Below are positions 1 to 64,000 of a stretch of DNA of 64,000 nt, in pieces. The notes beneath the pieces are model-generated. The model did no database searches. It saw only the letters and a list, made by a program, of their open reading frames with translations, and was not told the DNA's origin. This DNA is from Fibrobacter sp. (GTDB taxonomy: Bacteria > Fibrobacterota > Fibrobacteria > Fibrobacterales > Fibrobacteraceae): assembly GCA_017526585.1 (NCBI GenBank), contig JAFXRC010000041.1:62001-126000 (forward strand), in the 5' to 3' direction. The position numbers and the translations under genes were made by a program. Position 1 is the stretch's first letter. Each line of letters starts with the position of its first letter.

Positions 1-662
1 TGGGAACACGGGCACTTGAGTTCGAGCACCGCATCACAGGCCGGCTGGAAAAATCTCGGAAGTCCCGTTGAATGCATGTAGTGCGGATCCACCGTGTAGT
101 CAAAGCCGTTCTCTTCGCGAAAACGCATGCCGGTATCGATCGTCACGCGGGAATATTCTTCGCGAAGTCCGAACCAGGCGCGGCGCTTGTACTGCGTCAA
201 AAGGCGCGGATGGGCGTTGTAGAGTTCCGTCTTGTACAAGAAATCCTTCACGTACATGCGGTCCTTTTCGCCCTTGCACGGCCAGTCTTCGGGTTTCATG
301 TTCCAGACTTCGCCCGGGTTGATTCCCTTGATTGTGCCGCGGCTCTTATAGCAGATGTTTTTGATTTTGCGCTTGCATTCAAAGTGGAACGTTCCGTCTT
401 GAGCCGGGTGTTCGCCGTAGGTGCGAATGCGCATGTTGAAGCGGTCCAGGAGCTGTTTCTTTTTCCAGCCGAGGAACGTCCAGGACGGAGAATCCAAGTA
501 GAGGTTCGTAATCCAGTAGAATCCGCCCGGAGTAATTTTGGAGTAGTAGTCTTCTTCGCAGTACGGCGCAAGAAAGGCACCGATTCGATCGGCCCATTCC
601 ACGGGAATGTGGTACTTGAGTTCGAACCTTTCCAGAAGGCTAAATCCGCGGGCCTCGGCCAT
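1..662 (-). CDS. VTC-domain polyphosphate polymerase-like protein (C-terminus outside window)
   Basis: Reading the minus strand from the ATG at 662 gives at least 220 open residues that run off the left edge. The VTC-domain landmarks are in order: RFELKY (12-17), NLYLDS (53-58), R-x-R-x-YG (78-83), FECKRK (94-99), YKRRAWF (158-164), RVTIDTGMR (172-180) and VLELKCP (212-218). These charged residues line the tunnel that binds ATP and polyphosphate in yeast Vtc4, so polyphosphate synthesis or binding is the family expectation; activity here is inference. The ATG is one base after the stop of the TolC-like gene, so the two are probably translationally coupled. It is the last visible gene of an operon with DUF4956, HlyD-like and TolC-like genes. 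No membrane segment is visible in the part present. Confidence 0.85.
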   Translation of the reverse strand, partial: MAEARGFSLLERFELKYHIPVEWADRIGAFLAPYCEEDYYSKITPGGFYWITNLYLDSPSWTFLGWKKKQLLDRFNMRIRTYGEHPAQDGTFHFECKRKIKNICYKSRGTIKGINPGEVWNMKPEDWPCKGEKDRMYVKDFLYKTELYNAHPRLLTQYKRRAWFGLREEYSRVTIDTGMRFREENGFDYTVDPHYMHSTGLPRFFQPACDAVLELKCPCS

Positions 663-663
663 A

Positions 664-2073
664 CTACTTGAGTCCCCCTACTAGGTGGTTCTGCACGCCT
701 TCCTTGGAAAGCTTTCCTGCATACTGGAGCAGTTCCAGGTAAAGATCGTAAATCGTCGTTTCAAGCTTTGCAGCGTTCAGTTCGCTTTCGATGGCGCTTT
801 CGCGAGCGCGCAGCAAAAGCAGCGGATCAGAGCCCGCGTCTTTTGCAAACTGTTCAAAGATGTTGCCTTCTTTTACCTTGTCGGCGAAATCCTTCTGGAC
901 CTTCCACTGGGCGAGGTAGCCGTTAATTTGTTCTACAAGACGGTTCACCTTCACATTCACGTCGCGAAGCTTTGCCATGTAATCGCCTTCGGCATCGAGA
1001 TCGGCGACCTGGTTGCGCAAGTCATTGTCCTTGTTGCTGTCGAAGAACGGAAGCTTGATTGCAAGTGTTGCAAAGAACTTGTCGCGGGTGCGGCGGGAAT
1101 CATTGTCGTCCACCAGCTTGGTCAGCAGGTACTTTTCATTGTAGGAGACACAAACCTGTTCGCCCAGCGGATTGGTATCGTACTCGGAGCAGCCACCCTT
1201 TTCCATGTACTCGTCGTAATAGTCGCTGTAGACGCCGGAAACCACATCCTTGTAGTCCAGGTCCTTGTACTTTTTCATCAGGGACTCGACCTTCATGGAA
1301 TATCCAATGCCGATGTGGGAAATGTAATCATGGCGGCTCGCGACATCCTGCTTGGCACGGGCCTTTTCGGAATCCATCTTGCCCTTCGCCATCGCAAGCT
1401 GCGGGTAGTCTTCGGTCACTTCGATGCCACCCGAAAGCTGGGACTCAATTTCTTCCATGGACGGAAGCCACGTCGAATCCAGCTCGACACCATCAAAATC
1501 GGGAATCCATACACGGAGCTTCCTTTCGGAATTCTGGAGCGAGTTGGAATCGCTGATGAGGGCGGCACGGATCGAAGCTTCCTTTTCAAGCGCAGACATC
1601 AGGTCCTGCGGATTGAAACTTGCAGAGCCCGCCTTCATGTGCAGGACTTCGATGCGGTCGGAATTGACCTGGTAGAGTTCCTGGTTCAGCCGCTGGATGC
1701 GCTGGCGCATCAGGTAGTGGATGCCGCGCTCGTAGCGGTCGTAGAGCAATATGCCGCGGTCTTCGGCCAACTGTGCATTGGCGTATGCCATCTGCGCTTC
1801 GTAGTGGGCACGGTCGGCAGAACCTTCGCCAAAGGGCTTCGGCGTGAGACGCAGTTCAAAGTCGTGGCTAGCAAAGCTAAAGCCGTCGAGCTTGTAGCGC
1901 AACTCAAGCTTTTCCCACAGCTTGGTGTTGCGTGACGAAGCTATGTTTGCGCGCTTCTGCGAAGCCTGGTAGCGAAGGTCTTCATCGGCAGATTTGACAA
2001 GCGTCTCCCAGGTCAAGGGAGAGGCCATCAGCGGAGCCACCAGAAGCAAAGAAATAAAAGCAAAACGATTCAT
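664..2073 (-). CDS. TolC-family outer-membrane channel protein
   Basis: A 469-residue protein with a short signal peptide (about residues 1-18, ending MAS) followed by long heptad-rich helices, e.g. near 95-170 and 380-460, typical of the alpha-barrel of outer-membrane efflux proteins. TolC-family proteins form a trimeric outer-membrane duct that docks onto a periplasmic adaptor. The neighbouring upstream gene encodes such an adaptor (HlyD-like), but no ABC, RND or MFS pump is next to it; a DUF4956 membrane protein and a VTC-domain protein take that place. An Asp/Tyr-rich insertion near 265-320, with a pair of cysteines, is unusual. The substrate is unknown. Confidence 0.82.
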   Translation of the reverse strand: MNRFAFISLLLVAPLMASPLTWETLVKSADEDLRYQASQKRANIASSRNTKLWEKLELRYKLDGFSFASHDFELRLTPKPFGEGSADRAHYEAQMAYANAQLAEDRGILLYDRYERGIHYLMRQRIQRLNQELYQVNSDRIEVLHMKAGSASFNPQDLMSALEKEASIRAALISDSNSLQNSERKLRVWIPDFDGVELDSTWLPSMEEIESQLSGGIEVTEDYPQLAMAKGKMDSEKARAKQDVASRHDYISHIGIGYSMKVESLMKKYKDLDYKDVVSGVYSDYYDEYMEKGGCSEYDTNPLGEQVCVSYNEKYLLTKLVDDNDSRRTRDKFFATLAIKLPFFDSNKDNDLRNQVADLDAEGDYMAKLRDVNVKVNRLVEQINGYLAQWKVQKDFADKVKEGNIFEQFAKDAGSDPLLLLRARESAIESELNAAKLETTIYDLYLELLQYAGKLSKEGVQNHLVGGLK

Positions 2074-2090
2074 AAAATTTCATCCAATGG

Positions 2091-2119
2091 ATTGCTTCGC
2101 ACCCAAGGGTGCTCGCAAT
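2091..2119. repeat. Intercistronic palindromic repeat, ATTGCTTCGC/GCTCGCAAT family
   Basis: The element has outer arms ATTGC/GCAAT and a perfect inner hairpin GCACCC-AA-GGGTGC. It lies in the 53-base gap between the HlyD-like gene and the TolC-like gene. The same outer sequence occurs at 11290-11321, 58929-58957 and, in part, 11789-11822. In an operon mRNA it would fold into a stable stem-loop. Confidence 0.75.
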
Positions 2120-2126
2120 GACGTTC

Positions 2127-3191
2127 TTACTCAGAGATAGTGACCATTTCTCCCAGGAGGAACGGGTTTTCGCTAGGAATGGTGATGATCACTTCACGAC
2201 CGTGAACCGGCATTTCAGGCATTTTCCACATGCGTACCGGGAATTCCACGATACGACTGGAAAGACCCACCACCTTGCCCTTGACGGGCTTGCCCGTGCC
2301 ACTCAGGGTCTTCACCTTCACCGTTTCGCCCACATCCATGCGCTGGTACATTCTTTCGTGGATGTAGCCACGGACAAGCGTCGGAGACTTGTGGGTAAGC
2401 GTCACGATCGGAGCAAAGCTCGACACCTTTTCGCCATCGTGGACATTCACGGAACCCACGACCCAGCTTTCCTTGGCAACCTGGATCAGCTCCTCTTGCT
2501 GCTTCTTGAGTTCATCGAGTTCCTTCTTCAGGTTCTCGATTTCGCTCTTGCCGGCATCCTTCTGCAGGCGGTTGCTGCTCTTGAGGAGCTTGATCTGTTC
2601 ATTGGCGTTGGCGTTAGCCACGGCGAGCTCGTTCTTCAGGCTCTTGATCTGCATTGCCATGGCATCGTTTCCGTCAGTTGCTGAATTCGAATTCTTGAGG
2701 CTCTTGAGCTTGGAAGCGATTTCCTTGTTCTTCTTGTATTCCGATTCAAGTCGGTTGATTTCGGACTTGAGCGTAAGAGTCTTCGTGGCAAGGTCCGCCT
2801 TGACCGCCGCCACCTTCTGATCGATATCGGCGGCAGAAAGGTTGCTGCGGCCTTCGCTGGCATCCAGTTCGCGAGTCACTTCGGCAATACGGAGCGTAAG
2901 ATCGGGGCGGTTGAGTTCCACAATGGTGTCCCCCGCGTTGATGGACTGGCCCGGCATCACATGCACCTTGACCACTTCGGTCGGACTCGGAACACTGATG
3001 ATAGTTTCAGTCGCTTCGGCTATTCCCTGGAACGTAGCGATTTTGCCCTGATAAACAATACCCAGGATCACGGCGATAATCACGCAAAGCACCCAAGCAA
3101 TCGAAAGCTTGTGTCCGTAAAGGTAGGCCACACCGGCATTGTTCTTGTGCGTATTCCAGAAGTTATCGATTAAATCTTCAAGCTTGCTCAT
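2127..3191 (-). CDS. HlyD-family periplasmic adaptor (membrane fusion protein)
   Basis: The start chosen is the ATG at 3191, preceded by AGGAGTG at good spacing; an upstream in-frame ATG at 3221 lies inside the previous gene and has no site. The 354-residue product has one N-terminal membrane helix (about 31-47), a biotinyl-lipoyl-like beta segment (VHVMPGQSINAGDTIVEL near 85-102), a long coiled coil (about 110-240) and a C-terminal beta-barrel part with HERMYQRMDVGETVKV. This is the architecture of HlyD/EmrA adaptors, which link an inner-membrane partner to a TolC-type channel. The obvious inner-membrane partner here is the DUF4956 protein encoded immediately upstream (10 bases between genes), which is unusual for the family. 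Confidence 0.85.
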   Translation of the reverse strand: MSKLEDLIDNFWNTHKNNAGVAYLYGHKLSIAWVLCVIIAVILGIVYQGKIATFQGIAEATETIISVPSPTEVVKVHVMPGQSINAGDTIVELNRPDLTLRIAEVTRELDASEGRSNLSAADIDQKVAAVKADLATKTLTLKSEINRLESEYKKNKEIASKLKSLKNSNSATDGNDAMAMQIKSLKNELAVANANANEQIKLLKSSNRLQKDAGKSEIENLKKELDELKKQQEELIQVAKESWVVGSVNVHDGEKVSSFAPIVTLTHKSPTLVRGYIHERMYQRMDVGETVKVKTLSGTGKPVKGKVVGLSSRIVEFPVRMWKMPEMPVHGREVIITIPSENPFLLGEMVTISE

Positions 3192-3201
3192 ATACTCACT
3201 C

Positions 3202-3885
3202 CTACATTTCCGTCGTGGCATCCTGCATCATGAACTGCACGTCCGAGATGCCTTCGATCTTAGAAAGTTCACTCAGGATTTCTGCGGCGGGCTTAGTCGC
3301 ACGGAGACGGACCTGATAGGCCACATCAAGGCGAGCACCACCGTCGACTTCGCGCATCGTAATCAGGATAAAGGTCTTCAAGCTGGTCTTCATCAAGTTT
3401 TCAATCTGGCCACGGACACCCGCTTCGTTGGGGAGTGCAAAACGGAGCATGCCGTCAAAGAAGTGCTTGGTGCCAAGACCCGTACGCGAAAGAAGGAAGG
3501 CGACCAGGCAGAACGCAACCGTACCACCAACGGCAGCACCCCAGGCATACACACCACATCCGATACCCGCACCGAGCGAGGCGAACACGAACATGATGTC
3601 GCGGGGATCCTTGAAGCTCGTTCTAAAACGCACCACCGACAAAGCACCCATCATACCGAGACCGCGGCCCACGTTGTCGCCAATGGCCTGCATCACGGTT
3701 GCAGCCACCACCGCACTCAAGACGATCGCCTGCACAAAGTTTCTGGAATAGGAAAGTCCAAGGAAGGTCTTTTCGTAGGTCCAGGCAATCACCGAGGACA
3801 GGATGAACGTGAGAATCAAGGTATACGCCAATGTAATGAGAGTGGCATTGGCGGTGCCGGACTGAACGGCTAAAAGGTCTAGCAT
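3202..3885 (-). CDS. DUF4956 integral membrane protein
   Basis: 227 residues. Membrane helices are at about 13-34, 50-68, 98-115 and 116-133, followed by a cytoplasmic C-terminal alpha/beta domain (about 150-227). The conserved DUF4956 motif GALSVVRFRT is at residues 80-89, between helices. Function is not established for the family. From general knowledge, these genes often sit next to VTC-domain genes, and that is the case here. It is the first gene of the operon; the ATG at 3885 follows GGAG with five bases between. It may be the inner-membrane platform for the HlyD/TolC-like pair, which is inference from order only. The C-terminal segment resembles a small regulatory fold such as ACT. Confidence 0.82.
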   Translation of the reverse strand: MLDLLAVQSGTANATLITLAYTLILTFILSSVIAWTYEKTFLGLSYSRNFVQAIVLSAVVAATVMQAIGDNVGRGLGMMGALSVVRFRTSFKDPRDIMFVFASLGAGIGCGVYAWGAAVGGTVAFCLVAFLLSRTGLGTKHFFDGMLRFALPNEAGVRGQIENLMKTSLKTFILITMREVDGGARLDVAYQVRLRATKPAAEILSELSKIEGISDVQFMMQDATTEM

Positions 3886-4054
3886 AAAGACTCCGTTGGT
3901 TGACTATTTCTTATCGTCCAAAATTTACTTTAATCAATCGCAAAATAGCGAATTTTTGTGTAAAATTGGATGAACAAAAACCAAACAGAACCTTTAAAAT
4001 AGGACATTTCGGGGTGATTACGCCCTATTTTTTACACCTTTCCCAAATAATAGC

Positions 4055-4077
4055 AAAAAAGGTGCCCAAAAGCACCT
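4055..4077 (-). terminator. Rho-independent terminator after batB
   Basis: On the minus strand a perfect stem AGGTGC / GCACCT with a six-base loop is followed by TTTTTT. It sits about 70 bases past the batB stop and ends the batA-batB transcript before the DUF4956 operon promoter region. A second small palindrome (GGTAAAA-ATA-TTTTACC, 4128-4144) lies right after the stop. Confidence 0.75.
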
Positions 4078-4145
4078 AAAAAGATTTTTGCATTTTAAGC
4101 AAGTGTGCAAATAGCGTGCAAACACATGGTAAAAATATTTTACCT

Positions 4146-5174
4146 TTAGCTAAACCGGCCAGCTCCAACGCGACGCTTTCGGCCCCTTTCGGACACAAGC
4201 GCTTCAATCAGGAACAGGAGTGCGGCAAGGCCAAGGAAAATCTGGTAACGGTCCTGGTAGTTTTCCATACGGTCTGACGACTGTTCCTTCTTTTCCAAGC
4301 TCGCAATTTCGGTAAGCACCTTCTGCAGCTGGAACTCGCCCGGGCTCGCATAGAAATACAGGCCTCCGGTGACGCTTGCGATTTCTTGCAGAGTACCGTC
4401 TTCCAAGCGGGTGGTCACGATGTTTCCCTGCATATCCTTCTTGTAGGCGACTTCGCCGTTCTTCGAAGGCACGGGAATAGGCACGCCTTCGCGGGAGCCA
4501 ATACCGATCGTGTAGATGCGGATACCCATCTCGGCAGCTTCCTTCGCGGCATTTACCGCTGCGGCTTCAAGCTCTTCACCGTCGCTCATGAGAATCATCA
4601 CCGAATACTGCCCGGCGCTTCCGGAATTCTTGTACAGCGACATGCCCTTGCGGATTGCATTTTCAAGGTTTGTTCCCGGCATGAGCCAGCCCGGAGCAAG
4701 TTCGCGGAGCATCATCTGCACCGTGCCATAGTCAAGCGTCAGCGGCACCATCACCTGGGCTTCACCCGAGAAGGCGACAAGCCCCACGCGGTCTCCCGAA
4801 AGCGATTCCAGGAACGCCGAAATCTCGTGGCGACTACGGGTCAGGCGGTTCGGCTTCACATCTTCGGCAAGCATCGAAAGCGAAATGTCCTGCAACAGCA
4901 CCAGATCGAGTCCGCGACGCTCGATATGCTCCATCTTGCGGCCCCACTGCGGACGCGCCAAGGCGACGAACAGGAATGCGATCGCAAACAAAAGTATCGT
5001 AACCTTCGCAAGCCTACGCCAGGGCGACACCGAAGTCGAGAGTTTAGGCAACATCGATAGCGAAACAAATCGGGCGGCAAGCTTTTTGCGGCGGTGGTAG
5101 GCATACACAAAAAGGAGCGCAAACAGAGGGAGCGTCAGTAAGCCCCACAAGAACATCGGTTCAGCAAATCGCAT
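4146..5174 (-). CDS. batB: BatB-like VWA-domain membrane protein
   Basis: 342 residues with two N-terminal membrane helices (about 8-26 and 58-73), a VWA domain and a final helix near 313-330. The metal-ion-dependent adhesion site is intact: DISLS at 96-100, then PGTNLE and SDGEE. The segment LARPQWGRK before the domain is typical of Bat proteins. Bat (Bacteroides aerotolerance) proteins are thought to form a membrane complex with a MoxR-type AAA ATPase for envelope maturation or stress. The gene follows batA by 12 bases and is followed by a terminator. No MoxR, DUF58 or TPR (BatC/E) gene is adjacent. Confidence 0.85.
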   Translation of the reverse strand: MRFAEPMFLWGLLTLPLFALLFVYAYHRRKKLAARFVSLSMLPKLSTSVSPWRRLAKVTILLFAIAFLFVALARPQWGRKMEHIERRGLDLVLLQDISLSMLAEDVKPNRLTRSRHEISAFLESLSGDRVGLVAFSGEAQVMVPLTLDYGTVQMMLRELAPGWLMPGTNLENAIRKGMSLYKNSGSAGQYSVMILMSDGEELEAAAVNAAKEAAEMGIRIYTIGIGSREGVPIPVPSKNGEVAYKKDMQGNIVTTRLEDGTLQEIASVTGGLYFYASPGEFQLQKVLTEIASLEKKEQSSDRMENYQDRYQIFLGLAALLFLIEALVSERGRKRRVGAGRFS

Positions 5175-5186
5175 CAGACACCTCCA

Positions 5187-6290
5187 TTACGGGATGCGCA
5201 CAAAGCGCGTATTCGCAAGCAACAGTTCTAGCAAAATAAGGACTGCACCCACCAAAAGCCACGGGTAGAACTTTTCGGCATAGCGGGCGTAGGCAACCGT
5301 CTCGATTTCGGTCTTTTCGAGTTCGTCGATTTCGGAATAAATCTTTTCGAGTTCTTCCTTGTTCTCGGCGCGGTAGAAGCGCCCGCCGGTCTTTTGCGCC
5401 ACGGACTTCAGCACGCCTTCGTCGATGCCTTCTTCGGGGGTGATGTCGCGTTCGCCCCAAGAAATTTCCCCTGTCCACGGATTCTGCTGAAAGGCTAGGA
5501 TCTTACCGTTCCTTTTGCCGACACCCACCGTGTAGACCTTGACTCCCAGCGACTGCGCCACATCGGCTGCGCGCATAGGCGGCACGACGCTCGCATTGTC
5601 GCGGCCATCGGTCAAAAGCACCACCACCTTGGACTTGGCCTCGGACTTCTGCAAGCGCGCCAGCGCGTTCATGAGCCCGTCTCCAATGGCCGTGCGGCTA
5701 TTCATCACGGAATCGCGGGCAAGATCGTCGGACGCTTTCAAGATTTCGAGTAGGGAACCGTAATCGAGAGTCAAGGGGCACTGCGTCACGGAACGGGAAC
5801 CAAAGGCAGAAAGACCGATGCGGTCGCTATGACGCTTCTGGATAAAATCGGCAATCACCTGTTGCGCATAGCCCAAGCGACTATATTTCCAGTAGTCGCC
5901 CGACTTGAGGATACGTTCGGCGTTCATCACGCCGAGTTTTGCCTGTTCCATGCGAGTAAGCATATCGAGCGTGCCCATGGAGCCCGAAACATCGAGTGCA
6001 AGCATGATGTCGACGCCGTCTGTGGAGGTGTACTCCACTTCCATGGCGTTCTGCGGGCGGGCCAGCGCCACGACAAAGCAGCAAAGGGCCGTAAGGCGGA
6101 GCAGAGGAACAATATGGCGGAACTTGACGCGGCGACTCGGGACGGCACGCTTTGCTATCGAAAGCGCCGGAAACTTGATAGTACTCTTGCGGCGGTGTTC
6201 ACGATAGACATACCATCCAATAAGTACAGGAGCCAAAAGCAGCAGCCAGAAGGCCTCGGGATTCTGAAAATGTAGCGCACCTAAATCCAT
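5187..6290 (-). CDS. batA: BatA-like VWA-domain membrane protein
   Basis: The ATG at 6290 is preceded by CGGAG with good spacing; an ATG seven codons earlier has no site. The 367-residue product has helices at about 13-29 and 59-76, then a VWA domain with MIDAS DVSGS (100-104), a threonine in NSRTAIGDG and LLTDGRDN, and a last helix near 345-362 (YPWLLVGAVLILLELLL). An insertion of about 30 residues after the MIDAS (MLTRMEQAKLG to RLGYAQQ) lengthens the domain compared with batB. It is the first gene of a two-gene unit with batB. The partner ATPase must be encoded elsewhere if the pair works like other Bat systems. Confidence 0.85.
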   Translation of the reverse strand: MDLGALHFQNPEAFWLLLLAPVLIGWYVYREHRRKSTIKFPALSIAKRAVPSRRVKFRHIVPLLRLTALCCFVVALARPQNAMEVEYTSTDGVDIMLALDVSGSMGTLDMLTRMEQAKLGVMNAERILKSGDYWKYSRLGYAQQVIADFIQKRHSDRIGLSAFGSRSVTQCPLTLDYGSLLEILKASDDLARDSVMNSRTAIGDGLMNALARLQKSEAKSKVVVLLTDGRDNASVVPPMRAADVAQSLGVKVYTVGVGKRNGKILAFQQNPWTGEISWGERDITPEEGIDEGVLKSVAQKTGGRFYRAENKEELEKIYSEIDELEKTEIETVAYARYAEKFYPWLLVGAVLILLELLLANTRFVRIP

Positions 6291-6388
6291 AAAATCTCCG
6301 AAAAATCGCAAAAATCAAATACTTTCGCGGAAGAATATACAAAAATGCGGCGAAAAAAGCTAGAAAGGCGGAATGGCAGTAGGAAAGA

Positions 6389-7426
6389 TTAGAACACGTC
6401 TTTCTGGGCGGTCACATGTGGCAAAAAACGCCTCATGAACGGAATAATCGCCAAATACAGCAGCATGGTCGCGACAAACACCACCGCAAGCGAAACCGGA
6501 CGTGGCCAATGCACATGAAGAGATTCGCGAAGTATTTTGATAAGCCCCCACTGCACCCAGCCATGCGTCACCAGGACCATGATGGAATAGCGGCCATAGT
6601 AGGACACCAGCGGAAGCTTCCCAATCGCCTTCGACAACAAAAGCACTGCCAACGTGCCGAGAATTCCGCACGAGTACACCATCCACACGGGAATCCAATA
6701 GCGGTTGCTCACGTAGCTTACCGATTCCGGCGGAGCCTTGAGCGACAATAGCGCGACTATTCCGAAGCCAAGGAGCGCCAAGGGAATGTTGAAGCGGTCG
6801 AAGCGGTTCGGGGCAAGGATCTTCGTGTAGCGATATGCGATGTGGCCCGCGCAAAAATAGGGGATCGCCGCCATTGACGACGCCCAGAACAGCGAAAGCT
6901 TGATGTTGTAACGGCCCAGGAAAAAGCCAACGAGCCCCACCGCCACGGAAAGGGCCACGAGAGCGGCAGTCGTGTAGCGCGCTGGGAACTTCTTAGAAGC
7001 AAGGTAGAGTCCGTAAAAGATAAGGTTCGTCCAGAACAGGCTCAACAGGAACCATACGGGAATGTTCGGGAAGTTCTGCTTCCACACGAACGAATACCAA
7101 ACGGCGGCACCGGGGTTTGCCCGCAAGTGGAAATACCACAGCACGAACGGGAAAATGCACGAAAGCACCACAAAGAAGAACGCAAACGGAATCAAGAGTT
7201 TGTTCACCTTGCGGCGGGCAAAATCAAAGAAGCCCGCGTATTCCTTGAAGAACAGCCCCGACAGAAAAAAGTAAAGCGGCATGCGGAAAAGCGACACAGC
7301 TTCCTTTAGCGGGTAAGTTTCAAGCCCCCAGGTACTTGCCACATGGTGCCACACCACCAGCATAATGCAGATTCCCTTGGCGAGATCCACGAACGCGTAA
7401 CGCGGTTTTGCGGCGGTTTCTGGCAT
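6389..7426 (-). CDS. Acyltransferase-3 family membrane protein
   Basis: 345 residues, about ten hydrophobic helices. The N-terminal motif FVDLAKGICIMLVVWHH with its histidine in helix 1 and the later FRMPLYFFLSGLFFK are hallmarks of acyltransferase-3 (OafA/WecH/fucose-4-O-acetylase-like) proteins, which transfer acyl groups onto sugars or lipids at the inner membrane. The substrate cannot be read from sequence. The gene starts 8 bases after the stop of the alpha/beta hydrolase, so they are probably co-transcribed. It ends about 100 bases before batA. The encoded N-terminus resembles that of the acyltransferase at 10622-11788. Confidence 0.85.
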   Translation of the reverse strand: MPETAAKPRYAFVDLAKGICIMLVVWHHVASTWGLETYPLKEAVSLFRMPLYFFLSGLFFKEYAGFFDFARRKVNKLLIPFAFFFVVLSCIFPFVLWYFHLRANPGAAVWYSFVWKQNFPNIPVWFLLSLFWTNLIFYGLYLASKKFPARYTTAALVALSVAVGLVGFFLGRYNIKLSLFWASSMAAIPYFCAGHIAYRYTKILAPNRFDRFNIPLALLGFGIVALLSLKAPPESVSYVSNRYWIPVWMVYSCGILGTLAVLLLSKAIGKLPLVSYYGRYSIMVLVTHGWVQWGLIKILRESLHVHWPRPVSLAVVFVATMLLYLAIIPFMRRFLPHVTAQKDVF

Positions 7427-7434
7427 CGGGATTC

Positions 7435-8247
7435 CTATTCGCGTTCCAGAAAGTTAAAGATGCGTTCTTTGTATTCCGGAAGCTCGTCGAACACGGCATG
7501 GCCACAGCCTTCGTACATGTGCGATTCGCAAGCGACGCCTTCGGATTTTAACTTGTCTACAATTTTCTGCGACGCTTCGGGAGTCGTCACAAGGTCGTTA
7601 CCCGCACCGAGCACCAACACCGGACACTTTATCTTTCCCAGGTCATCGAAGGTATCAACAAAATCGCAGGCTCTGGAGAATATCGCGAACCGGTCCAGTT
7701 CCTCATCGGAGACTTCTCGGTACATAGTCAAAAGAGCGCGGCGGTAGCGTGCGGCGAACTTTTCACTGAAGCAGTTGTCAATGAACGATTCCACAAGTCC
7801 CGTCGCATCGTGGGCTTCGGCAAGTTCCGTCCAGCGTCCGATGATTTTCAGCTGCAAAGGTTCCGCCCTCGACGTCGAAGAACCTAGAACCAGTTTTCTG
7901 ATGAGCTCCGGATAGCGGATGGCCATATACTGCGCCACCATACCCCCTTGCGACACACCAAAGACATCGACCTTCGAAAGGCCCATCGCCTTGAGCGCCT
8001 CTGCCTGATCATCCGCCATTTCTTGCAGGGTATAACCCGGAACAGCACCCTTTTTGCGGTCAAAGAAGTACAGCGTATATTTTTCCAGGAAAATCTTATA
8101 AGGTGCCGACAGCGCCGAAGCCGACTTCATGACACTCTTGATGGCAAGCCCCGGAATGACCACCAGGGGTTTGGGACCTGTGCCGATACGGGCATATTCC
8201 ATTTCGAAGCGGTCTGTCTTGACCGTATATACAAGATTTTCACTCAT
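7435..8247 (-). CDS. Alpha/beta hydrolase
   Basis: 270 residues from the ATG at 8247 (the in-frame ATG at 8316 would add residues of no family type and lies near the cysS leader). The fold signs are an oxyanion strand LVVIPGLA (28-35), nucleophile elbow GVSQGG with Ser99, an acid in VLGAGNDLVTTPE and a final histidine in CGHAVFDELPEYK. A small helical cap covers about 120-190. Substrate unknown; sequence type is closest to general esterase/carboxylesterase or C-C hydrolases without a signal peptide, so it acts in the cytoplasm. It is divergent from cysS and leads into the acyltransferase gene. Confidence 0.85.
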   Translation of the reverse strand: MSENLVYTVKTDRFEMEYARIGTGPKPLVVIPGLAIKSVMKSASALSAPYKIFLEKYTLYFFDRKKGAVPGYTLQEMADDQAEALKAMGLSKVDVFGVSQGGMVAQYMAIRYPELIRKLVLGSSTSRAEPLQLKIIGRWTELAEAHDATGLVESFIDNCFSEKFAARYRRALLTMYREVSDEELDRFAIFSRACDFVDTFDDLGKIKCPVLVLGAGNDLVTTPEASQKIVDKLKSEGVACESHMYEGCGHAVFDELPEYKERIFNFLERE

Positions 8248-8340
8248 AGAAAATAATATAGCTATGTTCCTCGATGTTAAATTACTAAATTTGGTCGCGT
8301 CCGGTGCATTCCGCACCGCATTTACTAACCGGAGGCAAAA

Positions 8341-9795
8341 ATGGCTCTACAGTTCTACAACACCGCATCGCGCAAGAAAGAAGTATTCACTCTCCCCGAA
8401 GGCGTTCCCGCCGTGCGCATGTACTGTTGTGGCCCGACGGTGTACCATTTCGCCCACATCGGCAACCTCCGCACCTACATTTTCGAAGACTTCCTGGTCC
8501 GTACGCTTAAGTACTACGGCTACAAGGTGAACCACATCGTGAACATCACCGACGTGGGCCACCTCACCAGCGATGCCGACTCCGGCGACGACAAGATGGA
8601 AAAGGGCGCCGCCCGCGAAGGCAAGTCCGTTTGGGACATCGCGAAGTTCTACACCGACGCGTTCATGGCCGACTGGCACCGCCTCAACATCCAGGAACCG
8701 ACCCGCTGGACCCCTGCCACGCAGCATATCCAGGAACAGATTGAACTGGTGAAGACCTTGGAAGAAAAGGGTTACACCTACCGCACCAGCGACGGCATCT
8801 ACTTCGACAGCCTCAAGTTCCCGCGCTACGCCGACTTTGCCCGCCTCGACGTGGAAAACCTCCGCAAGGGTAGCCGCATCGACATGGGCGAAAAGAAGAA
8901 CGCCACCGACTTTGCCCTGTGGAAGTTCAGCCCGAAGGACAAGAAGCGCGCCATGGAATGGGACAGCCCGTGGGGCGTTGGTTTCCCTGGCTGGCACATT
9001 GAATGCTCCGCCATGGCCATGAAGTACAATGGCCCGACCCTCGACATTCACTGCGGCGGTACCGACCACATCCGCGTGCATCACACGAACGAAATCGCCC
9101 AGAGCGAATGCGCCAACGGCGTGACTTTCGCCCGCTTCTGGATGCACGGCGAATTCCTGCGCACCGCTAGCGAAGAAAAGCTCGAAGACGGCACCACCGA
9201 ACAGAAGTTCGGCAAGATGAGCAAGTCCAGCGGTGAGTTCCTGACGGTTTCGCTCCTCATGGACCGCGGCTTCAACCCTCTTGACTACCGCTTCTTCGCG
9301 ATTGGCAGCCACTACCGCAACTACCTGAACTTCACTTGGGAAGCTCTGGAAGGCGCCAAGGAAGGTCTCAAGAGCTTGCATAAGAAGACGGACCCGCTGA
9401 TTGGCAAGGCTACCGCGATTACGAGCGACGCAGCCAAGGCTTTCCAGAATGAGTTCAAGGACGCCATCGGTGACGACCTGAACATGCCGCGTGCCCTCGG
9501 TATCATGAACACGATGCTCAAGAGCGATATCGATGACGGCGAAAAGGCAGCCCTCGTTGCCGACTTCGACAAGATTTTCGGTCTGAAGCTCGACGAACCT
9601 CGTGAAGAATATGCCAAGAAGGGTGCGAACGACGGCGTGGATGTCGCAAAGATCGAAGCGCTGATTGCCGCCCGTAAGGAAGCCCGTGCCGCCAAGAACT
9701 GGGCCGAAAGTGACCGCATCCGCGACGAACTTGCCGCCATGAACGTGGTCATCAAGGACTCCAAGGAAGGCACGACCTGGGAATTGAAAGGTTAG
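8341..9795 (+). CDS. cysS: Cysteinyl-tRNA synthetase
   Basis: 484 residues, the usual length. Class I signatures are present: YCCGPTVYHFAHIGN (28-42, including the HIGH-type motif and first zinc cysteine), zinc ligands in HIECSAM and the HCGGTDH segment, and KMSKS near 292 (FGKMSKSSGEF). The C-terminal part carries the DALR-like helical domain and a short anticodon-binding tail. It charges tRNA-Cys. GGAGG lies just upstream of the ATG, and the leader contains a small hairpin (GGTGC-ATTCC-GCACC near 8303). The gene is monocistronic by context, ending in a repeat and a terminator. Confidence 0.97.
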   Translation: MALQFYNTASRKKEVFTLPEGVPAVRMYCCGPTVYHFAHIGNLRTYIFEDFLVRTLKYYGYKVNHIVNITDVGHLTSDADSGDDKMEKGAAREGKSVWDIAKFYTDAFMADWHRLNIQEPTRWTPATQHIQEQIELVKTLEEKGYTYRTSDGIYFDSLKFPRYADFARLDVENLRKGSRIDMGEKKNATDFALWKFSPKDKKRAMEWDSPWGVGFPGWHIECSAMAMKYNGPTLDIHCGGTDHIRVHHTNEIAQSECANGVTFARFWMHGEFLRTASEEKLEDGTTEQKFGKMSKSSGEFLTVSLLMDRGFNPLDYRFFAIGSHYRNYLNFTWEALEGAKEGLKSLHKKTDPLIGKATAITSDAAKAFQNEFKDAIGDDLNMPRALGIMNTMLKSDIDDGEKAALVADFDKIFGLKLDEPREEYAKKGANDGVDVAKIEALIAARKEARAAKNWAESDRIRDELAAMNVVIKDSKEGTTWELKG

Positions 9796-9796
9796 A

Positions 9797-9835
9797 AATG
9801 TGTAGTGTGAGATGAGACATTTCACATCACACATT
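9797..9835. repeat. Imperfect inverted repeat after cysS
   Basis: Arms of 14 bases, AATGTGTAGTGTGA and TCACATCACACATT, differ at two positions and enclose an 11-base spacer. It begins one base after the cysS stop. It could form a long hairpin in the 3' end of the mRNA. No second copy was noticed in the window. Confidence 0.6.
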
Positions 9836-9856
9836 GTATAGTTCATGTTCAAAGGC

Positions 9857-9893
9857 GAAGGTCCCGAGCAAAAAGTATCGGGCCTTCTTTTTT
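9857..9893 (+). terminator. Rho-independent terminator after cysS
   Basis: GAAGG-(T)-CCCGA pairs with TCGGG-CCTTC around a 10-base loop, followed by six Ts. The T-run leads directly into TATATTAAAG, a possible -10 element of the next gene only about 10 bases from its ATG. Confidence 0.85.
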
Positions 9894-9906
9894 ATATTAA
9901 AGCAAA

Positions 9907-10563
9907 ATGAAACTAAAGGCTTTTACATTCAATCCCTTCGGTGTGAACGGTTTCGTTTTAAGCAACGATTCCGGCGATGCGATTCTCATTGACCCGAGTG
10001 TCAGCAACGAGCGCGAAGAAGCGGCGTTGGCGAACTATATTGCCACAAATAACCTGACCGTGCGACACCTGCTGAACACGCACCTGCACCTGGACCACGT
10101 GCTAGGCAATGCTTTTGTCGCCCGCAAGTACGGTGTGCAGCCCGAGGCCCATGAGGAAGACGCCTTTTTGCTTGACCTGCAGGAAGAGCAGAGCCAGATG
10201 TTCGGGCTCCCGCTGCGCACCCCTTCGCCCGGACTCGGCAACTACCTTGCCGAGGGCGATGCCGTCGAGGTGCCCGGCATTCGTTTGCAGGTGATTCACG
10301 TGGCCGGGCACTCCCCCGGCGGCATCGCGTTTTACTGCGAAAACCCGGGCGAAGTGAACGGGCAGAAGGATGTTCCGCCGCTCCTGTTCCCGGGCGATAT
10401 CATGTTTGCGGGTAGCAGAGGCCGAAGCGACCTCTTCGGCGGGGACGACGATGCACTTGTAAGCGGGATTAAAAGCAAACTTCTCACGCTCCCGAAAGAA
10501 ACAGTCGTATTCCCCGGACACGGGCCCATGACGACCATTGCAGACGAGAGAAGGTGGTATTAA
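9907..10563 (+). CDS. Metallo-beta-lactamase-fold hydrolase (glyoxalase II-like)
   Basis: 218 residues. The metal motif THLHLDH (58-64) is followed by HVAGHSPGG, LFPGDIMF and VFPGHGPMTT, i.e. all histidine and aspartate ligands of a two-metal glyoxalase-II-type hydrolase. Such cytoplasmic proteins hydrolyse thioesters or related compounds; hydroxyacylglutathione hydrolase is the common guess but thiol specificity is unknown. There is no clear Shine-Dalgarno site; a TATATT box lies about 10 bases before the ATG, so the leader may be very short. A CCGGCATGAC repeat separates it from the following acyltransferase. Confidence 0.88.
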   Translation: MKLKAFTFNPFGVNGFVLSNDSGDAILIDPSVSNEREEAALANYIATNNLTVRHLLNTHLHLDHVLGNAFVARKYGVQPEAHEEDAFLLDLQEEQSQMFGLPLRTPSPGLGNYLAEGDAVEVPGIRLQVIHVAGHSPGGIAFYCENPGEVNGQKDVPPLLFPGDIMFAGSRGRSDLFGGDDDALVSGIKSKLLTLPKETVVFPGHGPMTTIADERRWY

Positions 10564-10571
10564 AAACGGTG

Positions 10572-10592
10572 ATGCCGGAACAAGTCCGGCAT
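10572..10592. repeat. Palindromic repeat ATGCCGGA/TCCGGCAT
   Basis: A perfect eight-base stem (ATGCCGGA / TCCGGCAT) with loop ACAAG, followed by GAC. It lies between the MBL-fold gene and the acyltransferase. Sequences of this type (TGCCGGAACAAGTCCGGCATGAC) are common dispersed intergenic repeats in many bacteria. Confidence 0.7.
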
Positions 10593-10621
10593 GACAAATG
10601 CGGGGATGGTGAGCACGAAGC

Positions 10622-11788
10622 ATGAGTGACAAGGTGGCGGCAAGAATTGGGTGGATTGACGAGTTCAAGGGATTCGTGTTGTTGCTCGTGTGCCTTTATC
10701 ACGTGGAGCAGTCCTTCCCGCAGGCGCAAATGGGGATGTTACACCTGAGTGCGCTCCGCATGTCGGCGTTCTTCTTCATTTCGGGAATGCTTTTCAGCAC
10801 GCGGCGCTTTCCTGATTTCAAAAGCTACTTCATTCACAAGACGCGCGTATTGCTTTTCCCCTACATCCTGCTTTCGCTCCTGTTTCTGGCGCTAGATCCG
10901 GTGCTCTACAACTTTGACTTGTTCCCGAAGGCGCCGCGCATGACGGTCATGAATATAAAGCCCGAAATCGCGACCGTGTGGGATTACATCTACTGGAACC
11001 TCGCGAAAATATTTGTGGCCGGAAAATCTTCCATCGGATCGGGACCGCTGTGGTTCGTGTTCACGCTATATTCTGTGAGCTTGATATTTTACGGGGTGCA
11101 AAAAGTTACGGGTCGCATAAAAGCGCCGCGGGCAGCGACCATAATCATCGCCATTGCAAGCCTTGCGAGCGGCTGGATACTTTACAAGAACCACATCCGC
11201 CTGCCGCTCGGAATCGAGCGCGACTTGACGGTGTTGTTCTTCTTTGCAAACGGATGGCTGTGCAAAGGCGCAGTAAACAAATTTACTATGGATTGCTTCG
11301 CCACATGGGCTCGCAATGACGTGGGTGCTTTGCGTAACGGCACCATTCTCGCGGCAGCAGCAATCATCTCGTTTGTCACTTACGCCTGCATTGAGATCCC
11401 GGATCCGAATTTCAGCATCATGAACAACTACCTCGGAAAATCGTTCCCCGTATTCCTCGCCAGTTCCTTCTTTGGAATTGCGGGTCTTGTCGCCACATTC
11501 ATGTTTGCAGACAAACTACCAGACATCGCACCTATCCGCATCATCAAGGGAATTCTCCGCAACATCTCGCGCAACGCGCTCGTGATTCTCGCGGTGCATT
11601 GGTACATTCTTCTGGTTATGCGCTTGCTTTTCCGCGAAGCCTTCAACAGGCCCGGCATCGCCTATCTCGCCATCCCCGTGGTCGCAACCATGGTTATCGG
11701 GGCAATTCCGCTGTTCCGCTGCAGGCTTTACAAGCTGCTCGGCAAGCAGCCTACAAGCGCGCGCAGTGCTTTAAGCATACAGGAGTAA
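10622..11788 (+). CDS. Acyltransferase-3 family membrane protein with in-frame repeat insertion
   Basis: 388 residues, about ten membrane helices. IDEFKGFVLLLVCLYHVEQ (residues about 11-29) gives the helix-1 histidine, and MSAFFFISGML the next conserved segment, as in sugar or lipid O-acyltransferases. Residues encoded at 11290-11321 (MDCFATWARNDVG) are the translation of a dispersed palindromic repeat, placed in a loop between helices, so the gene appears to have absorbed the repeat without losing frame. The acceptor is unknown. Its N-terminus resembles that of the 6389-7426 gene. It is preceded by a CCGGCAT palindrome and followed by a truncated repeat. Confidence 0.83.
   Translation: MSDKVAARIGWIDEFKGFVLLLVCLYHVEQSFPQAQMGMLHLSALRMSAFFFISGMLFSTRRFPDFKSYFIHKTRVLLFPYILLSLLFLALDPVLYNFDLFPKAPRMTVMNIKPEIATVWDYIYWNLAKIFVAGKSSIGSGPLWFVFTLYSVSLIFYGVQKVTGRIKAPRAATIIIAIASLASGWILYKNHIRLPLGIERDLTVLFFFANGWLCKGAVNKFTMDCFATWARNDVGALRNGTILAAAAIISFVTYACIEIPDPNFSIMNNYLGKSFPVFLASSFFGIAGLVATFMFADKLPDIAPIRIIKGILRNISRNALVILAVHWYILLVMRLLFREAFNRPGIAYLAIPVVATMVIGAIPLFRCRLYKLLGKQPTSARSALSIQE
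11290..11321. repeat. ATTGCTTCGC...GCTCGCAATGAC palindromic repeat inside a gene
   Basis: ATTGCTTCGC, a 9-base centre, then GCTCGCAATGACG. It is the same family as the elements at 2091-2119 and 58929-58957 and lies within the acyltransferase reading frame. Confidence 0.75.
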
Positions 11789-11822
11789 TGGACCTCTTCG
11801 GGCTTACGCCCTCGCAATGACG
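11789..11822. repeat. Truncated copy of the CGCAATGAC repeat family
   Basis: The stretch after the acyltransferase stop contains GGACCTCTTC, a GGGC-TTAC-GCCC hairpin and CTCGCAATGACG. The right end matches the other copies while the left ATTGC arm is missing or diverged. It is in the 51-base convergent gap before the FISUMP gene. Confidence 0.6.
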
Positions 11823-11839
11823 CAGGAATTGAGCGGTCA

Positions 11840-14494
11840 TCAATCCACAATGCAGCGAATGGCGTACGCGTCTTCTTTCAGGGCTCCAGTTTGATAATTA
11901 ACCGTCATGGTCGTATCCACATGAATCACTCTAGCCGTACCATCAGTTTCCCCTACATCAGACGCCCAATAATAGGCCGCCATATAGTCGCCGTTGAGAT
12001 GCGATCTGGGATCATTACCGGGAGGAAGATAATCCATATCCACAAAGCCATCCTTTCTAAGACCAAGGCCATAGAGATCAGTTCCTACATAACTGGTTCG
12101 AATATCCCACCTCCGGAACAAAGCCAAAAGCCCTTCTGTCGGCGACAACTTCTGCGCATAATCAAAAAGAGTTTTCCATTCCGCCAAGGACGGAATATGC
12201 GTCCCATCGGGACAAATATCCTTTTTTCCCATAGCATCGGTCCATTTATAGTAATACGATCTATATATTTGTTCTCGAGCTTCATACTCCTTCGGATCTA
12301 TTGAAAAAGTATAGCCATCAGAACCATAAGCTGTATAAACCCAATAATGCAAATCGTAGTTCAACCATTTTTGTGAACCCATTGTTACAACACCATACAC
12401 CCTTCCATCTCGTTTATCCTTAAGGCTATCACGAACAATAGGCTGCCACATATATCCCGAAGAATATTCAATACAGGCACTCGTGGACTTTCCGTCATAA
12501 TAATAAGTCCTTGGGATTTTAGCAGAACACGTATTATAAACGCACACACTTGTATCTAGCCCATTGAACACACGTTCTCCTAAGCGTTTTTCAGTACAAC
12601 CTCTCATATAGTTTTGCATAGTGCCCAAGGACCAGCTTTTCTTATAACTTAACAGACTATCGACTTTGCATACATAGACTTGCCCATTCAACAAAACACC
12701 TTTATTCAAAATCGATGTCCGACAATATCCTCCCAGAGCCGAGTCAAGAGACGTCATTGCAAACCATTCCCCGTTATACTGATAAGCACTCGTATCGCAA
12801 ACATATTCTACCCCCTGGTACACCTTCTTTTCGCCCCTCGCGGAGCGACAATAAGGGAAAATTTCGCTTGAGGATGACGATTTCCAAGTTCCATGGTCAC
12901 ACTTGTAATAGTCGCCATCAAGTTCCTTGACAAATGTCGTATCTGTCGGGCAATAGCCCCACTTTTCTTCTGCCGTAGAAGCGGTCATCCATTTATATTC
13001 GCCACCATAGTATTTGCAATAATAGATAGTCCCTTTATGTTCGCCCTTGTTGCCAACACTCAAATCGGTGCAGAAGCCCAAATTTCGATCCAGGTTGTCA
13101 ATAAGATCCCACGCTTCCGCCAGACACATATATGTAATAGTGCCTTCGTTGATCGTGTCGTGAGCATTACTTTTAGTACACTTTCCAAAAATTTCTTCTA
13201 TACTCCCGCCCTTCCATTCGCCATTCTTACAAACATAATGGGCTCCGTCAATGGGACTCGTGATGACGGAGTCACTCATTTCGAGCTTGCATCCGCCCAC
13301 CAGTTCTTCAAGCTCGGTAGTCTTCGCCCAAATGACCCCCCTGACGCATGTATAATGTTGCGTCCCAAAGGCCGTTCTTATTTCTCCATACAAGGAAGCA
13401 TCGCACACCCCCAGGAAATCCCGTTCGGTGGCACTTCTCCAGCGGTTTTGTTCACATGTAAAATATTTACCACTATCGGCTTCGGCAACCGTACCTTCAC
13501 GCGTTGACGAGCAGTATCCAAGAACCGACGCCGGATACGTCAACTCAACGAAGCCGGTGTCCGTACAGGCGTAACGCACATTGTTCACATAAAATTCCTC
13601 GTTGACATGCTTCCTGGTGCACTTGATTCCTGTATCGTCGGCGGTGGTGAGCCCCCAGTAGCCGGACTTGCAAATGTACACAAGTCCATTCACCAGGTAC
13701 TTTTCGCCTTCCTCACTGGACTGACAAACTTTTGGCGTCACTCGATAGCTATCCCATTCTCCTCTATAGCACCGATAGTTAGAATCTTTCTCTACAACAT
13801 ACATCGAAGGGAGTTGATCGTTACATTCGGGCAGGTCGGAATGTGACGCGACGATGCTTCGGTACCGGACACAGCGCAAGGAATAAAAGCCATGATCGAG
13901 ACTGAATGTCTCCGAAAAATCACCATACCGGTTCATCACCACCGCAGAATCATTAGACGCCAGATACTGCGCCGAATCGTTAATACCCGCGCATTCCAAA
14001 GAATCATACTTAAAGCACACCCCCGCATAGCTGAACGAACGCGGGTCTTCCTGCATCAGGTATTTCCAATCGGAAACTGTGGGAATGAAAAAGTCCCTAG
14101 GGCACAAGTCCTCGGCATTTTTTTTCATATACAGTCTGCCGTACAGGGTGCAGTTGGATTCCTTGTAGGCGTAGCAGGCACTCTTGACAGACTGATTCTT
14201 GTCGCTCAAGTTTTCGTTGATCCACGTGTAGATCCCGATCGTTCGAGTCTTATAGGAATTTCCCGTCAGCGAATCCACCATCCTGCCATCGACAGGAGTG
14301 TCGTCGTTGATTTCCTTGGCATCGGAATCCACAACGGTCGTCGCACTTGTAATCTGTACAGAACTGGAAGACCGCAAAGGCTCTACCGAGCTGGACGGGT
14401 TATCGTTTTCTGGAGCAGGGGCGGAACTTCCCGAATCGCCACCACATGCCGTAATCACCAGAAGCAACGCCGCGAACAAAACAACTATTGGCAT
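11840..14494 (-). CDS. FISUMP-domain lipoprotein with tandem two-cysteine repeats
   Basis: The ATG at 14494 follows GGAG with six bases; an earlier in-frame ATG (14536) overlaps the preceding gene. The 884-residue product starts with a lipoprotein signal (VITACGG lipobox, cysteine near 18) and a Ser/Pro/Asn-rich linker. An N-terminal FISUMP-like module (about 75-220, with YGRLYMKKN and CPRDFFIP) is followed by about 12 repeats of 35-45 residues of the form G-x-C...Y-x-C...W, then a complete C-terminal FISUMP domain (SQKWLNYDL, ICPDGTHIPSLAEW, YYWASDVG). FISUMP is a Fibrobacter-specific outer-surface family of unknown function. The paired cysteines are probably disulfides. Second gene of a two-gene unit, 19 bases after its paralogue. 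Confidence 0.85.
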   Translation of the reverse strand: MPIVVLFAALLLVITACGGDSGSSAPAPENDNPSSSVEPLRSSSSVQITSATTVVDSDAKEINDDTPVDGRMVDSLTGNSYKTRTIGIYTWINENLSDKNQSVKSACYAYKESNCTLYGRLYMKKNAEDLCPRDFFIPTVSDWKYLMQEDPRSFSYAGVCFKYDSLECAGINDSAQYLASNDSAVVMNRYGDFSETFSLDHGFYSLRCVRYRSIVASHSDLPECNDQLPSMYVVEKDSNYRCYRGEWDSYRVTPKVCQSSEEGEKYLVNGLVYICKSGYWGLTTADDTGIKCTRKHVNEEFYVNNVRYACTDTGFVELTYPASVLGYCSSTREGTVAEADSGKYFTCEQNRWRSATERDFLGVCDASLYGEIRTAFGTQHYTCVRGVIWAKTTELEELVGGCKLEMSDSVITSPIDGAHYVCKNGEWKGGSIEEIFGKCTKSNAHDTINEGTITYMCLAEAWDLIDNLDRNLGFCTDLSVGNKGEHKGTIYYCKYYGGEYKWMTASTAEEKWGYCPTDTTFVKELDGDYYKCDHGTWKSSSSSEIFPYCRSARGEKKVYQGVEYVCDTSAYQYNGEWFAMTSLDSALGGYCRTSILNKGVLLNGQVYVCKVDSLLSYKKSWSLGTMQNYMRGCTEKRLGERVFNGLDTSVCVYNTCSAKIPRTYYYDGKSTSACIEYSSGYMWQPIVRDSLKDKRDGRVYGVVTMGSQKWLNYDLHYWVYTAYGSDGYTFSIDPKEYEAREQIYRSYYYKWTDAMGKKDICPDGTHIPSLAEWKTLFDYAQKLSPTEGLLALFRRWDIRTSYVGTDLYGLGLRKDGFVDMDYLPPGNDPRSHLNGDYMAAYYWASDVGETDGTARVIHVDTTMTVNYQTGALKEDAYAIRCIVD

Positions 14495-14513
14495 ATCATA
14501 CTCCTTTCCCTTT

Positions 14514-17500
14514 TTAATTCTTAATGCAACGAACACCCAGCCCGATAATCTTAGCGTTTACATATTGCGCAGAGCTGTCCGGTTTCAAAGTCATGCCAAA
14601 AGACATATATTCTTCATCCTCAATCCAATAGAAGGCTCCGCTCGTAGAATGGGACTGCATCGTCATCGGATCAGAACCATTTTGCATATAGAATTCATAG
14701 AACCCTGTCGGCGTAATATTCAACCCATAAAGATCCTCGCCTTTATCCTTGTCCCAGCCTTCTCCGTAATATGAATAATCGTTACCAACGGCTTTCAAGA
14801 CATCATTTATATCGCTCCAATCTCCACGCCCCGGTAGGCGCCAGCCCGAGGGGCACGCCTTCTTGGCCGACGACCATGCGTAAAGGCGACCATTACTACA
14901 GCTACCAGAATTTCCGATACACCAGCTGGAATCCGCAGTCGCATACGAGAGATTTTCGACCATCATGGTGACTCCACCGGCCGTGAACACCCTGTATTTT
15001 CGACCATCGCGGGAATCGGTCATCGTCTCGGTCGTAATACCCGTCCACTTGCCGTTGGAACACCTGCTATTGTTGAAGCCGTTGAACATCACCTTGCCTT
15101 CGCTGGACGCATTACAGTCGCGCATATATTCGCGAATAGTCACTTCTTTCCAGTAATACTTCCTGTAGTTCGGAGTGGTGATGCTAGCGGTGGTCGAATC
15201 GCACATGTAGTAGGTACCATCGTAGAACAAAGTGTCATACCGCATCGCCTTGGTACAGTACCCCTTTACGCTGTCGATACTTTCCAAGGCGACCCAATCA
15301 TTCCATTTCAAGTTGTTCTTGTCACAGGCGAATTCCTGATCCCGTAGCACGACCGTTCTCGGTTCCACATTATTGCCGAGCCCACACTGCCCATAGATTT
15401 CAAACGGGTCCGTAACAGCTTGCCAACGGGCATTAATGCACTTGTAATACCAGGTCGGTTTCAACTGCTTGTAGAAAACCGTATCGGCGGGGCAGTTCCC
15501 CAATTCCCAATCCGTCGCCGAGGAGGTTTCCCATTTAAGTTTTTTGCAATTGCATACATAATACGAGCTGCCATCCTTCACCGCAGTGCCGCAATTACTT
15601 TCCTTGCAGGTTCCCAGATTCTTTTCGAGAGCAGTCATTTCGGTCCAATAGGGGTCATGGCAAACATACTGCTTTCGACGATAAGTTTTCGCCTCACCGG
15701 TATTGCTCCACTTACAACTACCCAGATAGCTGTCCGCACCGCCATCAGTCCACCGCCCATTGGAACACACATAAGCCGTATCCGTCACTCGCTTTACCTC
15801 GCCCGCATTCGTGGACGAGCAAATGCCAAACCGAACTTCGTTATTGTTCAGTCTAACCCATTCCGAGCCCGTGCAGCGGTAGTACTCCGTATTTTTATCT
15901 ACAACGATGGAGTCCACCTTGTTAAACATGTCGGTCTTGCAGAACCCCATGGCACTGTCTTGACGGGTCTTTGTCGTCCAGGATTTTCCAAGACAGTAAT
16001 ATTTATTGTTGTTGAAGACAATCTCTTTGTACTGGCAGGTGCTATCGCAATAGCCAAAGACATCCGTGATGTATGCGGTTTCCCACCTCGAATATTTGCA
16101 GGCGTAATAGGTTCCGTCTTTCGCCTTCTTGACGGACTTGTCGTTTTTATCGGTACACATTCCAAGATCAAGTTCCAGATTACTCATCTGGTGCCAGCCA
16201 CTTGTAGTGCAGTAATAGCTATAATTCCCAGATTTTGCTATTTTCTCTAATTTGGTAGAATCGCATTTCCCGATGTAATCTTCCAACTCCACTAGGCGCC
16301 AGTAGGTATTATCGCAAATGTAGCCTCTTCCTTCTTCTGTCGTGTCGATCACATCCTGTTTTTTGGGAGTACACACGCCCAGTTCTTTTTCAAGTTCCGT
16401 CAATTTCTGCCATTCGTCATTGCGGCAAACATAGGCCGTATCCTGGAACTTGACCTTCTTGTAGAGCTTGGTACTGTCACAGAATCCCACATGGTCTGTC
16501 ATCACGGAGCGTCGCCAGCCACTTGTATCGCAGATGTATTCCACCCTCTTTATAACAGAATCGCTGCGGACGCGTAGGGTGTCGAAGGTTCCCAGCAGGT
16601 CGCTGCGGCAATAGCCGAACTTTTCTTCAAGCTCGGTAAAGAGGCGCCATCCGCCATCTTCGCACACGTAGCGCTCCCCGTTGAACAAGAACGTCGTCGA
16701 GTCGTTTTCCTCGGTGCAGGTTTCGCGGGCGTCGTAGATATTGGCCACCTTCCATCCGTCGTATTTGCAAATGTACATGGTGTCGTTGATCGTTACCGCC
16801 GTTCCCGTAATGACATGGTCGCAGTCATCACTAAAGTCGTCTTCCCAGCGAGTTCCAAGGCAGCGGTAGTTGCTCTTCTCGCTCACCACGTAGAAGGGCT
16901 CCAGCCTATTTTTACTAGTCGAATCGCAGAGCGGCAAATCCTTCTTCGTTGCGACGATGTAGGTGTATGTCATGCAGCGCAACTGGTAATAGCCGAGCTT
17001 CAGCGTATTTTCAAATGTCGGCAGTGGAGACTTCGGCGAAAGCACAGCGACACCGTCGGACGCCAGATACTTTCCCTGGGAATTTAGGCCCCTGCAATCC
17101 AGGGAATCCATTCTGTCGATGCAGTAGCCGCCATAGGTAAACTGCAGGGCGCTCACCGCTTCCGGGTACATCAAGCTGTAGTCGCCAAGCCAGCTCCAGT
17201 CCCTTTTAGACGGAAGGTCAAATCCCGAGGGGCATGCCGAATTTGCCGACGGCAACTCAAAAAGCCGGCCATAAGTTTCGCAGTTCTCGTCTTCTTCGCC
17301 GTAGCAGATACTCGACGTTCCGACACCTCTCCTAGTCACATTATCGGTCATCCAAATGTACATGCCGATCTGGACGATGCCAATGGAGTCTCCCGTGCGG
17401 TAGTCCTCAATTTTGCTGACAATCACCGGGGCATCCGAGGCCTTTACATCGACATCGGAAACGCCGCTTGAGTCGCGGTCGGAAACTCGGAGCGAATCCT

Positions 17501-17615
17501 GCTCCGCGGAATCTTCATTTTCAGGAACAGAACTGGACTTTGAATCCGAACCACACGCTGTAAGGCAAAAACACCAAACCACAAAAAAGAGAAATGTCTT
17601 AAGAAAGACTTTCAT
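14514..17615 (-). CDS. FISUMP-domain lipoprotein with about 17 two-cysteine repeats
   Basis: From the ATG at 17615 (GAGG three bases upstream of AATATG) the product has 1,033 residues. The signal peptide ends in the lipobox CLTAC. An N-terminal FISUMP-like module (MYIWMTDN, YGRLFELPS, CPSGFDLPSKRDW) is followed by about 17 tandem 35-45-residue repeats, each with the pattern G-x-C...Y-x-C...W, and a C-terminal FISUMP domain (MMVENLSYA, GRLYAWSSA, CPSGWRLPGRGDW, GVRCIKN end). It is a paralogue of the next gene, with more repeats. Likely an extended, disulfide-stapled rod tethered to a membrane by lipid. Exact role unknown. It lies 101 bases downstream of the patatin gene, with no terminator seen between. 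Confidence 0.85.
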   Translation of the reverse strand: MKVFLKTFLFFVVWCFCLTACGSDSKSSSVPENEDSAEQDSLRVSDRDSSGVSDVDVKASDAPVIVSKIEDYRTGDSIGIVQIGMYIWMTDNVTRRGVGTSSICYGEEDENCETYGRLFELPSANSACPSGFDLPSKRDWSWLGDYSLMYPEAVSALQFTYGGYCIDRMDSLDCRGLNSQGKYLASDGVAVLSPKSPLPTFENTLKLGYYQLRCMTYTYIVATKKDLPLCDSTSKNRLEPFYVVSEKSNYRCLGTRWEDDFSDDCDHVITGTAVTINDTMYICKYDGWKVANIYDARETCTEENDSTTFLFNGERYVCEDGGWRLFTELEEKFGYCRSDLLGTFDTLRVRSDSVIKRVEYICDTSGWRRSVMTDHVGFCDSTKLYKKVKFQDTAYVCRNDEWQKLTELEKELGVCTPKKQDVIDTTEEGRGYICDNTYWRLVELEDYIGKCDSTKLEKIAKSGNYSYYCTTSGWHQMSNLELDLGMCTDKNDKSVKKAKDGTYYACKYSRWETAYITDVFGYCDSTCQYKEIVFNNNKYYCLGKSWTTKTRQDSAMGFCKTDMFNKVDSIVVDKNTEYYRCTGSEWVRLNNNEVRFGICSSTNAGEVKRVTDTAYVCSNGRWTDGGADSYLGSCKWSNTGEAKTYRRKQYVCHDPYWTEMTALEKNLGTCKESNCGTAVKDGSSYYVCNCKKLKWETSSATDWELGNCPADTVFYKQLKPTWYYKCINARWQAVTDPFEIYGQCGLGNNVEPRTVVLRDQEFACDKNNLKWNDWVALESIDSVKGYCTKAMRYDTLFYDGTYYMCDSTTASITTPNYRKYYWKEVTIREYMRDCNASSEGKVMFNGFNNSRCSNGKWTGITTETMTDSRDGRKYRVFTAGGVTMMVENLSYATADSSWCIGNSGSCSNGRLYAWSSAKKACPSGWRLPGRGDWSDINDVLKAVGNDYSYYGEGWDKDKGEDLYGLNITPTGFYEFYMQNGSDPMTMQSHSTSGAFYWIEDEEYMSFGMTLKPDSSAQYVNAKIIGLGVRCIKN

Positions 17616-17716
17616 ATTGTCCTCACTAAATCTAGCCCCTGTAGACATCTAACTAGACGGCTAAGTCACAATGTAGAAAACTTGTCCACCCATTTCAGCG
17701 GACTTGCCGCCCCGGA

Positions 17717-18562
17717 CTATATTTCAAGGAACGCCTTCAAGTCTTCCATGCGTTTTTTAGCCATTTCGACGCCGTGTTCGTAGGACTCGTTCATCTTTTC
17801 CATGTTGGTGTCGAACTGATCGCACAAGTCAATCACCGGACGGATCAAGAACAGCCGCCCTTCTTTTTCGAGCTCTTCTATCCGCACAAACATCTTCTCA
17901 TAGCGTTTGAGGCGAATCATGAGCGCACGGAAAAGATCCGGGTACTTGCGTTTGTACATCGGATTCAAAATCGCGCGGTACTTGCGGAAGTCGGTCACTG
18001 CCTCGCCCGGATAATGCGTTGAAATGGCGACCACCTTGTCGCAGCCCTTTTCAAAGGCGCGCTCGAACGGAATCGGCGCGGTAATGCATCCATCGGCATA
18101 GTGCTTGTCGTCGAGCGATGCAATCGGGAAAATCATCGGCAAGGCGCAGCTTGCGCTGATCAAGTCCAGCAGGCGCTTCTTATCGTTCTTTTCGGACTTG
18201 AACTCGGCACGGCCCGTCTCGCAACAGGTAAGGCCGATTTCAAATTCAACTTTTGAATTGCGGTAAGCCTCAAAATCGAGCGGCATCTCGCCATCTGCCG
18301 AAAGGTAGTTCAGCGCGTAGAATTCCTTCTGGATTCCGATAAACTTGCTGGCCCATTTTTTTCCCTTTTGCAGGCGCGTCGGAAGTACAATGAAACGCAG
18401 GCGCCCCTGCTGGTGCGTAATGTAGTTGACCGCCGCATGGGCCCCCGCAGAGACTCCCGACACATAGTCGAATTGGATGTTTTCGTCCATGAGCGTATCG
18501 AGTACGCCCGCACTGAACATCGTCTGGCGAGAGCCGCCTTCTAGAGCCAACCCGACTTTCAC
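17717..18562 (-). CDS. Patatin-like phospholipase
   Basis: 281 residues. The Ser-Asp dyad of patatins is visible: glycine-rich loop LALEGGSRQTMFSAGVLD (5-22), nucleophile GVSAG with Ser38, and the aspartate in YADGCI near 157 (the family usually has DGG or DGA; here DGC). The type is that of YjjU-like bacterial patatins, which cleave acyl esters from lipids. It has no signal peptide. The gene overlaps plsC by four bases (ATGA) and is last in fabG-fabZ-plsC-patatin, suggesting acyl-chain remodelling in phospholipid metabolism. Confidence 0.9.
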   Translation of the reverse strand: MKVGLALEGGSRQTMFSAGVLDTLMDENIQFDYVSGVSAGAHAAVNYITHQQGRLRFIVLPTRLQKGKKWASKFIGIQKEFYALNYLSADGEMPLDFEAYRNSKVEFEIGLTCCETGRAEFKSEKNDKKRLLDLISASCALPMIFPIASLDDKHYADGCITAPIPFERAFEKGCDKVVAISTHYPGEAVTDFRKYRAILNPMYKRKYPDLFRALMIRLKRYEKMFVRIEELEKEGRLFLIRPVIDLCDQFDTNMEKMNESYEHGVEMAKKRMEDLKAFLEI

Positions 18563-19257
18563 GCCTGCACCTCCTCGGGTGTATCCGCGGCAACAGGCAA
18601 AACCGGCGCATCGTCTACGCCAAGAGCCCGCTGCTTGAGTCCCCAGACCTTCTGCCTAAAGTATTCGCTGCGTTCGGCCAAGTGCTTCGAGGACGGGATT
18701 CCCTTCACGCGTTCAATCTTTTCAGGTTCGCTCACGACAATCTGCGTGCGGTGTCCACGCTTATAAATGCCATCGATTCCCACCGACAAGACCGGTGCAC
18801 CCGTACTGCGGGCAAGGAATGCAAAACCCGTCTTGAATTCGTTCAGCAGGCCGTCATAGCGGCACTTGCCTTCGGGGAAAATGATGACATTGTTTCCCTT
18901 TTCCAGTTCACGCTTGGCGAGCAACGCCCATTCGGTATCCATGTTAAAGCGGTCGCAAGGAATCACGCACTTCACGCGGGTCAGCGCCCAGCTGAAATGC
19001 GGGTCTTCGATCTGGTCTTTTGCCACCACGATGCTTTTGTGATGAAAAAAGATAGCGAGCATCATCAGGGGGTCCCACATGCTCGTATGGTTCGCGATAA
19101 TCACCGAGGGCGTCTTAAGGCGCGGGGACTTTACGGTTTCACCGACGAAGGTCACCTTCGGGCGGTACCAAACAAACAAATAGACGCGCACGGTGTAGAT
19201 GACTATCACCATGACGAGTTGCATGAAAAGTTCGAACAGCGGGTTCTTCTTTTTCAT
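18559..19257 (-). CDS. plsC: 1-acyl-sn-glycerol-3-phosphate acyltransferase (PlsC-like)
   Basis: 232 residues. An N-terminal membrane helix (about 8-30) precedes the catalytic NHTSMWD (His57, Asp62) and substrate motif FPEGKCRYDG, with PVLSVGIDG later. The family transfers an acyl group to lysophosphatidate on the cytoplasmic face. A Pro/Val-rich tail (PVLPVAADTPEEVQA) is extra. Its start overlaps the fabZ stop (TAATG) and its end overlaps the patatin start, so translation is coupled along the operon. A second member is encoded at 32365-33108, so the specific acceptor of each is uncertain. Confidence 0.88.
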   Translation of the reverse strand: MKKKNPLFELFMQLVMVIVIYTVRVYLFVWYRPKVTFVGETVKSPRLKTPSVIIANHTSMWDPLMMLAIFFHHKSIVVAKDQIEDPHFSWALTRVKCVIPCDRFNMDTEWALLAKRELEKGNNVIIFPEGKCRYDGLLNEFKTGFAFLARSTGAPVLSVGIDGIYKRGHRTQIVVSEPEKIERVKGIPSSKHLAERSEYFRQKVWGLKQRALGVDDAPVLPVAADTPEEVQA

Positions 19258-19703
19258 TATTTTCCGAGACTTTCTTTCGGGATGCTCGTAAAGGTCAGGG
19301 CACCCTTCGCATGAACGTTGCCATTCACTTTCACAACGCAGTCAAAACCGACCAGCACGCCGCCTTCTTTTGTCTTCTTGACAGAGATTTCAAGCTGGTC
19401 ACCCGGAATCACCGGCTTCACGAACTTGAATCCGTCAATCTTCAAAAGCACGTAGAGATTCTTTTCCAAATCTTCGGCAGGCTTTTCAATCACAAGCGAG
19501 CAAAGCTGAGCGCAACTTTCCACAATGAGCACGCCCGGCATAATCGGGGTTCCCGGAAAGTGTCCCGTAAAGTACGGCTCGTTCACGCTCACGTTCTTGA
19601 TGCCCACGGCAGATTCGTTCGGCGTAAGTTCCGTGACACGCTCGATCATCTGGAACGGCGGACGCTGAGCAATCTTTTCGCTGATTTCGTAAATGTTCAT
19701 CAT
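19257..19703 (-). CDS. fabZ: 3-hydroxyacyl-ACP dehydratase (FabZ-like)
   Basis: 148 residues, one hot-dog fold. The active-site stretch [16 protein letters not shown] (47-62) contains the catalytic His48 and Glu62, exactly as in FabZ, which dehydrates 3-hydroxyacyl-ACP in fatty-acid elongation. The ATG overlaps the fabG stop by four bases. Being paired with fabG and plsC supports a role in membrane fatty-acid synthesis; a specialised lipid product cannot be excluded because the condensing enzyme is not here. Confidence 0.92.
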
Positions 19704-20431
19704 AGGGAAAGTCCTCCGTCGAGCACGAACACCTGGCCGGTCACATAAGCGAACTGGTCAGAGGCCAAGGCAGACACGATGTTTGCGACTTCGTCGGCAG
19801 AACCGAAGCGCTTGAGCGGAATCTTTTCAAGGTAGCCCTTGCGGGTCTCTTCGGGAATCGCACCGATCATATCTGTTGCGATAAAGCCCGGAGCCACGGC
19901 ATTCACGCGGATACCGAAACCGCCCAGTTCCTTGGCTAGCGTCTGTGTCAGCGAATTCACGGCACCCTTCGTGGCACTGTAGACAGCCTGACCCGCGAGA
20001 GCGAACTTCGAAGACACGGAACTCATGTTGATGATCACGCCGGACTTCTGCTTGTACATCTTCACGGCCACCTGCTGTGCGCAGTAGAAGTAACCCTTCA
20101 CGTTCAGGTCGAAGCACTTGTCCAAGGTTTCGGGATTCATCATCATCAGGTATTCGTCGCGAACGATACCTGCGTTGTTCACCAGCACGTCAATGCGGCC
20201 GTAAGCCTTGAACACCTCGCGGACCATGACCTTCACCTGGGAGAGGTCGGCCACGTTCGCCTTGTAAATCATGCCGTCACCGCCCTCGGCCTTGATCTGG
20301 TCGAGCGTCTGCTGCGCGGCCTCGTCGGAACTGGAGTAGTTCACCACGACCGTGTAGCCGTCACGGGCAAGACGCAAGGCACAAGCCTTGCCGATTCCCT
20401 TCGATGCACCTGTAACCAAAGCAACTTTCAT
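19700..20431 (-). CDS. fabG: 3-oxoacyl-ACP reductase (FabG)
   Basis: The ATG at 20431 follows GGGAGG; an in-frame upstream ATG adds 12 residues of no family type. The 243-residue product is a classical short-chain dehydrogenase: NADP-binding TGASKGIG (7-14), VNNAG (84-88), catalytic Ser138, Tyr151 and Lys155 (YSATK), and GFIATDM. FabG reduces 3-oxoacyl-ACP in the elongation cycle. It is the first gene of the fabG-fabZ-plsC-patatin operon; the 190-base region upstream separates it from the HD-GYP gene and should hold the promoter. Confidence 0.93.
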   Translation of the reverse strand: MKVALVTGASKGIGKACALRLARDGYTVVVNYSSSDEAAQQTLDQIKAEGGDGMIYKANVADLSQVKVMVREVFKAYGRIDVLVNNAGIVRDEYLMMMNPETLDKCFDLNVKGYFYCAQQVAVKMYKQKSGVIINMSSVSSKFALAGQAVYSATKGAVNSLTQTLAKELGGFGIRVNAVAPGFIATDMIGAIPEETRKGYLEKIPLKRFGSADEVANIVSALASDQFAYVTGQVFVLDGGLSL

Positions 20432-20621
20432 AGGTCCTCCCACAGTTCGTTTCAGTTTATTTTTCACCGCAAATTTAACAAAAAAAACGGAAACGGCCTT
20501 CCCAACCGATCACAAAAGCGACAAAAGTACAAAATCAAGGGGCGAAACGACAGTTCATTTGTTCGAAATAGCCGAGTACAAGGCTCCGCTACCTACAAGC
20601 AAAGCGTTTCACCCCTGTTCT

Positions 20622-22838
20622 CTACGACTTCGGGGCGTCACTCTTTTCTGGAGCCGTGGATTTATCAAGTTCGATGCTCGCTTCGGAGCCGGACTGATCA
20701 AGCCTCGTCCTTTCGCTGTAGAGCTTCTCAGATATATGCGTGAATGTTTCGACAATTTCCGGATCGAAATGCCTGCCCGCTCCTTCGGTAATGATCGCCA
20801 TCGCCTTTTCGTAGGTGAAGGGCTTCTTATACACGCGCTCGGCAACCAGGGCATCGAACACGTCGGCAACCGCCATGATTCTTGCTGAGAGCGGAATCTC
20901 TTCGCCCTTGATTCCTGTCGGATAACCCGTGCCGTCCCACTTCTCGTGGTGGTAGTGGGCCATGTCAATCGATTCGTTCAGGTAGTTTGCATCAATAGTG
21001 TCGCCCGCATTTTCCACCATCTTCGTAAGGATTTTCCAACCTTCGGTGGTGTGGCTCTTCATGATGCCAAACTCTTCGTCAGTGAGCTTACCCGGTTTGT
21101 TCAAGATCAAGTCGGACACGGCAATCTTTCCGATGTCATGGAGAGGAGCTGCGCGCTTGAGTTTCTGCACAAACTCTTCGGTGAGCACGTCGGGGAACTT
21201 GCCTTCCTTCTTGAGCTGTTCGGCCAAAGCTTCCACATAGGCGGCAGTCTTCTTAATATGATTACCGGTGCTCTTGTCGCGGGCTTCGACGACTTCAGCG
21301 AATTCCATAATAATCACTTCCTGCATCTTGCGGATTCGTTCCGCCTGCCCCTGCACCTGCGAAATAAAGTTGTAGGTGTCGGAGGCCATCGCCTGCAGGG
21401 AGTCGTAAAGGTTTCCAATTTCATCGAGAGACTGGATCTTCAGGTCGACCACGCGGTCAGCCGCAAGCTTGATCTGCTCGAGGTTCACCTTTTCGTTATC
21501 CATGGAACTAGCAATCATGGTCGTTCCAGAGAACTTCATCGCCGCCGTAGCCATGCGGTTCACGGGAATCACAACGCCGCGGTTCACCAGTTCGATAATG
21601 ACGCTCATGATGATAATCGAAAGGCCAAAGAACAGCGAAAGCATCTTGATGAAGAACATGGCCTCGTCGGCGGAAATTTCCGTCATGTCAATGTCTGCAG
21701 CCACATAGGCAACGGTCCGTCCGCTCGAATTCTTAAGCGGAGTGTACACCGTGAGTAGCCAGCCGAACTGGTCGTCCGAAATAATCGGATCGATGGTACC
21801 ACCGGCAAAAAGCGTCGGCAAGTAAGGTTCAAAGGTCGGATCAAACGGAATAATTTCTCCAGCGGTTCCGCCAGGCTGACCATCGGTATCCAGGTCAAAC
21901 ACTACATGGCAGCCGTCCCGTTCAATCTTATATATATACAGGAACTTCGTCTGCGGGAAGCTTTCACGAATGCCATACAAGATGCTTTTGACATGCTTGT
22001 ATTCTTCGGCGCTGTCGCCCATCGCGATATATTCATCGACTCGGTCGGCATACACAACACGTGACGCCGCTTCAGTCACACCTGTCGCAATATCCACAAA
22101 CCTCTTGATGGAGTTGTCGCGGTAGAGGAAGAAGCCGATGGTACAGGCGAGAGCCCCCAGGAGCACCTGGGCAAAAATGACCAGCACCACCACCTTGTGC
22201 AGCAAGGAATGTTTCACGGTCTTTTTCGCATGGCTATTGCTCGAGTCGCGCAGGAACACCTTGTTCAAGTGGTTCTTTAGGCGCCGCGGGATAAAGCGGA
22301 ACAGGAACACCGCGGCAACCACGACAGAACCCTTGTCGAACACATCAATGATAATGTCCGCCAGAAGCTGCGACACGAACTTGCTATAGCCGAACACCCC
22401 GTGGAACGCGTTCGCGAAGGGAGCCGTTACGCCCTGACCGAAATTCAATCCATAAAGGAAGTAGGTGAAGAGCGAGCCGACGCCGCCGCCGATAATGGCA
22501 AACGAGACGATGACGACAAAGAGCCTAGGAATGTTCGTAAAGAAGCGCTGGTGGTAATAGAAGGTCGCCATCGCCGCAATCAAGATGCTGATGACGCCGT
22601 AGTACATCGTCTCGGGCTCGGAGATCCCGTTGATGGCGTTCGAAGCAAAGCCGACAATCACCGCCGGGAGGTTTCCACCGAGCATGGCGGTTATAATTGT
22701 TCCAGTACAGTCCAGGTAGAGGGGAATCCCCATGGCCAGGGCGAGGCGTGCAGGAACCACATTCAAAAGAATTCCTGCCACAATCAACAGAATCGCAGAC
22801 ACTAAAGTCGGATGATTTCGATAATCAAACACCTTCAT
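20622..22838 (-). CDS. HD-GYP domain membrane protein (putative c-di-GMP phosphodiesterase)
   Basis: 738 residues. The N-terminus has about six membrane helices (10-200) resembling substrate-binding units of ECF/QueT-type transporters, then another helix (about 222-245), an extracytoplasmic sensor region (about 250-385), a helix near 395-415, a HAMP-like stretch, a coiled coil (about 480-520) and an HD-GYP domain. Its key residues are present: HDIGKI near 566 and HHEKWDGTGYP near 632. HD-GYP proteins hydrolyse cyclic di-GMP. A Ser/Glu/Lys-rich tail ends the protein. The two-part membrane region is unusual. It lies 13 bases after the yggU gene on the same strand. Confidence 0.87.
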   Translation of the reverse strand: MKVFDYRNHPTLVSAILLIVAGILLNVVPARLALAMGIPLYLDCTGTIITAMLGGNLPAVIVGFASNAINGISEPETMYYGVISILIAAMATFYYHQRFFTNIPRLFVVIVSFAIIGGGVGSLFTYFLYGLNFGQGVTAPFANAFHGVFGYSKFVSQLLADIIIDVFDKGSVVVAAVFLFRFIPRRLKNHLNKVFLRDSSNSHAKKTVKHSLLHKVVVLVIFAQVLLGALACTIGFFLYRDNSIKRFVDIATGVTEAASRVVYADRVDEYIAMGDSAEEYKHVKSILYGIRESFPQTKFLYIYKIERDGCHVVFDLDTDGQPGGTAGEIIPFDPTFEPYLPTLFAGGTIDPIISDDQFGWLLTVYTPLKNSSGRTVAYVAADIDMTEISADEAMFFIKMLSLFFGLSIIIMSVIIELVNRGVVIPVNRMATAAMKFSGTTMIASSMDNEKVNLEQIKLAADRVVDLKIQSLDEIGNLYDSLQAMASDTYNFISQVQGQAERIRKMQEVIIMEFAEVVEARDKSTGNHIKKTAAYVEALAEQLKKEGKFPDVLTEEFVQKLKRAAPLHDIGKIAVSDLILNKPGKLTDEEFGIMKSHTTEGWKILTKMVENAGDTIDANYLNESIDMAHYHHEKWDGTGYPTGIKGEEIPLSARIMAVADVFDALVAERVYKKPFTYEKAMAIITEGAGRHFDPEIVETFTHISEKLYSERTRLDQSGSEASIELDKSTAPEKSDAPKS

Positions 22839-22851
22839 ACCACACCTGCTT

Positions 22852-23073
22852 CTACATTACAATTTCCACAACCTTCTTATTGTTGGTGGTCCCCGTCACC
22901 ACAGATACATCCCTCTTGTGAACCCCAAAGTGCGACGCCAGAAGTTCGCAAATAGCCTCGTTGGCAGCTCCATCTACGGGAGGCGCCTTCACCTCGACCT
23001 TGTAGCTGCCGTCAGGCTGTTTCACGACGCTTTCGCGTTTGCTTCTCGCATGTACTTTAATATTGATTTTCAT
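22852..23073 (-). CDS. DUF167/YggU family protein
   Basis: 73 residues, typical of the small YggU family. The conserved segment VKAPPVDGAANEAICELL (about 28-45) and VVTGTTNNKK are clear. Function is unknown in any organism; the fold is a small alpha/beta domain. Its ATG overlaps the divIVA stop (TAATG), a gene order (DivIVA then YggU) also found in other bacteria. Confidence 0.9.
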   Translation of the reverse strand: MKINIKVHARSKRESVVKQPDGSYKVEVKAPPVDGAANEAICELLASHFGVHKRDVSVVTGTTNNKKVVEIVM

Positions 23074-23585
23074 TAGGCGAGAACATTTCCTTGCGGAGCC
23101 GCCGGACGAGCCTTCAGCTCTTCTTGCATACGCTGGTCGTTTTCCATCGCCGAAAGCAGGTCCTCCTGTCCCTTAATCAGGGCGCGACAGCGGATAAAAT
23201 AGTTCGTACGCAGCTGCTTGAGCTGTTCGATTTCCATGCGGAGCTCTTCGGCCTCCTTCTTGGTGGACTCCACCTCGCGAACGGCACGCGCCTTCGCTTC
23301 GGCGACGATGAGTTCGGCTTCCTTTTCGGCAGACGCCTTGACTTCGTCAACGGTGCGCTGCATGGTGACGACGGCATCCTGTATGGTCTTTTCAATCTGG
23401 CGGTAGTAATTGACGCGCTCTTCGGCAACCTTGAGCCGTTCAGTCAGGTCGGTCCTGTCTCTGGACATCTGTTCGAACGCCCCGGCGGCAGTTTCTAGAA
23501 ACGCCTTGACCTCTTCAGGGTCGACACCGCCAAAGTTTTTCTTGTGAAAAGTCTGGTTACGAATATCCAAAGGTGTAAGTTCCAT
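23073..23585 (-). CDS. DivIVA-domain coiled-coil protein
   Basis: 170 residues. The N-terminus MELTPLDIRNQTFHKKNFGG, followed by VDPEEVKAFLE, matches the DivIVA lipid-binding crossed-loop domain. The rest is nearly continuous coiled coil (about 40-150) with an Ala/Pro-rich tail. DivIVA-type proteins bind curved membrane and organise poles or septa; in Gram-negative phyla the role is less known. AGGA lies upstream of the ATG. It is divergent from the GGDEF-like gene and translationally coupled to yggU. Confidence 0.88.
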   Translation of the reverse strand: MELTPLDIRNQTFHKKNFGGVDPEEVKAFLETAAGAFEQMSRDRTDLTERLKVAEERVNYYRQIEKTIQDAVVTMQRTVDEVKASAEKEAELIVAEAKARAVREVESTKKEAEELRMEIEQLKQLRTNYFIRCRALIKGQEDLLSAMENDQRMQEELKARPAAPQGNVLA

Positions 23586-23739
23586 ACGAATTCCTACAAA
23601 AAAATTGCCGTTTTCAGCCTTTATTAACCATTTGAAATATAAAAACTTGAGATAAAATTCAAATCGGTCATTAAAAAATAAGATTAAAAAAGCCGAAATA
23701 TCTTTTCAACCCCTAGATTTTCAAACTATATTTCATCAT

Positions 23740-24828
23740 ATGGTGAAGGCTATCAAAAAATTCTGGAAAGCTCAGGATACGCTAGAACGAAAGATGTTCT
23801 GGTCGATTTTGGTAGTTGTGACCATTGTGGCGACATTTTCCGCCATTTTTACGGTTTTTGAAGGATTTAACGCCGCCGCGTCGCTTGCAAGCCTCGGCTG
23901 CGCGGTCCTCTGCTTCGTCATCGCCTTTATAGCCGTCAAGACGACCCAATACAACCAGTGCTACCTGTTCATGTGCTGCATGCTCAGCTGTTTCCTCCTG
24001 CCACTCCTGTTCCTATTCTGCGGCGGAATCACCAGCGGCATGCCCCTGTACTGCATCACGTCCATCGCGCTAATCGCCCTCGCTGCTCGTGGAAAGGCAA
24101 AAATCGCCGCATTTATCATATCGATGGTCATCCTGATGGTCGTCGTGTACCTTTCCTGGGTAAACCCCGACATGGTCTTCACGACTCTCGACAGGGATGC
24201 TTCGTACCTCGACTTCATTGTGACCATTTTCCTAACCGGCATTACGCTCTTTGCCGTGGGCTCCCTTTCGCTGATGGCATACGCCGACGAACGCGAAAAG
24301 AATGCACAACTCATCGCAAAACTCGACTACCTTTCGATGCACGACCAGCTCACGGGGCTATACAACAGGCGCTACTTGCTTCAGTACCTTGAGAACTTCG
24401 TGTGGAAGCGTCGCAACGATTACTACCTCGCCATGCTCGATCTGGATAATTTCAAACAAATTAATTGTAACTGTGGAAACGACTTTGGCGATCACATCAT
24501 CAGCACCGTAGGCAAGGCGCTACAACGCTACGAGGATTCCTCCGCAGGCGAATGCGTCGCCCGATTCGGCTGCGAAAAATACATGTACGTGATTAATGCC
24601 GGTTCTGAAGTCGAAGCCTACGCCAAGGTGGAATCGTTCCGCAAGGCGGTTCGCCAAATGCATTTTGAAAAATCCGTCACGGTAAACGTCACGGTAAGCG
24701 GCGGACTCATTCCCTGCAACAGCAAGGCGATTACCGATGTAAAGCAGCTGCTGTTCAAGGTAGACGAGCTAGTGGCTTCAGCCAAGAAACAAGGCAAGAA
24801 CCAAATCCGCAACATGGTGGAAAATTAA
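23740..24828 (+). CDS. GGDEF-like membrane protein with degenerate signature
   Basis: 362 residues. Six membrane helices fill about 18-185 (MASE-like), followed by a diguanylate-cyclase fold beginning at DQLTGLYNRRYL. The fold elements are kept (DLDNFKQIN, DFGDHII), but the signature that should be GG(D/E)EF reads GCEKY (ARFGCEKYMYV, near 276-280). Without the central glycine and acid the protein should not make c-di-GMP; it may sense nucleotide or act through its membrane part. It starts 154 bases from the divergent divIVA gene and ends in a strong terminator. Confidence 0.87.
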   Translation: MVKAIKKFWKAQDTLERKMFWSILVVVTIVATFSAIFTVFEGFNAAASLASLGCAVLCFVIAFIAVKTTQYNQCYLFMCCMLSCFLLPLLFLFCGGITSGMPLYCITSIALIALAARGKAKIAAFIISMVILMVVVYLSWVNPDMVFTTLDRDASYLDFIVTIFLTGITLFAVGSLSLMAYADEREKNAQLIAKLDYLSMHDQLTGLYNRRYLLQYLENFVWKRRNDYYLAMLDLDNFKQINCNCGNDFGDHIISTVGKALQRYEDSSAGECVARFGCEKYMYVINAGSEVEAYAKVESFRKAVRQMHFEKSVTVNVTVSGGLIPCNSKAITDVKQLLFKVDELVASAKKQGKNQIRNMVEN

Positions 24829-24831
24829 CGG

Positions 24832-24855
24832 AATCCCTGCTCGGCAGGGATTTTT
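24832..24855 (+). terminator. Rho-independent terminator after GGDEF-like gene
   Basis: A perfect nine-base stem AATCCCTGC / GCAGGGATT with loop TCG is followed by Ts. It begins three bases after the stop codon and isolates the following hisE operon. Confidence 0.9.
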
Positions 24856-24907
24856 CATTTCGGCACTTTTTCTATCTTTACATCCGTAAAAATTTAAGAG
24901 GTCCATT

Positions 24908-25168
24908 ATGACATTTGAAGAAATGTACGCCCTGGCGTGCCAGCGCAAAAAAGAAATGCCCGAAGGCAAGGGAACCACTGAACTGTTCAAGAAGGGTCCG
25001 CACGCCATCGGCAAGAAGCTTGTGGAAGAAGCCGCCGAAAGCTGGCAGGCAGCCCGCTTCGAAAGCCGCGACGCCCAGTGCCTTGAACTTTCGCAGGTGC
25101 TCTACTATGTGGCCGTGATGATGGCCGAAAAAGGTCTCACTCTCGAAGAGGTGTACGCTAAACTATGA
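24908..25168 (+). CDS. hisE: Phosphoribosyl-ATP pyrophosphatase
   Basis: 86 residues, one all-alpha MazG-like domain. KLVEEAAESWQAA (about 37-49) is the metal-binding helix and the second acidic helix (DAQCLELSQVLYYVAVMM) follows. HisE converts phosphoribosyl-ATP to phosphoribosyl-AMP, step 2 of histidine synthesis. GAGG precedes the ATG with good spacing. It overlaps hisG by four bases (ATGA). It stands alone rather than fused to HisI. Confidence 0.93.
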   Translation: MTFEEMYALACQRKKEMPEGKGTTELFKKGPHAIGKKLVEEAAESWQAARFESRDAQCLELSQVLYYVAVMMAEKGLTLEEVYAKL

Positions 25169-26004
25169 TTAAGGTAGCTCTTCCGAACAAGGGTATGCTC
25201 TTTGAGCCCACCCAGGAACTCCTGAAGGCTTGCGGCTACAAGGCTTCCAAGCCCTACAAGACTTTAACTCAGCTCGACACGAAGAACGGCATTGAGTTCT
25301 TCTTCCTGCGTCCCAGCGACATTCCCATGTACGTGGGTCGTGGCATCATCGATGCAGGCATCACCGGCATTGACTTCAACGCCGAAGCAAAGAGCCCCGC
25401 GGTGAAGGTCCTGGACCTCCCCTTCGGCGCCTCCAAGATGTGCGCCGCCGTGCCCAACGAAAGCCCGGTGCAGTCCCTTGACGAACTGAAGAACTCGACC
25501 ATCGCCACCAGCTTCCCGAACATCGTCGAAGGTTTCTACAAGAAGCCGATGGATTTCGTGGTGCTCGAAGGCGCCGTCGAAATCTCGGTGAGCCTCGGCG
25601 TTGCCGACGCCATCGTCGACGTGGTCGAAACGGGTACGACTCTCAAGCAGGCTGGACTGCGTATCGTGGGCGAACCGCTTTTCCGTAGCAATGCCGCCCT
25701 GTTCTGCAACCCGCAGAAGACCGAACTCGAAGAAGTCAACACGCTCATCCGCCGCATCGAAGGAAAGCTCGTCGCCCAGTCATACATGATGATTGAGTAC
25801 GATTGCCCCGCCGAACTTCTCCAGAAGGCATGTGAACTTACGCCCGGACTCGACGCCCCGACGGTGACCAAGCTGCACGGCCGCGAATGGTACTCCGTGA
25901 AGGCGATGGTCCCGCAGGAAGAAGCAAACTCCATCATGGACAAGCTTTGGGACGCTGGTGCCAGGAGCATCCTCCTGTTCGGCATCAAGAGTGCCCGCAT
26001 CTAG
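25165..26004 (+). CDS. hisG: ATP phosphoribosyltransferase, long form
   Basis: 279 residues, the size of the long HisG with a C-terminal ACT-like histidine-binding domain (about 205-279) and no need for HisZ. The PRPP-binding signature DAIVDVVETGTTLKQAGL is near 150-167, and the N-terminus KVALPNKGMLFEP is typical. It catalyses the first, feedback-controlled step of histidine synthesis. Only hisE and hisG occur here; other his genes are elsewhere. Confidence 0.95.
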   Translation: MIKVALPNKGMLFEPTQELLKACGYKASKPYKTLTQLDTKNGIEFFFLRPSDIPMYVGRGIIDAGITGIDFNAEAKSPAVKVLDLPFGASKMCAAVPNESPVQSLDELKNSTIATSFPNIVEGFYKKPMDFVVLEGAVEISVSLGVADAIVDVVETGTTLKQAGLRIVGEPLFRSNAALFCNPQKTELEEVNTLIRRIEGKLVAQSYMMIEYDCPAELLQKACELTPGLDAPTVTKLHGREWYSVKAMVPQEEANSIMDKLWDAGARSILLFGIKSARI

Positions 26005-26007
26005 ACC

Positions 26008-27243
26008 ATGAACTCTCTTGCCTACCTAGCACGCCAGCCCATCCTCGACCGCGAGGGTAAAATCTACGCTTACGAGCTCCTGTTCCGCGATTCTCCCGAA
26101 AGCGACATCGCGATTATCGCAAGCGATGTCCTCGCGACAGCACAGGTGCTCGAGAACGTGCTGAACAACATTGGCATCCAGCGCCTGATCGGCAAGAACA
26201 AGGCGTTCGTGAACTGCAGCAGGAACATGCTGCTTGACAACCTGTTCGGTCTTTTAAACCCTAAGTACTTCGTACTCGAAATCCTCGAGGATGTCGAAGT
26301 GGACGACGCAATCGTCAAGGCGGTGCAACGCTACAAGGGGCTCGGATTCGAGCTGGCGCTCGACGACTTTATCTTCAACGAAGAGTTCATCAACCGTTTC
26401 AAGCCTCTGTTCCCCTACATCTCGTATGTGAAGATGGATGTCGTGGACAATTCGCTGCAGTCCATGGCGACCGCGGCGACCTTCTTCAAGACGATGGGCG
26501 TGAAGCTCCTCGCCGAAAAGGTCGAAGACGAAGCGACCTTCAAGCGCTGCGAGGAAGCGGGCTACGACTACTTCCAGGGATTCTTCTTTGCAAAGCCGGA
26601 ACTTGTCACGGGTCGCAAAATCGACGCAACTTCCGCGACCATCCTCCAGCTCTTGCTCCGCATCAAGTCGCGTCCGAGCCTAGAAGACCTCTGCGAACAC
26701 CTGCAGCAGCACGAAGACATTGCGCAGAACCTGCTGCGCTTCGTGAATTCCGATGCTCAAATTAGGCACAGCCGCATCAGCACCGTCAAGGAAGCGATCG
26801 TCTGGGTCGGCATGAGCCGCATCCAGGAATGGCTGATGCTCATGCTGTACGCCCGCCCCGAACTCGGCATGACACCGCAAAGTTCGCCGCTGTTCCAGAA
26901 CGCGACCCACCGCGCCAAGTTCCTCGAAAGCCTCGCCCGCACCATCGACGAAAACGACGATGACTTCTGCGCGAAGGCATTCATGGCGGGTCTCATCAGC
27001 CGCATGGACGCACTTGTGCGCGCCCCACTCGAAACCATTCTACCCGACGCCCCCGCCGACGACGAAATGCAGGATGCGCTCCTCAACCGCAGCGGACGCC
27101 TGGGCACTCTCCTCCGCCTTGCCGACGCCGTGGAACTCGACGACAGAGACTCGATTCGAGCAAGCCTTGCTGAACTCGGTCTGAGCTTTGCCCAGTTGAA
27201 ACTCTGCATCAACGAGACCTACAACTTTAGCAATGAACATTGA
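26008..27243 (+). CDS. EAL-HDOD signalling protein, degenerate EAL
   Basis: 411 residues. The first half is an EAL fold (LARQPILDREGKIYAYELLF at 7-26, ALDDFIF, YVKMD, LLAEKVE, YFQGFFFAKP) but the EAL motif reads ELL and several catalytic acids are altered, as in YuxH-type proteins, so it likely binds or signals rather than hydrolyses c-di-GMP. The second half (about 200-400) is an HDOD domain (LEDLCEHLQQHEDIAQNLLR). This pairing is common for regulators of motility or type IV pili. Its gene lies 3 bases after hisG and overlaps recR by 11 bases, an odd place for a signalling gene. Confidence 0.87.
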   Translation: MNSLAYLARQPILDREGKIYAYELLFRDSPESDIAIIASDVLATAQVLENVLNNIGIQRLIGKNKAFVNCSRNMLLDNLFGLLNPKYFVLEILEDVEVDDAIVKAVQRYKGLGFELALDDFIFNEEFINRFKPLFPYISYVKMDVVDNSLQSMATAATFFKTMGVKLLAEKVEDEATFKRCEEAGYDYFQGFFFAKPELVTGRKIDATSATILQLLLRIKSRPSLEDLCEHLQQHEDIAQNLLRFVNSDAQIRHSRISTVKEAIVWVGMSRIQEWLMLMLYARPELGMTPQSSPLFQNATHRAKFLESLARTIDENDDDFCAKAFMAGLISRMDALVRAPLETILPDAPADDEMQDALLNRSGRLGTLLRLADAVELDDRDSIRASLAELGLSFAQLKLCINETYNFSNEH

Positions 27244-27829
27244 GCCAGCAAGCCTTGAAGCGTTAATCGGGGAATTCTCGTCGCTCCCTGGAATCGGGCA
27301 CAAGACTGCCCGAAGGCTTGCCTACCATGTGCTTTCGAAAAGCGAAAGCGACGTGGAACGGTTTTCGACCAACCTGCTCAACGCAAAGAACAAGGTTCAC
27401 CCTTGCCCACGCTGCTACGCCTTCACCGACGAAGACCTTTGCCCCGTATGCAAGGCTCGCCAAGGTGCCAAGTCCATCTGCGTCGTCGAGAAGAGTTCCG
27501 ACATTATTCCCTTTGAACGCTCCGGCATTTACAAGGGAACCTACTTTGTTCTAGGCGGAGTCATTTCGCCCCTGGACGGCATCGGTCCCGAGCACTTGCA
27601 CCTGCCAGATCTGGTGCAGCGCATCAAGGACGAAAACATCGAGGAGCTGATCCTTGCCCTGGGTTCTAGCCCCGAAGCCGACAGCACCGCCTTGATGCTT
27701 GACCGCATGCTCGCAGGAGTGAGCGTCAAGCGCACGCGCCTTGCCCGCGGAATCCCTATGGGCAGCGATCTTGAATTTGTAGACGAAGTCACCATGCTCC
27801 GCGCTTTCGAAGGGAGAGTGAGCCTATGA
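27233..27829 (+). CDS. recR: Recombination protein RecR
   Basis: 198 residues, standard length. The helix-hairpin-helix (LPGIGHKTARRLAYHVL, about 18-34), C4 zinc finger (CPRC and CPVC near 57-75) and Toprim domain (ICVVEKSSDI onward) are all present. RecR works with RecF and RecO to load RecA at gaps. dnaX and ybaB, which often precede recR, are not here. The start overlaps the EAL-HDOD gene and the end overlaps engB by four bases. Confidence 0.95.
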   Translation: MNIEPASLEALIGEFSSLPGIGHKTARRLAYHVLSKSESDVERFSTNLLNAKNKVHPCPRCYAFTDEDLCPVCKARQGAKSICVVEKSSDIIPFERSGIYKGTYFVLGGVISPLDGIGPEHLHLPDLVQRIKDENIEELILALGSSPEADSTALMLDRMLAGVSVKRTRLARGIPMGSDLEFVDEVTMLRAFEGRVSL

Positions 27830-28512
27830 TGCCGAATGAAAAAGCCCCGAAGGGCGTCAAGGCAAATCTGCCGCCTAAAACAGTTCACCACGCTCCGGTA
27901 ATGGTCGGAGGCTACAAAATTGTCTCCGCCGAATTCGTAAAGGGTTCCACCAGCATCAAGCACCTACCCGAAGAGCGACTGCCGCAAATTGCGTTTCTCG
28001 GACGCTCCAATGTAGGCAAATCTTCGCTGATGAACGCCCTGATGGGTCGCAAAGACCTCGTCAAGGTCGGAAGAACCCCCGGAAAAACCCGCGAATTGAA
28101 TTTTTTCAAAGTCAACAACCAGTTTTTTCTAGTAGATTTACCTGGTGTAGGCTTTGCAAAGGTCAGCAACAGCAAACGCGACCAGATGGCAGACTTTATC
28201 CGCGAATACGTGGAAAAGTGTAAGGACCTGAAGGGACTCGTTTATTTGGTGGATGTGCGCCACGGCGGTCATGCCATCGATATCGAGACGGTCGAAGCCA
28301 TCCGCGCCACCGGTTGCCCCGTGCTGATTGTAGCAAGCAAACGCGACAAGGCAAACCAGTCGGAACTGGCAAAGGGTCTGCGCTCCATTCGGGAAAAGTT
28401 CGGTCTCGAAGAAAACCCGCTATGCGTGAGCTCCCTGAAAAAGTTCGGGCTGGATCAGCTTTGGCAAAACATTTTGGAAGCAATAGAACAGGTCGATGAT
28501 CAAAAGGGCTAA
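27826..28512 (+). CDS. engB: Ribosome biogenesis GTPase YihA/YsxC (EngB)
   Basis: 228 residues. P-loop GRSNVGKSS (about 63-71), GRTPGKTRELNFF (switch I with the G2 threonine), G3 DLPGVGFA, and a NKxD-like SKRDK are visible. EngB is needed for assembly of the large ribosomal subunit. The N-terminal 30 residues are an additional basic stretch. It overlaps recR (4 bases) and the following permease gene (17 bases). Confidence 0.94.
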   Translation: MMPNEKAPKGVKANLPPKTVHHAPVMVGGYKIVSAEFVKGSTSIKHLPEERLPQIAFLGRSNVGKSSLMNALMGRKDLVKVGRTPGKTRELNFFKVNNQFFLVDLPGVGFAKVSNSKRDQMADFIREYVEKCKDLKGLVYLVDVRHGGHAIDIETVEAIRATGCPVLIVASKRDKANQSELAKGLRSIREKFGLEENPLCVSSLKKFGLDQLWQNILEAIEQVDDQKG

Positions 28513-29374
28513 CAGAAACTCGGATAGGTTTACACCTCCCGCCAAGTTGCTACACAACCTGGGGTTGTTCCTGTTGCACCTTCAAACAGGACAACAGGCG
28601 GCACTGTTCTTCAAAGCTGTCGCGAGCCTATTCTCCAGCAGCCGAAGTTTCAAGACCGACTCCCGAAACATCATTTTGCAGACGTTCTTTACGGGTGTCG
28701 AAGTCTTCCCGATTCTCTTTATCGTTGCGACCTTGTTCGGTACCGTTGTCATTATCGAAGTGATTACCATGATGGGAAAGATGGGTTTCTCGGATGTGGT
28801 CGGAAGCTTGATTGTGGTGGTGATCATCCGCGAACTAGGACCAATCCTCACGGCGTTCTTGATTGCAGGACGAAGCGGTTCATCGCTTACCACTTACATC
28901 GGAAGCATGGTTATCAACTCCGAAGTCGACGCCCTTGCGACTATGGGTGTGGACCCTGTCCGCTACTTGGTGATGCCGGGCCTTATCGGCGGCTGCATCG
29001 CCATGGTCATCATGAACATCTTCTTTAGCGCAAGCGCCATCGTGGTCGGGTACTTCGTTACCAAGGGAGCAATTCTCCTTAGCGGAAATGCATTGAACAT
29101 CCAGCTGACTTGGACCTACCTGAGCACCGAAATTCTGAACGCCATCTCGCTTTCCGACTTTGTATTCGTCATCCTCAAGCCACTCGTCTTTGGCGCAATC
29201 ATTACGACAAACGCCTGCTACCAGGCGCTGAACATCCAGCGCGACGTTCGCCAGGTGCCCAAGGCAACATCGAGGTCCGTCGTCAAGTCTTTCCTGTATG
29301 TCGTTATCGCAGATGTGTTCCTCTCGGTGTACTACTTTGTTGAATACATGAACAACCTCTCGACGCTAATCTAA
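28496..29374 (+). CDS. mlaE: MlaE-family ABC transporter permease
   Basis: 292 residues with about six hydrophobic segments after a 50-residue N-terminus. The signature region IIRELGPILTAFLIAGRSGS (about 117-136) followed by SEVDALATMGVDPVRYLVMP is characteristic of MlaE/YrbE permeases, which move phospholipids between membranes or import lipids and steroids. It is directly followed by its ATPase. No MCE-domain (MlaD) gene follows, so the substrate-binding partner must be encoded elsewhere. Confidence 0.93.
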   Translation: MIKRANRNSDRFTPPAKLLHNLGLFLLHLQTGQQAALFFKAVASLFSSSRSFKTDSRNIILQTFFTGVEVFPILFIVATLFGTVVIIEVITMMGKMGFSDVVGSLIVVVIIRELGPILTAFLIAGRSGSSLTTYIGSMVINSEVDALATMGVDPVRYLVMPGLIGGCIAMVIMNIFFSASAIVVGYFVTKGAILLSGNALNIQLTWTYLSTEILNAISLSDFVFVILKPLVFGAIITTNACYQALNIQRDVRQVPKATSRSVVKSFLYVVIADVFLSVYYFVEYMNNLSTLI

Positions 29375-30189
29375 TGTTTGACGAAGCCTTAAGAATGGAA
29401 GATATCCACCTTGCCTATAGGGACATTGCAGGAGCAATGTTCTCTAAGCCGAGGACTTTGGGCTACTTTAGAGGCGAAGAAACCGACCCGCAGAAGGAAC
29501 TGTTCTCGGACGTGAACTTCGTCGTCAAGCGCGGCGAGACCGTCTGCATCGGCGGCGGTTCCGGTCAGGGCAAGAGCGCCCTGCTTCGAATTATCGCAGG
29601 GCTCGTGCGTCCTACAAAGGGAGACATCTACTACTTCGGCGAATACATTCCGCCGGAACGCCTGACAGCACTCGAAGTAGCAAAGCGTCAAGTGGGTATG
29701 GTATTCCAGAACGGAGCACTGATTTCAAACCTCAGGGTGCGCGACAACATCGCGCTTCCGCTCCGTTACCACAAGATGGGCTCGCCTGCAGAAATCGACG
29801 AAAAGATCAACATGGCCATGGACCTGATGCGCGTCCGCGACGAGGCGGACCTGTTCCCGCACATGCTCAGCATGGGCATGCAGAAGCGCGTCGCCATCGC
29901 ACGTAGCTGGGCCATGGACCCGAAGCTCCTCTTGATGGACGAACCCACCGCAGGGCTCGACAATTACAACCGCCGAAATCTGCTGCCGCTGATCGACAAC
30001 ATGCGTACGCTGTTCAAGACGACCATCATCATCGTGACCCACGACCTGATGATATCGAAGGAACTCGACTGCAACATCTGTTTCTTGCACCGCAAAAAAC
30101 TGACCGAGCCCAAGTCGTTTGACTACTGGCTGAATTCCAACAGCGAAATTTCCAAGGAACTTTTCCGCGATTTGCGTACAAGTGGTTAA
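29374..30189 (+). CDS. mlaF: MlaF-like ABC transporter ATP-binding protein
   Basis: 271 residues. Walker A GGGSGQGKSA (about 61-70), Q-loop VFQNGALISNL, a signature reading LSMGMQKR in place of LSGGM, Walker B LLLMDEPTAGLD and a switch histidine (VTHD). The glycine-to-methionine change at the signature is a little unusual but the rest is intact. It should power the MlaE permease encoded just before; the genes overlap by one base (TAATG). Confidence 0.92.
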   Translation: MFDEALRMEDIHLAYRDIAGAMFSKPRTLGYFRGEETDPQKELFSDVNFVVKRGETVCIGGGSGQGKSALLRIIAGLVRPTKGDIYYFGEYIPPERLTALEVAKRQVGMVFQNGALISNLRVRDNIALPLRYHKMGSPAEIDEKINMAMDLMRVRDEADLFPHMLSMGMQKRVAIARSWAMDPKLLLMDEPTAGLDNYNRRNLLPLIDNMRTLFKTTIIIVTHDLMISKELDCNICFLHRKKLTEPKSFDYWLNSNSEISKELFRDLRTSG

Positions 30190-30190
30190 T

Positions 30191-31195
30191 ATGCTACTCC
30201 CCTTACCCGACGATTTTCATGCCCACCTGCGCCAGGGAGAACTCCTGCCCGGTTATGTTCGTGACCTTGCCGCCCAATTTGGACGCGCCATCATTATGCC
30301 GAACACCGTTCCCGCGATGACAAGCGCCAAGGCGATTGCCGATTACAAGGCGCAGATTCTGGAAGCGGCAAAGAGCGTGCGGGCTGATTTTCAGCCGCTA
30401 ATGACCTTCAAGCTGAATCCGAACTACACGGAGCAGGATTTGAAGGACATGATGGATGTCGGCGTGGTCGCGGGCAAGTACTACCCCGCAGGCGTTACAA
30501 CTAACAGCGCCGACGGCATCAGCGATTTCGAGGCGGTTTTCCCCGTAGTGGCGATGATGGAAAAGCTGGGACTTGTGCTGTGCGTACACGGCGAAGAACC
30601 CGGCGAATTCTGCCTGGACCGTGAACCCGCTTTCATCAAGCGCGTCGAAACCCTTGCGGCAAAGTTCCCGAAGCTTAAAATCGTTTTCGAACACCTGAGT
30701 TCCGCAAAGTCGGTCGAAGCGGTCAAGCGACTCCCCGCCAATGTGGCGGCGACCTTCACGGTGCACCACCTGATGATGACCCTCGACGACATCGTCGGAG
30801 ACGCCCTACGGCCGCACCACTTCTGCAAGCCGCTGCCGAAGCGGCCGGAAGACCGTGCCGCCATCCGCGAAGCCGCCTTCAGCGGGAGTCCGAAGTTCTT
30901 TCTCGGCACGGACTCCGCCCCGCACCAGCTGGGCAAAAAGGAATGTCCGTGCGGGGCGGCGGGCGTCTACAGCGCACCGGTCGCCATTCCGCTGCTCGTA
31001 CAGGAATTCGACAAGGCAGGTCACCTCGACAAGCTCGCGAACTTCATCGCCGGCTTTGGCGCCGACTTCTACGGAATTCCGCGCACCACGCAGCAGATCG
31101 AAGTCGTAAAGGAATCATGGACGGTTCCTACAATCGTAAACGGCGTCGTACCTCTCGCTGCGGGACAGACGCTTGAATGGAAAATAAAGCAATAG
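30191..31195 (+). CDS. pyrC: Dihydroorotase, PyrC type
   Basis: 334 residues from the ATG at 30191, one base after the mlaF stop; a GTG at 30182 would add three residues and overlap mlaF. Metal ligands and catalytic elements are visible: DFHAHLR (8-14), the carbamylated-lysine segment VAGKYYPAGVTTNS, VHGEEP, FEHLSS and LGTDSAPH. This is the class II (E. coli-like) enzyme that cyclises carbamoyl-aspartate in pyrimidine synthesis. It is the last gene of the tight hisE-to-pyrC run. Confidence 0.95.
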   Translation: MLLPLPDDFHAHLRQGELLPGYVRDLAAQFGRAIIMPNTVPAMTSAKAIADYKAQILEAAKSVRADFQPLMTFKLNPNYTEQDLKDMMDVGVVAGKYYPAGVTTNSADGISDFEAVFPVVAMMEKLGLVLCVHGEEPGEFCLDREPAFIKRVETLAAKFPKLKIVFEHLSSAKSVEAVKRLPANVAATFTVHHLMMTLDDIVGDALRPHHFCKPLPKRPEDRAAIREAAFSGSPKFFLGTDSAPHQLGKKECPCGAAGVYSAPVAIPLLVQEFDKAGHLDKLANFIAGFGADFYGIPRTTQQIEVVKESWTVPTIVNGVVPLAAGQTLEWKIKQ

Positions 31196-31210
31196 TAAGG
31201 GACGCCCCTT

Positions 31211-32275
31211 ATGAAAGAATCACGCTCTTCTAATTTTGAGCTACTCCGGATCATCCTGATTCTTTTTGTAATCGCGCTCCACTACAACTCCCCCTATCGA
31301 CACGGCGCCTTCAGCTACATCGAAAGCGCTCCATTCATCAACCAATTCTTTCTGTTTAGCGTTGAAGCTCTCGCCCTTTGCGCCGTAAACACCTTCCTCT
31401 GCATCTCTGGATATTTCCTAAGCAAAAGGGAATCGGTCAATGTAAGAAAAGTCGTTTACCTGTTTACCGTCCTGATTGCATACAAAGTTATTTCGTATAT
31501 CATCGGGGCGGTCACAAGCGGTAGCTTTTCACTAGCAGATTTTCTGTACTGTTTCAACCTCGTCAATTACTACGCATGGCTCTATTGTGCCATTTACATG
31601 CTTTCGCCATTTTTGAATCTTGTTTTTAAGTACGCAAGCGACAAGAGCCTGAAAATATTCATGGCGATTCTCCTGGTTTTCTTTAGCATACTCCCGACAA
31701 TCACCGATTACTGCATTCCCGCATTCGCGCACACCAAAATATCAATCTCTGCGATTTCGATTTACGGTAACGGGAACGGCTACACCCTGGTCAACTTCAT
31801 CTTGCTCTACTATGTCGGCGGCTTTATCGCCCACAAGAAAATCAACCTGAAATGGCTTCCGTCGGCATTGGGCTTGATCTTCTGCACCGCGGTCATTTGC
31901 GCCATGATGTTCATCGAACCCATTTTAGCAATATCCTACTGTAACATTTTCGTCGTTCTGCAGGCAGCCCTGCTATTTCTTCTTTTCAAAAATTTGAACT
32001 TCAAGAGTCGCTTTATCAATTTCATCGCAAAAAGCGTATGGGGCATATTCATTATACACAGCACACTTATCACGCTGTTCATCAAGGAATATCCGCTTGC
32101 GCCCAGCATTTCAGGCTCTATTTCATCTTTGCTGACGCATTTTTCAATCTGCATTGCAGGCACATTCCTGTGCGCCCTGGTGTGGGACAAGCTCTGCTCC
32201 CTTGCCATCCGACCGATTCAACACCTACTTGACAAAGTTCCCGTGTTGAACAAAGAGATTTCCTTAAAGAAATAG
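31211..32275 (+). CDS. Acyltransferase-3 family membrane protein
   Basis: 354 residues with about ten helices. The N-terminus SSNFELLRIILILFVIALHY (catalytic histidine in helix 1) is typical of O-acetyltransferases that modify surface polysaccharide. LCISGYFLSKRES follows. It differs from the other two acyltransferases here and belongs to a different subfamily. The coding sequence looks richer in A and T and less biased in codon use than its neighbours, which suggests more recent acquisition, though no composition was computed. It starts 15 bases after pyrC. Confidence 0.85.
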   Translation: MKESRSSNFELLRIILILFVIALHYNSPYRHGAFSYIESAPFINQFFLFSVEALALCAVNTFLCISGYFLSKRESVNVRKVVYLFTVLIAYKVISYIIGAVTSGSFSLADFLYCFNLVNYYAWLYCAIYMLSPFLNLVFKYASDKSLKIFMAILLVFFSILPTITDYCIPAFAHTKISISAISIYGNGNGYTLVNFILLYYVGGFIAHKKINLKWLPSALGLIFCTAVICAMMFIEPILAISYCNIFVVLQAALLFLLFKNLNFKSRFINFIAKSVWGIFIIHSTLITLFIKEYPLAPSISGSISSLLTHFSICIAGTFLCALVWDKLCSLAIRPIQHLLDKVPVLNKEISLKK

Positions 32276-32332
32276 AGTTCTCTCTATTAAAATTTTCTTT
32301 TTTTTGTTCCTTTAACCTTAAAAATTATACAT

Positions 32333-32350
32333 TATGGGTGTAAACCCATA
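32333..32350. other. Perfect stem-loop in the leader of the plsC-like gene
   Basis: TATGGGT-GTAA-ACCCATA forms a seven-base stem with a GNRA-type loop, 14 bases before the ATG at 32365. It is not followed by a T-run, so it is not a terminator; it would sit next to the ribosome-binding site (AGGA). Confidence 0.55.
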
Positions 32351-32364
32351 TTTCTAGGACTATT

Positions 32365-33108
32365 ATGGCATTCTTTCGTGCAATTTTCTACTACTTGTTC
32401 ATCGCCGTCGGACTTTTTATCGTCGGCATACCTTTCATGTTCTACAAGGGCGTTCTTTGCAGGCGCTGGGAAGACAGTACCCGCGTATGCATTCCGTTTT
32501 TCCAGGTTTTGTTCAAGTTGTCGGGAATCAAGGTCGAAATAGAAGGCAAGGAGAATATTCCAGACCACAAGAAGTTCGTGCTCATCGCAAATCACCAGAG
32601 TTTTTTGGACATCAATGTGATTTGGCCCTCGATTACCATGACCTCGTTCATTGCGAAGGCGGAGCTTTGGAAAATCCCCGTATTCGGTTGGGTCTTGACT
32701 AGAATCGGTTGCATTCCGGTACACCGGAACCCGCGCAAAAATTTGGGTATGGGCGCCACCGTGAAAAAACGCCTTGAAGACAATGTGACGATTTCAGTGT
32801 TCCCCGAAGGCCATCGCAGCAACGACGGGCACATGCTCCCGTTCCAGAACGGCATTTTCCGCATGGCTAAAGAAAACGAATTTCCGCTCCTGCCGGTGAC
32901 GATTGTCGATAGCGGCAAGCGACTTTCCAAGACCAAGTGGGCGCAGACTCCGGGTGTGGTAAAGATTGTGGTGCACCCGCTGCAGACGCCCGAAAGCTTT
33001 AGAGACAAGTCCGTCGCCCAGTTGCGCGACGAGATGCACAACATGATTTCATCGGCGCTGCCTTACAGGCAAGCCGAAGCCGCCGAAGCGGCAAAAAAGG
33101 AGGCTTAG
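32365..33108 (+). CDS. plsC: 1-acyl-sn-glycerol-3-phosphate acyltransferase (second PlsC-like)
   Basis: 247 residues. N-terminal membrane helix (about 7-28), catalytic NHQSFLD (His and Asp four residues apart), and FPEGHRSNDG. The sequence resembles authentic PlsC more closely than the 18559-19257 protein, with VPVTIVDSG-type region and Ala/Glu-rich tail. It acylates lysophosphatidic acid in phospholipid synthesis. The stop is one base before the RNase R start, so the genes are co-transcribed. Confidence 0.92.
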   Translation: MAFFRAIFYYLFIAVGLFIVGIPFMFYKGVLCRRWEDSTRVCIPFFQVLFKLSGIKVEIEGKENIPDHKKFVLIANHQSFLDINVIWPSITMTSFIAKAELWKIPVFGWVLTRIGCIPVHRNPRKNLGMGATVKKRLEDNVTISVFPEGHRSNDGHMLPFQNGIFRMAKENEFPLLPVTIVDSGKRLSKTKWAQTPGVVKIVVHPLQTPESFRDKSVAQLRDEMHNMISSALPYRQAEAAEAAKKEA

Positions 33109-33109
33109 T

Positions 33110-35509
33110 ATGGCTCAGCATTTACCTAGCGAAGAACAGATTATTGCACTGCTCCGCGACGAACCGATGGTCGGTAGCCGCTTGCGCAGCGCCCTTGGCC
33201 TCCCGAAAAAGCAGAAGATGGCCTTTAAGCAGATGCTCGCCGACATGGTGGACCGCGGGCTTTTGAAGCGTACCAGCCACAAGGAATACCAGCTGGGCGA
33301 TGGCGAAACTGTCGAAGAAAAACGCGAGAAGCGCGTAAAGAAAATTGCGGAACAGTACCCCGAAGACAATCGCCGTCCGGGTGCCCGCAGCCGTAGGCAG
33401 AACGACAAGGAAAATGAGACCCGCGTGAAGCGCGGCATTCTGCACCAGACGGGCGAAGAAGAATGGGAAGTGCACGAACTCGAAACCGGCAAGGTGTACG
33501 AGATGTGCCACCGCAGGCAGGCCCCGGGCAAGGAAGGCGAAACCATCAGCTTTACGCTGTACCCGCACCCAAAACTCAAGCACAGCTACCTCGCAAAGGT
33601 CGACCGCACTGCCGAAGCGATGAATATCAGCTGGGACGAAGTCAAGACCAAGTTCATGGAAGATGCGAACTTGCCCAAAGACTTCAGCCCCGCTATCAAG
33701 AAGTATGTGGACGGCGTCAAGGAACCGTGCGGCAAGGATTTCAAGGGCCGCGTGGATTACAGGCAGCTCACGATTCTCTGTATCGACCCCGATGGCGCCA
33801 TGGACCACGACGACGCCATTAGCGTGGAACGCACCCCCAAGGGCTACAGGCTGGGCGTGCACATTGCCGACGTGAGCTACTACGTGCCGGAAGGTTCCGA
33901 GCTCGACGAAGAGGCTCTGGAACGGAGCTACACGCAGTACCTGCCGTGGACCGCCGTGCCGATGCTCCCGGATAAGCTTTCGAGCAATGTTTGCAGCCTG
34001 CACCAGGGTGTGGACCGCTGCGCATTCACCTGCATGATGGAACTCGACAAGCACGCGAACGTGCTCAGCTGGGATTTCCACCGCAGTATCGTGAAGATTA
34101 CCAAGTCCATCACCTACGAACAGGCGATGGAAATGATGAAGAACGGCGACGACGATATCAAGGCGCTCGCCGAGGTGACCGCCCTCTTGAAGCAGAACCG
34201 CACCAAGGACGGCCTGCTGGAATTCCAGAGCACCGAATACGGCTGCAAGTTCAACGAAAAGGGTGAACCGGAAAAGATTTTCCCGCGCACGACCGACGAA
34301 TCGAATTCGTGGGTGGAAGAATGCATGCTCATCGCGAACAACTGCTGCGCGAAGGAACTCAAGAAGCGAAAGCTCCAGGGCATTTACCGTATCCATGAAG
34401 CGCCGGATACCAAGGACATCATGGAACTGTACTACATGTACCCGGACCTGTTCAAGGATTCTCCGGTGATGTTGCGCGACCTGGGCAAGCCCCGCAGCGG
34501 CGACACGAACTTGAACCCGACGGCATTCAAGCTTTACGAACACTTGGTGAAGCGTGCCGCGGGCGACGAGACTTTGACCAACCGCATTCTGCGCAGCATG
34601 CAGAAAGCGCATTACGACAGCAACAGCTTCGGCCACTTCGCCTTGAACTGGCAAGACTACGCACACTTTACCAGCCCGATTCGCCGTTACGCCGACTTGT
34701 GGTGTCACCGTGAACTCGCGCGCAAGGGTGCCGAAATTACCGCCGAGCGCAAGAACAGCGTGATTGAAGTCTGCGACTTGATTTCGGCAAACGAAGTCAA
34801 GAACCAGAAGACCGAACGCATCGCCATCAAGGTGTGCAGCTGCTGGATTCTGAGGAGCCACGTTGGCGACGACTTCGAGGCAACTGTCTCGGGCATCGAA
34901 GAATGGGGTATCTACGTTTCTATCGCAGACCCGATTGCCGAAGGCCTGGTGCGTTTCCGCGACATTGCCGGCGAAGACTTCTACGTATTCAACCCGGATC
35001 AGGGACTCGCCTTCGGCAAGAAGAGCGGGCGCACGTTCCGGCGCGGCGACAAGGTGCTGGTGCGCCTTTTGCGAGTAGACCCGCTGCGCGGTCAGGCGGA
35101 CTTCAGCATTATCGAAAAGCTCTCTAGCGAGCCGAAGAAGCGACGCCGTCAGGGTGAATCGCGCGACGACTACGGCAGCCGCGACGTTCATGAACGCGCT
35201 GACCGCGCCGCCGCGGCGGAAGCCCTCGGTTACGTGAGCCAGCCCAACGAAGACTTTGACGATGACGTTCCGGAATTCGTTTCGGCACACAGCCACATGA
35301 ACCGTGGCGGCCGCGGAAAATCCCGAGGCGGCAGGTTCGATTCTGACGCTCCGAGTTTCGAACGCCGCGGCTCTCGCAGCAGAGGCGGACGCAACGATCA
35401 TGGCGATGACCGCGAAGGATTCCACGTCGCAAGCAAGCCGCGTAAAGGCGGCTCCCGCAAGGGTGCCGGCCGCAGCAACAGGAGCCACGGACGCGGCGGC
35501 AGAAGGTAA
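33110..35509 (+). CDS. rnr: Ribonuclease R
   Basis: 799 residues. An N-terminal winged-helix region (1-80), cold-shock-like region (about 90-210), RNB catalytic domain from about 215 with DPDGAMDHDDAI near 225 (the four metal aspartates), an S1 domain (about 580-670, ATVSGIEEWGIYV) and a long basic tail (about 675-799). RNase R is a processive 3'-5' exoribonuclease that degrades structured RNA. The tail is rich in Arg-Gly-Gly and Ser, longer than the lysine-rich end of the E. coli enzyme. Co-transcribed with plsC and the following gene (3-base gap). Confidence 0.95.
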   Translation: MAQHLPSEEQIIALLRDEPMVGSRLRSALGLPKKQKMAFKQMLADMVDRGLLKRTSHKEYQLGDGETVEEKREKRVKKIAEQYPEDNRRPGARSRRQNDKENETRVKRGILHQTGEEEWEVHELETGKVYEMCHRRQAPGKEGETISFTLYPHPKLKHSYLAKVDRTAEAMNISWDEVKTKFMEDANLPKDFSPAIKKYVDGVKEPCGKDFKGRVDYRQLTILCIDPDGAMDHDDAISVERTPKGYRLGVHIADVSYYVPEGSELDEEALERSYTQYLPWTAVPMLPDKLSSNVCSLHQGVDRCAFTCMMELDKHANVLSWDFHRSIVKITKSITYEQAMEMMKNGDDDIKALAEVTALLKQNRTKDGLLEFQSTEYGCKFNEKGEPEKIFPRTTDESNSWVEECMLIANNCCAKELKKRKLQGIYRIHEAPDTKDIMELYYMYPDLFKDSPVMLRDLGKPRSGDTNLNPTAFKLYEHLVKRAAGDETLTNRILRSMQKAHYDSNSFGHFALNWQDYAHFTSPIRRYADLWCHRELARKGAEITAERKNSVIEVCDLISANEVKNQKTERIAIKVCSCWILRSHVGDDFEATVSGIEEWGIYVSIADPIAEGLVRFRDIAGEDFYVFNPDQGLAFGKKSGRTFRRGDKVLVRLLRVDPLRGQADFSIIEKLSSEPKKRRRQGESRDDYGSRDVHERADRAAAAEALGYVSQPNEDFDDDVPEFVSAHSHMNRGGRGKSRGGRFDSDAPSFERRGSRSRGGRNDHGDDREGFHVASKPRKGGSRKGAGRSNRSHGRGGRR

Positions 35510-35512
35510 TTT

Positions 35513-36304
35513 ATGTCGAACGGCAAGGTCATCCTTTACGCAAGCGAGCAGACCGGGGAAAACCTTCCCGGTTATGTGCGGTTTGCGCTAAAGCACCTCG
35601 CCGAGACCGATTTTACCGTCTTACTGCTCACGAACAAGCGTCCGCTTTCGGCAGAGACGATGAAGTTCCTGGAAGACAACGAAATCAAGCTTTACCTGAC
35701 CGAAGGCCCCGAACACGCTTTTGCCATGTGGCGGAGTTTCCTGAAGGACCTCGCCAACGGGCGCAGCAGTCTTGTGGAATTCAACAACATTACCCGCCTG
35801 CTGCTCGTAAACGACTCCATTGTCTATTTCCAGAATAATTTCGACAAGTTCATCCGCCACGCCGAATCAAACCCCGCCGACGCAATTTCGCTCACGCAAA
35901 GCGACGAAATCCGTCCGCATTTGCAATCATTCTTCCTGTACTTAAAGCAAGAGGCTTTGGGCGCCTTCTACCTGCAGCTTTTGGAAACTCCCGAACGCAT
36001 TCCAAGCAAGGAACGCCCTTCGATAGCTGAAATCTATACGGACAGAGAAATCAGCCTAGCAAGGGCTTTTGACGAGGCCGAGGTGCAGACGGCATCCCTT
36101 TATAGCACCCAACAAAACGGATTCATTCCGTTCAAGTTGCTACAGAAAAAATTCAGCAACTATCGCAAGCAAGTTTTAGATGCTGGTCTTGCAGAAGACT
36201 TCGACGAGGAATGGTTACCAAAGCCAATCGGTTATGCCGCAATCCAGGTCATAGACAGCCTACGACGCGCAGCAGCAAAGGTGCTCCCGCATAAAGCAAA
36301 CTAG
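35513..36304 (+). CDS. Rhamnan synthesis F-like protein
   Basis: 263 residues without signal peptide or helix. The elements VILYASEQTGENLPGYVRF, LLVNDSIVYF and the segment SLTQSDEIRPHLQSFFLY resemble RgpF-type proteins, in which a conserved 'NDS' strand and a 'HLQSYF' strand belong to a glycosyltransferase-like fold used in rhamnose-containing polysaccharide synthesis. The usual second domain is missing, and the polysaccharide is unknown. It follows rnr by 3 bases and is convergent with the lipoprotein gene (16 bases apart). Confidence 0.72.
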   Translation: MSNGKVILYASEQTGENLPGYVRFALKHLAETDFTVLLLTNKRPLSAETMKFLEDNEIKLYLTEGPEHAFAMWRSFLKDLANGRSSLVEFNNITRLLLVNDSIVYFQNNFDKFIRHAESNPADAISLTQSDEIRPHLQSFFLYLKQEALGAFYLQLLETPERIPSKERPSIAEIYTDREISLARAFDEAEVQTASLYSTQQNGFIPFKLLQKKFSNYRKQVLDAGLAEDFDEEWLPKPIGYAAIQVIDSLRRAAAKVLPHKAN

Positions 36305-36320
36305 TCTGCAGCCAGCTTAT

Positions 36321-37316
36321 CTATTCCACCTTAAAAAACGTCGTCACCTGAATGGAATCAGTCTCTTTGATTCCTTTTTCATAATGAGTGTAGTCCAAAG
36401 TCCAGGTCACCGTGGTATTCGACTGTAGCTGAGTCACATCACTAAAATTATATTCAACCGATGCAGCGTAATAGGTACGCGGCCATCGCGACGGGAGTGG
36501 GTCTACAAGCACAATACCTGGGGAATGCACAGAAAGCACCGTTAACGGGAACCCGTCAAAAGTCAATTTCGAATTCAACACAATATGCTGTTTTCCACCC
36601 ATCTCCGGAGCAGAAACATCCAGCGTATCAAAGAAGGCGCGTATCTCGGTAGAATCAAACGGATGGTCGCCCTGCATATAAATGTAGTCAGGCGGAATGT
36701 AATCGGTTTTCCGGGTATCGCCATAGTTGATAAAGGATGTATCTGCGACAGGCACCGAAACAATTTTATGATACGCCTCATGGTAAACCGTATCCGTTTT
36801 GCAATCATAATAAAGCGCAGAAACGATCTGTCCGCACGGATAGAGTGCAAGACTTGAATCGGTAATCCTGTAGAAAGAGTATTCGTTAACCAGGACCTGG
36901 CCAACCCATTGGCAGCTAAATGCGTCGTCATTAAATTCGCAATCGATAAACTGGGATTTTCGCGTGACCGTATCGAGCTCTCCCGTCCTGTTTTCCCTAT
37001 ATACAAAACTCGTGTAGGAATCCGTAGAATAGGTGGTGTCGTAGACCGTATCCTTGTAAACCACCAGCGTATCGCGGACAATAACCGTATCGATTGACGC
37101 CACGAGCGAATCGACGGACAGTTTTTCATTCTGTAAAGAATCGCGTTCCGGCTCATCGGCAGGAGGATTCTGCGTATCGGGATTAACAGAGCAGTCTTCC
37201 TGCGTTTCGCAAGCCTCCCCTTCCACCGAAGAGGCAGTTTCATTCAGGGAACACGCCACCATAAACGATAGCAATGCTCCCCAGAACACCGTCAAATTTT
37301 TCATAGCCATTTTCAT
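36321..37316 (-). CDS. Lipoprotein of unknown function
   Basis: The ATG at 37316 follows GGGAG; this gives 331 residues with a lipoprotein signal (lipobox FMVAC, cysteine near 22). After an acidic, cysteine-containing linker (residues about 30-60) come Asp/Thr/Tyr-rich beta segments such as VIVRDTLVVYKDTVYDT and a C-terminal beta domain. No family was recognised. It could be a Fibrobacter surface lipoprotein like the FISUMP proteins, but it lacks their CP(D/S)GWHLP signature. Upstream is a gap of about 145 bases to the giant gene's terminator. Confidence 0.8.
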   Translation of the reverse strand: MKMAMKNLTVFWGALLSFMVACSLNETASSVEGEACETQEDCSVNPDTQNPPADEPERDSLQNEKLSVDSLVASIDTVIVRDTLVVYKDTVYDTTYSTDSYTSFVYRENRTGELDTVTRKSQFIDCEFNDDAFSCQWVGQVLVNEYSFYRITDSSLALYPCGQIVSALYYDCKTDTVYHEAYHKIVSVPVADTSFINYGDTRKTDYIPPDYIYMQGDHPFDSTEIRAFFDTLDVSAPEMGGKQHIVLNSKLTFDGFPLTVLSVHSPGIVLVDPLPSRWPRTYYAASVEYNFSDVTQLQSNTTVTWTLDYTHYEKGIKETDSIQVTTFFKVE

Positions 37317-37461
37317 AGTTTCTCCCACCCTTTTTCCGCAGCGCGGTTTTATTTCGTTACAAAATAAGTTCTTTCCGTAGCAAATAAAAGGGGCGAAAAG
37401 CATTCCGCAAAACCCCGTAACAAGGGTCACGCGTTTTTGCAGAAGCGCCCCTCCATAGACA

Positions 37462-37490
37462 CAAAAATCCCCGACCGTAGTCGGGGATTT
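37462..37490 (-). terminator. Rho-independent terminator after the giant gene
   Basis: A perfect 11-base stem AAATCCCCGAC / GTCGGGGATTT with a four-base loop is followed on the minus strand by TTTTT. It lies about 37 bases past the stop at 37528. Confidence 0.92.
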
Positions 37491-37527
37491 AATGAATCCT
37501 TTGTTTCGGGAGTTCGAGGAGAAGCTC

Positions 37528-40500
37528 CTACTTCACCATGACCTTAGTCGCCTGCTGCTGCGAGCCTGCGCGGACGCGGAGCATGTAGAGACCGGACTTC
37601 GGAGCGTCCAGCACCAATGCATTGCTACCCTCGACCGTCTTCGCGGCAACCGTCGCCATCACATGTCCCTTCATATCCAAGAGGTCCACGCGAGCATTGG
37701 TGCCGGCAAGGCCCGTCGCATCGAAGGACACCTGCAGCTTGCCACCGAGCCTTGCCATGCGCAGGCCCTTCAGCGAGCTTTCCGCCACGACACGAGTTGC
37801 CGGGACGACGCGCACGGTCGCGGTCTTAGCAGATTCCTTCAGGTAGACCTTCAACGGAGTACCTTCCTGCATTTCGGTGGTGTTGCCATCCACGGTCACG
37901 TAGACGCGATAGCCGTAAGCCTTCACGCCTTCGATACCCACCAGGCTCAAGTAGCCGATGCGGCCCGTGGAAGCGGAGAGGGACACCGTCCATTCCATAT
38001 CGTCGCTATGCGGCTTGATGGACTTTGCAAACGCACGCTTGCCCTCGACAATCGAGAGGTTCACATGGTCGCCCATGCTTTCAGGCGGTTCCTCGGCGTT
38101 GAACGGATTCGGACCCGCACCCAGGATATTCCAGGCATCGCGCTTGCCGTTCCTGTCGGACAGCACCGCCTGCAGCGTCCAGCGTTCCTTCGTCGAAGTC
38201 TTTGCGAGTACGCGCTTGAGAAGCAACGGATTTTCCGGATCGCCGATGTTCACAGAATCCGTATCGACCGTATCGGATTCCTGCTCGAACACAGGCTTTG
38301 CAGAAATGTTCCAAGTCGTCTTCTTCGTCACCTTAGCCCACACAGCTTCATACGGCTGCATAGTCAAGACGCTATCGTAGTCGCCCGTCTTGGCGTTGTA
38401 GCGCCAGAAGGTCACATCCGATTCTTCATCGACATCCTTACGCTGGTCAGCGTTGTACGAATACAGGTCAACCGCCCAGCCATGGGTATTGGCGACCAGG
38501 TTCCAGCCCGTATTTACGCTATCGAGATTCCAGACAATGTCCTTGCCGTCGTCTTCGATATCCTTGCGCAACACCAGCGATTTACCTTCGAGCGAGTTGT
38601 ACCAAGCACCGCGGGTTGGGACAATGGAATCACCCACGCTGAACTGCTTATACTGCCAGTATTCACCCGTACCGCCAACTTCATCCCACCAGTAGAAGAT
38701 CTGGTCGGCGGTATCGATCTTCGAGGTATCCACGGCGGCAACCGAGAGCATCTGCCAGCTATCGACATCAATCGAGGCGATTTCGTTCACGACCGAGAAT
38801 TCCCTTGCGTATTCAGCCACTTCGAGCGAATCTTCGAGAATCAAAGCCACCTTGTAGTTGCCAGTGCGGGAAACGCGCAGCACCACCTCGTCGGCATAGC
38901 CCATTGCGACAGAGTCGCCCAGCAGGGAATCGACAACGACCGCGTCGGTAGCCATGTCAATGAGTTGCACCCTAGCAGAAACTCCGCGGGTCACTTCGAA
39001 GTCGCTCGCCTTGAAGCTCAGCTGGATAGCGTTTCCGCTCTGTACAAAGCTCGTATCGACAACCTGAATCGGGGTCTTGTTGCTCTTTTCGAATACAGCC
39101 GTAAGGAGTGCGCCTTCCAGGTTGCCCGGCAGGTGTTCGCCTTCGTGGAGGATCGCCATCACCTTTTCGTTACGAGTAATGGACACCGAGCCCAATTCAT
39201 AGCTCGAATCCGGAACAGAACGCACCGTCCATTCGAGGCTTACGATATCCATCGGGATAAGCATCGTGCCCTTGTCGTTAAACTTGTGGACCGCTTCGAC
39301 GCTGCCCGTATTTTCGACGAGCATCACGGAGCCCTTATCCTGCTTGATAGCGATACGGGTCAGTTCGCCGGCGCAGAGTTCGAGGCTATCGGTAAAGCGA
39401 GCGTACAGGTTCACCTTCGTCGTATCGTCCAGATTCGGATAAGTTGCATAGAGCTCATCGGCGAGGGCGTCGCCCATTACCGTGTAAGAGGTCTTGCTAT
39501 CCGGCTTTACGCTCCAGCCCGCAAGGCAGCGGTCAGAGTTGTAAACCATAGCCGGGAGCATCGTTTCTTCAGCCGTTGCGATAAAGTCGCCTTCGGACTT
39601 CCAGTCGTCACCAAAGAACAGCGAATCCTTCGAGTTCACGTTGAACACCAGATGGAATCCGATGTACTTCGCGATAACGCTGAAGGTCAGCGACTTCGGC
39701 ATTTCATTGAGATCTCCGTAGAAATCATTTTCCGTGGAATCAGCACCAGAAGCAGATGCCCACACCAGCGGACGTTTACCCATCAAGAGCCAGGACGGAT
39801 TCGGTTCGAAATGACCCATCGCGATAATTCTGTCGTCTTCAACCGTCGGAATCTTGAGGCCATCCTTGCCCACCACATAGGCAAATGTCGAGTCAGACAC
39901 CTGCTGCACAATGGTCAGGGTACCCTGCTTCAGGCTGTTCGACACAAGCGTGTGCGTCGGAACGGTAGCCTTCGTATCCCACACGGCGTAGAGAACCGGA
40001 TAAATATCTTCGAAGAACTTCATCTGGTATTCTTCAAAGGCGTACTGATCGAGCTTGGCTAATTCGGCAGGAGAGAGACTGTTCATGTAGGCTTCGAATT
40101 CCTTCATGCGCTGTTCATACACCTTGTTGAGATTCTGCGTGTAAGCTTCATACTCTTCGACAAAGCGGTCGTCGATTTCCTTGTAAGCTTCGGAAGCCGT
40201 TGCATTCTTCTTGAAGCTCCAGCCGACGAGTTTAGCATCGGCACGGTAGATTCCCTTCGGGAGCTCTTCGCCATAAGAGGAACCCCACCAGCGGAATTCA
40301 AAATCCCTACCGTAGAACACATTGGCATTGCCCGCATTCACGTTGAGAACCAATTCAAGAGAACCAATTTCGCTCTGAGCCTTGAGACGAATGTCTTCGC
40401 TGAAGGTGCGAGTAGCGCCCATCGAGAACGTTTCATTGATCGTTCCGTTCGGCGATACGACATTGATGTAAGAGTATTCAACGTTGTCGGATTCCGAGAT

Positions 40501-43500
40501 GAAGTCGACGGTGAATTCCAGATCGCTTTCCTTAGGAATGACGATCGAGCTGCCACCAGTAACGAAGAATTCTTCGGAAATATCGTTGCTGATATTCGTG
40601 AATCTCATCGAGCCTTCGGAAGCCTTGTTCGCGACAGACACCGTAACCGTTTCTCTGTTGCTACTAGGCGTCCACAACGCATACAGCGTATCCGGGGTGT
40701 CGAAGGACTCGCGGGATTCGACATGCTTCTTGTAAGCATTGACGAAATCTTCATTCACGAACTTCAGGATAGGTTCGCCCTCGGCAACGCCTTTCTTGAA
40801 CGACCAGCCCTTGAGCACCGCATTAGTGCGATAGATTTCAGTCGGCAAAGCATCGCCTTCATCCAGGTTAAACAGGTTGGAGTTGTAATCTCTGCCGTAG
40901 AACACCGTATCGGCATTCACGGCGAGCACAAGACCCGTGCTGTTCAGGTATACTTCCGCATTCAAGATGGTGTTCGCATTGAAGTGGATTTCATCACCCA
41001 CACTTACAGAAGCTTCGATCTCACCATATTCATCCAAGATGCGGATTTTATCTTCGTAGGACAGGTGGTAGGCTTGTCCTGCAGTGAACTGCACCGTAAA
41101 GGCGAGATCAGCCGCATAAGGCACTGCTATTTCTTCGTCCGAGACACTATAGGAGTTGCCTGCGTTCACCAAGGTGAATGCGCCTTCGGCAGCGGTGTTG
41201 TTCGTCTTCACCGTATACACCTGCGGGTCACAGTCGCTATCCATTTCAGGAGTCGTCCACACGGCATACAGCGTAGAAGGCTTGGTTCCTTCGATAGCCC
41301 TGTAAGCCACGATGAAATCTTCGTTGATTTCCTTGAAGGCGTCTCCCGTTCCAGCCGCGTCAAAGGCGAAGCCTGCGAGGCACTTGCCGGTCTGGTAGGC
41401 GGATGTCGGGAAGTAGAAGTTGCGGTCACCCGTGAAGTCGTATTCCTTCTCGCTGAACCAATCTGTGCCGTAGAACACCGTATCGCCAGTTGCGGCATTC
41501 GCATTGAAGGCGAAGTGGTAAACATCTTCGGAGGTTTCTACGGCGATGTGCGTCGTCTGGGTAAGTTCAAACGTTCCGCCATTGGCGATGGAATCGATAA
41601 TGGCACCCGTTGCATCGACCAGTTTGACCGGGCGGCCATTCTTGATCGTATGTTCGTTGTCAGCCACAAAGTTCACACTGAAGACCAGATTTTCCTTGGC
41701 AGGGACTTCAAGACCACCGCCTACCTGGAATTCGTTCTCTACGCCGGTAGCGATGTTCGTGACCGTCAGCGTACCTGCGTCGTCGGAATCGAAGTAGATG
41801 GTGTACGTACCGGTCTCGTCGTCGCTATCCCAAGCGGCATAAAGCGTATCAGAGGCTTCCGGAGTTTCACCCGATTCGAGACTCTGCTTATAAGCTTCCA
41901 CAAAGGCGTTGTCGAACTTCGCATGCGATCCAGAGACTGTACCAACCGACCAGCCCACAACCTTGAAGCCCACGGCATAGACATTGGTCGGGAGTGTATC
42001 ACCATAGCTCGTAGGCGTCCATTCAAAGCCAGCGAAATCAGACGGATAGAAGACATGATCGTCTTCAACCTTCAGGACAAAGGTCTTCGTCTTGAGTTCA
42101 ACAACCGCATGGAGCTGCTGAGTTGCAGCCGAGCCCGTGAAGATGTAGGATTCGCCATCGTTCACCCTTGCAAGGGCTGTTTCGGTATTGGCGGCATCGT
42201 ATACATCTACCTTTCCGGTGTAATCGAACGCAGCATTTTCAGTAAAGACCACCTTGAACTTCAGGTCTTCTTCGGCGGGAACAACGAGGCTCGACAGGTT
42301 GTCAAATTCATATTCGTTGTTAATGCTATCGCCGAACGAATTCGTCAAGACGAACTTACCTTCGGTAGTGTCGTTTGCAGCCGTAATGGTATAGGTTGCG
42401 CGCGGTTCAGAGCAGTCACCCCACACGGCATAGAGTGTGAGAGGAGAGCTGTAGTCTTCCGCCTTGAACCTTGTCACGAAATCTTCACTCAGTTCATTAT
42501 AAGTTACCGTCGGATCAGTCTCTTCAAAGGCAAAGCCTTCGAGGCACTTGTCCGTGCGGTACAAGGAAGTCGGGAACTCAAGGGACGCATCCGCGTCGGA
42601 AATGTCGTATACCTTACCGGTAAACCAGTTTTCACCGTAGAACAGTGTTGCACCATCGGCATTTTCGGCGAAAGCAAGCTCGAATTCCGTCATCTTCAAA
42701 GTAGGATCGGCAACGAGTTCTGCATTGCGCGTAAAGATGTAGGCGTCACCATTGGTATGGCTTTCGGTAATTTTGCCCATCTTTATGCTGATGTCGTTAG
42801 TACCGTAGTCATCGTAGGTGTCCCCTGCGGTGAACAGCACATCGAACTCAAGATCGTCTGCGACAGGAATTCCAAGGGAAGACTCTTCTTCTGCAGCAGG
42901 GACCGTGTAGGCTTTGCCCGCATTCGTCAAGGTGAAGGTACCTTCGGTCGCGCTATTGGTCGTTCCGACCATCACAAATTGCTGCTGGCACTTTTCACCC
43001 GGTTGATACCACACGGCGTACAGCGTATCCAGCTGACGGCCAAGTTTCTTGTAATCAGCAACGAACTCAGAATCGATTTCCGTATAGAACTTGACATCCG
43101 GCATCGTCATGGTGTAACCCGCCGGGAGAGGTTCCATCGGTTCGAAGTAGAAACCTGCAAGGCAATTGAGCTGCTGGTAAGCAGAAGTCGGGAAGCGGTG
43201 TCCGTTTTCGGCCATGCTGTAGGTTGCAGTCGATGTCCAATTTGTACCATAGTAGACAACTGCATCTTCGTCCACATTGATGTCGAAGACGAATTCGTAT
43301 TCGTCGATCGTCGGCGTCACATTCACTTCGATCGAGCTAAGGTTGAGATAGGTTTCGTCAACGGTCACCATTTCACCATTGTCGATTTGAGCAACGACGC
43401 CAAAGTCACCCATCAAGGTGATCGGCTTTTCGGCGGCTGCAACAGAGTGGGCGCTGTCGACGGTATAGTTCACGGCAAAGGCAAGGCCTTCTACCGCAGG

Positions 43501-46500
43501 GATTTCCAGAGCACCAGGAACATCGATTACGACCGTATCCCCGTCGACCACCTGGGCAAGCGAGAGCTTACCCGCAGCAGCCGCTTCGGAAGACAGGTAC
43601 ATGCTGATCGACGGAGTCTCATAGTTTTCTTCCCACACGGCATAGAGCGTAACAGGGCCTTCGAGTTCCTCGTGGCGGGTCACTTCTTCGACATAGTCGT
43701 TGTAGGCGTTTACAAAGTCGTCATCGAATTTCTGGAAGGCTTCAGTGGAATTGCCGAAGCTCCAGCCGCTAAGCTTTTGGCCTGCACGGTAGATGTTACC
43801 CGGCAGAGCTTCGCCAAAGTCATCGGCCGTCGGAGTCCAGGTCGGACTGTAAGCGGAACCGTAGAACACGTCGTTATCTTCCACCTTCAGAACGAAGTTG
43901 TATTCCACCGCTTCGGTAGCGATATCGATGGCGTAAGTCGGCACACCTTCGATGCCTTCTGTCCTTACGTACCAATTGTCATGATCTACATCTCGATCGG
44001 CACTGACAGATTCATCGGAGCCAGCCACCGTGTAGGTGAACATGTATTCAGCATCTTCTGCAATGCGGTAGCCGATCTTTGCCTTGGACTTGGATTCATC
44101 CATATGGAAGACGAACTCGTCGCCCACCAGCGAAATACCTTCGGTGGTAATCTCATGAGGCAGCGAGTCTTCGCCAAACATCTGGTACAGCGTAACGGTC
44201 GTGTGTTCGGAACCGTTCTTCAGGACCACCGTCGGTTCAGGCAGAGTGCATTCCTGCCAGATAGCGAAGAGTTTCGTCGGGTTGTCGGAATTCGTGCTGA
44301 AGTCGCCAAAGTGGTCGGCATCGAGCACCTGGTAAATGGAGTCAATACCCGTAGTGAAACGGTCTGCCGACGTAGTGGACCAGCCCGCAAAGCACTTGTC
44401 GGTGCGGTAGGGCTTCCAGAAGGCAACCGTGTCGGCATTCGATTCAAGTTCAACGGAGCCCGCCGTGACAGCACTTGTCGGCAGGTAGGTGTTCGCGGAA
44501 TCTTCAGCCGAAGAAAGCGACAGGTCGTAGGTCACGTAAATCGGGGCAAGGTTCACGAACTTGGCGTTGAACACCAGGTTTTCCATAATGTTCAGCGAGT
44601 CGCCGTCTTCGAGTTCTGCAATAATGTAGTTGCCGTTCTTCGAAGTCTCGTAGGTCAGCTTATCCAGCACATAGCCTTCTGCAGGTTCCACCTGGACAAT
44701 AAACTTGACACCCGTCTGCGAGGAATCGGGTTTAATACTATGGTGAGTAACCGGAACAATCACGGACTTTCCGCCCGTTTCATCGTCATCGACGAAGGGA
44801 TGGCTCAACACGATCTGGGTCGGATCTTCCTCGTCTTCAACCGTCATGTTCAGCACCTGTTCCAGGCGAATCGTACCTTCACCCTCGACCGTCAAGGTCT
44901 GCTTGTAGAAGTATACGCCCTCCGCAGTCGGGCAGTCCGGATGATCCATGTCGGGAACGAGCACGTTCTTCTTCGTTTCCGAAGATTCAAGCGAAGTCAT
45001 GTAGGGCAGTTCATAGTAAATATATGTCGCCGAATGTTCTTCGGAATCGGCCACCTTCCAGTTGATGCGACAGCCGTTAACATCATAGATTTCAGGAGCC
45101 CTTACTTCGTTCACGGTCGTGTTGAGCAATGTGTCATACCAGTCAACAATGTACTGACCGTCCACCTTCTTGTTCGCCACGAACACGTCGGCATCTGTTG
45201 GTATCGAGAACTTCACATCGTAATGCTGCTGGGTGAACCTTACCGTCAAATTCATCTGGCTGCTCAAAGGCATCTTCAGCTTCTTGGTCGTAGAATCGTA
45301 GCCCCAGCCGTCTTCATCGAGATATTCACCATCATCCTCAATGCTATAAGGATCAATCTCCATAACATAGCCAGGATCAGGTTCATACTCCAAAGTATAT
45401 TCCAAAGTGTCGTTACCATATTCGGCAGACGGAATCATCCAATACAACACATATCCATCATTTGTAGTAGTGATATCCGTCCTCTGCTTAAAAGTCAAAT
45501 CTTTCCAGGTTTGCTTCAATACGACATTTCCGTGATAGTCTGAATAATAAGGCGAAGTTAGCAAATCAACTTTGATGTAGTTAAAGCCAATACTTCTATC
45601 ATGATCGACATCCCCGACAGGAAGCGGATAAGCAGTCATTTCCGTCGCCGTGAGATCATCACCAAGAAGTTTTCCGGCAAGATCCGGATTTAACGTGGGA
45701 TGTTGAGACATGGTTACGAACTCATTGCGCCATTCATAAAATTGATAGGGTTGTTCAAAATCAGACTGCGACTTGACAGCATCGGCCCAGAACACTTCGC
45801 TGAAGGTGGAATAACCCTGATCATGCACATATATTCTAGGGAAATCTTTTTTCGTCCCCACATTCATTGTAAGCGTGCCGTTTTCTTCGTCAACCTTGTC
45901 ATACCAGCTCTTGCCGAGCGCCACGACACTGTCCTTGAGAGAACTGATATCGAAGGTGACCGTGTAATCCACAAGCGAGTATTCATCAGGAACAAACTTC
46001 GCATAGAAATACTTATTTGGCACATGAAGCTTGCCTTCAGCAAGTGTCGCCAGTTCAGCCCACGACTCGCTAGTTTCCCCAAGCTTAATTGAACTGACAT
46101 CGTACCCAGGGTTCGATGTGAACGACACATCCAGCGTGAAGTCTGCAAACGAAGTACGCTGCTGTGGGAACGCAATGGCATAGTCGGAACTGTGCGTCAG
46201 CGCAATGTCCTTGCCCGCAATGCGAACGTTCTGCGAAAGCGTTACGACCATAGGATGATCATTTGAGCCACAATCCTCCGCATCGCTGGAGCAACCAACA
46301 TGGATTAGCGTAACATTTTCAGTCGAGCTATTCCATACAGGGTAGAGATGAATGGAATCGTCTTCAATGGTAATGCCCCCGTTTTCGGCACCCTTGGCAA
46401 TTGCCTCCTGAATAGCAGCGACCATGTCGCCAGAGAACTCCGTGAACAAGTTCCTGCTATTCATACCAATACAGTTAGCTTCTTCGTTTTTCTTCCCCCC

Positions 46501-49500
46501 CGCAACACAGTAGGCACTATCCGCGTAGATAGTCCAACCCGCAATGGCAAAGGATTTATTCGTGTTTGTCATACCCGACTGATTATTCTCCAAGGTCGCG
46601 GCATACAGCATAGGCAATTTCAGCGCCGTTTCGCCGAGTTCATAAGATTCAGGCAAATCAAAATCTCCATCGGCGACATAGAGTTCAGACCTGAAATCAA
46701 GATCACTATTTCCCATACGGAAAGCGATACTGTCCCAGTTCTCGGTATCGAAGGCGAGCGGATAAGAAAGTTCGCTAATCAGATCCACATAGAAACTTAC
46801 TTGATGCCCTTCAGTCGTAAGAATGCCGTCTGTATATGGAATTTTTACTGAACCAATTTCTTGAGCCGACAATTGATAATACGATTCGCTGTAGGTAGCA
46901 TAGCCTTCTGCCGGCACCGCATGAATTTCAAAGGTGAAGGGAACATAGTTTTCCGCCACAGCTTGCGACAACGACACCTGCGGAACAGACAGTACAAACT
47001 GGGTCGGGTCTTGTTCGTTCTGGGCCATTACATGCTTGATTGTATCGGCAACGTCATCATCACCCGTAACGCCGATAATTTGGCGAAGCTCCAGACGAGT
47101 CAATGCATCAGGATTGTTGACTGTGGCTTTTATCAAGAAAGCGCTCTCCGGGGCATCGCCACAGAGGTTCGGATTATCCGTCGGCGTAAAGTAGACCGGG
47201 TAAAGGACCATCTCGCTTTCATAGTCTTGAGCAACAGACTGATCGAACTGCCTGTAGACCGAATGTTCCCCGTCATAAGTTGTTGCTTTAGACCAGCCAA
47301 CGCAGCCATCCAAGGCATAGAGCTTGGGCATATCCAGATCAGCATCACCCAGGCCATAATTCTTAACATCGGGCCAATTTTCACCCGTATATTCATCGGC
47401 AACATAGTAGTCAACATCCGCTACGCCCACAGCAGCATTATCCATCGGGCGCTTAAAGGCAACCAAGAAGCGTTCGTAATCGAAGCTTATATTAAAGCCT
47501 GCGGAATTAAGCATCGAAGTGTTGATAGTAAGAGTCGTGTCACCCTGTTCAGGGGCATTAAGGGCAATCGAGCTATTTTCGCCTACGCCCTGTTTGAAAT
47601 CACGCTGAAGCTCAATACCAGAAATTTTGTATCCCCTATTGATAGCGGTACTGACAATAAAGGTCAATGTGTCATCTACTTCCGGCAAAGTGGTATAATA
47701 GGTCGGGAAACCTTCATCATATTCAGTCACCATCGGATGTGAAATCGTATCGCCTTCACCCAACACCTGTTTCAGAACCACGTATCCGGGGAAAGCAGCC
47801 AAATCCTCATCGTCTACAGAAGCCCAGTACGAGAAGTCGAGAGTGAGCGGAGTTGTACAATTGTCCGAATTCCAGGTGCCATAGGCAGTCATATTGTAAT
47901 CTGCATCTACAACGGCGCTGTTCAAGAAACTTTCGTTCAGCACATAGGTGCCTGGCACCGAGCCGTCATCGACAGGCGACCAGCCGACAAATGATGGGCA
48001 TGTCGTCGTGTAGACCTTGGGGAAGTTACCGTCTTCGATTGTCACATTGCTCTTGGGATTATTCCAGCCATTGCCAACAAAAAGATTAGACGCCTCCTGC
48101 GTTTCGGGAAGATTCAAATCAAAAGTAACCGTATAGTTAATAAGAGTGTAAAAGGGTTCTACAGTAAGAGATTGACTTTCCAGATACAAATTTTCACCCG
48201 ACAAATAGGAATCAGCCAACACAGAAGCTATTCTTAGGTTATTAATATCAACGGTATCATCAGAAGTAAGCCCCTTGATAACCAAGTTGATAGACGCACG
48301 ATTTGACGCAAACATTTCATACAGGTCTTCAACCGTGCCAAATGTTTTTTCCGTAAGAGTATCATTTAGAGGTCCTTCCAAGTTACTCCCAGAATCGTCC
48401 TCGCCAGCATTGTCATCGGCAATTTCGCGAGAATACTCGATTTTCAGTCCATCCGAGTTGTAGCCCGCCCTTGACGGAATAGTTCCTTCATAAGACACCG
48501 TTATTTTTCCATACGGAATATCGCCATAATTGTTTGTCATTGTAAATGCTTCTTGGCTTTCACCATCACTATCTACACCATAGACATGAACAGAAACTCC
48601 GGTCGCATAAGTCCTTATCTCGGGGACATCGTCCGAATAATATTGGTCCTGATAGTTCACCTCAATTCTTGAAACATCCGCTGTTTTCTGGCGAAGGTAT
48701 TCCGTAATTTGGGTTGTTTCCCACAAGCTGGCGCCGTAACCTGAGTTGTCAAAGGTTTTTACAACGTCTCCCCCATTGTCATACAACTTGACACTTGCAA
48801 TTTTCAGATTGGGCTGATCAGCACCTAAAGATATCACATAGGGCAAAATCTGATACGGAACCGGATCGTTCGTCATAATCACATCCACTCTTGGCGACAA
48901 GAAAAGGAAAGTCCTTGAATCGGTCAGACTTTCAAAAGTATTACAAACAGTCGCCGATGTACAATAGTTATAAACGAGATTGTAAGATTCCACGCCTTCG
49001 ATATGCAGCTTTTGAGAAGAGAAAATTCCTCTTGTAGCGAGATTGCTAATGACCGCTCCACTTCCATCCATCAGCATCAAATCGCTGGAGCCCGTTTCTA
49101 GCGCAATATTCTCCATAAGGAGATTCACCTTTCCTACAAAGTCCGTACTCGGCGCGGCCGCTTCAGACACATAATCGACCATCGTTTTAGTATAGACGAC
49201 ATCGGAGCCATCAATAGTCACGATTCCATCGACAGCACCCAGTGCAGCAATCTGATCCGCAGTCAACACCCACGAGTCTTCCAGGTCGATACTCACCACA
49301 TAATAGGGCCTGTTCACCGCATCCGCAAAAACCGGGTATCCCGAGCCCGCATTGTCAATGGACCATTCTGCAAAGCGTTCTCCGCCAAACATAACGGCGT
49401 TCTTGTTCATCAACGCGACAAACGTGTTGGTCATCATGTCTTCTTCAAGCGCAATGCCATTTCGAGCAATATTGTCTGCCGATATGACGGGGAAGTAAAG

Positions 49501-51828
49501 CAGATAATTCGCATTGCCATTGCGATATTCGTAATGGCCGACATCATCCGTCTTGTTCAGGACTCCGGTTGCATTACGCACATTCGCGTATATATGGTCT
49601 GAACCAGTCGTCCAGTCTTCCAGGGAACCAATGTTTCCTACACCGAGAGTGACAACATCTGTACCGAAATAAATGTTGTTATACATTTTCACAGCATCAA
49701 TCTGTTCAATGTCACCTACGACATATCCGACATAACCCGAGCCCTGAATATTCGCAATAGAAACCGTGTTTCTAATGTACAACTGGCTAATGGTCGGGAT
49801 ATTTATCTTACCGACAAGACCGCCTACATTGGTACCACCACTAATGGTACCACTGAAGCTAACCAATTCCAAACTATCTTTTGCATCCGCAACCCCCTCG
49901 ACAAACAACCCTGCAAAACCGCCCAAGTTTGATTCTGCTGCGGTCGACTGGTTTTCGATACTCACATTCGACATATGAAATTTCCGCAGAGACAAGCTCT
50001 GGTGATTGTAGTCGTTGCTGCTACTCAAGAGGACACCAACAGCGCCACCCAGAGACACAATTGCGCCGCCCGCTTCTACGGCCTTCACCGTATTGCTTTG
50101 GGAAAGTGAAACTTCGTCTGCATAGTTGGATTGCCTTACAACACCCTTACCCCAAAGGGCACCCGCCTGGATAGAATCTGCACTGTTGACGTTTCTCGCT
50201 TCGATAGTGGAATTCTGCACCGTCACGTTCGAGAGCATCGACGTATAGCCATATTCTGAATGATAGTGAATGTACCCCGCAAGGCCACCTGCCGTTGCAC
50301 CTATGACATTCGCACCATTGACAACAACATCACTTATAATGATTTCGTCCGAAATGTCTGCAGCAAGAACACCTGCGACATCACCTTCCACATGAGCATT
50401 GGTAAAGATGACATTTTCAAAACTGCCCGCATTCATATAACTATATACCGTCAGGAATCCGGCATTTCCACTAGACACTTGGCAAAAGCCGTTAATGAAA
50501 TGACCGGCACCATTGAACGAAGCAGTCCTAATCGGCCTGAAATCCTGCATCACGCAATTTTCACCATCGTAGCCACCCATTTCAAGGTTAGACCCCAAAG
50601 TGATGCTATTCGAATAGGCGTTTTCTGTAATCTCTTCAATCTTGTCAACAAGGTCACTCCAGCAGGCGAAGTCCGCATCGTCAGCTGGAGTCCCACCCTT
50701 CTGCGAAATCGTGCACGAATAGCCGTTGCATTCCAGATGGAAATAGAGTCCACCGGCAAGGCAGCCATCATTTCCGTAAGACACTTCTGCAAAAATCGGC
50801 GTTACGGTCACACCGCTCTCCGGCACTACGAATGTAGCGGTATTTCCGTCAATGTTCACGGTCACCGAATTGCTTTCTTCATCGACAACATTCACGCCTG
50901 CAAGATAATAGCCGTCATCCGGAGTAGCAGTCAGGGTTACCGTCTCACCCGGTATGGCAGCATCTACATCGCTCGCAAGAGATCCATTTGTAGCAGAGGC
51001 AACAGAAATCGAAGGCATGGCAAAAAAATTCGGGGCAACCGTCACCGCTTTTTCGGGCATCACAAAGCTACGGCTGTTGCCAGAACCAAGCACATCCACC
51101 CCGTAACCGTCTGAATCCACGACAATGACCGAATTCAAATAATAGCCGCTACTGGGAGTAGCAGTCAGAACAACCGTTCTACCGGGCAGAGCTTGGCTTA
51201 CGGAGCTTACAATGGAGCCATTTATAGTGGGTACGATAGTCACATCAAGCAAAAGACTCGGGTCAAACGTATTTGCTGTCACTGTCAAATCAAAACCGGC
51301 CCTATGGTAGGAATTATCCGAAGCGAAAAAGAGAGTCACCGAATTTTCCGAGGCCAACTGATCTATATTCTGCGATTCCGCGCCCTGACTCCAAAGAACA
51401 GTCCTATCATTTTCACCTTGTGATGTTGCATCACCATCATAAATTTTAAGGTAGTCATATTCTTCAGATTCGGTATTTATACTTCCCGTCAGTTGCACCC
51501 CAGCCATGCTCAGGAGCACTAGATAGGCTTGCGAATTGTCGCTATAGTTATGGGTTGGATCATCATCTGGATTTTCGCACTCGGTATTTCCTAAATCTGG
51601 ATCAGTGTTGCAATTTCCTTCAGAACCGCCTTCTCCACCATTATCATATATATGGACGGTCTGCCCACTAGGAATTGTCACCGTGTGCGAACCGGTTGCG
51701 GGCATATTGACGTAATAGTTGCCTGCAGTCCCCTGCAACTCAAGTTCCGCAGCCCATGTCGCCGACACGACGAACAGGGCCATCAGGATGGACGTGATAA
51801 ACGCATTAAAACTCGGAATTTTCTTCAT
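37528..51828 (-). CDS. Giant secreted repeat protein (4,766 residues) with CUB-like N-terminus and type IX-like C-terminal tail
   Basis: The ATG at 51828 follows GAGG; an in-frame ATG at 51852 has no site. A signal peptide (1-26, ending ATWAA) is followed by a CUB-like domain (about 27-180, YDYLKIYDGDA), two to three bacterial divergent beta repeats (GYYL...VTV about 185-350), a beta-helix/GLUG-like stretch (about 360-830), and then about 14 units of 150-250 residues. Typical units contain VFYG, lPTxxYRT, GWSF or GFAF, DFVxAY and end in TLYAVW. The C-terminus (GLYMLRVRAGSQQQATKVMVK is its last segment) resembles type IX secretion sorting domains. An adhesin or surface fibre is plausible; no enzymatic domain was seen. 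A terminator follows; the promoter must lie in the 270-base divergent region. Confidence 0.9.
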   Translation of the reverse strand: MKKIPSFNAFITSILMALFVVSATWAAELELQGTAGNYYVNMPATGSHTVTIPSGQTVHIYDNGGEGGSEGNCNTDPDLGNTECENPDDDPTHNYSDNSQAYLVLLSMAGVQLTGSINTESEEYDYLKIYDGDATSQGENDRTVLWSQGAESQNIDQLASENSVTLFFASDNSYHRAGFDLTVTANTFDPSLLLDVTIVPTINGSIVSSVSQALPGRTVVLTATPSSGYYLNSVIVVDSDGYGVDVLGSGNSRSFVMPEKAVTVAPNFFAMPSISVASATNGSLASDVDAAIPGETVTLTATPDDGYYLAGVNVVDEESNSVTVNIDGNTATFVVPESGVTVTPIFAEVSYGNDGCLAGGLYFHLECNGYSCTISQKGGTPADDADFACWSDLVDKIEEITENAYSNSITLGSNLEMGGYDGENCVMQDFRPIRTASFNGAGHFINGFCQVSSGNAGFLTVYSYMNAGSFENVIFTNAHVEGDVAGVLAADISDEIIISDVVVNGANVIGATAGGLAGYIHYHSEYGYTSMLSNVTVQNSTIEARNVNSADSIQAGALWGKGVVRQSNYADEVSLSQSNTVKAVEAGGAIVSLGGAVGVLLSSSNDYNHQSLSLRKFHMSNVSIENQSTAAESNLGGFAGLFVEGVADAKDSLELVSFSGTISGGTNVGGLVGKINIPTISQLYIRNTVSIANIQGSGYVGYVVGDIEQIDAVKMYNNIYFGTDVVTLGVGNIGSLEDWTTGSDHIYANVRNATGVLNKTDDVGHYEYRNGNANYLLYFPVISADNIARNGIALEEDMMTNTFVALMNKNAVMFGGERFAEWSIDNAGSGYPVFADAVNRPYYVVSIDLEDSWVLTADQIAALGAVDGIVTIDGSDVVYTKTMVDYVSEAAAPSTDFVGKVNLLMENIALETGSSDLMLMDGSGAVISNLATRGIFSSQKLHIEGVESYNLVYNYCTSATVCNTFESLTDSRTFLFLSPRVDVIMTNDPVPYQILPYVISLGADQPNLKIASVKLYDNGGDVVKTFDNSGYGASLWETTQITEYLRQKTADVSRIEVNYQDQYYSDDVPEIRTYATGVSVHVYGVDSDGESQEAFTMTNNYGDIPYGKITVSYEGTIPSRAGYNSDGLKIEYSREIADDNAGEDDSGSNLEGPLNDTLTEKTFGTVEDLYEMFASNRASINLVIKGLTSDDTVDINNLRIASVLADSYLSGENLYLESQSLTVEPFYTLINYTVTFDLNLPETQEASNLFVGNGWNNPKSNVTIEDGNFPKVYTTTCPSFVGWSPVDDGSVPGTYVLNESFLNSAVVDADYNMTAYGTWNSDNCTTPLTLDFSYWASVDDEDLAAFPGYVVLKQVLGEGDTISHPMVTEYDEGFPTYYTTLPEVDDTLTFIVSTAINRGYKISGIELQRDFKQGVGENSSIALNAPEQGDTTLTINTSMLNSAGFNISFDYERFLVAFKRPMDNAAVGVADVDYYVADEYTGENWPDVKNYGLGDADLDMPKLYALDGCVGWSKATTYDGEHSVYRQFDQSVAQDYESEMVLYPVYFTPTDNPNLCGDAPESAFLIKATVNNPDALTRLELRQIIGVTGDDDVADTIKHVMAQNEQDPTQFVLSVPQVSLSQAVAENYVPFTFEIHAVPAEGYATYSESYYQLSAQEIGSVKIPYTDGILTTEGHQVSFYVDLISELSYPLAFDTENWDSIAFRMGNSDLDFRSELYVADGDFDLPESYELGETALKLPMLYAATLENNQSGMTNTNKSFAIAGWTIYADSAYCVAGGKKNEEANCIGMNSRNLFTEFSGDMVAAIQEAIAKGAENGGITIEDDSIHLYPVWNSSTENVTLIHVGCSSDAEDCGSNDHPMVVTLSQNVRIAGKDIALTHSSDYAIAFPQQRTSFADFTLDVSFTSNPGYDVSSIKLGETSESWAELATLAEGKLHVPNKYFYAKFVPDEYSLVDYTVTFDISSLKDSVVALGKSWYDKVDEENGTLTMNVGTKKDFPRIYVHDQGYSTFSEVFWADAVKSQSDFEQPYQFYEWRNEFVTMSQHPTLNPDLAGKLLGDDLTATEMTAYPLPVGDVDHDRSIGFNYIKVDLLTSPYYSDYHGNVVLKQTWKDLTFKQRTDITTTNDGYVLYWMIPSAEYGNDTLEYTLEYEPDPGYVMEIDPYSIEDDGEYLDEDGWGYDSTTKKLKMPLSSQMNLTVRFTQQHYDVKFSIPTDADVFVANKKVDGQYIVDWYDTLLNTTVNEVRAPEIYDVNGCRINWKVADSEEHSATYIYYELPYMTSLESSETKKNVLVPDMDHPDCPTAEGVYFYKQTLTVEGEGTIRLEQVLNMTVEDEEDPTQIVLSHPFVDDDETGGKSVIVPVTHHSIKPDSSQTGVKFIVQVEPAEGYVLDKLTYETSKNGNYIIAELEDGDSLNIMENLVFNAKFVNLAPIYVTYDLSLSSAEDSANTYLPTSAVTAGSVELESNADTVAFWKPYRTDKCFAGWSTTSADRFTTGIDSIYQVLDADHFGDFSTNSDNPTKLFAIWQECTLPEPTVVLKNGSEHTTVTLYQMFGEDSLPHEITTEGISLVGDEFVFHMDESKSKAKIGYRIAEDAEYMFTYTVAGSDESVSADRDVDHDNWYVRTEGIEGVPTYAIDIATEAVEYNFVLKVEDNDVFYGSAYSPTWTPTADDFGEALPGNIYRAGQKLSGWSFGNSTEAFQKFDDDFVNAYNDYVEEVTRHEELEGPVTLYAVWEENYETPSISMYLSSEAAAAGKLSLAQVVDGDTVVIDVPGALEIPAVEGLAFAVNYTVDSAHSVAAAEKPITLMGDFGVVAQIDNGEMVTVDETYLNLSSIEVNVTPTIDEYEFVFDINVDEDAVVYYGTNWTSTATYSMAENGHRFPTSAYQQLNCLAGFYFEPMEPLPAGYTMTMPDVKFYTEIDSEFVADYKKLGRQLDTLYAVWYQPGEKCQQQFVMVGTTNSATEGTFTLTNAGKAYTVPAAEEESSLGIPVADDLEFDVLFTAGDTYDDYGTNDISIKMGKITESHTNGDAYIFTRNAELVADPTLKMTEFELAFAENADGATLFYGENWFTGKVYDISDADASLEFPTSLYRTDKCLEGFAFEETDPTVTYNELSEDFVTRFKAEDYSSPLTLYAVWGDCSEPRATYTITAANDTTEGKFVLTNSFGDSINNEYEFDNLSSLVVPAEEDLKFKVVFTENAAFDYTGKVDVYDAANTETALARVNDGESYIFTGSAATQQLHAVVELKTKTFVLKVEDDHVFYPSDFAGFEWTPTSYGDTLPTNVYAVGFKVVGWSVGTVSGSHAKFDNAFVEAYKQSLESGETPEASDTLYAAWDSDDETGTYTIYFDSDDAGTLTVTNIATGVENEFQVGGGLEVPAKENLVFSVNFVADNEHTIKNGRPVKLVDATGAIIDSIANGGTFELTQTTHIAVETSEDVYHFAFNANAATGDTVFYGTDWFSEKEYDFTGDRNFYFPTSAYQTGKCLAGFAFDAAGTGDAFKEINEDFIVAYRAIEGTKPSTLYAVWTTPEMDSDCDPQVYTVKTNNTAAEGAFTLVNAGNSYSVSDEEIAVPYAADLAFTVQFTAGQAYHLSYEDKIRILDEYGEIEASVSVGDEIHFNANTILNAEVYLNSTGLVLAVNADTVFYGRDYNSNLFNLDEGDALPTEIYRTNAVLKGWSFKKGVAEGEPILKFVNEDFVNAYKKHVESRESFDTPDTLYALWTPSSNRETVTVSVANKASEGSMRFTNISNDISEEFFVTGGSSIVIPKESDLEFTVDFISESDNVEYSYINVVSPNGTINETFSMGATRTFSEDIRLKAQSEIGSLELVLNVNAGNANVFYGRDFEFRWWGSSYGEELPKGIYRADAKLVGWSFKKNATASEAYKEIDDRFVEEYEAYTQNLNKVYEQRMKEFEAYMNSLSPAELAKLDQYAFEEYQMKFFEDIYPVLYAVWDTKATVPTHTLVSNSLKQGTLTIVQQVSDSTFAYVVGKDGLKIPTVEDDRIIAMGHFEPNPSWLLMGKRPLVWASASGADSTENDFYGDLNEMPKSLTFSVIAKYIGFHLVFNVNSKDSLFFGDDWKSEGDFIATAEETMLPAMVYNSDRCLAGWSVKPDSKTSYTVMGDALADELYATYPNLDDTTKVNLYARFTDSLELCAGELTRIAIKQDKGSVMLVENTGSVEAVHKFNDKGTMLIPMDIVSLEWTVRSVPDSSYELGSVSITRNEKVMAILHEGEHLPGNLEGALLTAVFEKSNKTPIQVVDTSFVQSGNAIQLSFKASDFEVTRGVSARVQLIDMATDAVVVDSLLGDSVAMGYADEVVLRVSRTGNYKVALILEDSLEVAEYAREFSVVNEIASIDVDSWQMLSVAAVDTSKIDTADQIFYWWDEVGGTGEYWQYKQFSVGDSIVPTRGAWYNSLEGKSLVLRKDIEDDGKDIVWNLDSVNTGWNLVANTHGWAVDLYSYNADQRKDVDEESDVTFWRYNAKTGDYDSVLTMQPYEAVWAKVTKKTTWNISAKPVFEQESDTVDTDSVNIGDPENPLLLKRVLAKTSTKERWTLQAVLSDRNGKRDAWNILGAGPNPFNAEEPPESMGDHVNLSIVEGKRAFAKSIKPHSDDMEWTVSLSASTGRIGYLSLVGIEGVKAYGYRVYVTVDGNTTEMQEGTPLKVYLKESAKTATVRVVPATRVVAESSLKGLRMARLGGKLQVSFDATGLAGTNARVDLLDMKGHVMATVAAKTVEGSNALVLDAPKSGLYMLRVRAGSQQQATKVMVK

Positions 51829-52098
51829 AAGAAATCCTCTAATTATTTTCAAGGTAAAATATAGTTTTCTTACAGTAGACTTACAGAATGATGTCGGTCA
51901 CACGATGAGCATCATCACAAGCAAAATAACGCCCGTTTTCTTGTACACCGAGCACATCTTAACTAATTAACAATTTATCAACAAACTATTAACAATTGAA
52001 TTTTGTATAGGGAATGTGGGGTCCAAAATCAACATTTTCTTCAAATCCAGCGTATTAAGGAAAAGGGAGTAAGCGAAAAACCAAACAAAAGGACCAAT

Positions 52099-53082
52099 AT
52101 GCCTGGAAAAAATAAACCCACAAAACCCTACATCGTCACAAACGATGCCGGGGAGGAGTTCCTGCTGCCCATCTACCCGCCAACATTCCGCGCCCTGATG
52201 GACGACAAGGACACCATTCGCGATGTACTGAACAGTCTGCTCGAACTAGATCACGACCACGAAATAGTGGACCTGAGCTACGAATTCGAAAAGCATCTCG
52301 ACGCATTTATACCCGGTGACGAGACCACAAAACTCGATGTATGGGTAACGACAAAGGACCGCCGGTTCATCAACATCGAGCTGCAGAACCGACAGCATCC
52401 GTTTTTCCTTGACCGTATGCAACTTTACAACTCTTACCTGATGCTACGGAGCAAGCACGACTACAATAAATCAGACGCGTTTTTAGCGCTCCCAGAAAAA
52501 GAGCAGAAGGTTCGCTACTACGAACTTCCCGAAACCATTTCCATCTGGCTCTGTAATTTCGGAATCCTAAAGCCCAAAAACATCTTCAAGGACACATGGA
52601 CAGTCTACAGCCAGAGCGACATCAGGGAAGGCGGAGCCCTACCCATTTTTCCAAAAAATAGATATATTATAGTGGACTTGCTCAAGTTCGCGAAACTTCG
52701 CAAAGGAGCGAACTCCCGCGAGGACTTCTGGCTAGGACTTTTAGCCTGGGGACCGCTCAGAGTCAACGACACAGACGACCCGCTTTACGCTAAAGCCATT
52801 GACCGCCTGCGCGTAAGCCGTGCGAACCCGAAACTTATAAAAACCTTGGAGAAAACCATGTTCGACAAACATGCAGAAGAAGCAATCCTTGCAGAAGCGG
52901 AACTCAAAGCCGAAGCCCGTGGTGAAGCCCGTGGTGAAGCGAGAGGTGAAGCGAGAGGTGAAGCGAGAGGTGAAGCGAGAGAACGTTCCAGAAATGAAGA
53001 AACGAGCAAACGCAGGGCTGAGTATCTCCGTTCGCAAAATGTCCCTGAAAACATCATTGCAGAGATGCTTGCCGTCAAGTAG
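52099..53082 (+). CDS. Rpn-family PD-(D/E)XK nuclease (RpnL-type, putative transposase annotation)
   Basis: 327 residues from the ATG at 52099, which follows AGGA; an earlier in-frame ATG at 52003 has no site and adds unrelated residues. The PD-(D/E)XK core is visible: KLDVWVTT with Asp80 and FINIELQ with Glu94 and Gln96, then a helix DRMQLYNSYL. Rpn (recombination-promoting nuclease, PDDEXK_2) proteins are DNA endonucleases; some are toxic anti-phage effectors. The C-terminal 74 residues include a helix with five GEAR repeats and can be made from an internal start (see the next entry). The gene lies between the giant gene (divergent) and the FISUMP cluster (convergent). Confidence 0.9.
   Translation: MPGKNKPTKPYIVTNDAGEEFLLPIYPPTFRALMDDKDTIRDVLNSLLELDHDHEIVDLSYEFEKHLDAFIPGDETTKLDVWVTTKDRRFINIELQNRQHPFFLDRMQLYNSYLMLRSKHDYNKSDAFLALPEKEQKVRYYELPETISIWLCNFGILKPKNIFKDTWTVYSQSDIREGGALPIFPKNRYIIVDLLKFAKLRKGANSREDFWLGLLAWGPLRVNDTDDPLYAKAIDRLRVSRANPKLIKTLEKTMFDKHAEEAILAEAELKAEARGEARGEARGEARGEARGEARERSRNEETSKRRAEYLRSQNVPENIIAEMLAVK
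52858..53082 (+). CDS. Putative intragenic antitoxin RpnS-like (gene within gene)
   Basis: Within the Rpn gene, in the same frame, GGAG at 52848-52851 is followed by six bases and ATG at 52858. This would give a 74-residue protein, MFDKHAEEAILAEAELK followed by five GEAR units and a short helical end (SQNVPENIIAEMLAV). In characterised Rpn systems (work on E. coli RpnA and plasmid Rpn proteins), the C-terminal domain is translated separately and blocks the full-length nuclease, and its dimer helix carries four-residue repeats. The site and the repeat are seen; the antitoxin role is inference by analogy. Confidence 0.65.
   Translation: MFDKHAEEAILAEAELKAEARGEARGEARGEARGEARGEARERSRNEETSKRRAEYLRSQNVPENIIAEMLAVK
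52921..52980. repeat. 12-base in-frame tandem repeat coding GEAR x5
   Basis: Five consecutive 12-base units GGTGAAGC(C/G)(C/A)G(T/A); the last four are identical (GGTGAAGCGAGA). Preceded by one diverged unit (GCCGAAGCCCGT, 52909-52920). Because the unit is a multiple of three, copy-number change keeps the frame. Confidence 0.9.
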
Positions 53083-53096
53083 ATTCAGTCAAGCCA

Positions 53097-53126
53097 AAAA
53101 CCCCGAGCCGCCTGGTTCGGGGTTTT
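53097..53126. terminator. Bidirectional terminator between rpn and FISUMP genes
   Basis: AAAACCCCGA pairs perfectly with TCGGGGTTTT around a 10-base loop, with A-run and T-run on the outer sides. It serves the converging rpn (plus) and FISUMP (minus) transcripts. Confidence 0.88.
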
Positions 53127-53150
53127 GATGTATAATAGAATATATCTTTA

Positions 53151-54419
53151 TTAGTCCTTTAGACAGCGAATCGGAAATCTCAATACAACCTTGTCATAAA
53201 TCCAAAACTTAGGTAGTCGATTGTCGGCAATGTCCCAACTCGCAGCAGTAGAGCCAGACACTTCTGTCATTGTCCAAAAAGCCATATTGGTTCCCACATT
53301 ACCAATTACAATTCCCTCACCTTGTTGCCGAACGACCCCTGTAGGGAACACCGAAAAGCCATACCTGTCCGTTGCATACGGCCAGCCTTTAAAACCCGTC
53401 GCTTCCAACGCCCTATAGTCATTATTCACATAACTTTCTAAAATCTCCCAATCAGTCGTATCGGGCAAATGCCAACCTTCTGGGCAAATTCCCCGAACAG
53501 GGTACTGTGGGTTACACTCTTGTCCCGACACACAGCCCACACCCGCGTCACTAAAATCCCCATAGCAATCCATTGCAATGGGCCAGCTATAGTAGCGACC
53601 AAATCGCGCACAACTATCTGCATCTGGCGAGCACCAGGAGCCACCAATTGAATCGTTTGTTTCGTCATGGGTGTTCACATAATTCAAGTTCTCAGCCATC
53701 CACACCTGATTTCCAATCGTCACATAGCGATACGTGCGCTTATCGCGGATGTCGCAAAAAAGGGAATCCGGATTATAGAATTTATAGCCACACTCCGCCA
53801 AGATCGTGCCCTCTATACACCAACGATTTTCAGGATCGTACGGTCTTTCGCCACACATCGCCTTGTAAAACGTGACAGAATCCTTGCCGCAAACAACAAA
53901 AACTTTTCCATCTTTATTGTCCGTCAGCTTGCAGGTTTCACCATCTTCACCATCGGAGCCCTGTTTGCCATCGGAACCATTTTTTCCATTTTTACCATCG
54001 GAGCCATCTTCGCCATTGCGGCCATTGTAGACCACGCCGATAGAATCGCCATTGCAGACAACCTTTACTCCAGTCTTATTCTTAAGATTTTCTATTGCAC
54101 ATTCAACATTCTCGCCTTTCGTATATACGGTATCAGTCGCAACTGTTACCGTATCCTTAAGGGGTTCTGCTGCAGATTGCCATTCGCCTTCGGCACAGAT
54201 GCGAGCGGAGCGTTCCCCCTTGACCCACACCATTTCACCGTCGTTATCGTCTTCGCATTCGGCAAGGTCCTTAGCGGAACTCACCACATGCATGCTCGCA
54301 TTTTGGGGCTGCGAAGGGCCATCATCATCGCAAGCGACAAGGTATGAACCGAGTACGGAACCCACACTCGCAAGCAGCAATGCCGAAAAGACACTCTTGA
54401 TCGTTTTTAAAGAAATCAT
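53151..54419 (-). CDS. FISUMP lipoprotein with collagen-like stalk
   Basis: 422 residues. The lipobox is SYLVAC (cysteine near 30). An N-terminal domain (KDLAECEDDNDGEMVWVKGE) precedes a Gly-X-Y stretch of ten triplets (encoded about 53938-54027; e.g. GEDGSDGKNGKNGSDGK), a cysteine-pair segment (CGERPYDPENRWC, CGYKFYNPDSLFC), and a C-terminal FISUMP domain (TYRYVTIGNQVWMAENLNY, GRYYSWPIAMDC, GICPEGWHLPDTTDWE, FPIRCLKD). Third gene of a tandem trio, 30 bases after the second. Function unknown; a lipid-anchored surface display module on a collagen-like stalk is the likely design. Confidence 0.87.
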   Translation of the reverse strand: MISLKTIKSVFSALLLASVGSVLGSYLVACDDDGPSQPQNASMHVVSSAKDLAECEDDNDGEMVWVKGERSARICAEGEWQSAAEPLKDTVTVATDTVYTKGENVECAIENLKNKTGVKVVCNGDSIGVVYNGRNGEDGSDGKNGKNGSDGKQGSDGEDGETCKLTDNKDGKVFVVCGKDSVTFYKAMCGERPYDPENRWCIEGTILAECGYKFYNPDSLFCDIRDKRTYRYVTIGNQVWMAENLNYVNTHDETNDSIGGSWCSPDADSCARFGRYYSWPIAMDCYGDFSDAGVGCVSGQECNPQYPVRGICPEGWHLPDTTDWEILESYVNNDYRALEATGFKGWPYATDRYGFSVFPTGVVRQQGEGIVIGNVGTNMAFWTMTEVSGSTAASWDIADNRLPKFWIYDKVVLRFPIRCLKD

Positions 54420-54449
54420 AATGCAACCATCTTAAGATTCCCGAATCTT

Positions 54450-55847
54450 TTATTTGTAAGGACTACTGTACCGTACACAGCGCACCGACAAGCCAGAATC
54501 CTTGCCGTAGTAGTAGTTTTGGGGACCTCCCCCAGCTTCATTGATATGATAATACCAAGCTGCATATTCTGTGCGATCATCAAGGGTCCAAAGGCGAGCT
54601 CTATCACCTGTTGCGGTGCAGCCCGCACGATTTATGTACCTAGGAGGATCCGCAGGTAGCGAACTAGTATAACCAAAATCATACGGACTCCCTCCAAAGT
54701 CCCCCACATAGACACCGGCTGGAAGAAGTGAAAAACCAGTTTTATTCGTTGCTTTCGACCACTTCGAATAACCTTTCTCCTGCAAATCGTAAACTGAAGC
54801 TTTAGAAAGCAATAGAGCCCAATCCTCCCGTCTAGGCAAACTCCACCCATCAGGGCAAATACCCTGTGTAGAGTACAACTCGGTACAAAACTTTCCAAAA
54901 CCACACTCCATACCCTTCTCATTGTACCACGCCACACTATCTACCGCCGCAGCCCATGTGTAATAGCGACCATATATATCGCAATCATCTTCATTGCAAA
55001 AGTTTCCATAGACCACCGAATCACCGACATCTTCGTCATAAACCTTATACACATAATCCAGATTTTCCGCCAACCAGTACTGCGTCCCAATCTGTACATA
55101 TCTGTACAAACGTCCGTCGCGGGCATCGCATATATACCGGCTGCGATTATAATCCATATATTCACATTTCAGTCTAATCAATCCATTCACGCAAATTTGT
55201 TCCTTAACATCATAAGGAAAATCTCCGCACTTGGGGAACACCTTTTCACTATAGCAGAAGTGCGTGAGAGAATTGTAGGCAACTGTTCCGCACGTTGACT
55301 TATAAAATGTAGCCGTATCCGTGTCGCACACGAATCTAAATACGCCCTCTTCAGCTTCTTCTACGTAGCAGCCTTTTCCGTCCTTGCCGTCACTACCTTG
55401 CGTTCCGTCTTTCCCATCAGAGCCCTTCTTTCCATTTTTTCCAGCGACGCCATCCACACCATCAACTCCATTGGGAATAAAGCCAACCGAATCTCCATAG
55501 CAAATGATCTTGATGCCACTTTTGTCTTTAAGCTCTTCGGCAGAGCACTGCACTTTTTTGTCTTGGGTATAGACCTTATAGCCTGCAACTTCAACTGTAT
55601 CTTCGGTTGATTCCTCTGTAGACAGCCACTTGCCTTTGACACAGACGCGTGCGGAGCGCTCCCCTTTTACCCAAGCCACATCGCCTTCATGAGCATCATT
55701 GCACTTGGCAAGATCCTTGACGGTATCGGCGATCGCAGCGTTCACATAACTTACCTGCGAAGGACCCTCGTCATCGCAAGCGGCGAGAAAGCATACAGCA
55801 ACCGCAATGCACACTTTAAGCAAGTTCAACGCAAAGGACTTATTCAT
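54450..55847 (-). CDS. FISUMP lipoprotein with collagen-like stalk
   Basis: The ATG at 55847 (AAGGA with eight bases) overlaps the preceding stop by eight bases; two earlier in-frame ATGs are close but less well spaced. The 465-residue product has lipobox FLAAC, the same N-terminal domain as its neighbours (VKDLAKCNDAHEGDVAWVK), a Gly-X-Y segment of eleven triplets (about 55375-55475), two-cysteine units (CGTVAYNSLTHFC, CGDFPYDVKEQIC) and a FISUMP domain (YVQIGTQYWLAENLDY, GRYYTWAAAVDS, CPDGWSLPRREDW, SGLSVRCVRY). Middle gene of the trio; a paralogue of both neighbours. Confidence 0.87.
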   Translation of the reverse strand: MNKSFALNLLKVCIAVAVCFLAACDDEGPSQVSYVNAAIADTVKDLAKCNDAHEGDVAWVKGERSARVCVKGKWLSTEESTEDTVEVAGYKVYTQDKKVQCSAEELKDKSGIKIICYGDSVGFIPNGVDGVDGVAGKNGKKGSDGKDGTQGSDGKDGKGCYVEEAEEGVFRFVCDTDTATFYKSTCGTVAYNSLTHFCYSEKVFPKCGDFPYDVKEQICVNGLIRLKCEYMDYNRSRYICDARDGRLYRYVQIGTQYWLAENLDYVYKVYDEDVGDSVVYGNFCNEDDCDIYGRYYTWAAAVDSVAWYNEKGMECGFGKFCTELYSTQGICPDGWSLPRREDWALLLSKASVYDLQEKGYSKWSKATNKTGFSLLPAGVYVGDFGGSPYDFGYTSSLPADPPRYINRAGCTATGDRARLWTLDDRTEYAAWYYHINEAGGGPQNYYYGKDSGLSVRCVRYSSPYK

Positions 55848-57213
55848 TTTCGACATCCTTAACACAACGGACTGAAAAACCCAAATCCTTAAAATAAGGC
55901 TCCATTTTCTCTACCATCCCTTCAGAAAAAGTGTAAGCCTTCGCTTTATTAGGATCACTCTCATAAGTGTCGGAAGTCCAAAAATAAGCAATCTTTCCCA
56001 TATCCTGGAAAAATGGCGATCCCGGATGTTCCATACCGGCTGCAAACACAGGAAATCCATCAACATCCAAATCGGTCCATTTATCGAAAAAAGTCAGTAC
56101 ATTTTCATAATTCTCATCTTTATACACTTTATAAAAGAAATCCTCAAATTCAGCCATACTGGGCAGGTGCCAACCGCTAGGGCAAACTCCACGAACCCCT
56201 TCGCCATTGCAGTATATACCCCTGCCACACCCAGCGCCACTAGAGCCAAATACCGCCGCACTATCCATTGCCGCAGACCACATATACAGCCGACCATACC
56301 TATTGCAATTCAAAGCCCTATCTTGATAGCAAAAACTGCGGGACACCGTCTTCTGGTATTCGTAATTCAGGTTCTCCGCCATCCAGGTCTGTTCACCGAC
56401 CGTCACATAACGGTAAATTTTTTTATCGCGGTTATCGCAAAAGTATTTATCTGCATCATACTCTACATCTTCACAAGTATACAGGACCATTCCATTTTCA
56501 CAAACCTGATTTTCGGGATTATAAGGAGCCTTGCCACACTTGGGCCAAACAACGCCACCATCACACACTTGCGTCTTCGCATCATATTCAACACCTGCGC
56601 ACATGCGTAAGACTGGAGCCTCCTTTGACGAAACAACCCCGCCCTTGCAGTCCTGAATTTCTGGGTCATACGGTTCATCACCACATATCGCCTTGTAAAG
56701 AACCATGGAGTCCTTACCACAAACTACGGTAACAGTTCCGTTTTCGCCTTCGACCAAGGAACAACCTGAGCCATCTTTTCCGTCACCCCCCTGCTTACCA
56801 TTGGCTCCATTTTTTCCATTCTTACCATCGGCGCCATCTTCGCCATCGCGGCCATTGTAGACAACGCCGATAGAATCGCCGTTGCATATCACCTTGATGC
56901 CGCTTTTATCGCTAAGTTCCCTGGTAGAGCATTCGATATCATCACCCAACGCGTACACTGTATAATTTGCGACAGCAACCGTATCCTTGAACGGTTCCGC
57001 AACAAACTGCCACTTATTTTCGACACAGATGCGGGCAGAAGATTCACCTTTCACGCGTACAAGGGCGCCTTCATTGTCGTCACCGCACTTAGGAAGGTCA
57101 TCTACCGAAGACAGCGTCTCCACCTGCGGCTCTGCGCCGGCAACACTTTCGGAGTCGTCTTCACAGCCCACAAGCAAGAGCAAAGGCAAAAGAAATAAAA
57201 TCTTTTTCAACAT
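55840..57213 (-). CDS. FISUMP lipoprotein with collagen-like stalk
   Basis: 457 residues with lipobox LLLVGC (cysteine 17). It has the shared N-terminal domain (VDDLPKCGDDNEGALVRVK), ten Gly-X-Y triplets (about 56767-56856; GRDGEDGADGKNGKNGANGK), three or four Y(D/N)xxxxxC units (CGDEPYDPEIQDC, CGKAPYNPENQVC) and a FISUMP domain (YVTVGEQTWMAENLNY, GRLYMWSAAMDS, VCPSGWHLPSMAEFE, GFSVRCVKD). It is the first gene of the trio. No strong Shine-Dalgarno site is visible before the ATG. The upstream gap to yidC is 139 bases and carries the yidC terminator. Confidence 0.87.
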   Translation of the reverse strand: MLKKILFLLPLLLLVGCEDDSESVAGAEPQVETLSSVDDLPKCGDDNEGALVRVKGESSARICVENKWQFVAEPFKDTVAVANYTVYALGDDIECSTRELSDKSGIKVICNGDSIGVVYNGRDGEDGADGKNGKNGANGKQGGDGKDGSGCSLVEGENGTVTVVCGKDSMVLYKAICGDEPYDPEIQDCKGGVVSSKEAPVLRMCAGVEYDAKTQVCDGGVVWPKCGKAPYNPENQVCENGMVLYTCEDVEYDADKYFCDNRDKKIYRYVTVGEQTWMAENLNYEYQKTVSRSFCYQDRALNCNRYGRLYMWSAAMDSAAVFGSSGAGCGRGIYCNGEGVRGVCPSGWHLPSMAEFEDFFYKVYKDENYENVLTFFDKWTDLDVDGFPVFAAGMEHPGSPFFQDMGKIAYFWTSDTYESDPNKAKAYTFSEGMVEKMEPYFKDLGFSVRCVKDVENE

Positions 57214-57299
57214 CCAACACCAATTTTCTAAAACTTTCTTTTTTCTTACAATATAACAATGAAAGGCGTTTTCGTCGCAAGGGATGGAGGCAAATAAGC

Positions 57300-57326
57300 A
57301 AAAAACCGGCCCAGGGGACCGGTTTT
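57300..57326 (-). terminator. Rho-independent terminator after yidC
   Basis: Perfect eight-base stem AAAACCGG / CCGGTTTT with a nine-base loop, followed by TTTTTT on the minus strand. It lies 27 bases beyond the yidC stop. Confidence 0.88.
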
Positions 57327-57352
57327 GAAAGGCGTTCCGACGCGCGGCAACA

Positions 57353-59224
57353 CTACTTCACGATTTCGGCGTCCTGCACCTTCTTGCCATTCACGGTTTT
57401 CGGGCCGTTGGCGCCGCCATCGCGACGAATAATCTTGTACTGAATGATGCTCCAGAAGTTAGACACAATCCAGTAGAGCACAAGGCCAGACGGCATCACC
57501 GCGCTAAAGAGGAACATCATGGCGGGCATCATCCACACCATCATCTTCTGCTGGGCGGGGTCCATGGCGCCGTTGCCACTCATGGTGACCTTCGTCTGGA
57601 AGTAGGTGGTGACCACCATGATCCAGGGGAGGAGAGCTAGGCCGTCGGGCATGATGAACGGGATACTGATGCCGTGGAAAATCACATCGCTACGGCTGAG
57701 ATCGGTAATCCAGAGGAATGCCGGCATGCCGCGGAGTTCAACGGCGCGGCCGAGCACGAAGAAGAGGCCCATGAAGATAGGCATCTGGATAATCATCGGG
57801 AGACAGCCGCCGGTGCAGCTGGCGAGCGGGTTCACGCCGTTCTTGGCGTAAAGTTCCATGATGGCGGCCTGCTTCTTTTGCGGATCGCTGCGGTACTTCA
57901 CGTTGATTTCGTCTAGCTGCGGCTTGAGCTTGCCCATAGCGGAGGTCGACTTCATCTGCTTGATGGTAAAGGGCGTCGTAAAGCCGCGAACGATGAAGGT
58001 CACGAGGATAATGGCGACACCGTAGTTCGGGATAATCGAGTAGAAGAAGTTGAGCAGCTTGAGGAGCCACTTGCAAATCCAAACGAACCAGACGCTGGAA
58101 CCGGGGAACCACTTGGAGCCCGTCACAATGATCTTTTCGTAGCCCTGGCCGAGAGACTCGACGACATCCCACTGAAGCGGGAGAACCATGAAGTTGTATG
58201 CAACGGAATCGCCACGGACTTCATCTGCGATGGAGAGGCTGTAGGTACCCGGATCAGGAACCTCTTCGGTAGCGACCTTGATGTGCTTCGCATTTACCTT
58301 GGCGGGCACCGGCTTGTCGAACTGCACCGACATCGCCACGTACTTGCGGCGAAGCCCCACCCAGTAGTAGTTAGCCTCGTCAAACGCCATGGCGTCAGAG
58401 AAGGTTTCGCGTTCGGTGATTTCGCTGTTCTTGAAGATTACCTCGCTAAAGAAGTAGCTGGTGCCGCCGAAGCTCTTGCCCTTCGGAATCACTTCGGTTT
58501 CACGCATGCCACCCTTCCAGGAGAGCTCGTAATTTTCGACGCGGAAACCCTTGAACTTGTTCACCTGACGGACAGCGACGCCCGACTTGGTAAAGCCGTA
58601 GCTACGCACCAGCTGGTTGCCGTTGGCATCGGTAAAGACGAACTGGACTTCGGTATCGTTTTCGACATTGATCCATTCCGGGGCATCGACATCGAACATG
58701 ACTTCGGAAAGGTCCGCACCGCCAAGTTTCAAGTCGAGAGCACCAAGAGCTGTATCTTGAATAAGTTCGGGGAAATGGTTCGCGGAATCCGGCAGGGCCT
58801 TGACGATCACGCTCTGGACCTTGCCGCCCTTGTTGGTAAGGGTCATGATGAACTTGTCAGTTTCGACGGTGACCGTGCGCGGGGCAATCACCTTCGGGGC
58901 TTCAGGGGCAGCGGCGGAATCTGCGGTGGATTGCTTCGCTTCGCTCGCAATGACGTTTGCGCTATCGGCGCCGGATTCAGTTGTCGGAGTTGCGGCACCG
59001 AGGACCGGGGCGGCCTTGACTTCGGCCGTGGAACCCGGAAGCAGCAGTCCGTTTGCAGACGGGGCCTCGGAAGAATCGACCACCTGGGCAGCGGCAGCCT
59101 TCTCGGCGGCCTTTTTCGCCTGTTCGGCCCTGGCCGCAGCCTCGTTGTTCGCGCTGGTCGACATGAACCACCAAATCATGATGGCACCGATAAGGATCGA
59201 TCCGACGATAGTATTCTTGTTCAT
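57353..59224 (-). CDS. yidC: Membrane protein insertase YidC (with repeat-derived insert)
   Basis: The ATG at 59224 overlaps the yidD stop (TGATG) and gives 623 residues. An N-terminal helix (about 6-22) is followed by a low-complexity Ala/Ser/Glu-rich linker, a large periplasmic beta domain (about 140-370) and the conserved insertase core with five helices (GVAIILVTFIVRGFTTPF, PIFMGLFFVLGRAVEL, MMVWMMPAMMFLF). YidC inserts and folds inner-membrane proteins. The linker contains VIASEAKQS, the translation of a dispersed palindromic repeat (58929-58957), tolerated because the linker is flexible. In operon rpmH-rnpA-yidD-yidC. Confidence 0.95.
   Translation of the reverse strand: MNKNTIVGSILIGAIMIWWFMSTSANNEAAARAEQAKKAAEKAAAAQVVDSSEAPSANGLLLPGSTAEVKAAPVLGAATPTTESGADSANVIASEAKQSTADSAAAPEAPKVIAPRTVTVETDKFIMTLTNKGGKVQSVIVKALPDSANHFPELIQDTALGALDLKLGGADLSEVMFDVDAPEWINVENDTEVQFVFTDANGNQLVRSYGFTKSGVAVRQVNKFKGFRVENYELSWKGGMRETEVIPKGKSFGGTSYFFSEVIFKNSEITERETFSDAMAFDEANYYWVGLRRKYVAMSVQFDKPVPAKVNAKHIKVATEEVPDPGTYSLSIADEVRGDSVAYNFMVLPLQWDVVESLGQGYEKIIVTGSKWFPGSSVWFVWICKWLLKLLNFFYSIIPNYGVAIILVTFIVRGFTTPFTIKQMKSTSAMGKLKPQLDEINVKYRSDPQKKQAAIMELYAKNGVNPLASCTGGCLPMIIQMPIFMGLFFVLGRAVELRGMPAFLWITDLSRSDVIFHGISIPFIMPDGLALLPWIMVVTTYFQTKVTMSGNGAMDPAQQKMMVWMMPAMMFLFSAVMPSGLVLYWIVSNFWSIIQYKIIRRDGGANGPKTVNGKKVQDAEIVK
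58929..58957. repeat. Palindromic repeat inside yidC
   Basis: GGATTGCTTCGCTTCGCTCGCAATGACG. On the coding strand it reads as VIASEAKQS. It belongs to the same family as the elements at 2091-2119 and 11290-11321. Confidence 0.8.
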
Positions 59225-59484
59225 CACTTTTCCTTTTTGGGCGGGACCGGGTCGTAGCCGCCCTTGCAAAACGGGTTGCACCTTAAAATTCTAAAAACCG
59301 CAAGATAGAAACCTTTGAACACACCGTGAACCTGGACAGCCTCTATCGCGTACTGAGAGCATGTCGGCTGGAACCTGCACACCCCGTGAAAAAAGTAGGG
59401 GTGAATCAACTGGTACAGCCGGATGGGGGCTATCAGGACAGCCTTTGCAGCCGCGTGAAACCTGCCCCAGAAGCCGCTAGTCAT
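59224..59484 (-). CDS. yidD: Membrane protein insertion efficiency factor YidD
   Basis: 86 residues. The family motif is present: [20 protein letters not shown] (about 24-43), followed by [18 protein letters not shown] and [14 protein letters not shown]. YidD is a small membrane-associated helper of YidC. It overlaps rnpA by eight bases and yidC by one, the usual operon order. Confidence 0.95.
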
Positions 59485-59848
59485 TGGGCATGGCCCCCAG
59501 GTCGAGCCCCTCGGTCCATTCCATCTTCTTAAAGACCTTGAGTGCCGACTGCCGCATGCGTTCCGAGGACACCTCCCCGGCCTTATCGCTCACGATGATC
59601 ATTGCCCAGACGGGCTTTGCAATGTGGGGAACCCTTTCAAAAAACAGGGGCCGCAGCAATCTACGGCACTTGTTGCGGTAAACGGCGTTGCCGTTTTTCT
59701 TTTTTGCCAAAAAGCAGAAACGACAAAAACCGTCCGGGCTTTCTATCCAACGCATCGAGAACGACGGCGTGCGGATGAACTTTCCATGGACGGCTACTTG
59801 CCGATAAGCTGGCTCGTTGGGCAGCCTATAGGAGCGCAGAGCGGCGAT
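59477..59848 (-). CDS. rnpA: Ribonuclease P protein component, non-canonical start
   Basis: RnpA homology extends from [18 protein letters not shown] through the RNA-binding segment [15 protein letters not shown] to IVSDKAGE, about 120 residues as expected. The first in-frame ATG (59755) would remove about 30 N-terminal residues including the conserved YRLP strand. Between the in-frame TGA inside rpmH and that strand there is no ATG, GTG or TTG; candidates are ATC at 59848 (after GGGGG with six bases, giving [11 protein letters not shown]) or CTG at 59839. The coordinates use ATC. A base error or ATG-to-ATC change is possible. RnpA assists the RNase P RNA in 5' processing of tRNA precursors. 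Overlaps yidD. Confidence 0.82.
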
Positions 59849-59861
59849 ATGCCACCCCCGA

Positions 59862-60017
59862 CTACTTCTTGTAGATCGTATCGCTCACGGTCAGGCGCTT
59901 GCGGCCCTTGGCGCGACGACGGCTCAGAACAGCACGACCCCAACGGTCTTCCATGCGGGCACGGAAACCATGCTTGTTGGCGCGCTTACGATTATGAGGC
60001 TGGAATGTTCTTTTCAT
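59862..60017 (-). CDS. rpmH: 50S ribosomal protein L34
   Basis: A 51-residue basic protein, [20 protein letters not shown] onward, a full match to the bL34 pattern with [19 protein letters not shown] and a C-terminal KK. It is a component of the large ribosomal subunit. AAGG lies nine bases before the ATG. It is the first gene of the rpmH-rnpA-yidD-yidC unit, 13 bases before the putative rnpA ATC start. Confidence 0.97.
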
Positions 60018-60111
60018 TGTAGTAACCTTTATTAAAAGTCAAATTTTTTGAGTCACAAAATTAGAAAAATTCCTAGATAAATCAAGGGGTCGGGCCAAAT
60101 GTAAGCAAGAT

Positions 60112-60171
60112 TTACCCACATTTTTGAACTTTCCCCAGCGGGCGTTCCAAATTATCAACAATCTATCAACA
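60112..60171. promoter_or_regulatory. Cluster of DnaA-box-like 9-mers upstream of rpmH
   Basis: Three 9-mers close to the consensus TTATCCACA lie within 60 bases: TTACCCACA (60112), TTATCAACA (60152) and CTATCAACA (60163), each with one or two differences. They sit in the A/T-rich gap between rpmH and the esterase gene. The rpmH-rnpA-yidD-yidC cluster is often near the replication origin, but no dnaA gene is in the window. Confidence 0.35.
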
Positions 60172-60201
60172 ACCACGCAATTTGGCCACCCCATACATTC
60201 A

Positions 60202-61737
60202 TCAGAACTGTTCAAAGAACTTGTGGACTTCTTCGGGCACCCAGGTCTGCTCCCAGTTCCAGCCGATACCCATGTTGCCGGTGTCGTGGGCGGTCCACTG
60301 GTGGTCTCCGGGCCAGGTGCACCACTTGACGGGGAAGCGCGGGTCTACACCCGTAAAGTCGTAGCACACGTGACCGGTGTTGCCGCTGTTTTCTTGCGGT
60401 CTTTCGCTGCTCGCGTCTGTGAAGTCGCCGTTCGCGTCGGCCTTGCCGTTGCGCTTGAGGATACGCGGAAGGGCGCTGTTCTTAGCGCGGCTGTAATCGC
60501 AGCGGCCGTCATTCACGCCGTGAACGTTCATCCAGGCAATAGGCAGGTTCTTCATGTTGTTGCCTTCGGGCAGCCAGATGTTGTAGTCGGCAACCGCATA
60601 GGTCGCGGCGGCACGCACGCGAGTCTGCATGTCCTGCATCAAAGAGTAGCTGAACATAGCACCGAAGCTGAAGCCTGTGATGAACACGCGGCTCGTGTCG
60701 ATACAGAAGTTTTCTTCCAAAGTGGTAAGCGTCTGGGCGAAGAAGTCGTGGTCGCCCTGCCCCTTGGTCCACAGACCGCCAACCGCGTCGAGAGAGACAA
60801 AGATGTAGTCACCGTTCTTGTCGAGTACCTGCTGACCGTAGTACGGGGTCGGGTGGTCATAGTCGGCGGCATGATGCACAAAGTCCTCGCCATTGCTACC
60901 GTAGCAGTGCAAGGCGAACAGAACCTTGTACGGCTTCTTGTTGTCGTAGTTCTTTGGCATGGTGATGAAGTATTTGCGGCTGTCGCTGTCCACCTGTATC
61001 TGGAATTCATCGCCGTTTTCGACACTCTTGACCTTCTGCAACTTCGAAGTCGTGCCGCAGCCCTTACTCGGGGTGGGACGGTTGCCGAGCGCGTAGCCGA
61101 ACTTGAACTTTTCTTCGTCCGAAGCTGCCGCAAGCTTCACATTGAGCGTGGTGTCGAGCGTGCCGAGTGGCACAGTAAGCGTGTCGTAGCCATCAAGTAC
61201 AAAGCGGATGGACTCACCCGGAGCAGCCGACTTCATGAGAGCCGACTTGGAATCAGCCTGAGCACCAAAAGTCCCGGAAAAGTCGCCATCGACCGTAAAC
61301 TTGAAGCTCTGCCTTGCCGAGCCCACCGAAACCTGAGCAAAATAGGTCCCGCGGGACTTTACCGCAGCCTTCATATCAAAGGCGCCCGCCCCCTGCAGGG
61401 TCTTACCCAAAACCTGGGAGCCAAGCGAGTTGAAAATTTTCACGCGGACCGGCTGCGAACTGCTCTGGGAGAACGAAAGGACCCCGTTATTTACGCCGAT
61501 GTAGCCCACGGTACCCTTAGCGGAACGGATCGCCATATCATCGTCTTCGTGAATGGTGAATTTGCCCTGGTCGTCCGTCGTAGCGGACTTGCCCTCTTTG
61601 AGGAGGTCGACCGCGACCCCCTTCAGCGCATTACCCAGATCATCGGACACGGTACCCGAAACCGTATAAGCCGACGCCACTCCACAAAATGCCACGAGAC
61701 CCGCGGCAGTAAATAAACGGGATGCTTCGCCAAGCAT
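60202..61737 (-). CDS. Secreted CE1/LpqC-like esterase with carboxypeptidase-regulatory-like and sorting-tail-like modules
   Basis: The ATG at 61737 follows AGGAG; an in-frame ATG at 61773 has no site. The 511-residue product has a signal peptide (to about 24, VASA), a carboxypeptidase-regulatory-like beta module (YTVSGTVSDDLGNALKGVAV, about 25-75), a beta module resembling a type IX sorting tail (VRVKIFNSLGSQVLGKT... RGTYFAQV, about 95-150), and a C-terminal alpha/beta hydrolase (about 255-511) of the feruloyl esterase/PHB depolymerase type with nucleophile GFSFGA and late HQWTAHDT. It should deacylate plant cell-wall sugars after export. Its substrate (feruloyl or acetyl) cannot be fixed from sequence. 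Placement of the tail-like module before the enzyme is unusual. Confidence 0.83.
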   Translation of the reverse strand: MLGEASRLFTAAGLVAFCGVASAYTVSGTVSDDLGNALKGVAVDLLKEGKSATTDDQGKFTIHEDDDMAIRSAKGTVGYIGVNNGVLSFSQSSSQPVRVKIFNSLGSQVLGKTLQGAGAFDMKAAVKSRGTYFAQVSVGSARQSFKFTVDGDFSGTFGAQADSKSALMKSAAPGESIRFVLDGYDTLTVPLGTLDTTLNVKLAAASDEEKFKFGYALGNRPTPSKGCGTTSKLQKVKSVENGDEFQIQVDSDSRKYFITMPKNYDNKKPYKVLFALHCYGSNGEDFVHHAADYDHPTPYYGQQVLDKNGDYIFVSLDAVGGLWTKGQGDHDFFAQTLTTLEENFCIDTSRVFITGFSFGAMFSYSLMQDMQTRVRAAATYAVADYNIWLPEGNNMKNLPIAWMNVHGVNDGRCDYSRAKNSALPRILKRNGKADANGDFTDASSERPQENSGNTGHVCYDFTGVDPRFPVKWCTWPGDHQWTAHDTGNMGIGWNWEQTWVPEEVHKFFEQF

Positions 61738-61897
61738 AAGAACTCCTTTTTTTAAAATACCCCATTGCAACACATCTTCGTATAAATTATTCTAAAATAC
61801 GCCAAAATTCGCACGGCAAGCCACCGTGTTCGTGGACGAGTTGTCAATAAAAAGAAGTTTACGGAACAAAACCGGGCAATATCACCGGCGCCTCACC

Positions 61898-62737
61898 CTA
61901 GTCTTTAAGGCAGCGGGCATAGGCGTAGCATTCTGCCTTCTGGATAACGATGTCCGCCGAGTTATACCTGAACATCATGACAAAATAGCTTTCGAAATCA
62001 AACGAGGGCTGGTTGATAAGCAGTACCGAGCCCACGCCCTCATCCAGGTAGCCCCTGGAATCGCACTTGAAACCGCCCGGAAGCAGCGAAAAACCGAAAG
62101 CATCCGTCCCATTCAAGCTCTTGCCGTCATATTCGGCCCACCCTTCGGTGGAACTCAGCGCGCGCGCTGCCTTTTCTGGCATCGAGTCCGCCTTTTCGTA
62201 AAGGATCCTGAACTCGGTAGTGTCGGGAATGTGCCAACCCTTGGGACAAACGACACTCCCATTGTACACTGTGTACAGCCTGCCGTACTTTTCGCAGTTT
62301 ACCGGATCGTCACCGTAGCAGGGACTCACCCAATTCTGTGCATAATACTTGAAGCGCAGGTTTTCCGCCATCCATACCTGGTCGCCGATTGTCACCGTGC
62401 GGTAAGTCTGGTTGTCACGCAGGTCGGTCAATACGCCCGTCGCCGGGTCGTACTCGCTACCCTTGTTCCTGCGCTTGTCTTCCTTGAACACATTATACCA
62501 GTCTCCGTCCTTGCACTCGAATGCCACCTGGTCCTCTTCGACGGCGTATTGCACACCCGCGAGCGCCTGCGTGCATTCGGGAAGATTCTCATACGCCTGA
62601 ACCACATTGCCTTGGTTAGGGGTTGTCGGGTCATTGGAACCCGTGCCAGCGGAATCGCTGTCCCCGCAAGCCGAAAGAGTAGCAACCGCCAAAATCGCTC
62701 CAAGGAACGACAGCAAAGAACAGAACCGAATTTTCAT
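61898..62737 (-). CDS. Small FISUMP lipoprotein
   Basis: 279 residues with lipobox TLSAC (cysteine 24) and a Gly/Asn/Thr linker, a short N-terminal cysteine-containing domain (NLPECTQALAGVQYAVEED, C...KDGDW) and a C-terminal FISUMP domain (YRTVTIGDQVWMAENLRF, YGRLYTVYNGSVVCPKGWHI, FGFSLLPGGFKC, YARCLKD). It has neither the collagen-like stalk nor the long repeat array of the other FISUMP proteins and is the simplest one here. AGGAGG precedes the ATG with nine bases. Confidence 0.88.
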   Translation of the reverse strand: MKIRFCSLLSFLGAILAVATLSACGDSDSAGTGSNDPTTPNQGNVVQAYENLPECTQALAGVQYAVEEDQVAFECKDGDWYNVFKEDKRRNKGSEYDPATGVLTDLRDNQTYRTVTIGDQVWMAENLRFKYYAQNWVSPCYGDDPVNCEKYGRLYTVYNGSVVCPKGWHIPDTTEFRILYEKADSMPEKAARALSSTEGWAEYDGKSLNGTDAFGFSLLPGGFKCDSRGYLDEGVGSVLLINQPSFDFESYFVMMFRYNSADIVIQKAECYAYARCLKD

Positions 62738-62790
62738 GGGAAAGTCCCTCCTGATTATTAACCCGATTTTAAATATAATAAAAGCAGCGA

Positions 62791-63978
62791 TTATTTGCCC
62801 GCACGGTAAGCGCTGATTTCGGCATTGATTTCGTCAAGCGTCATGCCTGCAGCAGGGCCGCGCTGGGCCTGCCTGCGCAATTCCATGAAAGCCTTCTGCC
62901 CGGCGTCAGCGGAAAGTTGCTGCATGGTCCGGAGCATACGGTGCCTGTCATACAATTCCTCGAACATGTTCCGGTATGCATCAACGTCGTCCAGTTGCAC
63001 GATGGTCGTAATCTTGTTGCCGGCATCCTTGCTTGAAGCCCCGCAATGGTACAGCTTTTCACTCTTGGTCTTAAAGTCTATAAGAATGTAGCGGTCGTGG
63101 AATTTGTGCATGGCGGGTTTCTTGTCAATCGACACGTCCGGTCGGGCGGCCCGATAATCGGCAAGCATGTCGTCTGTCATGCGGCTTCCACCGAGCAAGT
63201 CGCTGAAAATCAGGACGGAAACGCCTTTGCGCACGTTCCGGAGCAAATTCAGCGTCTTGACATCCACATAATTATCAACAATCAACAGCGACTTTTTCGC
63301 CATGCCGTAAATCTGCGCGTAAGCGACGTCCGCCTCCAGTTTCTGACCGTTCAGAATCAGGAAGTGCCTGAAAGACGAAGGATCGACGAAATTTTCCATG
63401 ACTTTCTGAAGGGCATCTCGATTTTCACGCATTTCGTTAGACAACAAAGCGATGTCGCGCGTATTTTGGATTGTTTGGGCGGCAATCTCCGTGATACCGT
63501 TGTTACCGAGTAACAATTGGTTTTCCGCAACGATATAGTCCTTCATCTGCTTGAAGAGGCGAATTAAGGCCATACTCTGTTGTACCGCCAAATCGCCTTT
63601 CAACACTGTCATGAGCATATAAATACCCTGTTCCGTAAAAACAAAGGGACAGGAGCGGCTCATCGTGCTGAGATTTGCGGTGCAATTTTTGCACCGCAAA
63701 TTTTCAGTGTCATTTGCACCGATAATTGCGGTCAAAATTTTTGACCGCAATTCATCGACTTCGCTTTTGGACAGCTGGAACCGGAAATCCTCCGCAAAAC
63801 GACCGATATTATTCTTGACCTGCCGATTAAATGCTTTGGTCGTATACCCGTAAATCTCGGCCAAATCTGCATCGAGCATCACCTTGACCCCGCGAATGGT
63901 GTATATCCGCGATTTCAACAACGTTTCGTCGATGAGCGGGAAATCCGCAACAGCCAATTTATCAGTTTTTCTTGCCAT
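62791..63978 (-). CDS. ORF6N-domain protein with C-terminal PLD-like domain
   Basis: 395 residues; GGAGG precedes the ATG. Residues about 18-140 form an ORF6N domain (YTIRGVKVMLDADLAEIYG, RFAEDFRFQL, PFVFTEQGIYMLMTV), as in phage antirepressor-like proteins. The second half has LLIVDNYVDVKTLNLLR (about 228-244) and HDRYILID, an H-x-(K/R)-x4-D motif of phospholipase-D-like nucleases or nucleic-acid processing enzymes. This pairing suggests an accessory regulatory or defence role; not established. Two perfect palindromes (63674-63752) lie in the region between the two ORF6N motifs and code a non-conserved loop. The reading frame is intact. Confidence 0.8.
   Translation of the reverse strand: MARKTDKLAVADFPLIDETLLKSRIYTIRGVKVMLDADLAEIYGYTTKAFNRQVKNNIGRFAEDFRFQLSKSEVDELRSKILTAIIGANDTENLRCKNCTANLSTMSRSCPFVFTEQGIYMLMTVLKGDLAVQQSMALIRLFKQMKDYIVAENQLLLGNNGITEIAAQTIQNTRDIALLSNEMRENRDALQKVMENFVDPSSFRHFLILNGQKLEADVAYAQIYGMAKKSLLIVDNYVDVKTLNLLRNVRKGVSVLIFSDLLGGSRMTDDMLADYRAARPDVSIDKKPAMHKFHDRYILIDFKTKSEKLYHCGASSKDAGNKITTIVQLDDVDAYRNMFEELYDRHRMLRTMQQLSADAGQKAFMELRRQAQRGPAAGMTLDEINAEISAYRAGK
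63674..63752. repeat. Two adjacent perfect palindromes inside the ORF6N gene
   Basis: The first has arms TTTGCGGTGCAA / TTGCACCGCAAA around TTT (63674-63700). The second has arms AATTGCGGTCAAAA / TTTTGACCGCAATT around a single T (63724-63752). They are related to each other (TTGCGGT core) and would form strong cruciforms or RNA hairpins within the coding sequence. Confidence 0.9.
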
Positions 63979-64000
63979 ACAGCCTCCAAGTGGTCACAAT

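Follow-up and report, generated by a model that had tools for sequence, protein, structure and literature searches.

A conserved gene cassette of diderm bacteria proposed to couple VTC-type polyphosphate synthesis to a HlyD/TolC conduit

The analysed stretch of Fibrobacter sp. DNA (64,000 nucleotides, referred to here as the window) begins within a widely conserved gene system for which our literature search found no description. The system combines a VTC polyphosphate-polymerase domain protein and a DUF4956 membrane protein with a HlyD-type periplasmic adaptor and a TolC-like outer-membrane channel, and we lean towards regarding it as a synthesis-coupled, pump-free machine by which diderm bacteria secrete polyphosphate. 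This function is a well-supported prediction, in which we infer that VTC is active, that DUF4956 contacts both VTC and the adaptor, which way transport runs and which polymer is exported.

Gene content and distribution of the cassette

A sequence-only reading of the window had described four minus-strand genes separated by 10, 53 and 1 bases, and both the coordinates and the Pfam matches agree with it. The features are as follows:

3202..3885, minus strand: DUF4956 inner-membrane protein, 227 aa (PF16316, 46.3 bits against a cut-off of 30.6)
2127..3191, minus strand: HlyD/EmrA-type periplasmic adaptor, 354 aa, with one N-terminal transmembrane segment (HlyD_3, 41.6 bits against a cut-off of 22.2)
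2074..2126, minus strand: intergenic gap between the adaptor and channel genes, with a hairpin and a copy of the dispersed repeat GTCATTGCGAGC (2111-2122)
664..2073, minus strand: TolC-like outer-membrane channel, 469 aa, with a signal peptide (AlphaFold2 model and Foldseek; OEP match in the ortholog from locus L063)
3..662, minus strand: window part of the VTC polyphosphate-polymerase domain protein (PF09359, 83.1 bits against a cut-off of 23)
2111-2122, 11309-11320, 11810-11821 and 58943-58954: copies of the repeat GTCATTGCGAGC, one of them with one mismatch

The VTC gene is cut by the window edge; in full (G000:C49:61832-62662) it encodes 276 aa and scores 102.3 bits against the cut-off of 23. 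The sequence-only reading had raised the possibility that a CotH kinase gene follows it beyond the edge. None lies directly after VTC at this locus (seven CotH genes are found elsewhere in this genome), and 30 bp past VTC, outside the window, there is instead a gene for a lipoprotein of 562 aa with three stretches of the LTD (lamin-tail) domain. The Fibrobacterota unit comprises five genes, coding for DUF4956, adaptor, channel, VTC and LTD proteins. Upstream of DUF4956 (window 4146-6311) we also observed BatB- and BatA-like von Willebrand factor A genes, which adjoin the cassette only in some members of the genus.

The hairpin pointed out earlier in the 53-bp gap is indeed present, but it carries a dispersed short repeat rather than a conserved element: GTCATTGCGAGC occurs four times in the window with at most one mismatch, against 0.32 copies expected. 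Because the adaptor and channel genes overlap or nearly abut in most orthologs, the gap itself is not conserved, and we discarded the hairpin as a conserved regulatory element; it has no part in the mechanism proposed below. An Rfam scan of the window gave no match.

DUF4956 was found in 133 of the 168 Fibrobacterota genomes, including 75 of the 80 from the genus Fibrobacter. The order DUF4956-HlyD-TolC-VTC-LTD is kept across family f1 and the classes or families f4, f5 and f7, and the four core genes are present in the f10 locus (L072). When species genomes were scanned with the DUF4956 alignment, 271 relatives emerged. All four genes occur in loci from Desulfobacterota (including the complete genomes of Desulfonema magnum and Desulfoluna limicola), Gammaproteobacteria, Bdellovibrionota, Nitrospirota, Calditrichota and Delongbacteria, where the group names are those of the record titles and most records are metagenome bins; loci from Campylobacterales and Planctomycetota are cut by contig ends. 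Conservation of the gene order beyond close relatives, which the sequence-only reading had left to be checked, therefore extends to at least seven bacterial groups, with the order outside Fibrobacterota being either DUF4956-HlyD-TolC-VTC or HlyD-TolC-VTC-DUF4956.

Of the unique loci with conduit-class DUF4956, 61 are flanked by 5.5 kb or more on each side; 60 of these contain all four genes, and the exception (L182) has lost the adaptor. A further locus (L208:6014-9764) has DUF4956, adaptor and channel genes with no VTC gene nearby. Conduit-linked DUF4956 is a distinct class, and other classes of this family pair with VTC without the conduit: in Fibrobacterota themselves, a second, canonical class counts 17 loci; VTC adjoins it in all or nearly all of these, and HlyD and TolC are lacking. 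Such conduit-free pairs occur in diderms too, possibly with another location of the product.

Outside Fibrobacterota the distribution is sporadic: the cassette is present in 16 of 291 genomes of the class Desulfobacteria, 5 of 251 of the order Methylococcales (one of them broken), 3 of 369 sampled from a gammaproteobacterial class, 2 of 197 of the class Nitrospira and 10 of 129 of the class on the Bdellovibrio side. This pattern suggests that the cassette has been transferred as a unit. The distance matrices of the four proteins are correlated (Mantel r 0.65-0.86, reached by none of 2000 permutations), a value from which the species phylogeny is not removed.

Putative polymerase, membrane partner and conduit

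The family profile of the VTC protein matches the structure of yeast Vtc4 (3g3q, E 9.5e-8), and Pfam finds in the 276-aa protein the VTC domain alone, with no SPX; a Vtc1-type (DUF202) domain is absent from all proteins of the operon according to Pfam. In the alignment of 32 VTC proteins, R78, R80, K97, K106, R160, R172, E214 and K242 are invariant and correspond, in that order, to R264, R266, K281, K294, R361, R373, E426 and K458 of Vtc4, where the Vtc4 numbers beyond R264, R266 and E426 follow from the alignment offset and from background on Vtc4. The R264A/R266A/E426N mutant of Vtc4 is catalytically impaired (PMC9911596). Our literature search found nothing direct on polyphosphate in Fibrobacter or on the activity of bacterial VTC proteins, and no report of a bacterial VTC shown to make polyphosphate.

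PPK1 was detected in only 3 of the 80 genomes of the genus Fibrobacter. Both PPK1 and PPK2 are absent from the sampled high-quality Fibrobacter genomes G000, G062, G105 and G136 and from the complete genomes of D. magnum and D. limicola. If these organisms make polyphosphate, VTC is the only recognised candidate for its synthesis. A strict replacement of PPK1 by the cassette was rejected, since some cassette genomes also carry PPK1 or PPK2.

The AlphaFold2 model of DUF4956, of moderate confidence (pLDDT 76.7, pTM 0.55), has five predicted helices followed by a cytosolic beta-alpha ACT/MgtC-like domain. Foldseek returned weak matches (E about 1e-2) to ACT domains and to the C-terminal domain of MgtC (2lqj), which are confined to this C-terminal part; the protein shows no likeness to known polymer channels, and a search of its profile against solved structures found nothing. 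Five positions, R74, R86, R88, K92 and R95, hold a basic residue in 80% or more of 53 homologs and sit at the ends of the third helix, where they may form a path for a polyanion. DUF4956 is accordingly proposed here as a polyphosphate translocon, and the view of the sequence-only reading that it is the only membrane candidate of the operon is borne out.

The remaining two proteins would form the conduit. The family profile of the adaptor matches EmrA structures (E 1.6e-6), and the adaptor often carries, or precedes, a propeller-like domain with a weak phytase-like match. The channel protein of the window has no Pfam match, although its ortholog in L063 scores 27.7 bits against the OEP cut-off of 22. 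No real relative of the channel family emerged when its profile was searched against solved structures, and we therefore resorted to structure prediction: the AlphaFold2 model calculated from 44 homologs (mean pLDDT 87.8) is matched by Foldseek to TolC, OprM, SilC and CusC, with E values from 3e-11 to 1e-9.

Proposed mechanism, neighboring genes and alternative readings

In the mechanism that we propose, VTC would polymerise the gamma-phosphate of ATP into polyphosphate at the cytoplasmic face, and DUF4956 would take the nascent chain and hand it across the inner membrane, a role played in eukaryotes by the Vtc transmembrane domains. The HlyD-type adaptor and the TolC-like channel would provide the route through the periplasm and the outer membrane. 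The driving force would be chain elongation, so that no ABC, RND or MFS pump would be needed, and partners at the surface or in the periplasm (LTD lipoprotein, CotH kinase, phytase-like propeller) would use, anchor or trim the product. In monoderms VTC and DUF4956, with or without CotH, would suffice, which fits the Gram-positive gene sets (PMC7112168, PMC2879425). The outline of a polyphosphate-coupled export machine on a DUF4956 platform was already contained in the sequence-only reading; its pump-free conduit and its link to polyphosphate are supported, and the LTD gene and chain growth as the likely driver are additions.

CotH kinases, in many cases LTD fusions, are encoded next to the cassette in Desulfobacterota, Calditrichota, Delongbacteria, some Gammaproteobacteria and the f7 and f5 Fibrobacterota. 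CotH is an alternative partner in these other lineages, and its presence there points at least partly to surface-protein modification. According to one alternative, which we regard as unlikely, VTC and DUF4956 make polyphosphate or a nucleoside phosphate that mainly acts as a phosphoryl donor or regulator for secreted CotH-type kinases, which modify surface proteins, and the conduit exports some other surface polymer or protein; CotH adjoins many loci of both the conduit and the conduit-free classes, and in Gram-positive bacteria the CotH-VTC-DUF4956 sets occur together with Pel polysaccharide genes (PMC7112168), but CotH is missing from the window operon and from most loci of Fibrobacterota family f1, and neither a glycosyltransferase nor any other cargo gene is a recurrent neighbor of the cassette. 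A tentative extension of the secretion mechanism is that the polymerase-driven, pump-free tripartite conduit may put polyphosphate on the diderm surface and that CotH-type kinases outside the cytoplasm, for which a source of ATP is not obvious, may use the polymer as phosphoryl donor.

Several other proteins adjoin the cassette in particular lineages. Bdellovibrionota loci encode a large protein of about 1110-1150 aa with no Pfam match (L122:12729-16058, L125:12469-15798, L130:4411-7857, L203:13088-15556, L204:10058-13510), which has an invariant N-K-N/H-D pattern, appears kinase-like by eye and may replace CotH. A gene pair, one member of which has a PPDK_N ATP-binding domain, was seen in L096:4734-7891, L104:816-3880 and L143:1-4003; in L096 and L143 it immediately precedes the cassette. 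A Calditrichota bin (L120:4993-7002) encodes beside the cassette an arylsulfotransferase-like protein with LTD and a C-terminal sorting domain.

A minority of loci have phosphate-related neighbors. A PHO4 phosphate transporter gene is inserted between TolC and VTC, inside the cassette, in L202:3358-9545; in L129 PHO4 lies 24 bp past VTC, with a phytase-like PF13449 gene next to it; and in L132 VTC is followed by pstS-phoU-pstC-pstA. A phytase-like PF13449 protein is also encoded beside VTC in L126, L189 and L059. The three adjacencies of phosphate uptake genes, found in three lineages, are unlikely to be due to chance, as judged from the rarity of such genes per genome and not from a matched control. 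L101 and L128 have two-component genes close to the cassette; a reading of these as PhoB/PhoR was not supported, as they score below both cut-offs and are closer to other families.

No ABC, RND or MFS transporter is encoded in the operon, and none recurs near the cassette in other phyla, which upholds the earlier claim of a conduit without a pump of its own. An improbable alternative is that the conduit uses a pump from another gene set, e.g. the ABC-2 exporter just downstream, and that VTC and DUF4956 are only co-expressed. In this genome a set of genes for TolC2, HlyD2 and two ABC-2 membrane proteins does start 135 bp past the LTD gene, but such a set lies after the operon in no more than 8 of 25 Fibrobacterota-type loci examined, all but one of them from the genus, and it has its own adaptor and channel. 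We therefore rejected the ABC-2 exporter as a general answer to the missing pump, and no dedicated pump stands directly after VTC. In L003:7703-12978 the corresponding set of TolC2, HlyD2 and two ABC-2 permeases includes no gene for an ATP-binding subunit.

Still less probable is that VTC is a tripolyphosphatase or another triphosphate-tunnel enzyme and that the cassette, with an MgtC-like DUF4956, serves to sense or release phosphate or cations: the activities of triphosphate-tunnel folds are diverse and the DUF4956 tail weakly matches the curated MgtC/SapB model (23 bits, below the cut-off of 214), but the Pfam VTC matches are strong, the residues important for Vtc4 polymerisation are all kept, and a TolC conduit is hard to square with a sensor role.

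Relation to known systems and significance

One of the closest known parallels to the proposed polyphosphate secretion machine is the eukaryotic VTC complex, in which cytosolic synthesis is coupled to translocation along a basic path, driven by chain growth as proposed (PMC9911596). Both systems have a catalytic VTC domain, its active-site residues and a membrane partner with conserved basic residues, but the cassette lacks the SPX and Vtc1-type (DUF202) domains, DUF4956 is unrelated in sequence to the Vtc membrane domain, and the target, which is the vacuole in eukaryotes, would here be the cell exterior, reached via HlyD and TolC. The Gram-positive CotH-VTC-DUF4956 sets, i.e. the Pel accessory genes (PMC7112168) and NELoc-2 of C. 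perfringens (PMC2879425), share VTC and DUF4956 with the cassette, and CotH with several cassette lineages though not with the window operon; they lack the adaptor and the outer-membrane channel, and the DUF4956 of the cassette forms a separate, conduit-linked class. EmrAB-TolC and HlyBD-TolC, representing tripartite efflux and type I secretion, share an EmrA/HlyD-type adaptor and a channel of the TolC fold, whereas the cassette has no ABC, MFS or RND component and its inner-membrane partner is DUF4956 together with a polymer synthase. Synthase-dependent secretion of cellulose (Bcs) and Pel is comparable only in its way of working, with a polymer that grows at the inner membrane and passes into a conduit across the envelope: the polymerase of the cassette is a VTC domain, a glycosyltransferase is absent, and the conduit is of the HlyD/TolC type and not a TPR beta-barrel.

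Bacterial VTC proteins are common in annotation, and the cassette offers a concrete putative role for them, while naming DUF4956, a family without an assigned function, as the putative membrane partner. Our literature search found no pathway that explains the placement of bacterial polyphosphate outside the cell, and pump-free threading of polyphosphate through both membranes appears not to have been described yet in bacteria. If the proposed mechanism is true, polymer growth can take the place of a pump in driving a TolC-type conduit. The mechanism would likewise suggest a reason for the retention of VTC in Fibrobacter, a major degrader of fibre in herbivore guts, after the loss of polyphosphate kinases.
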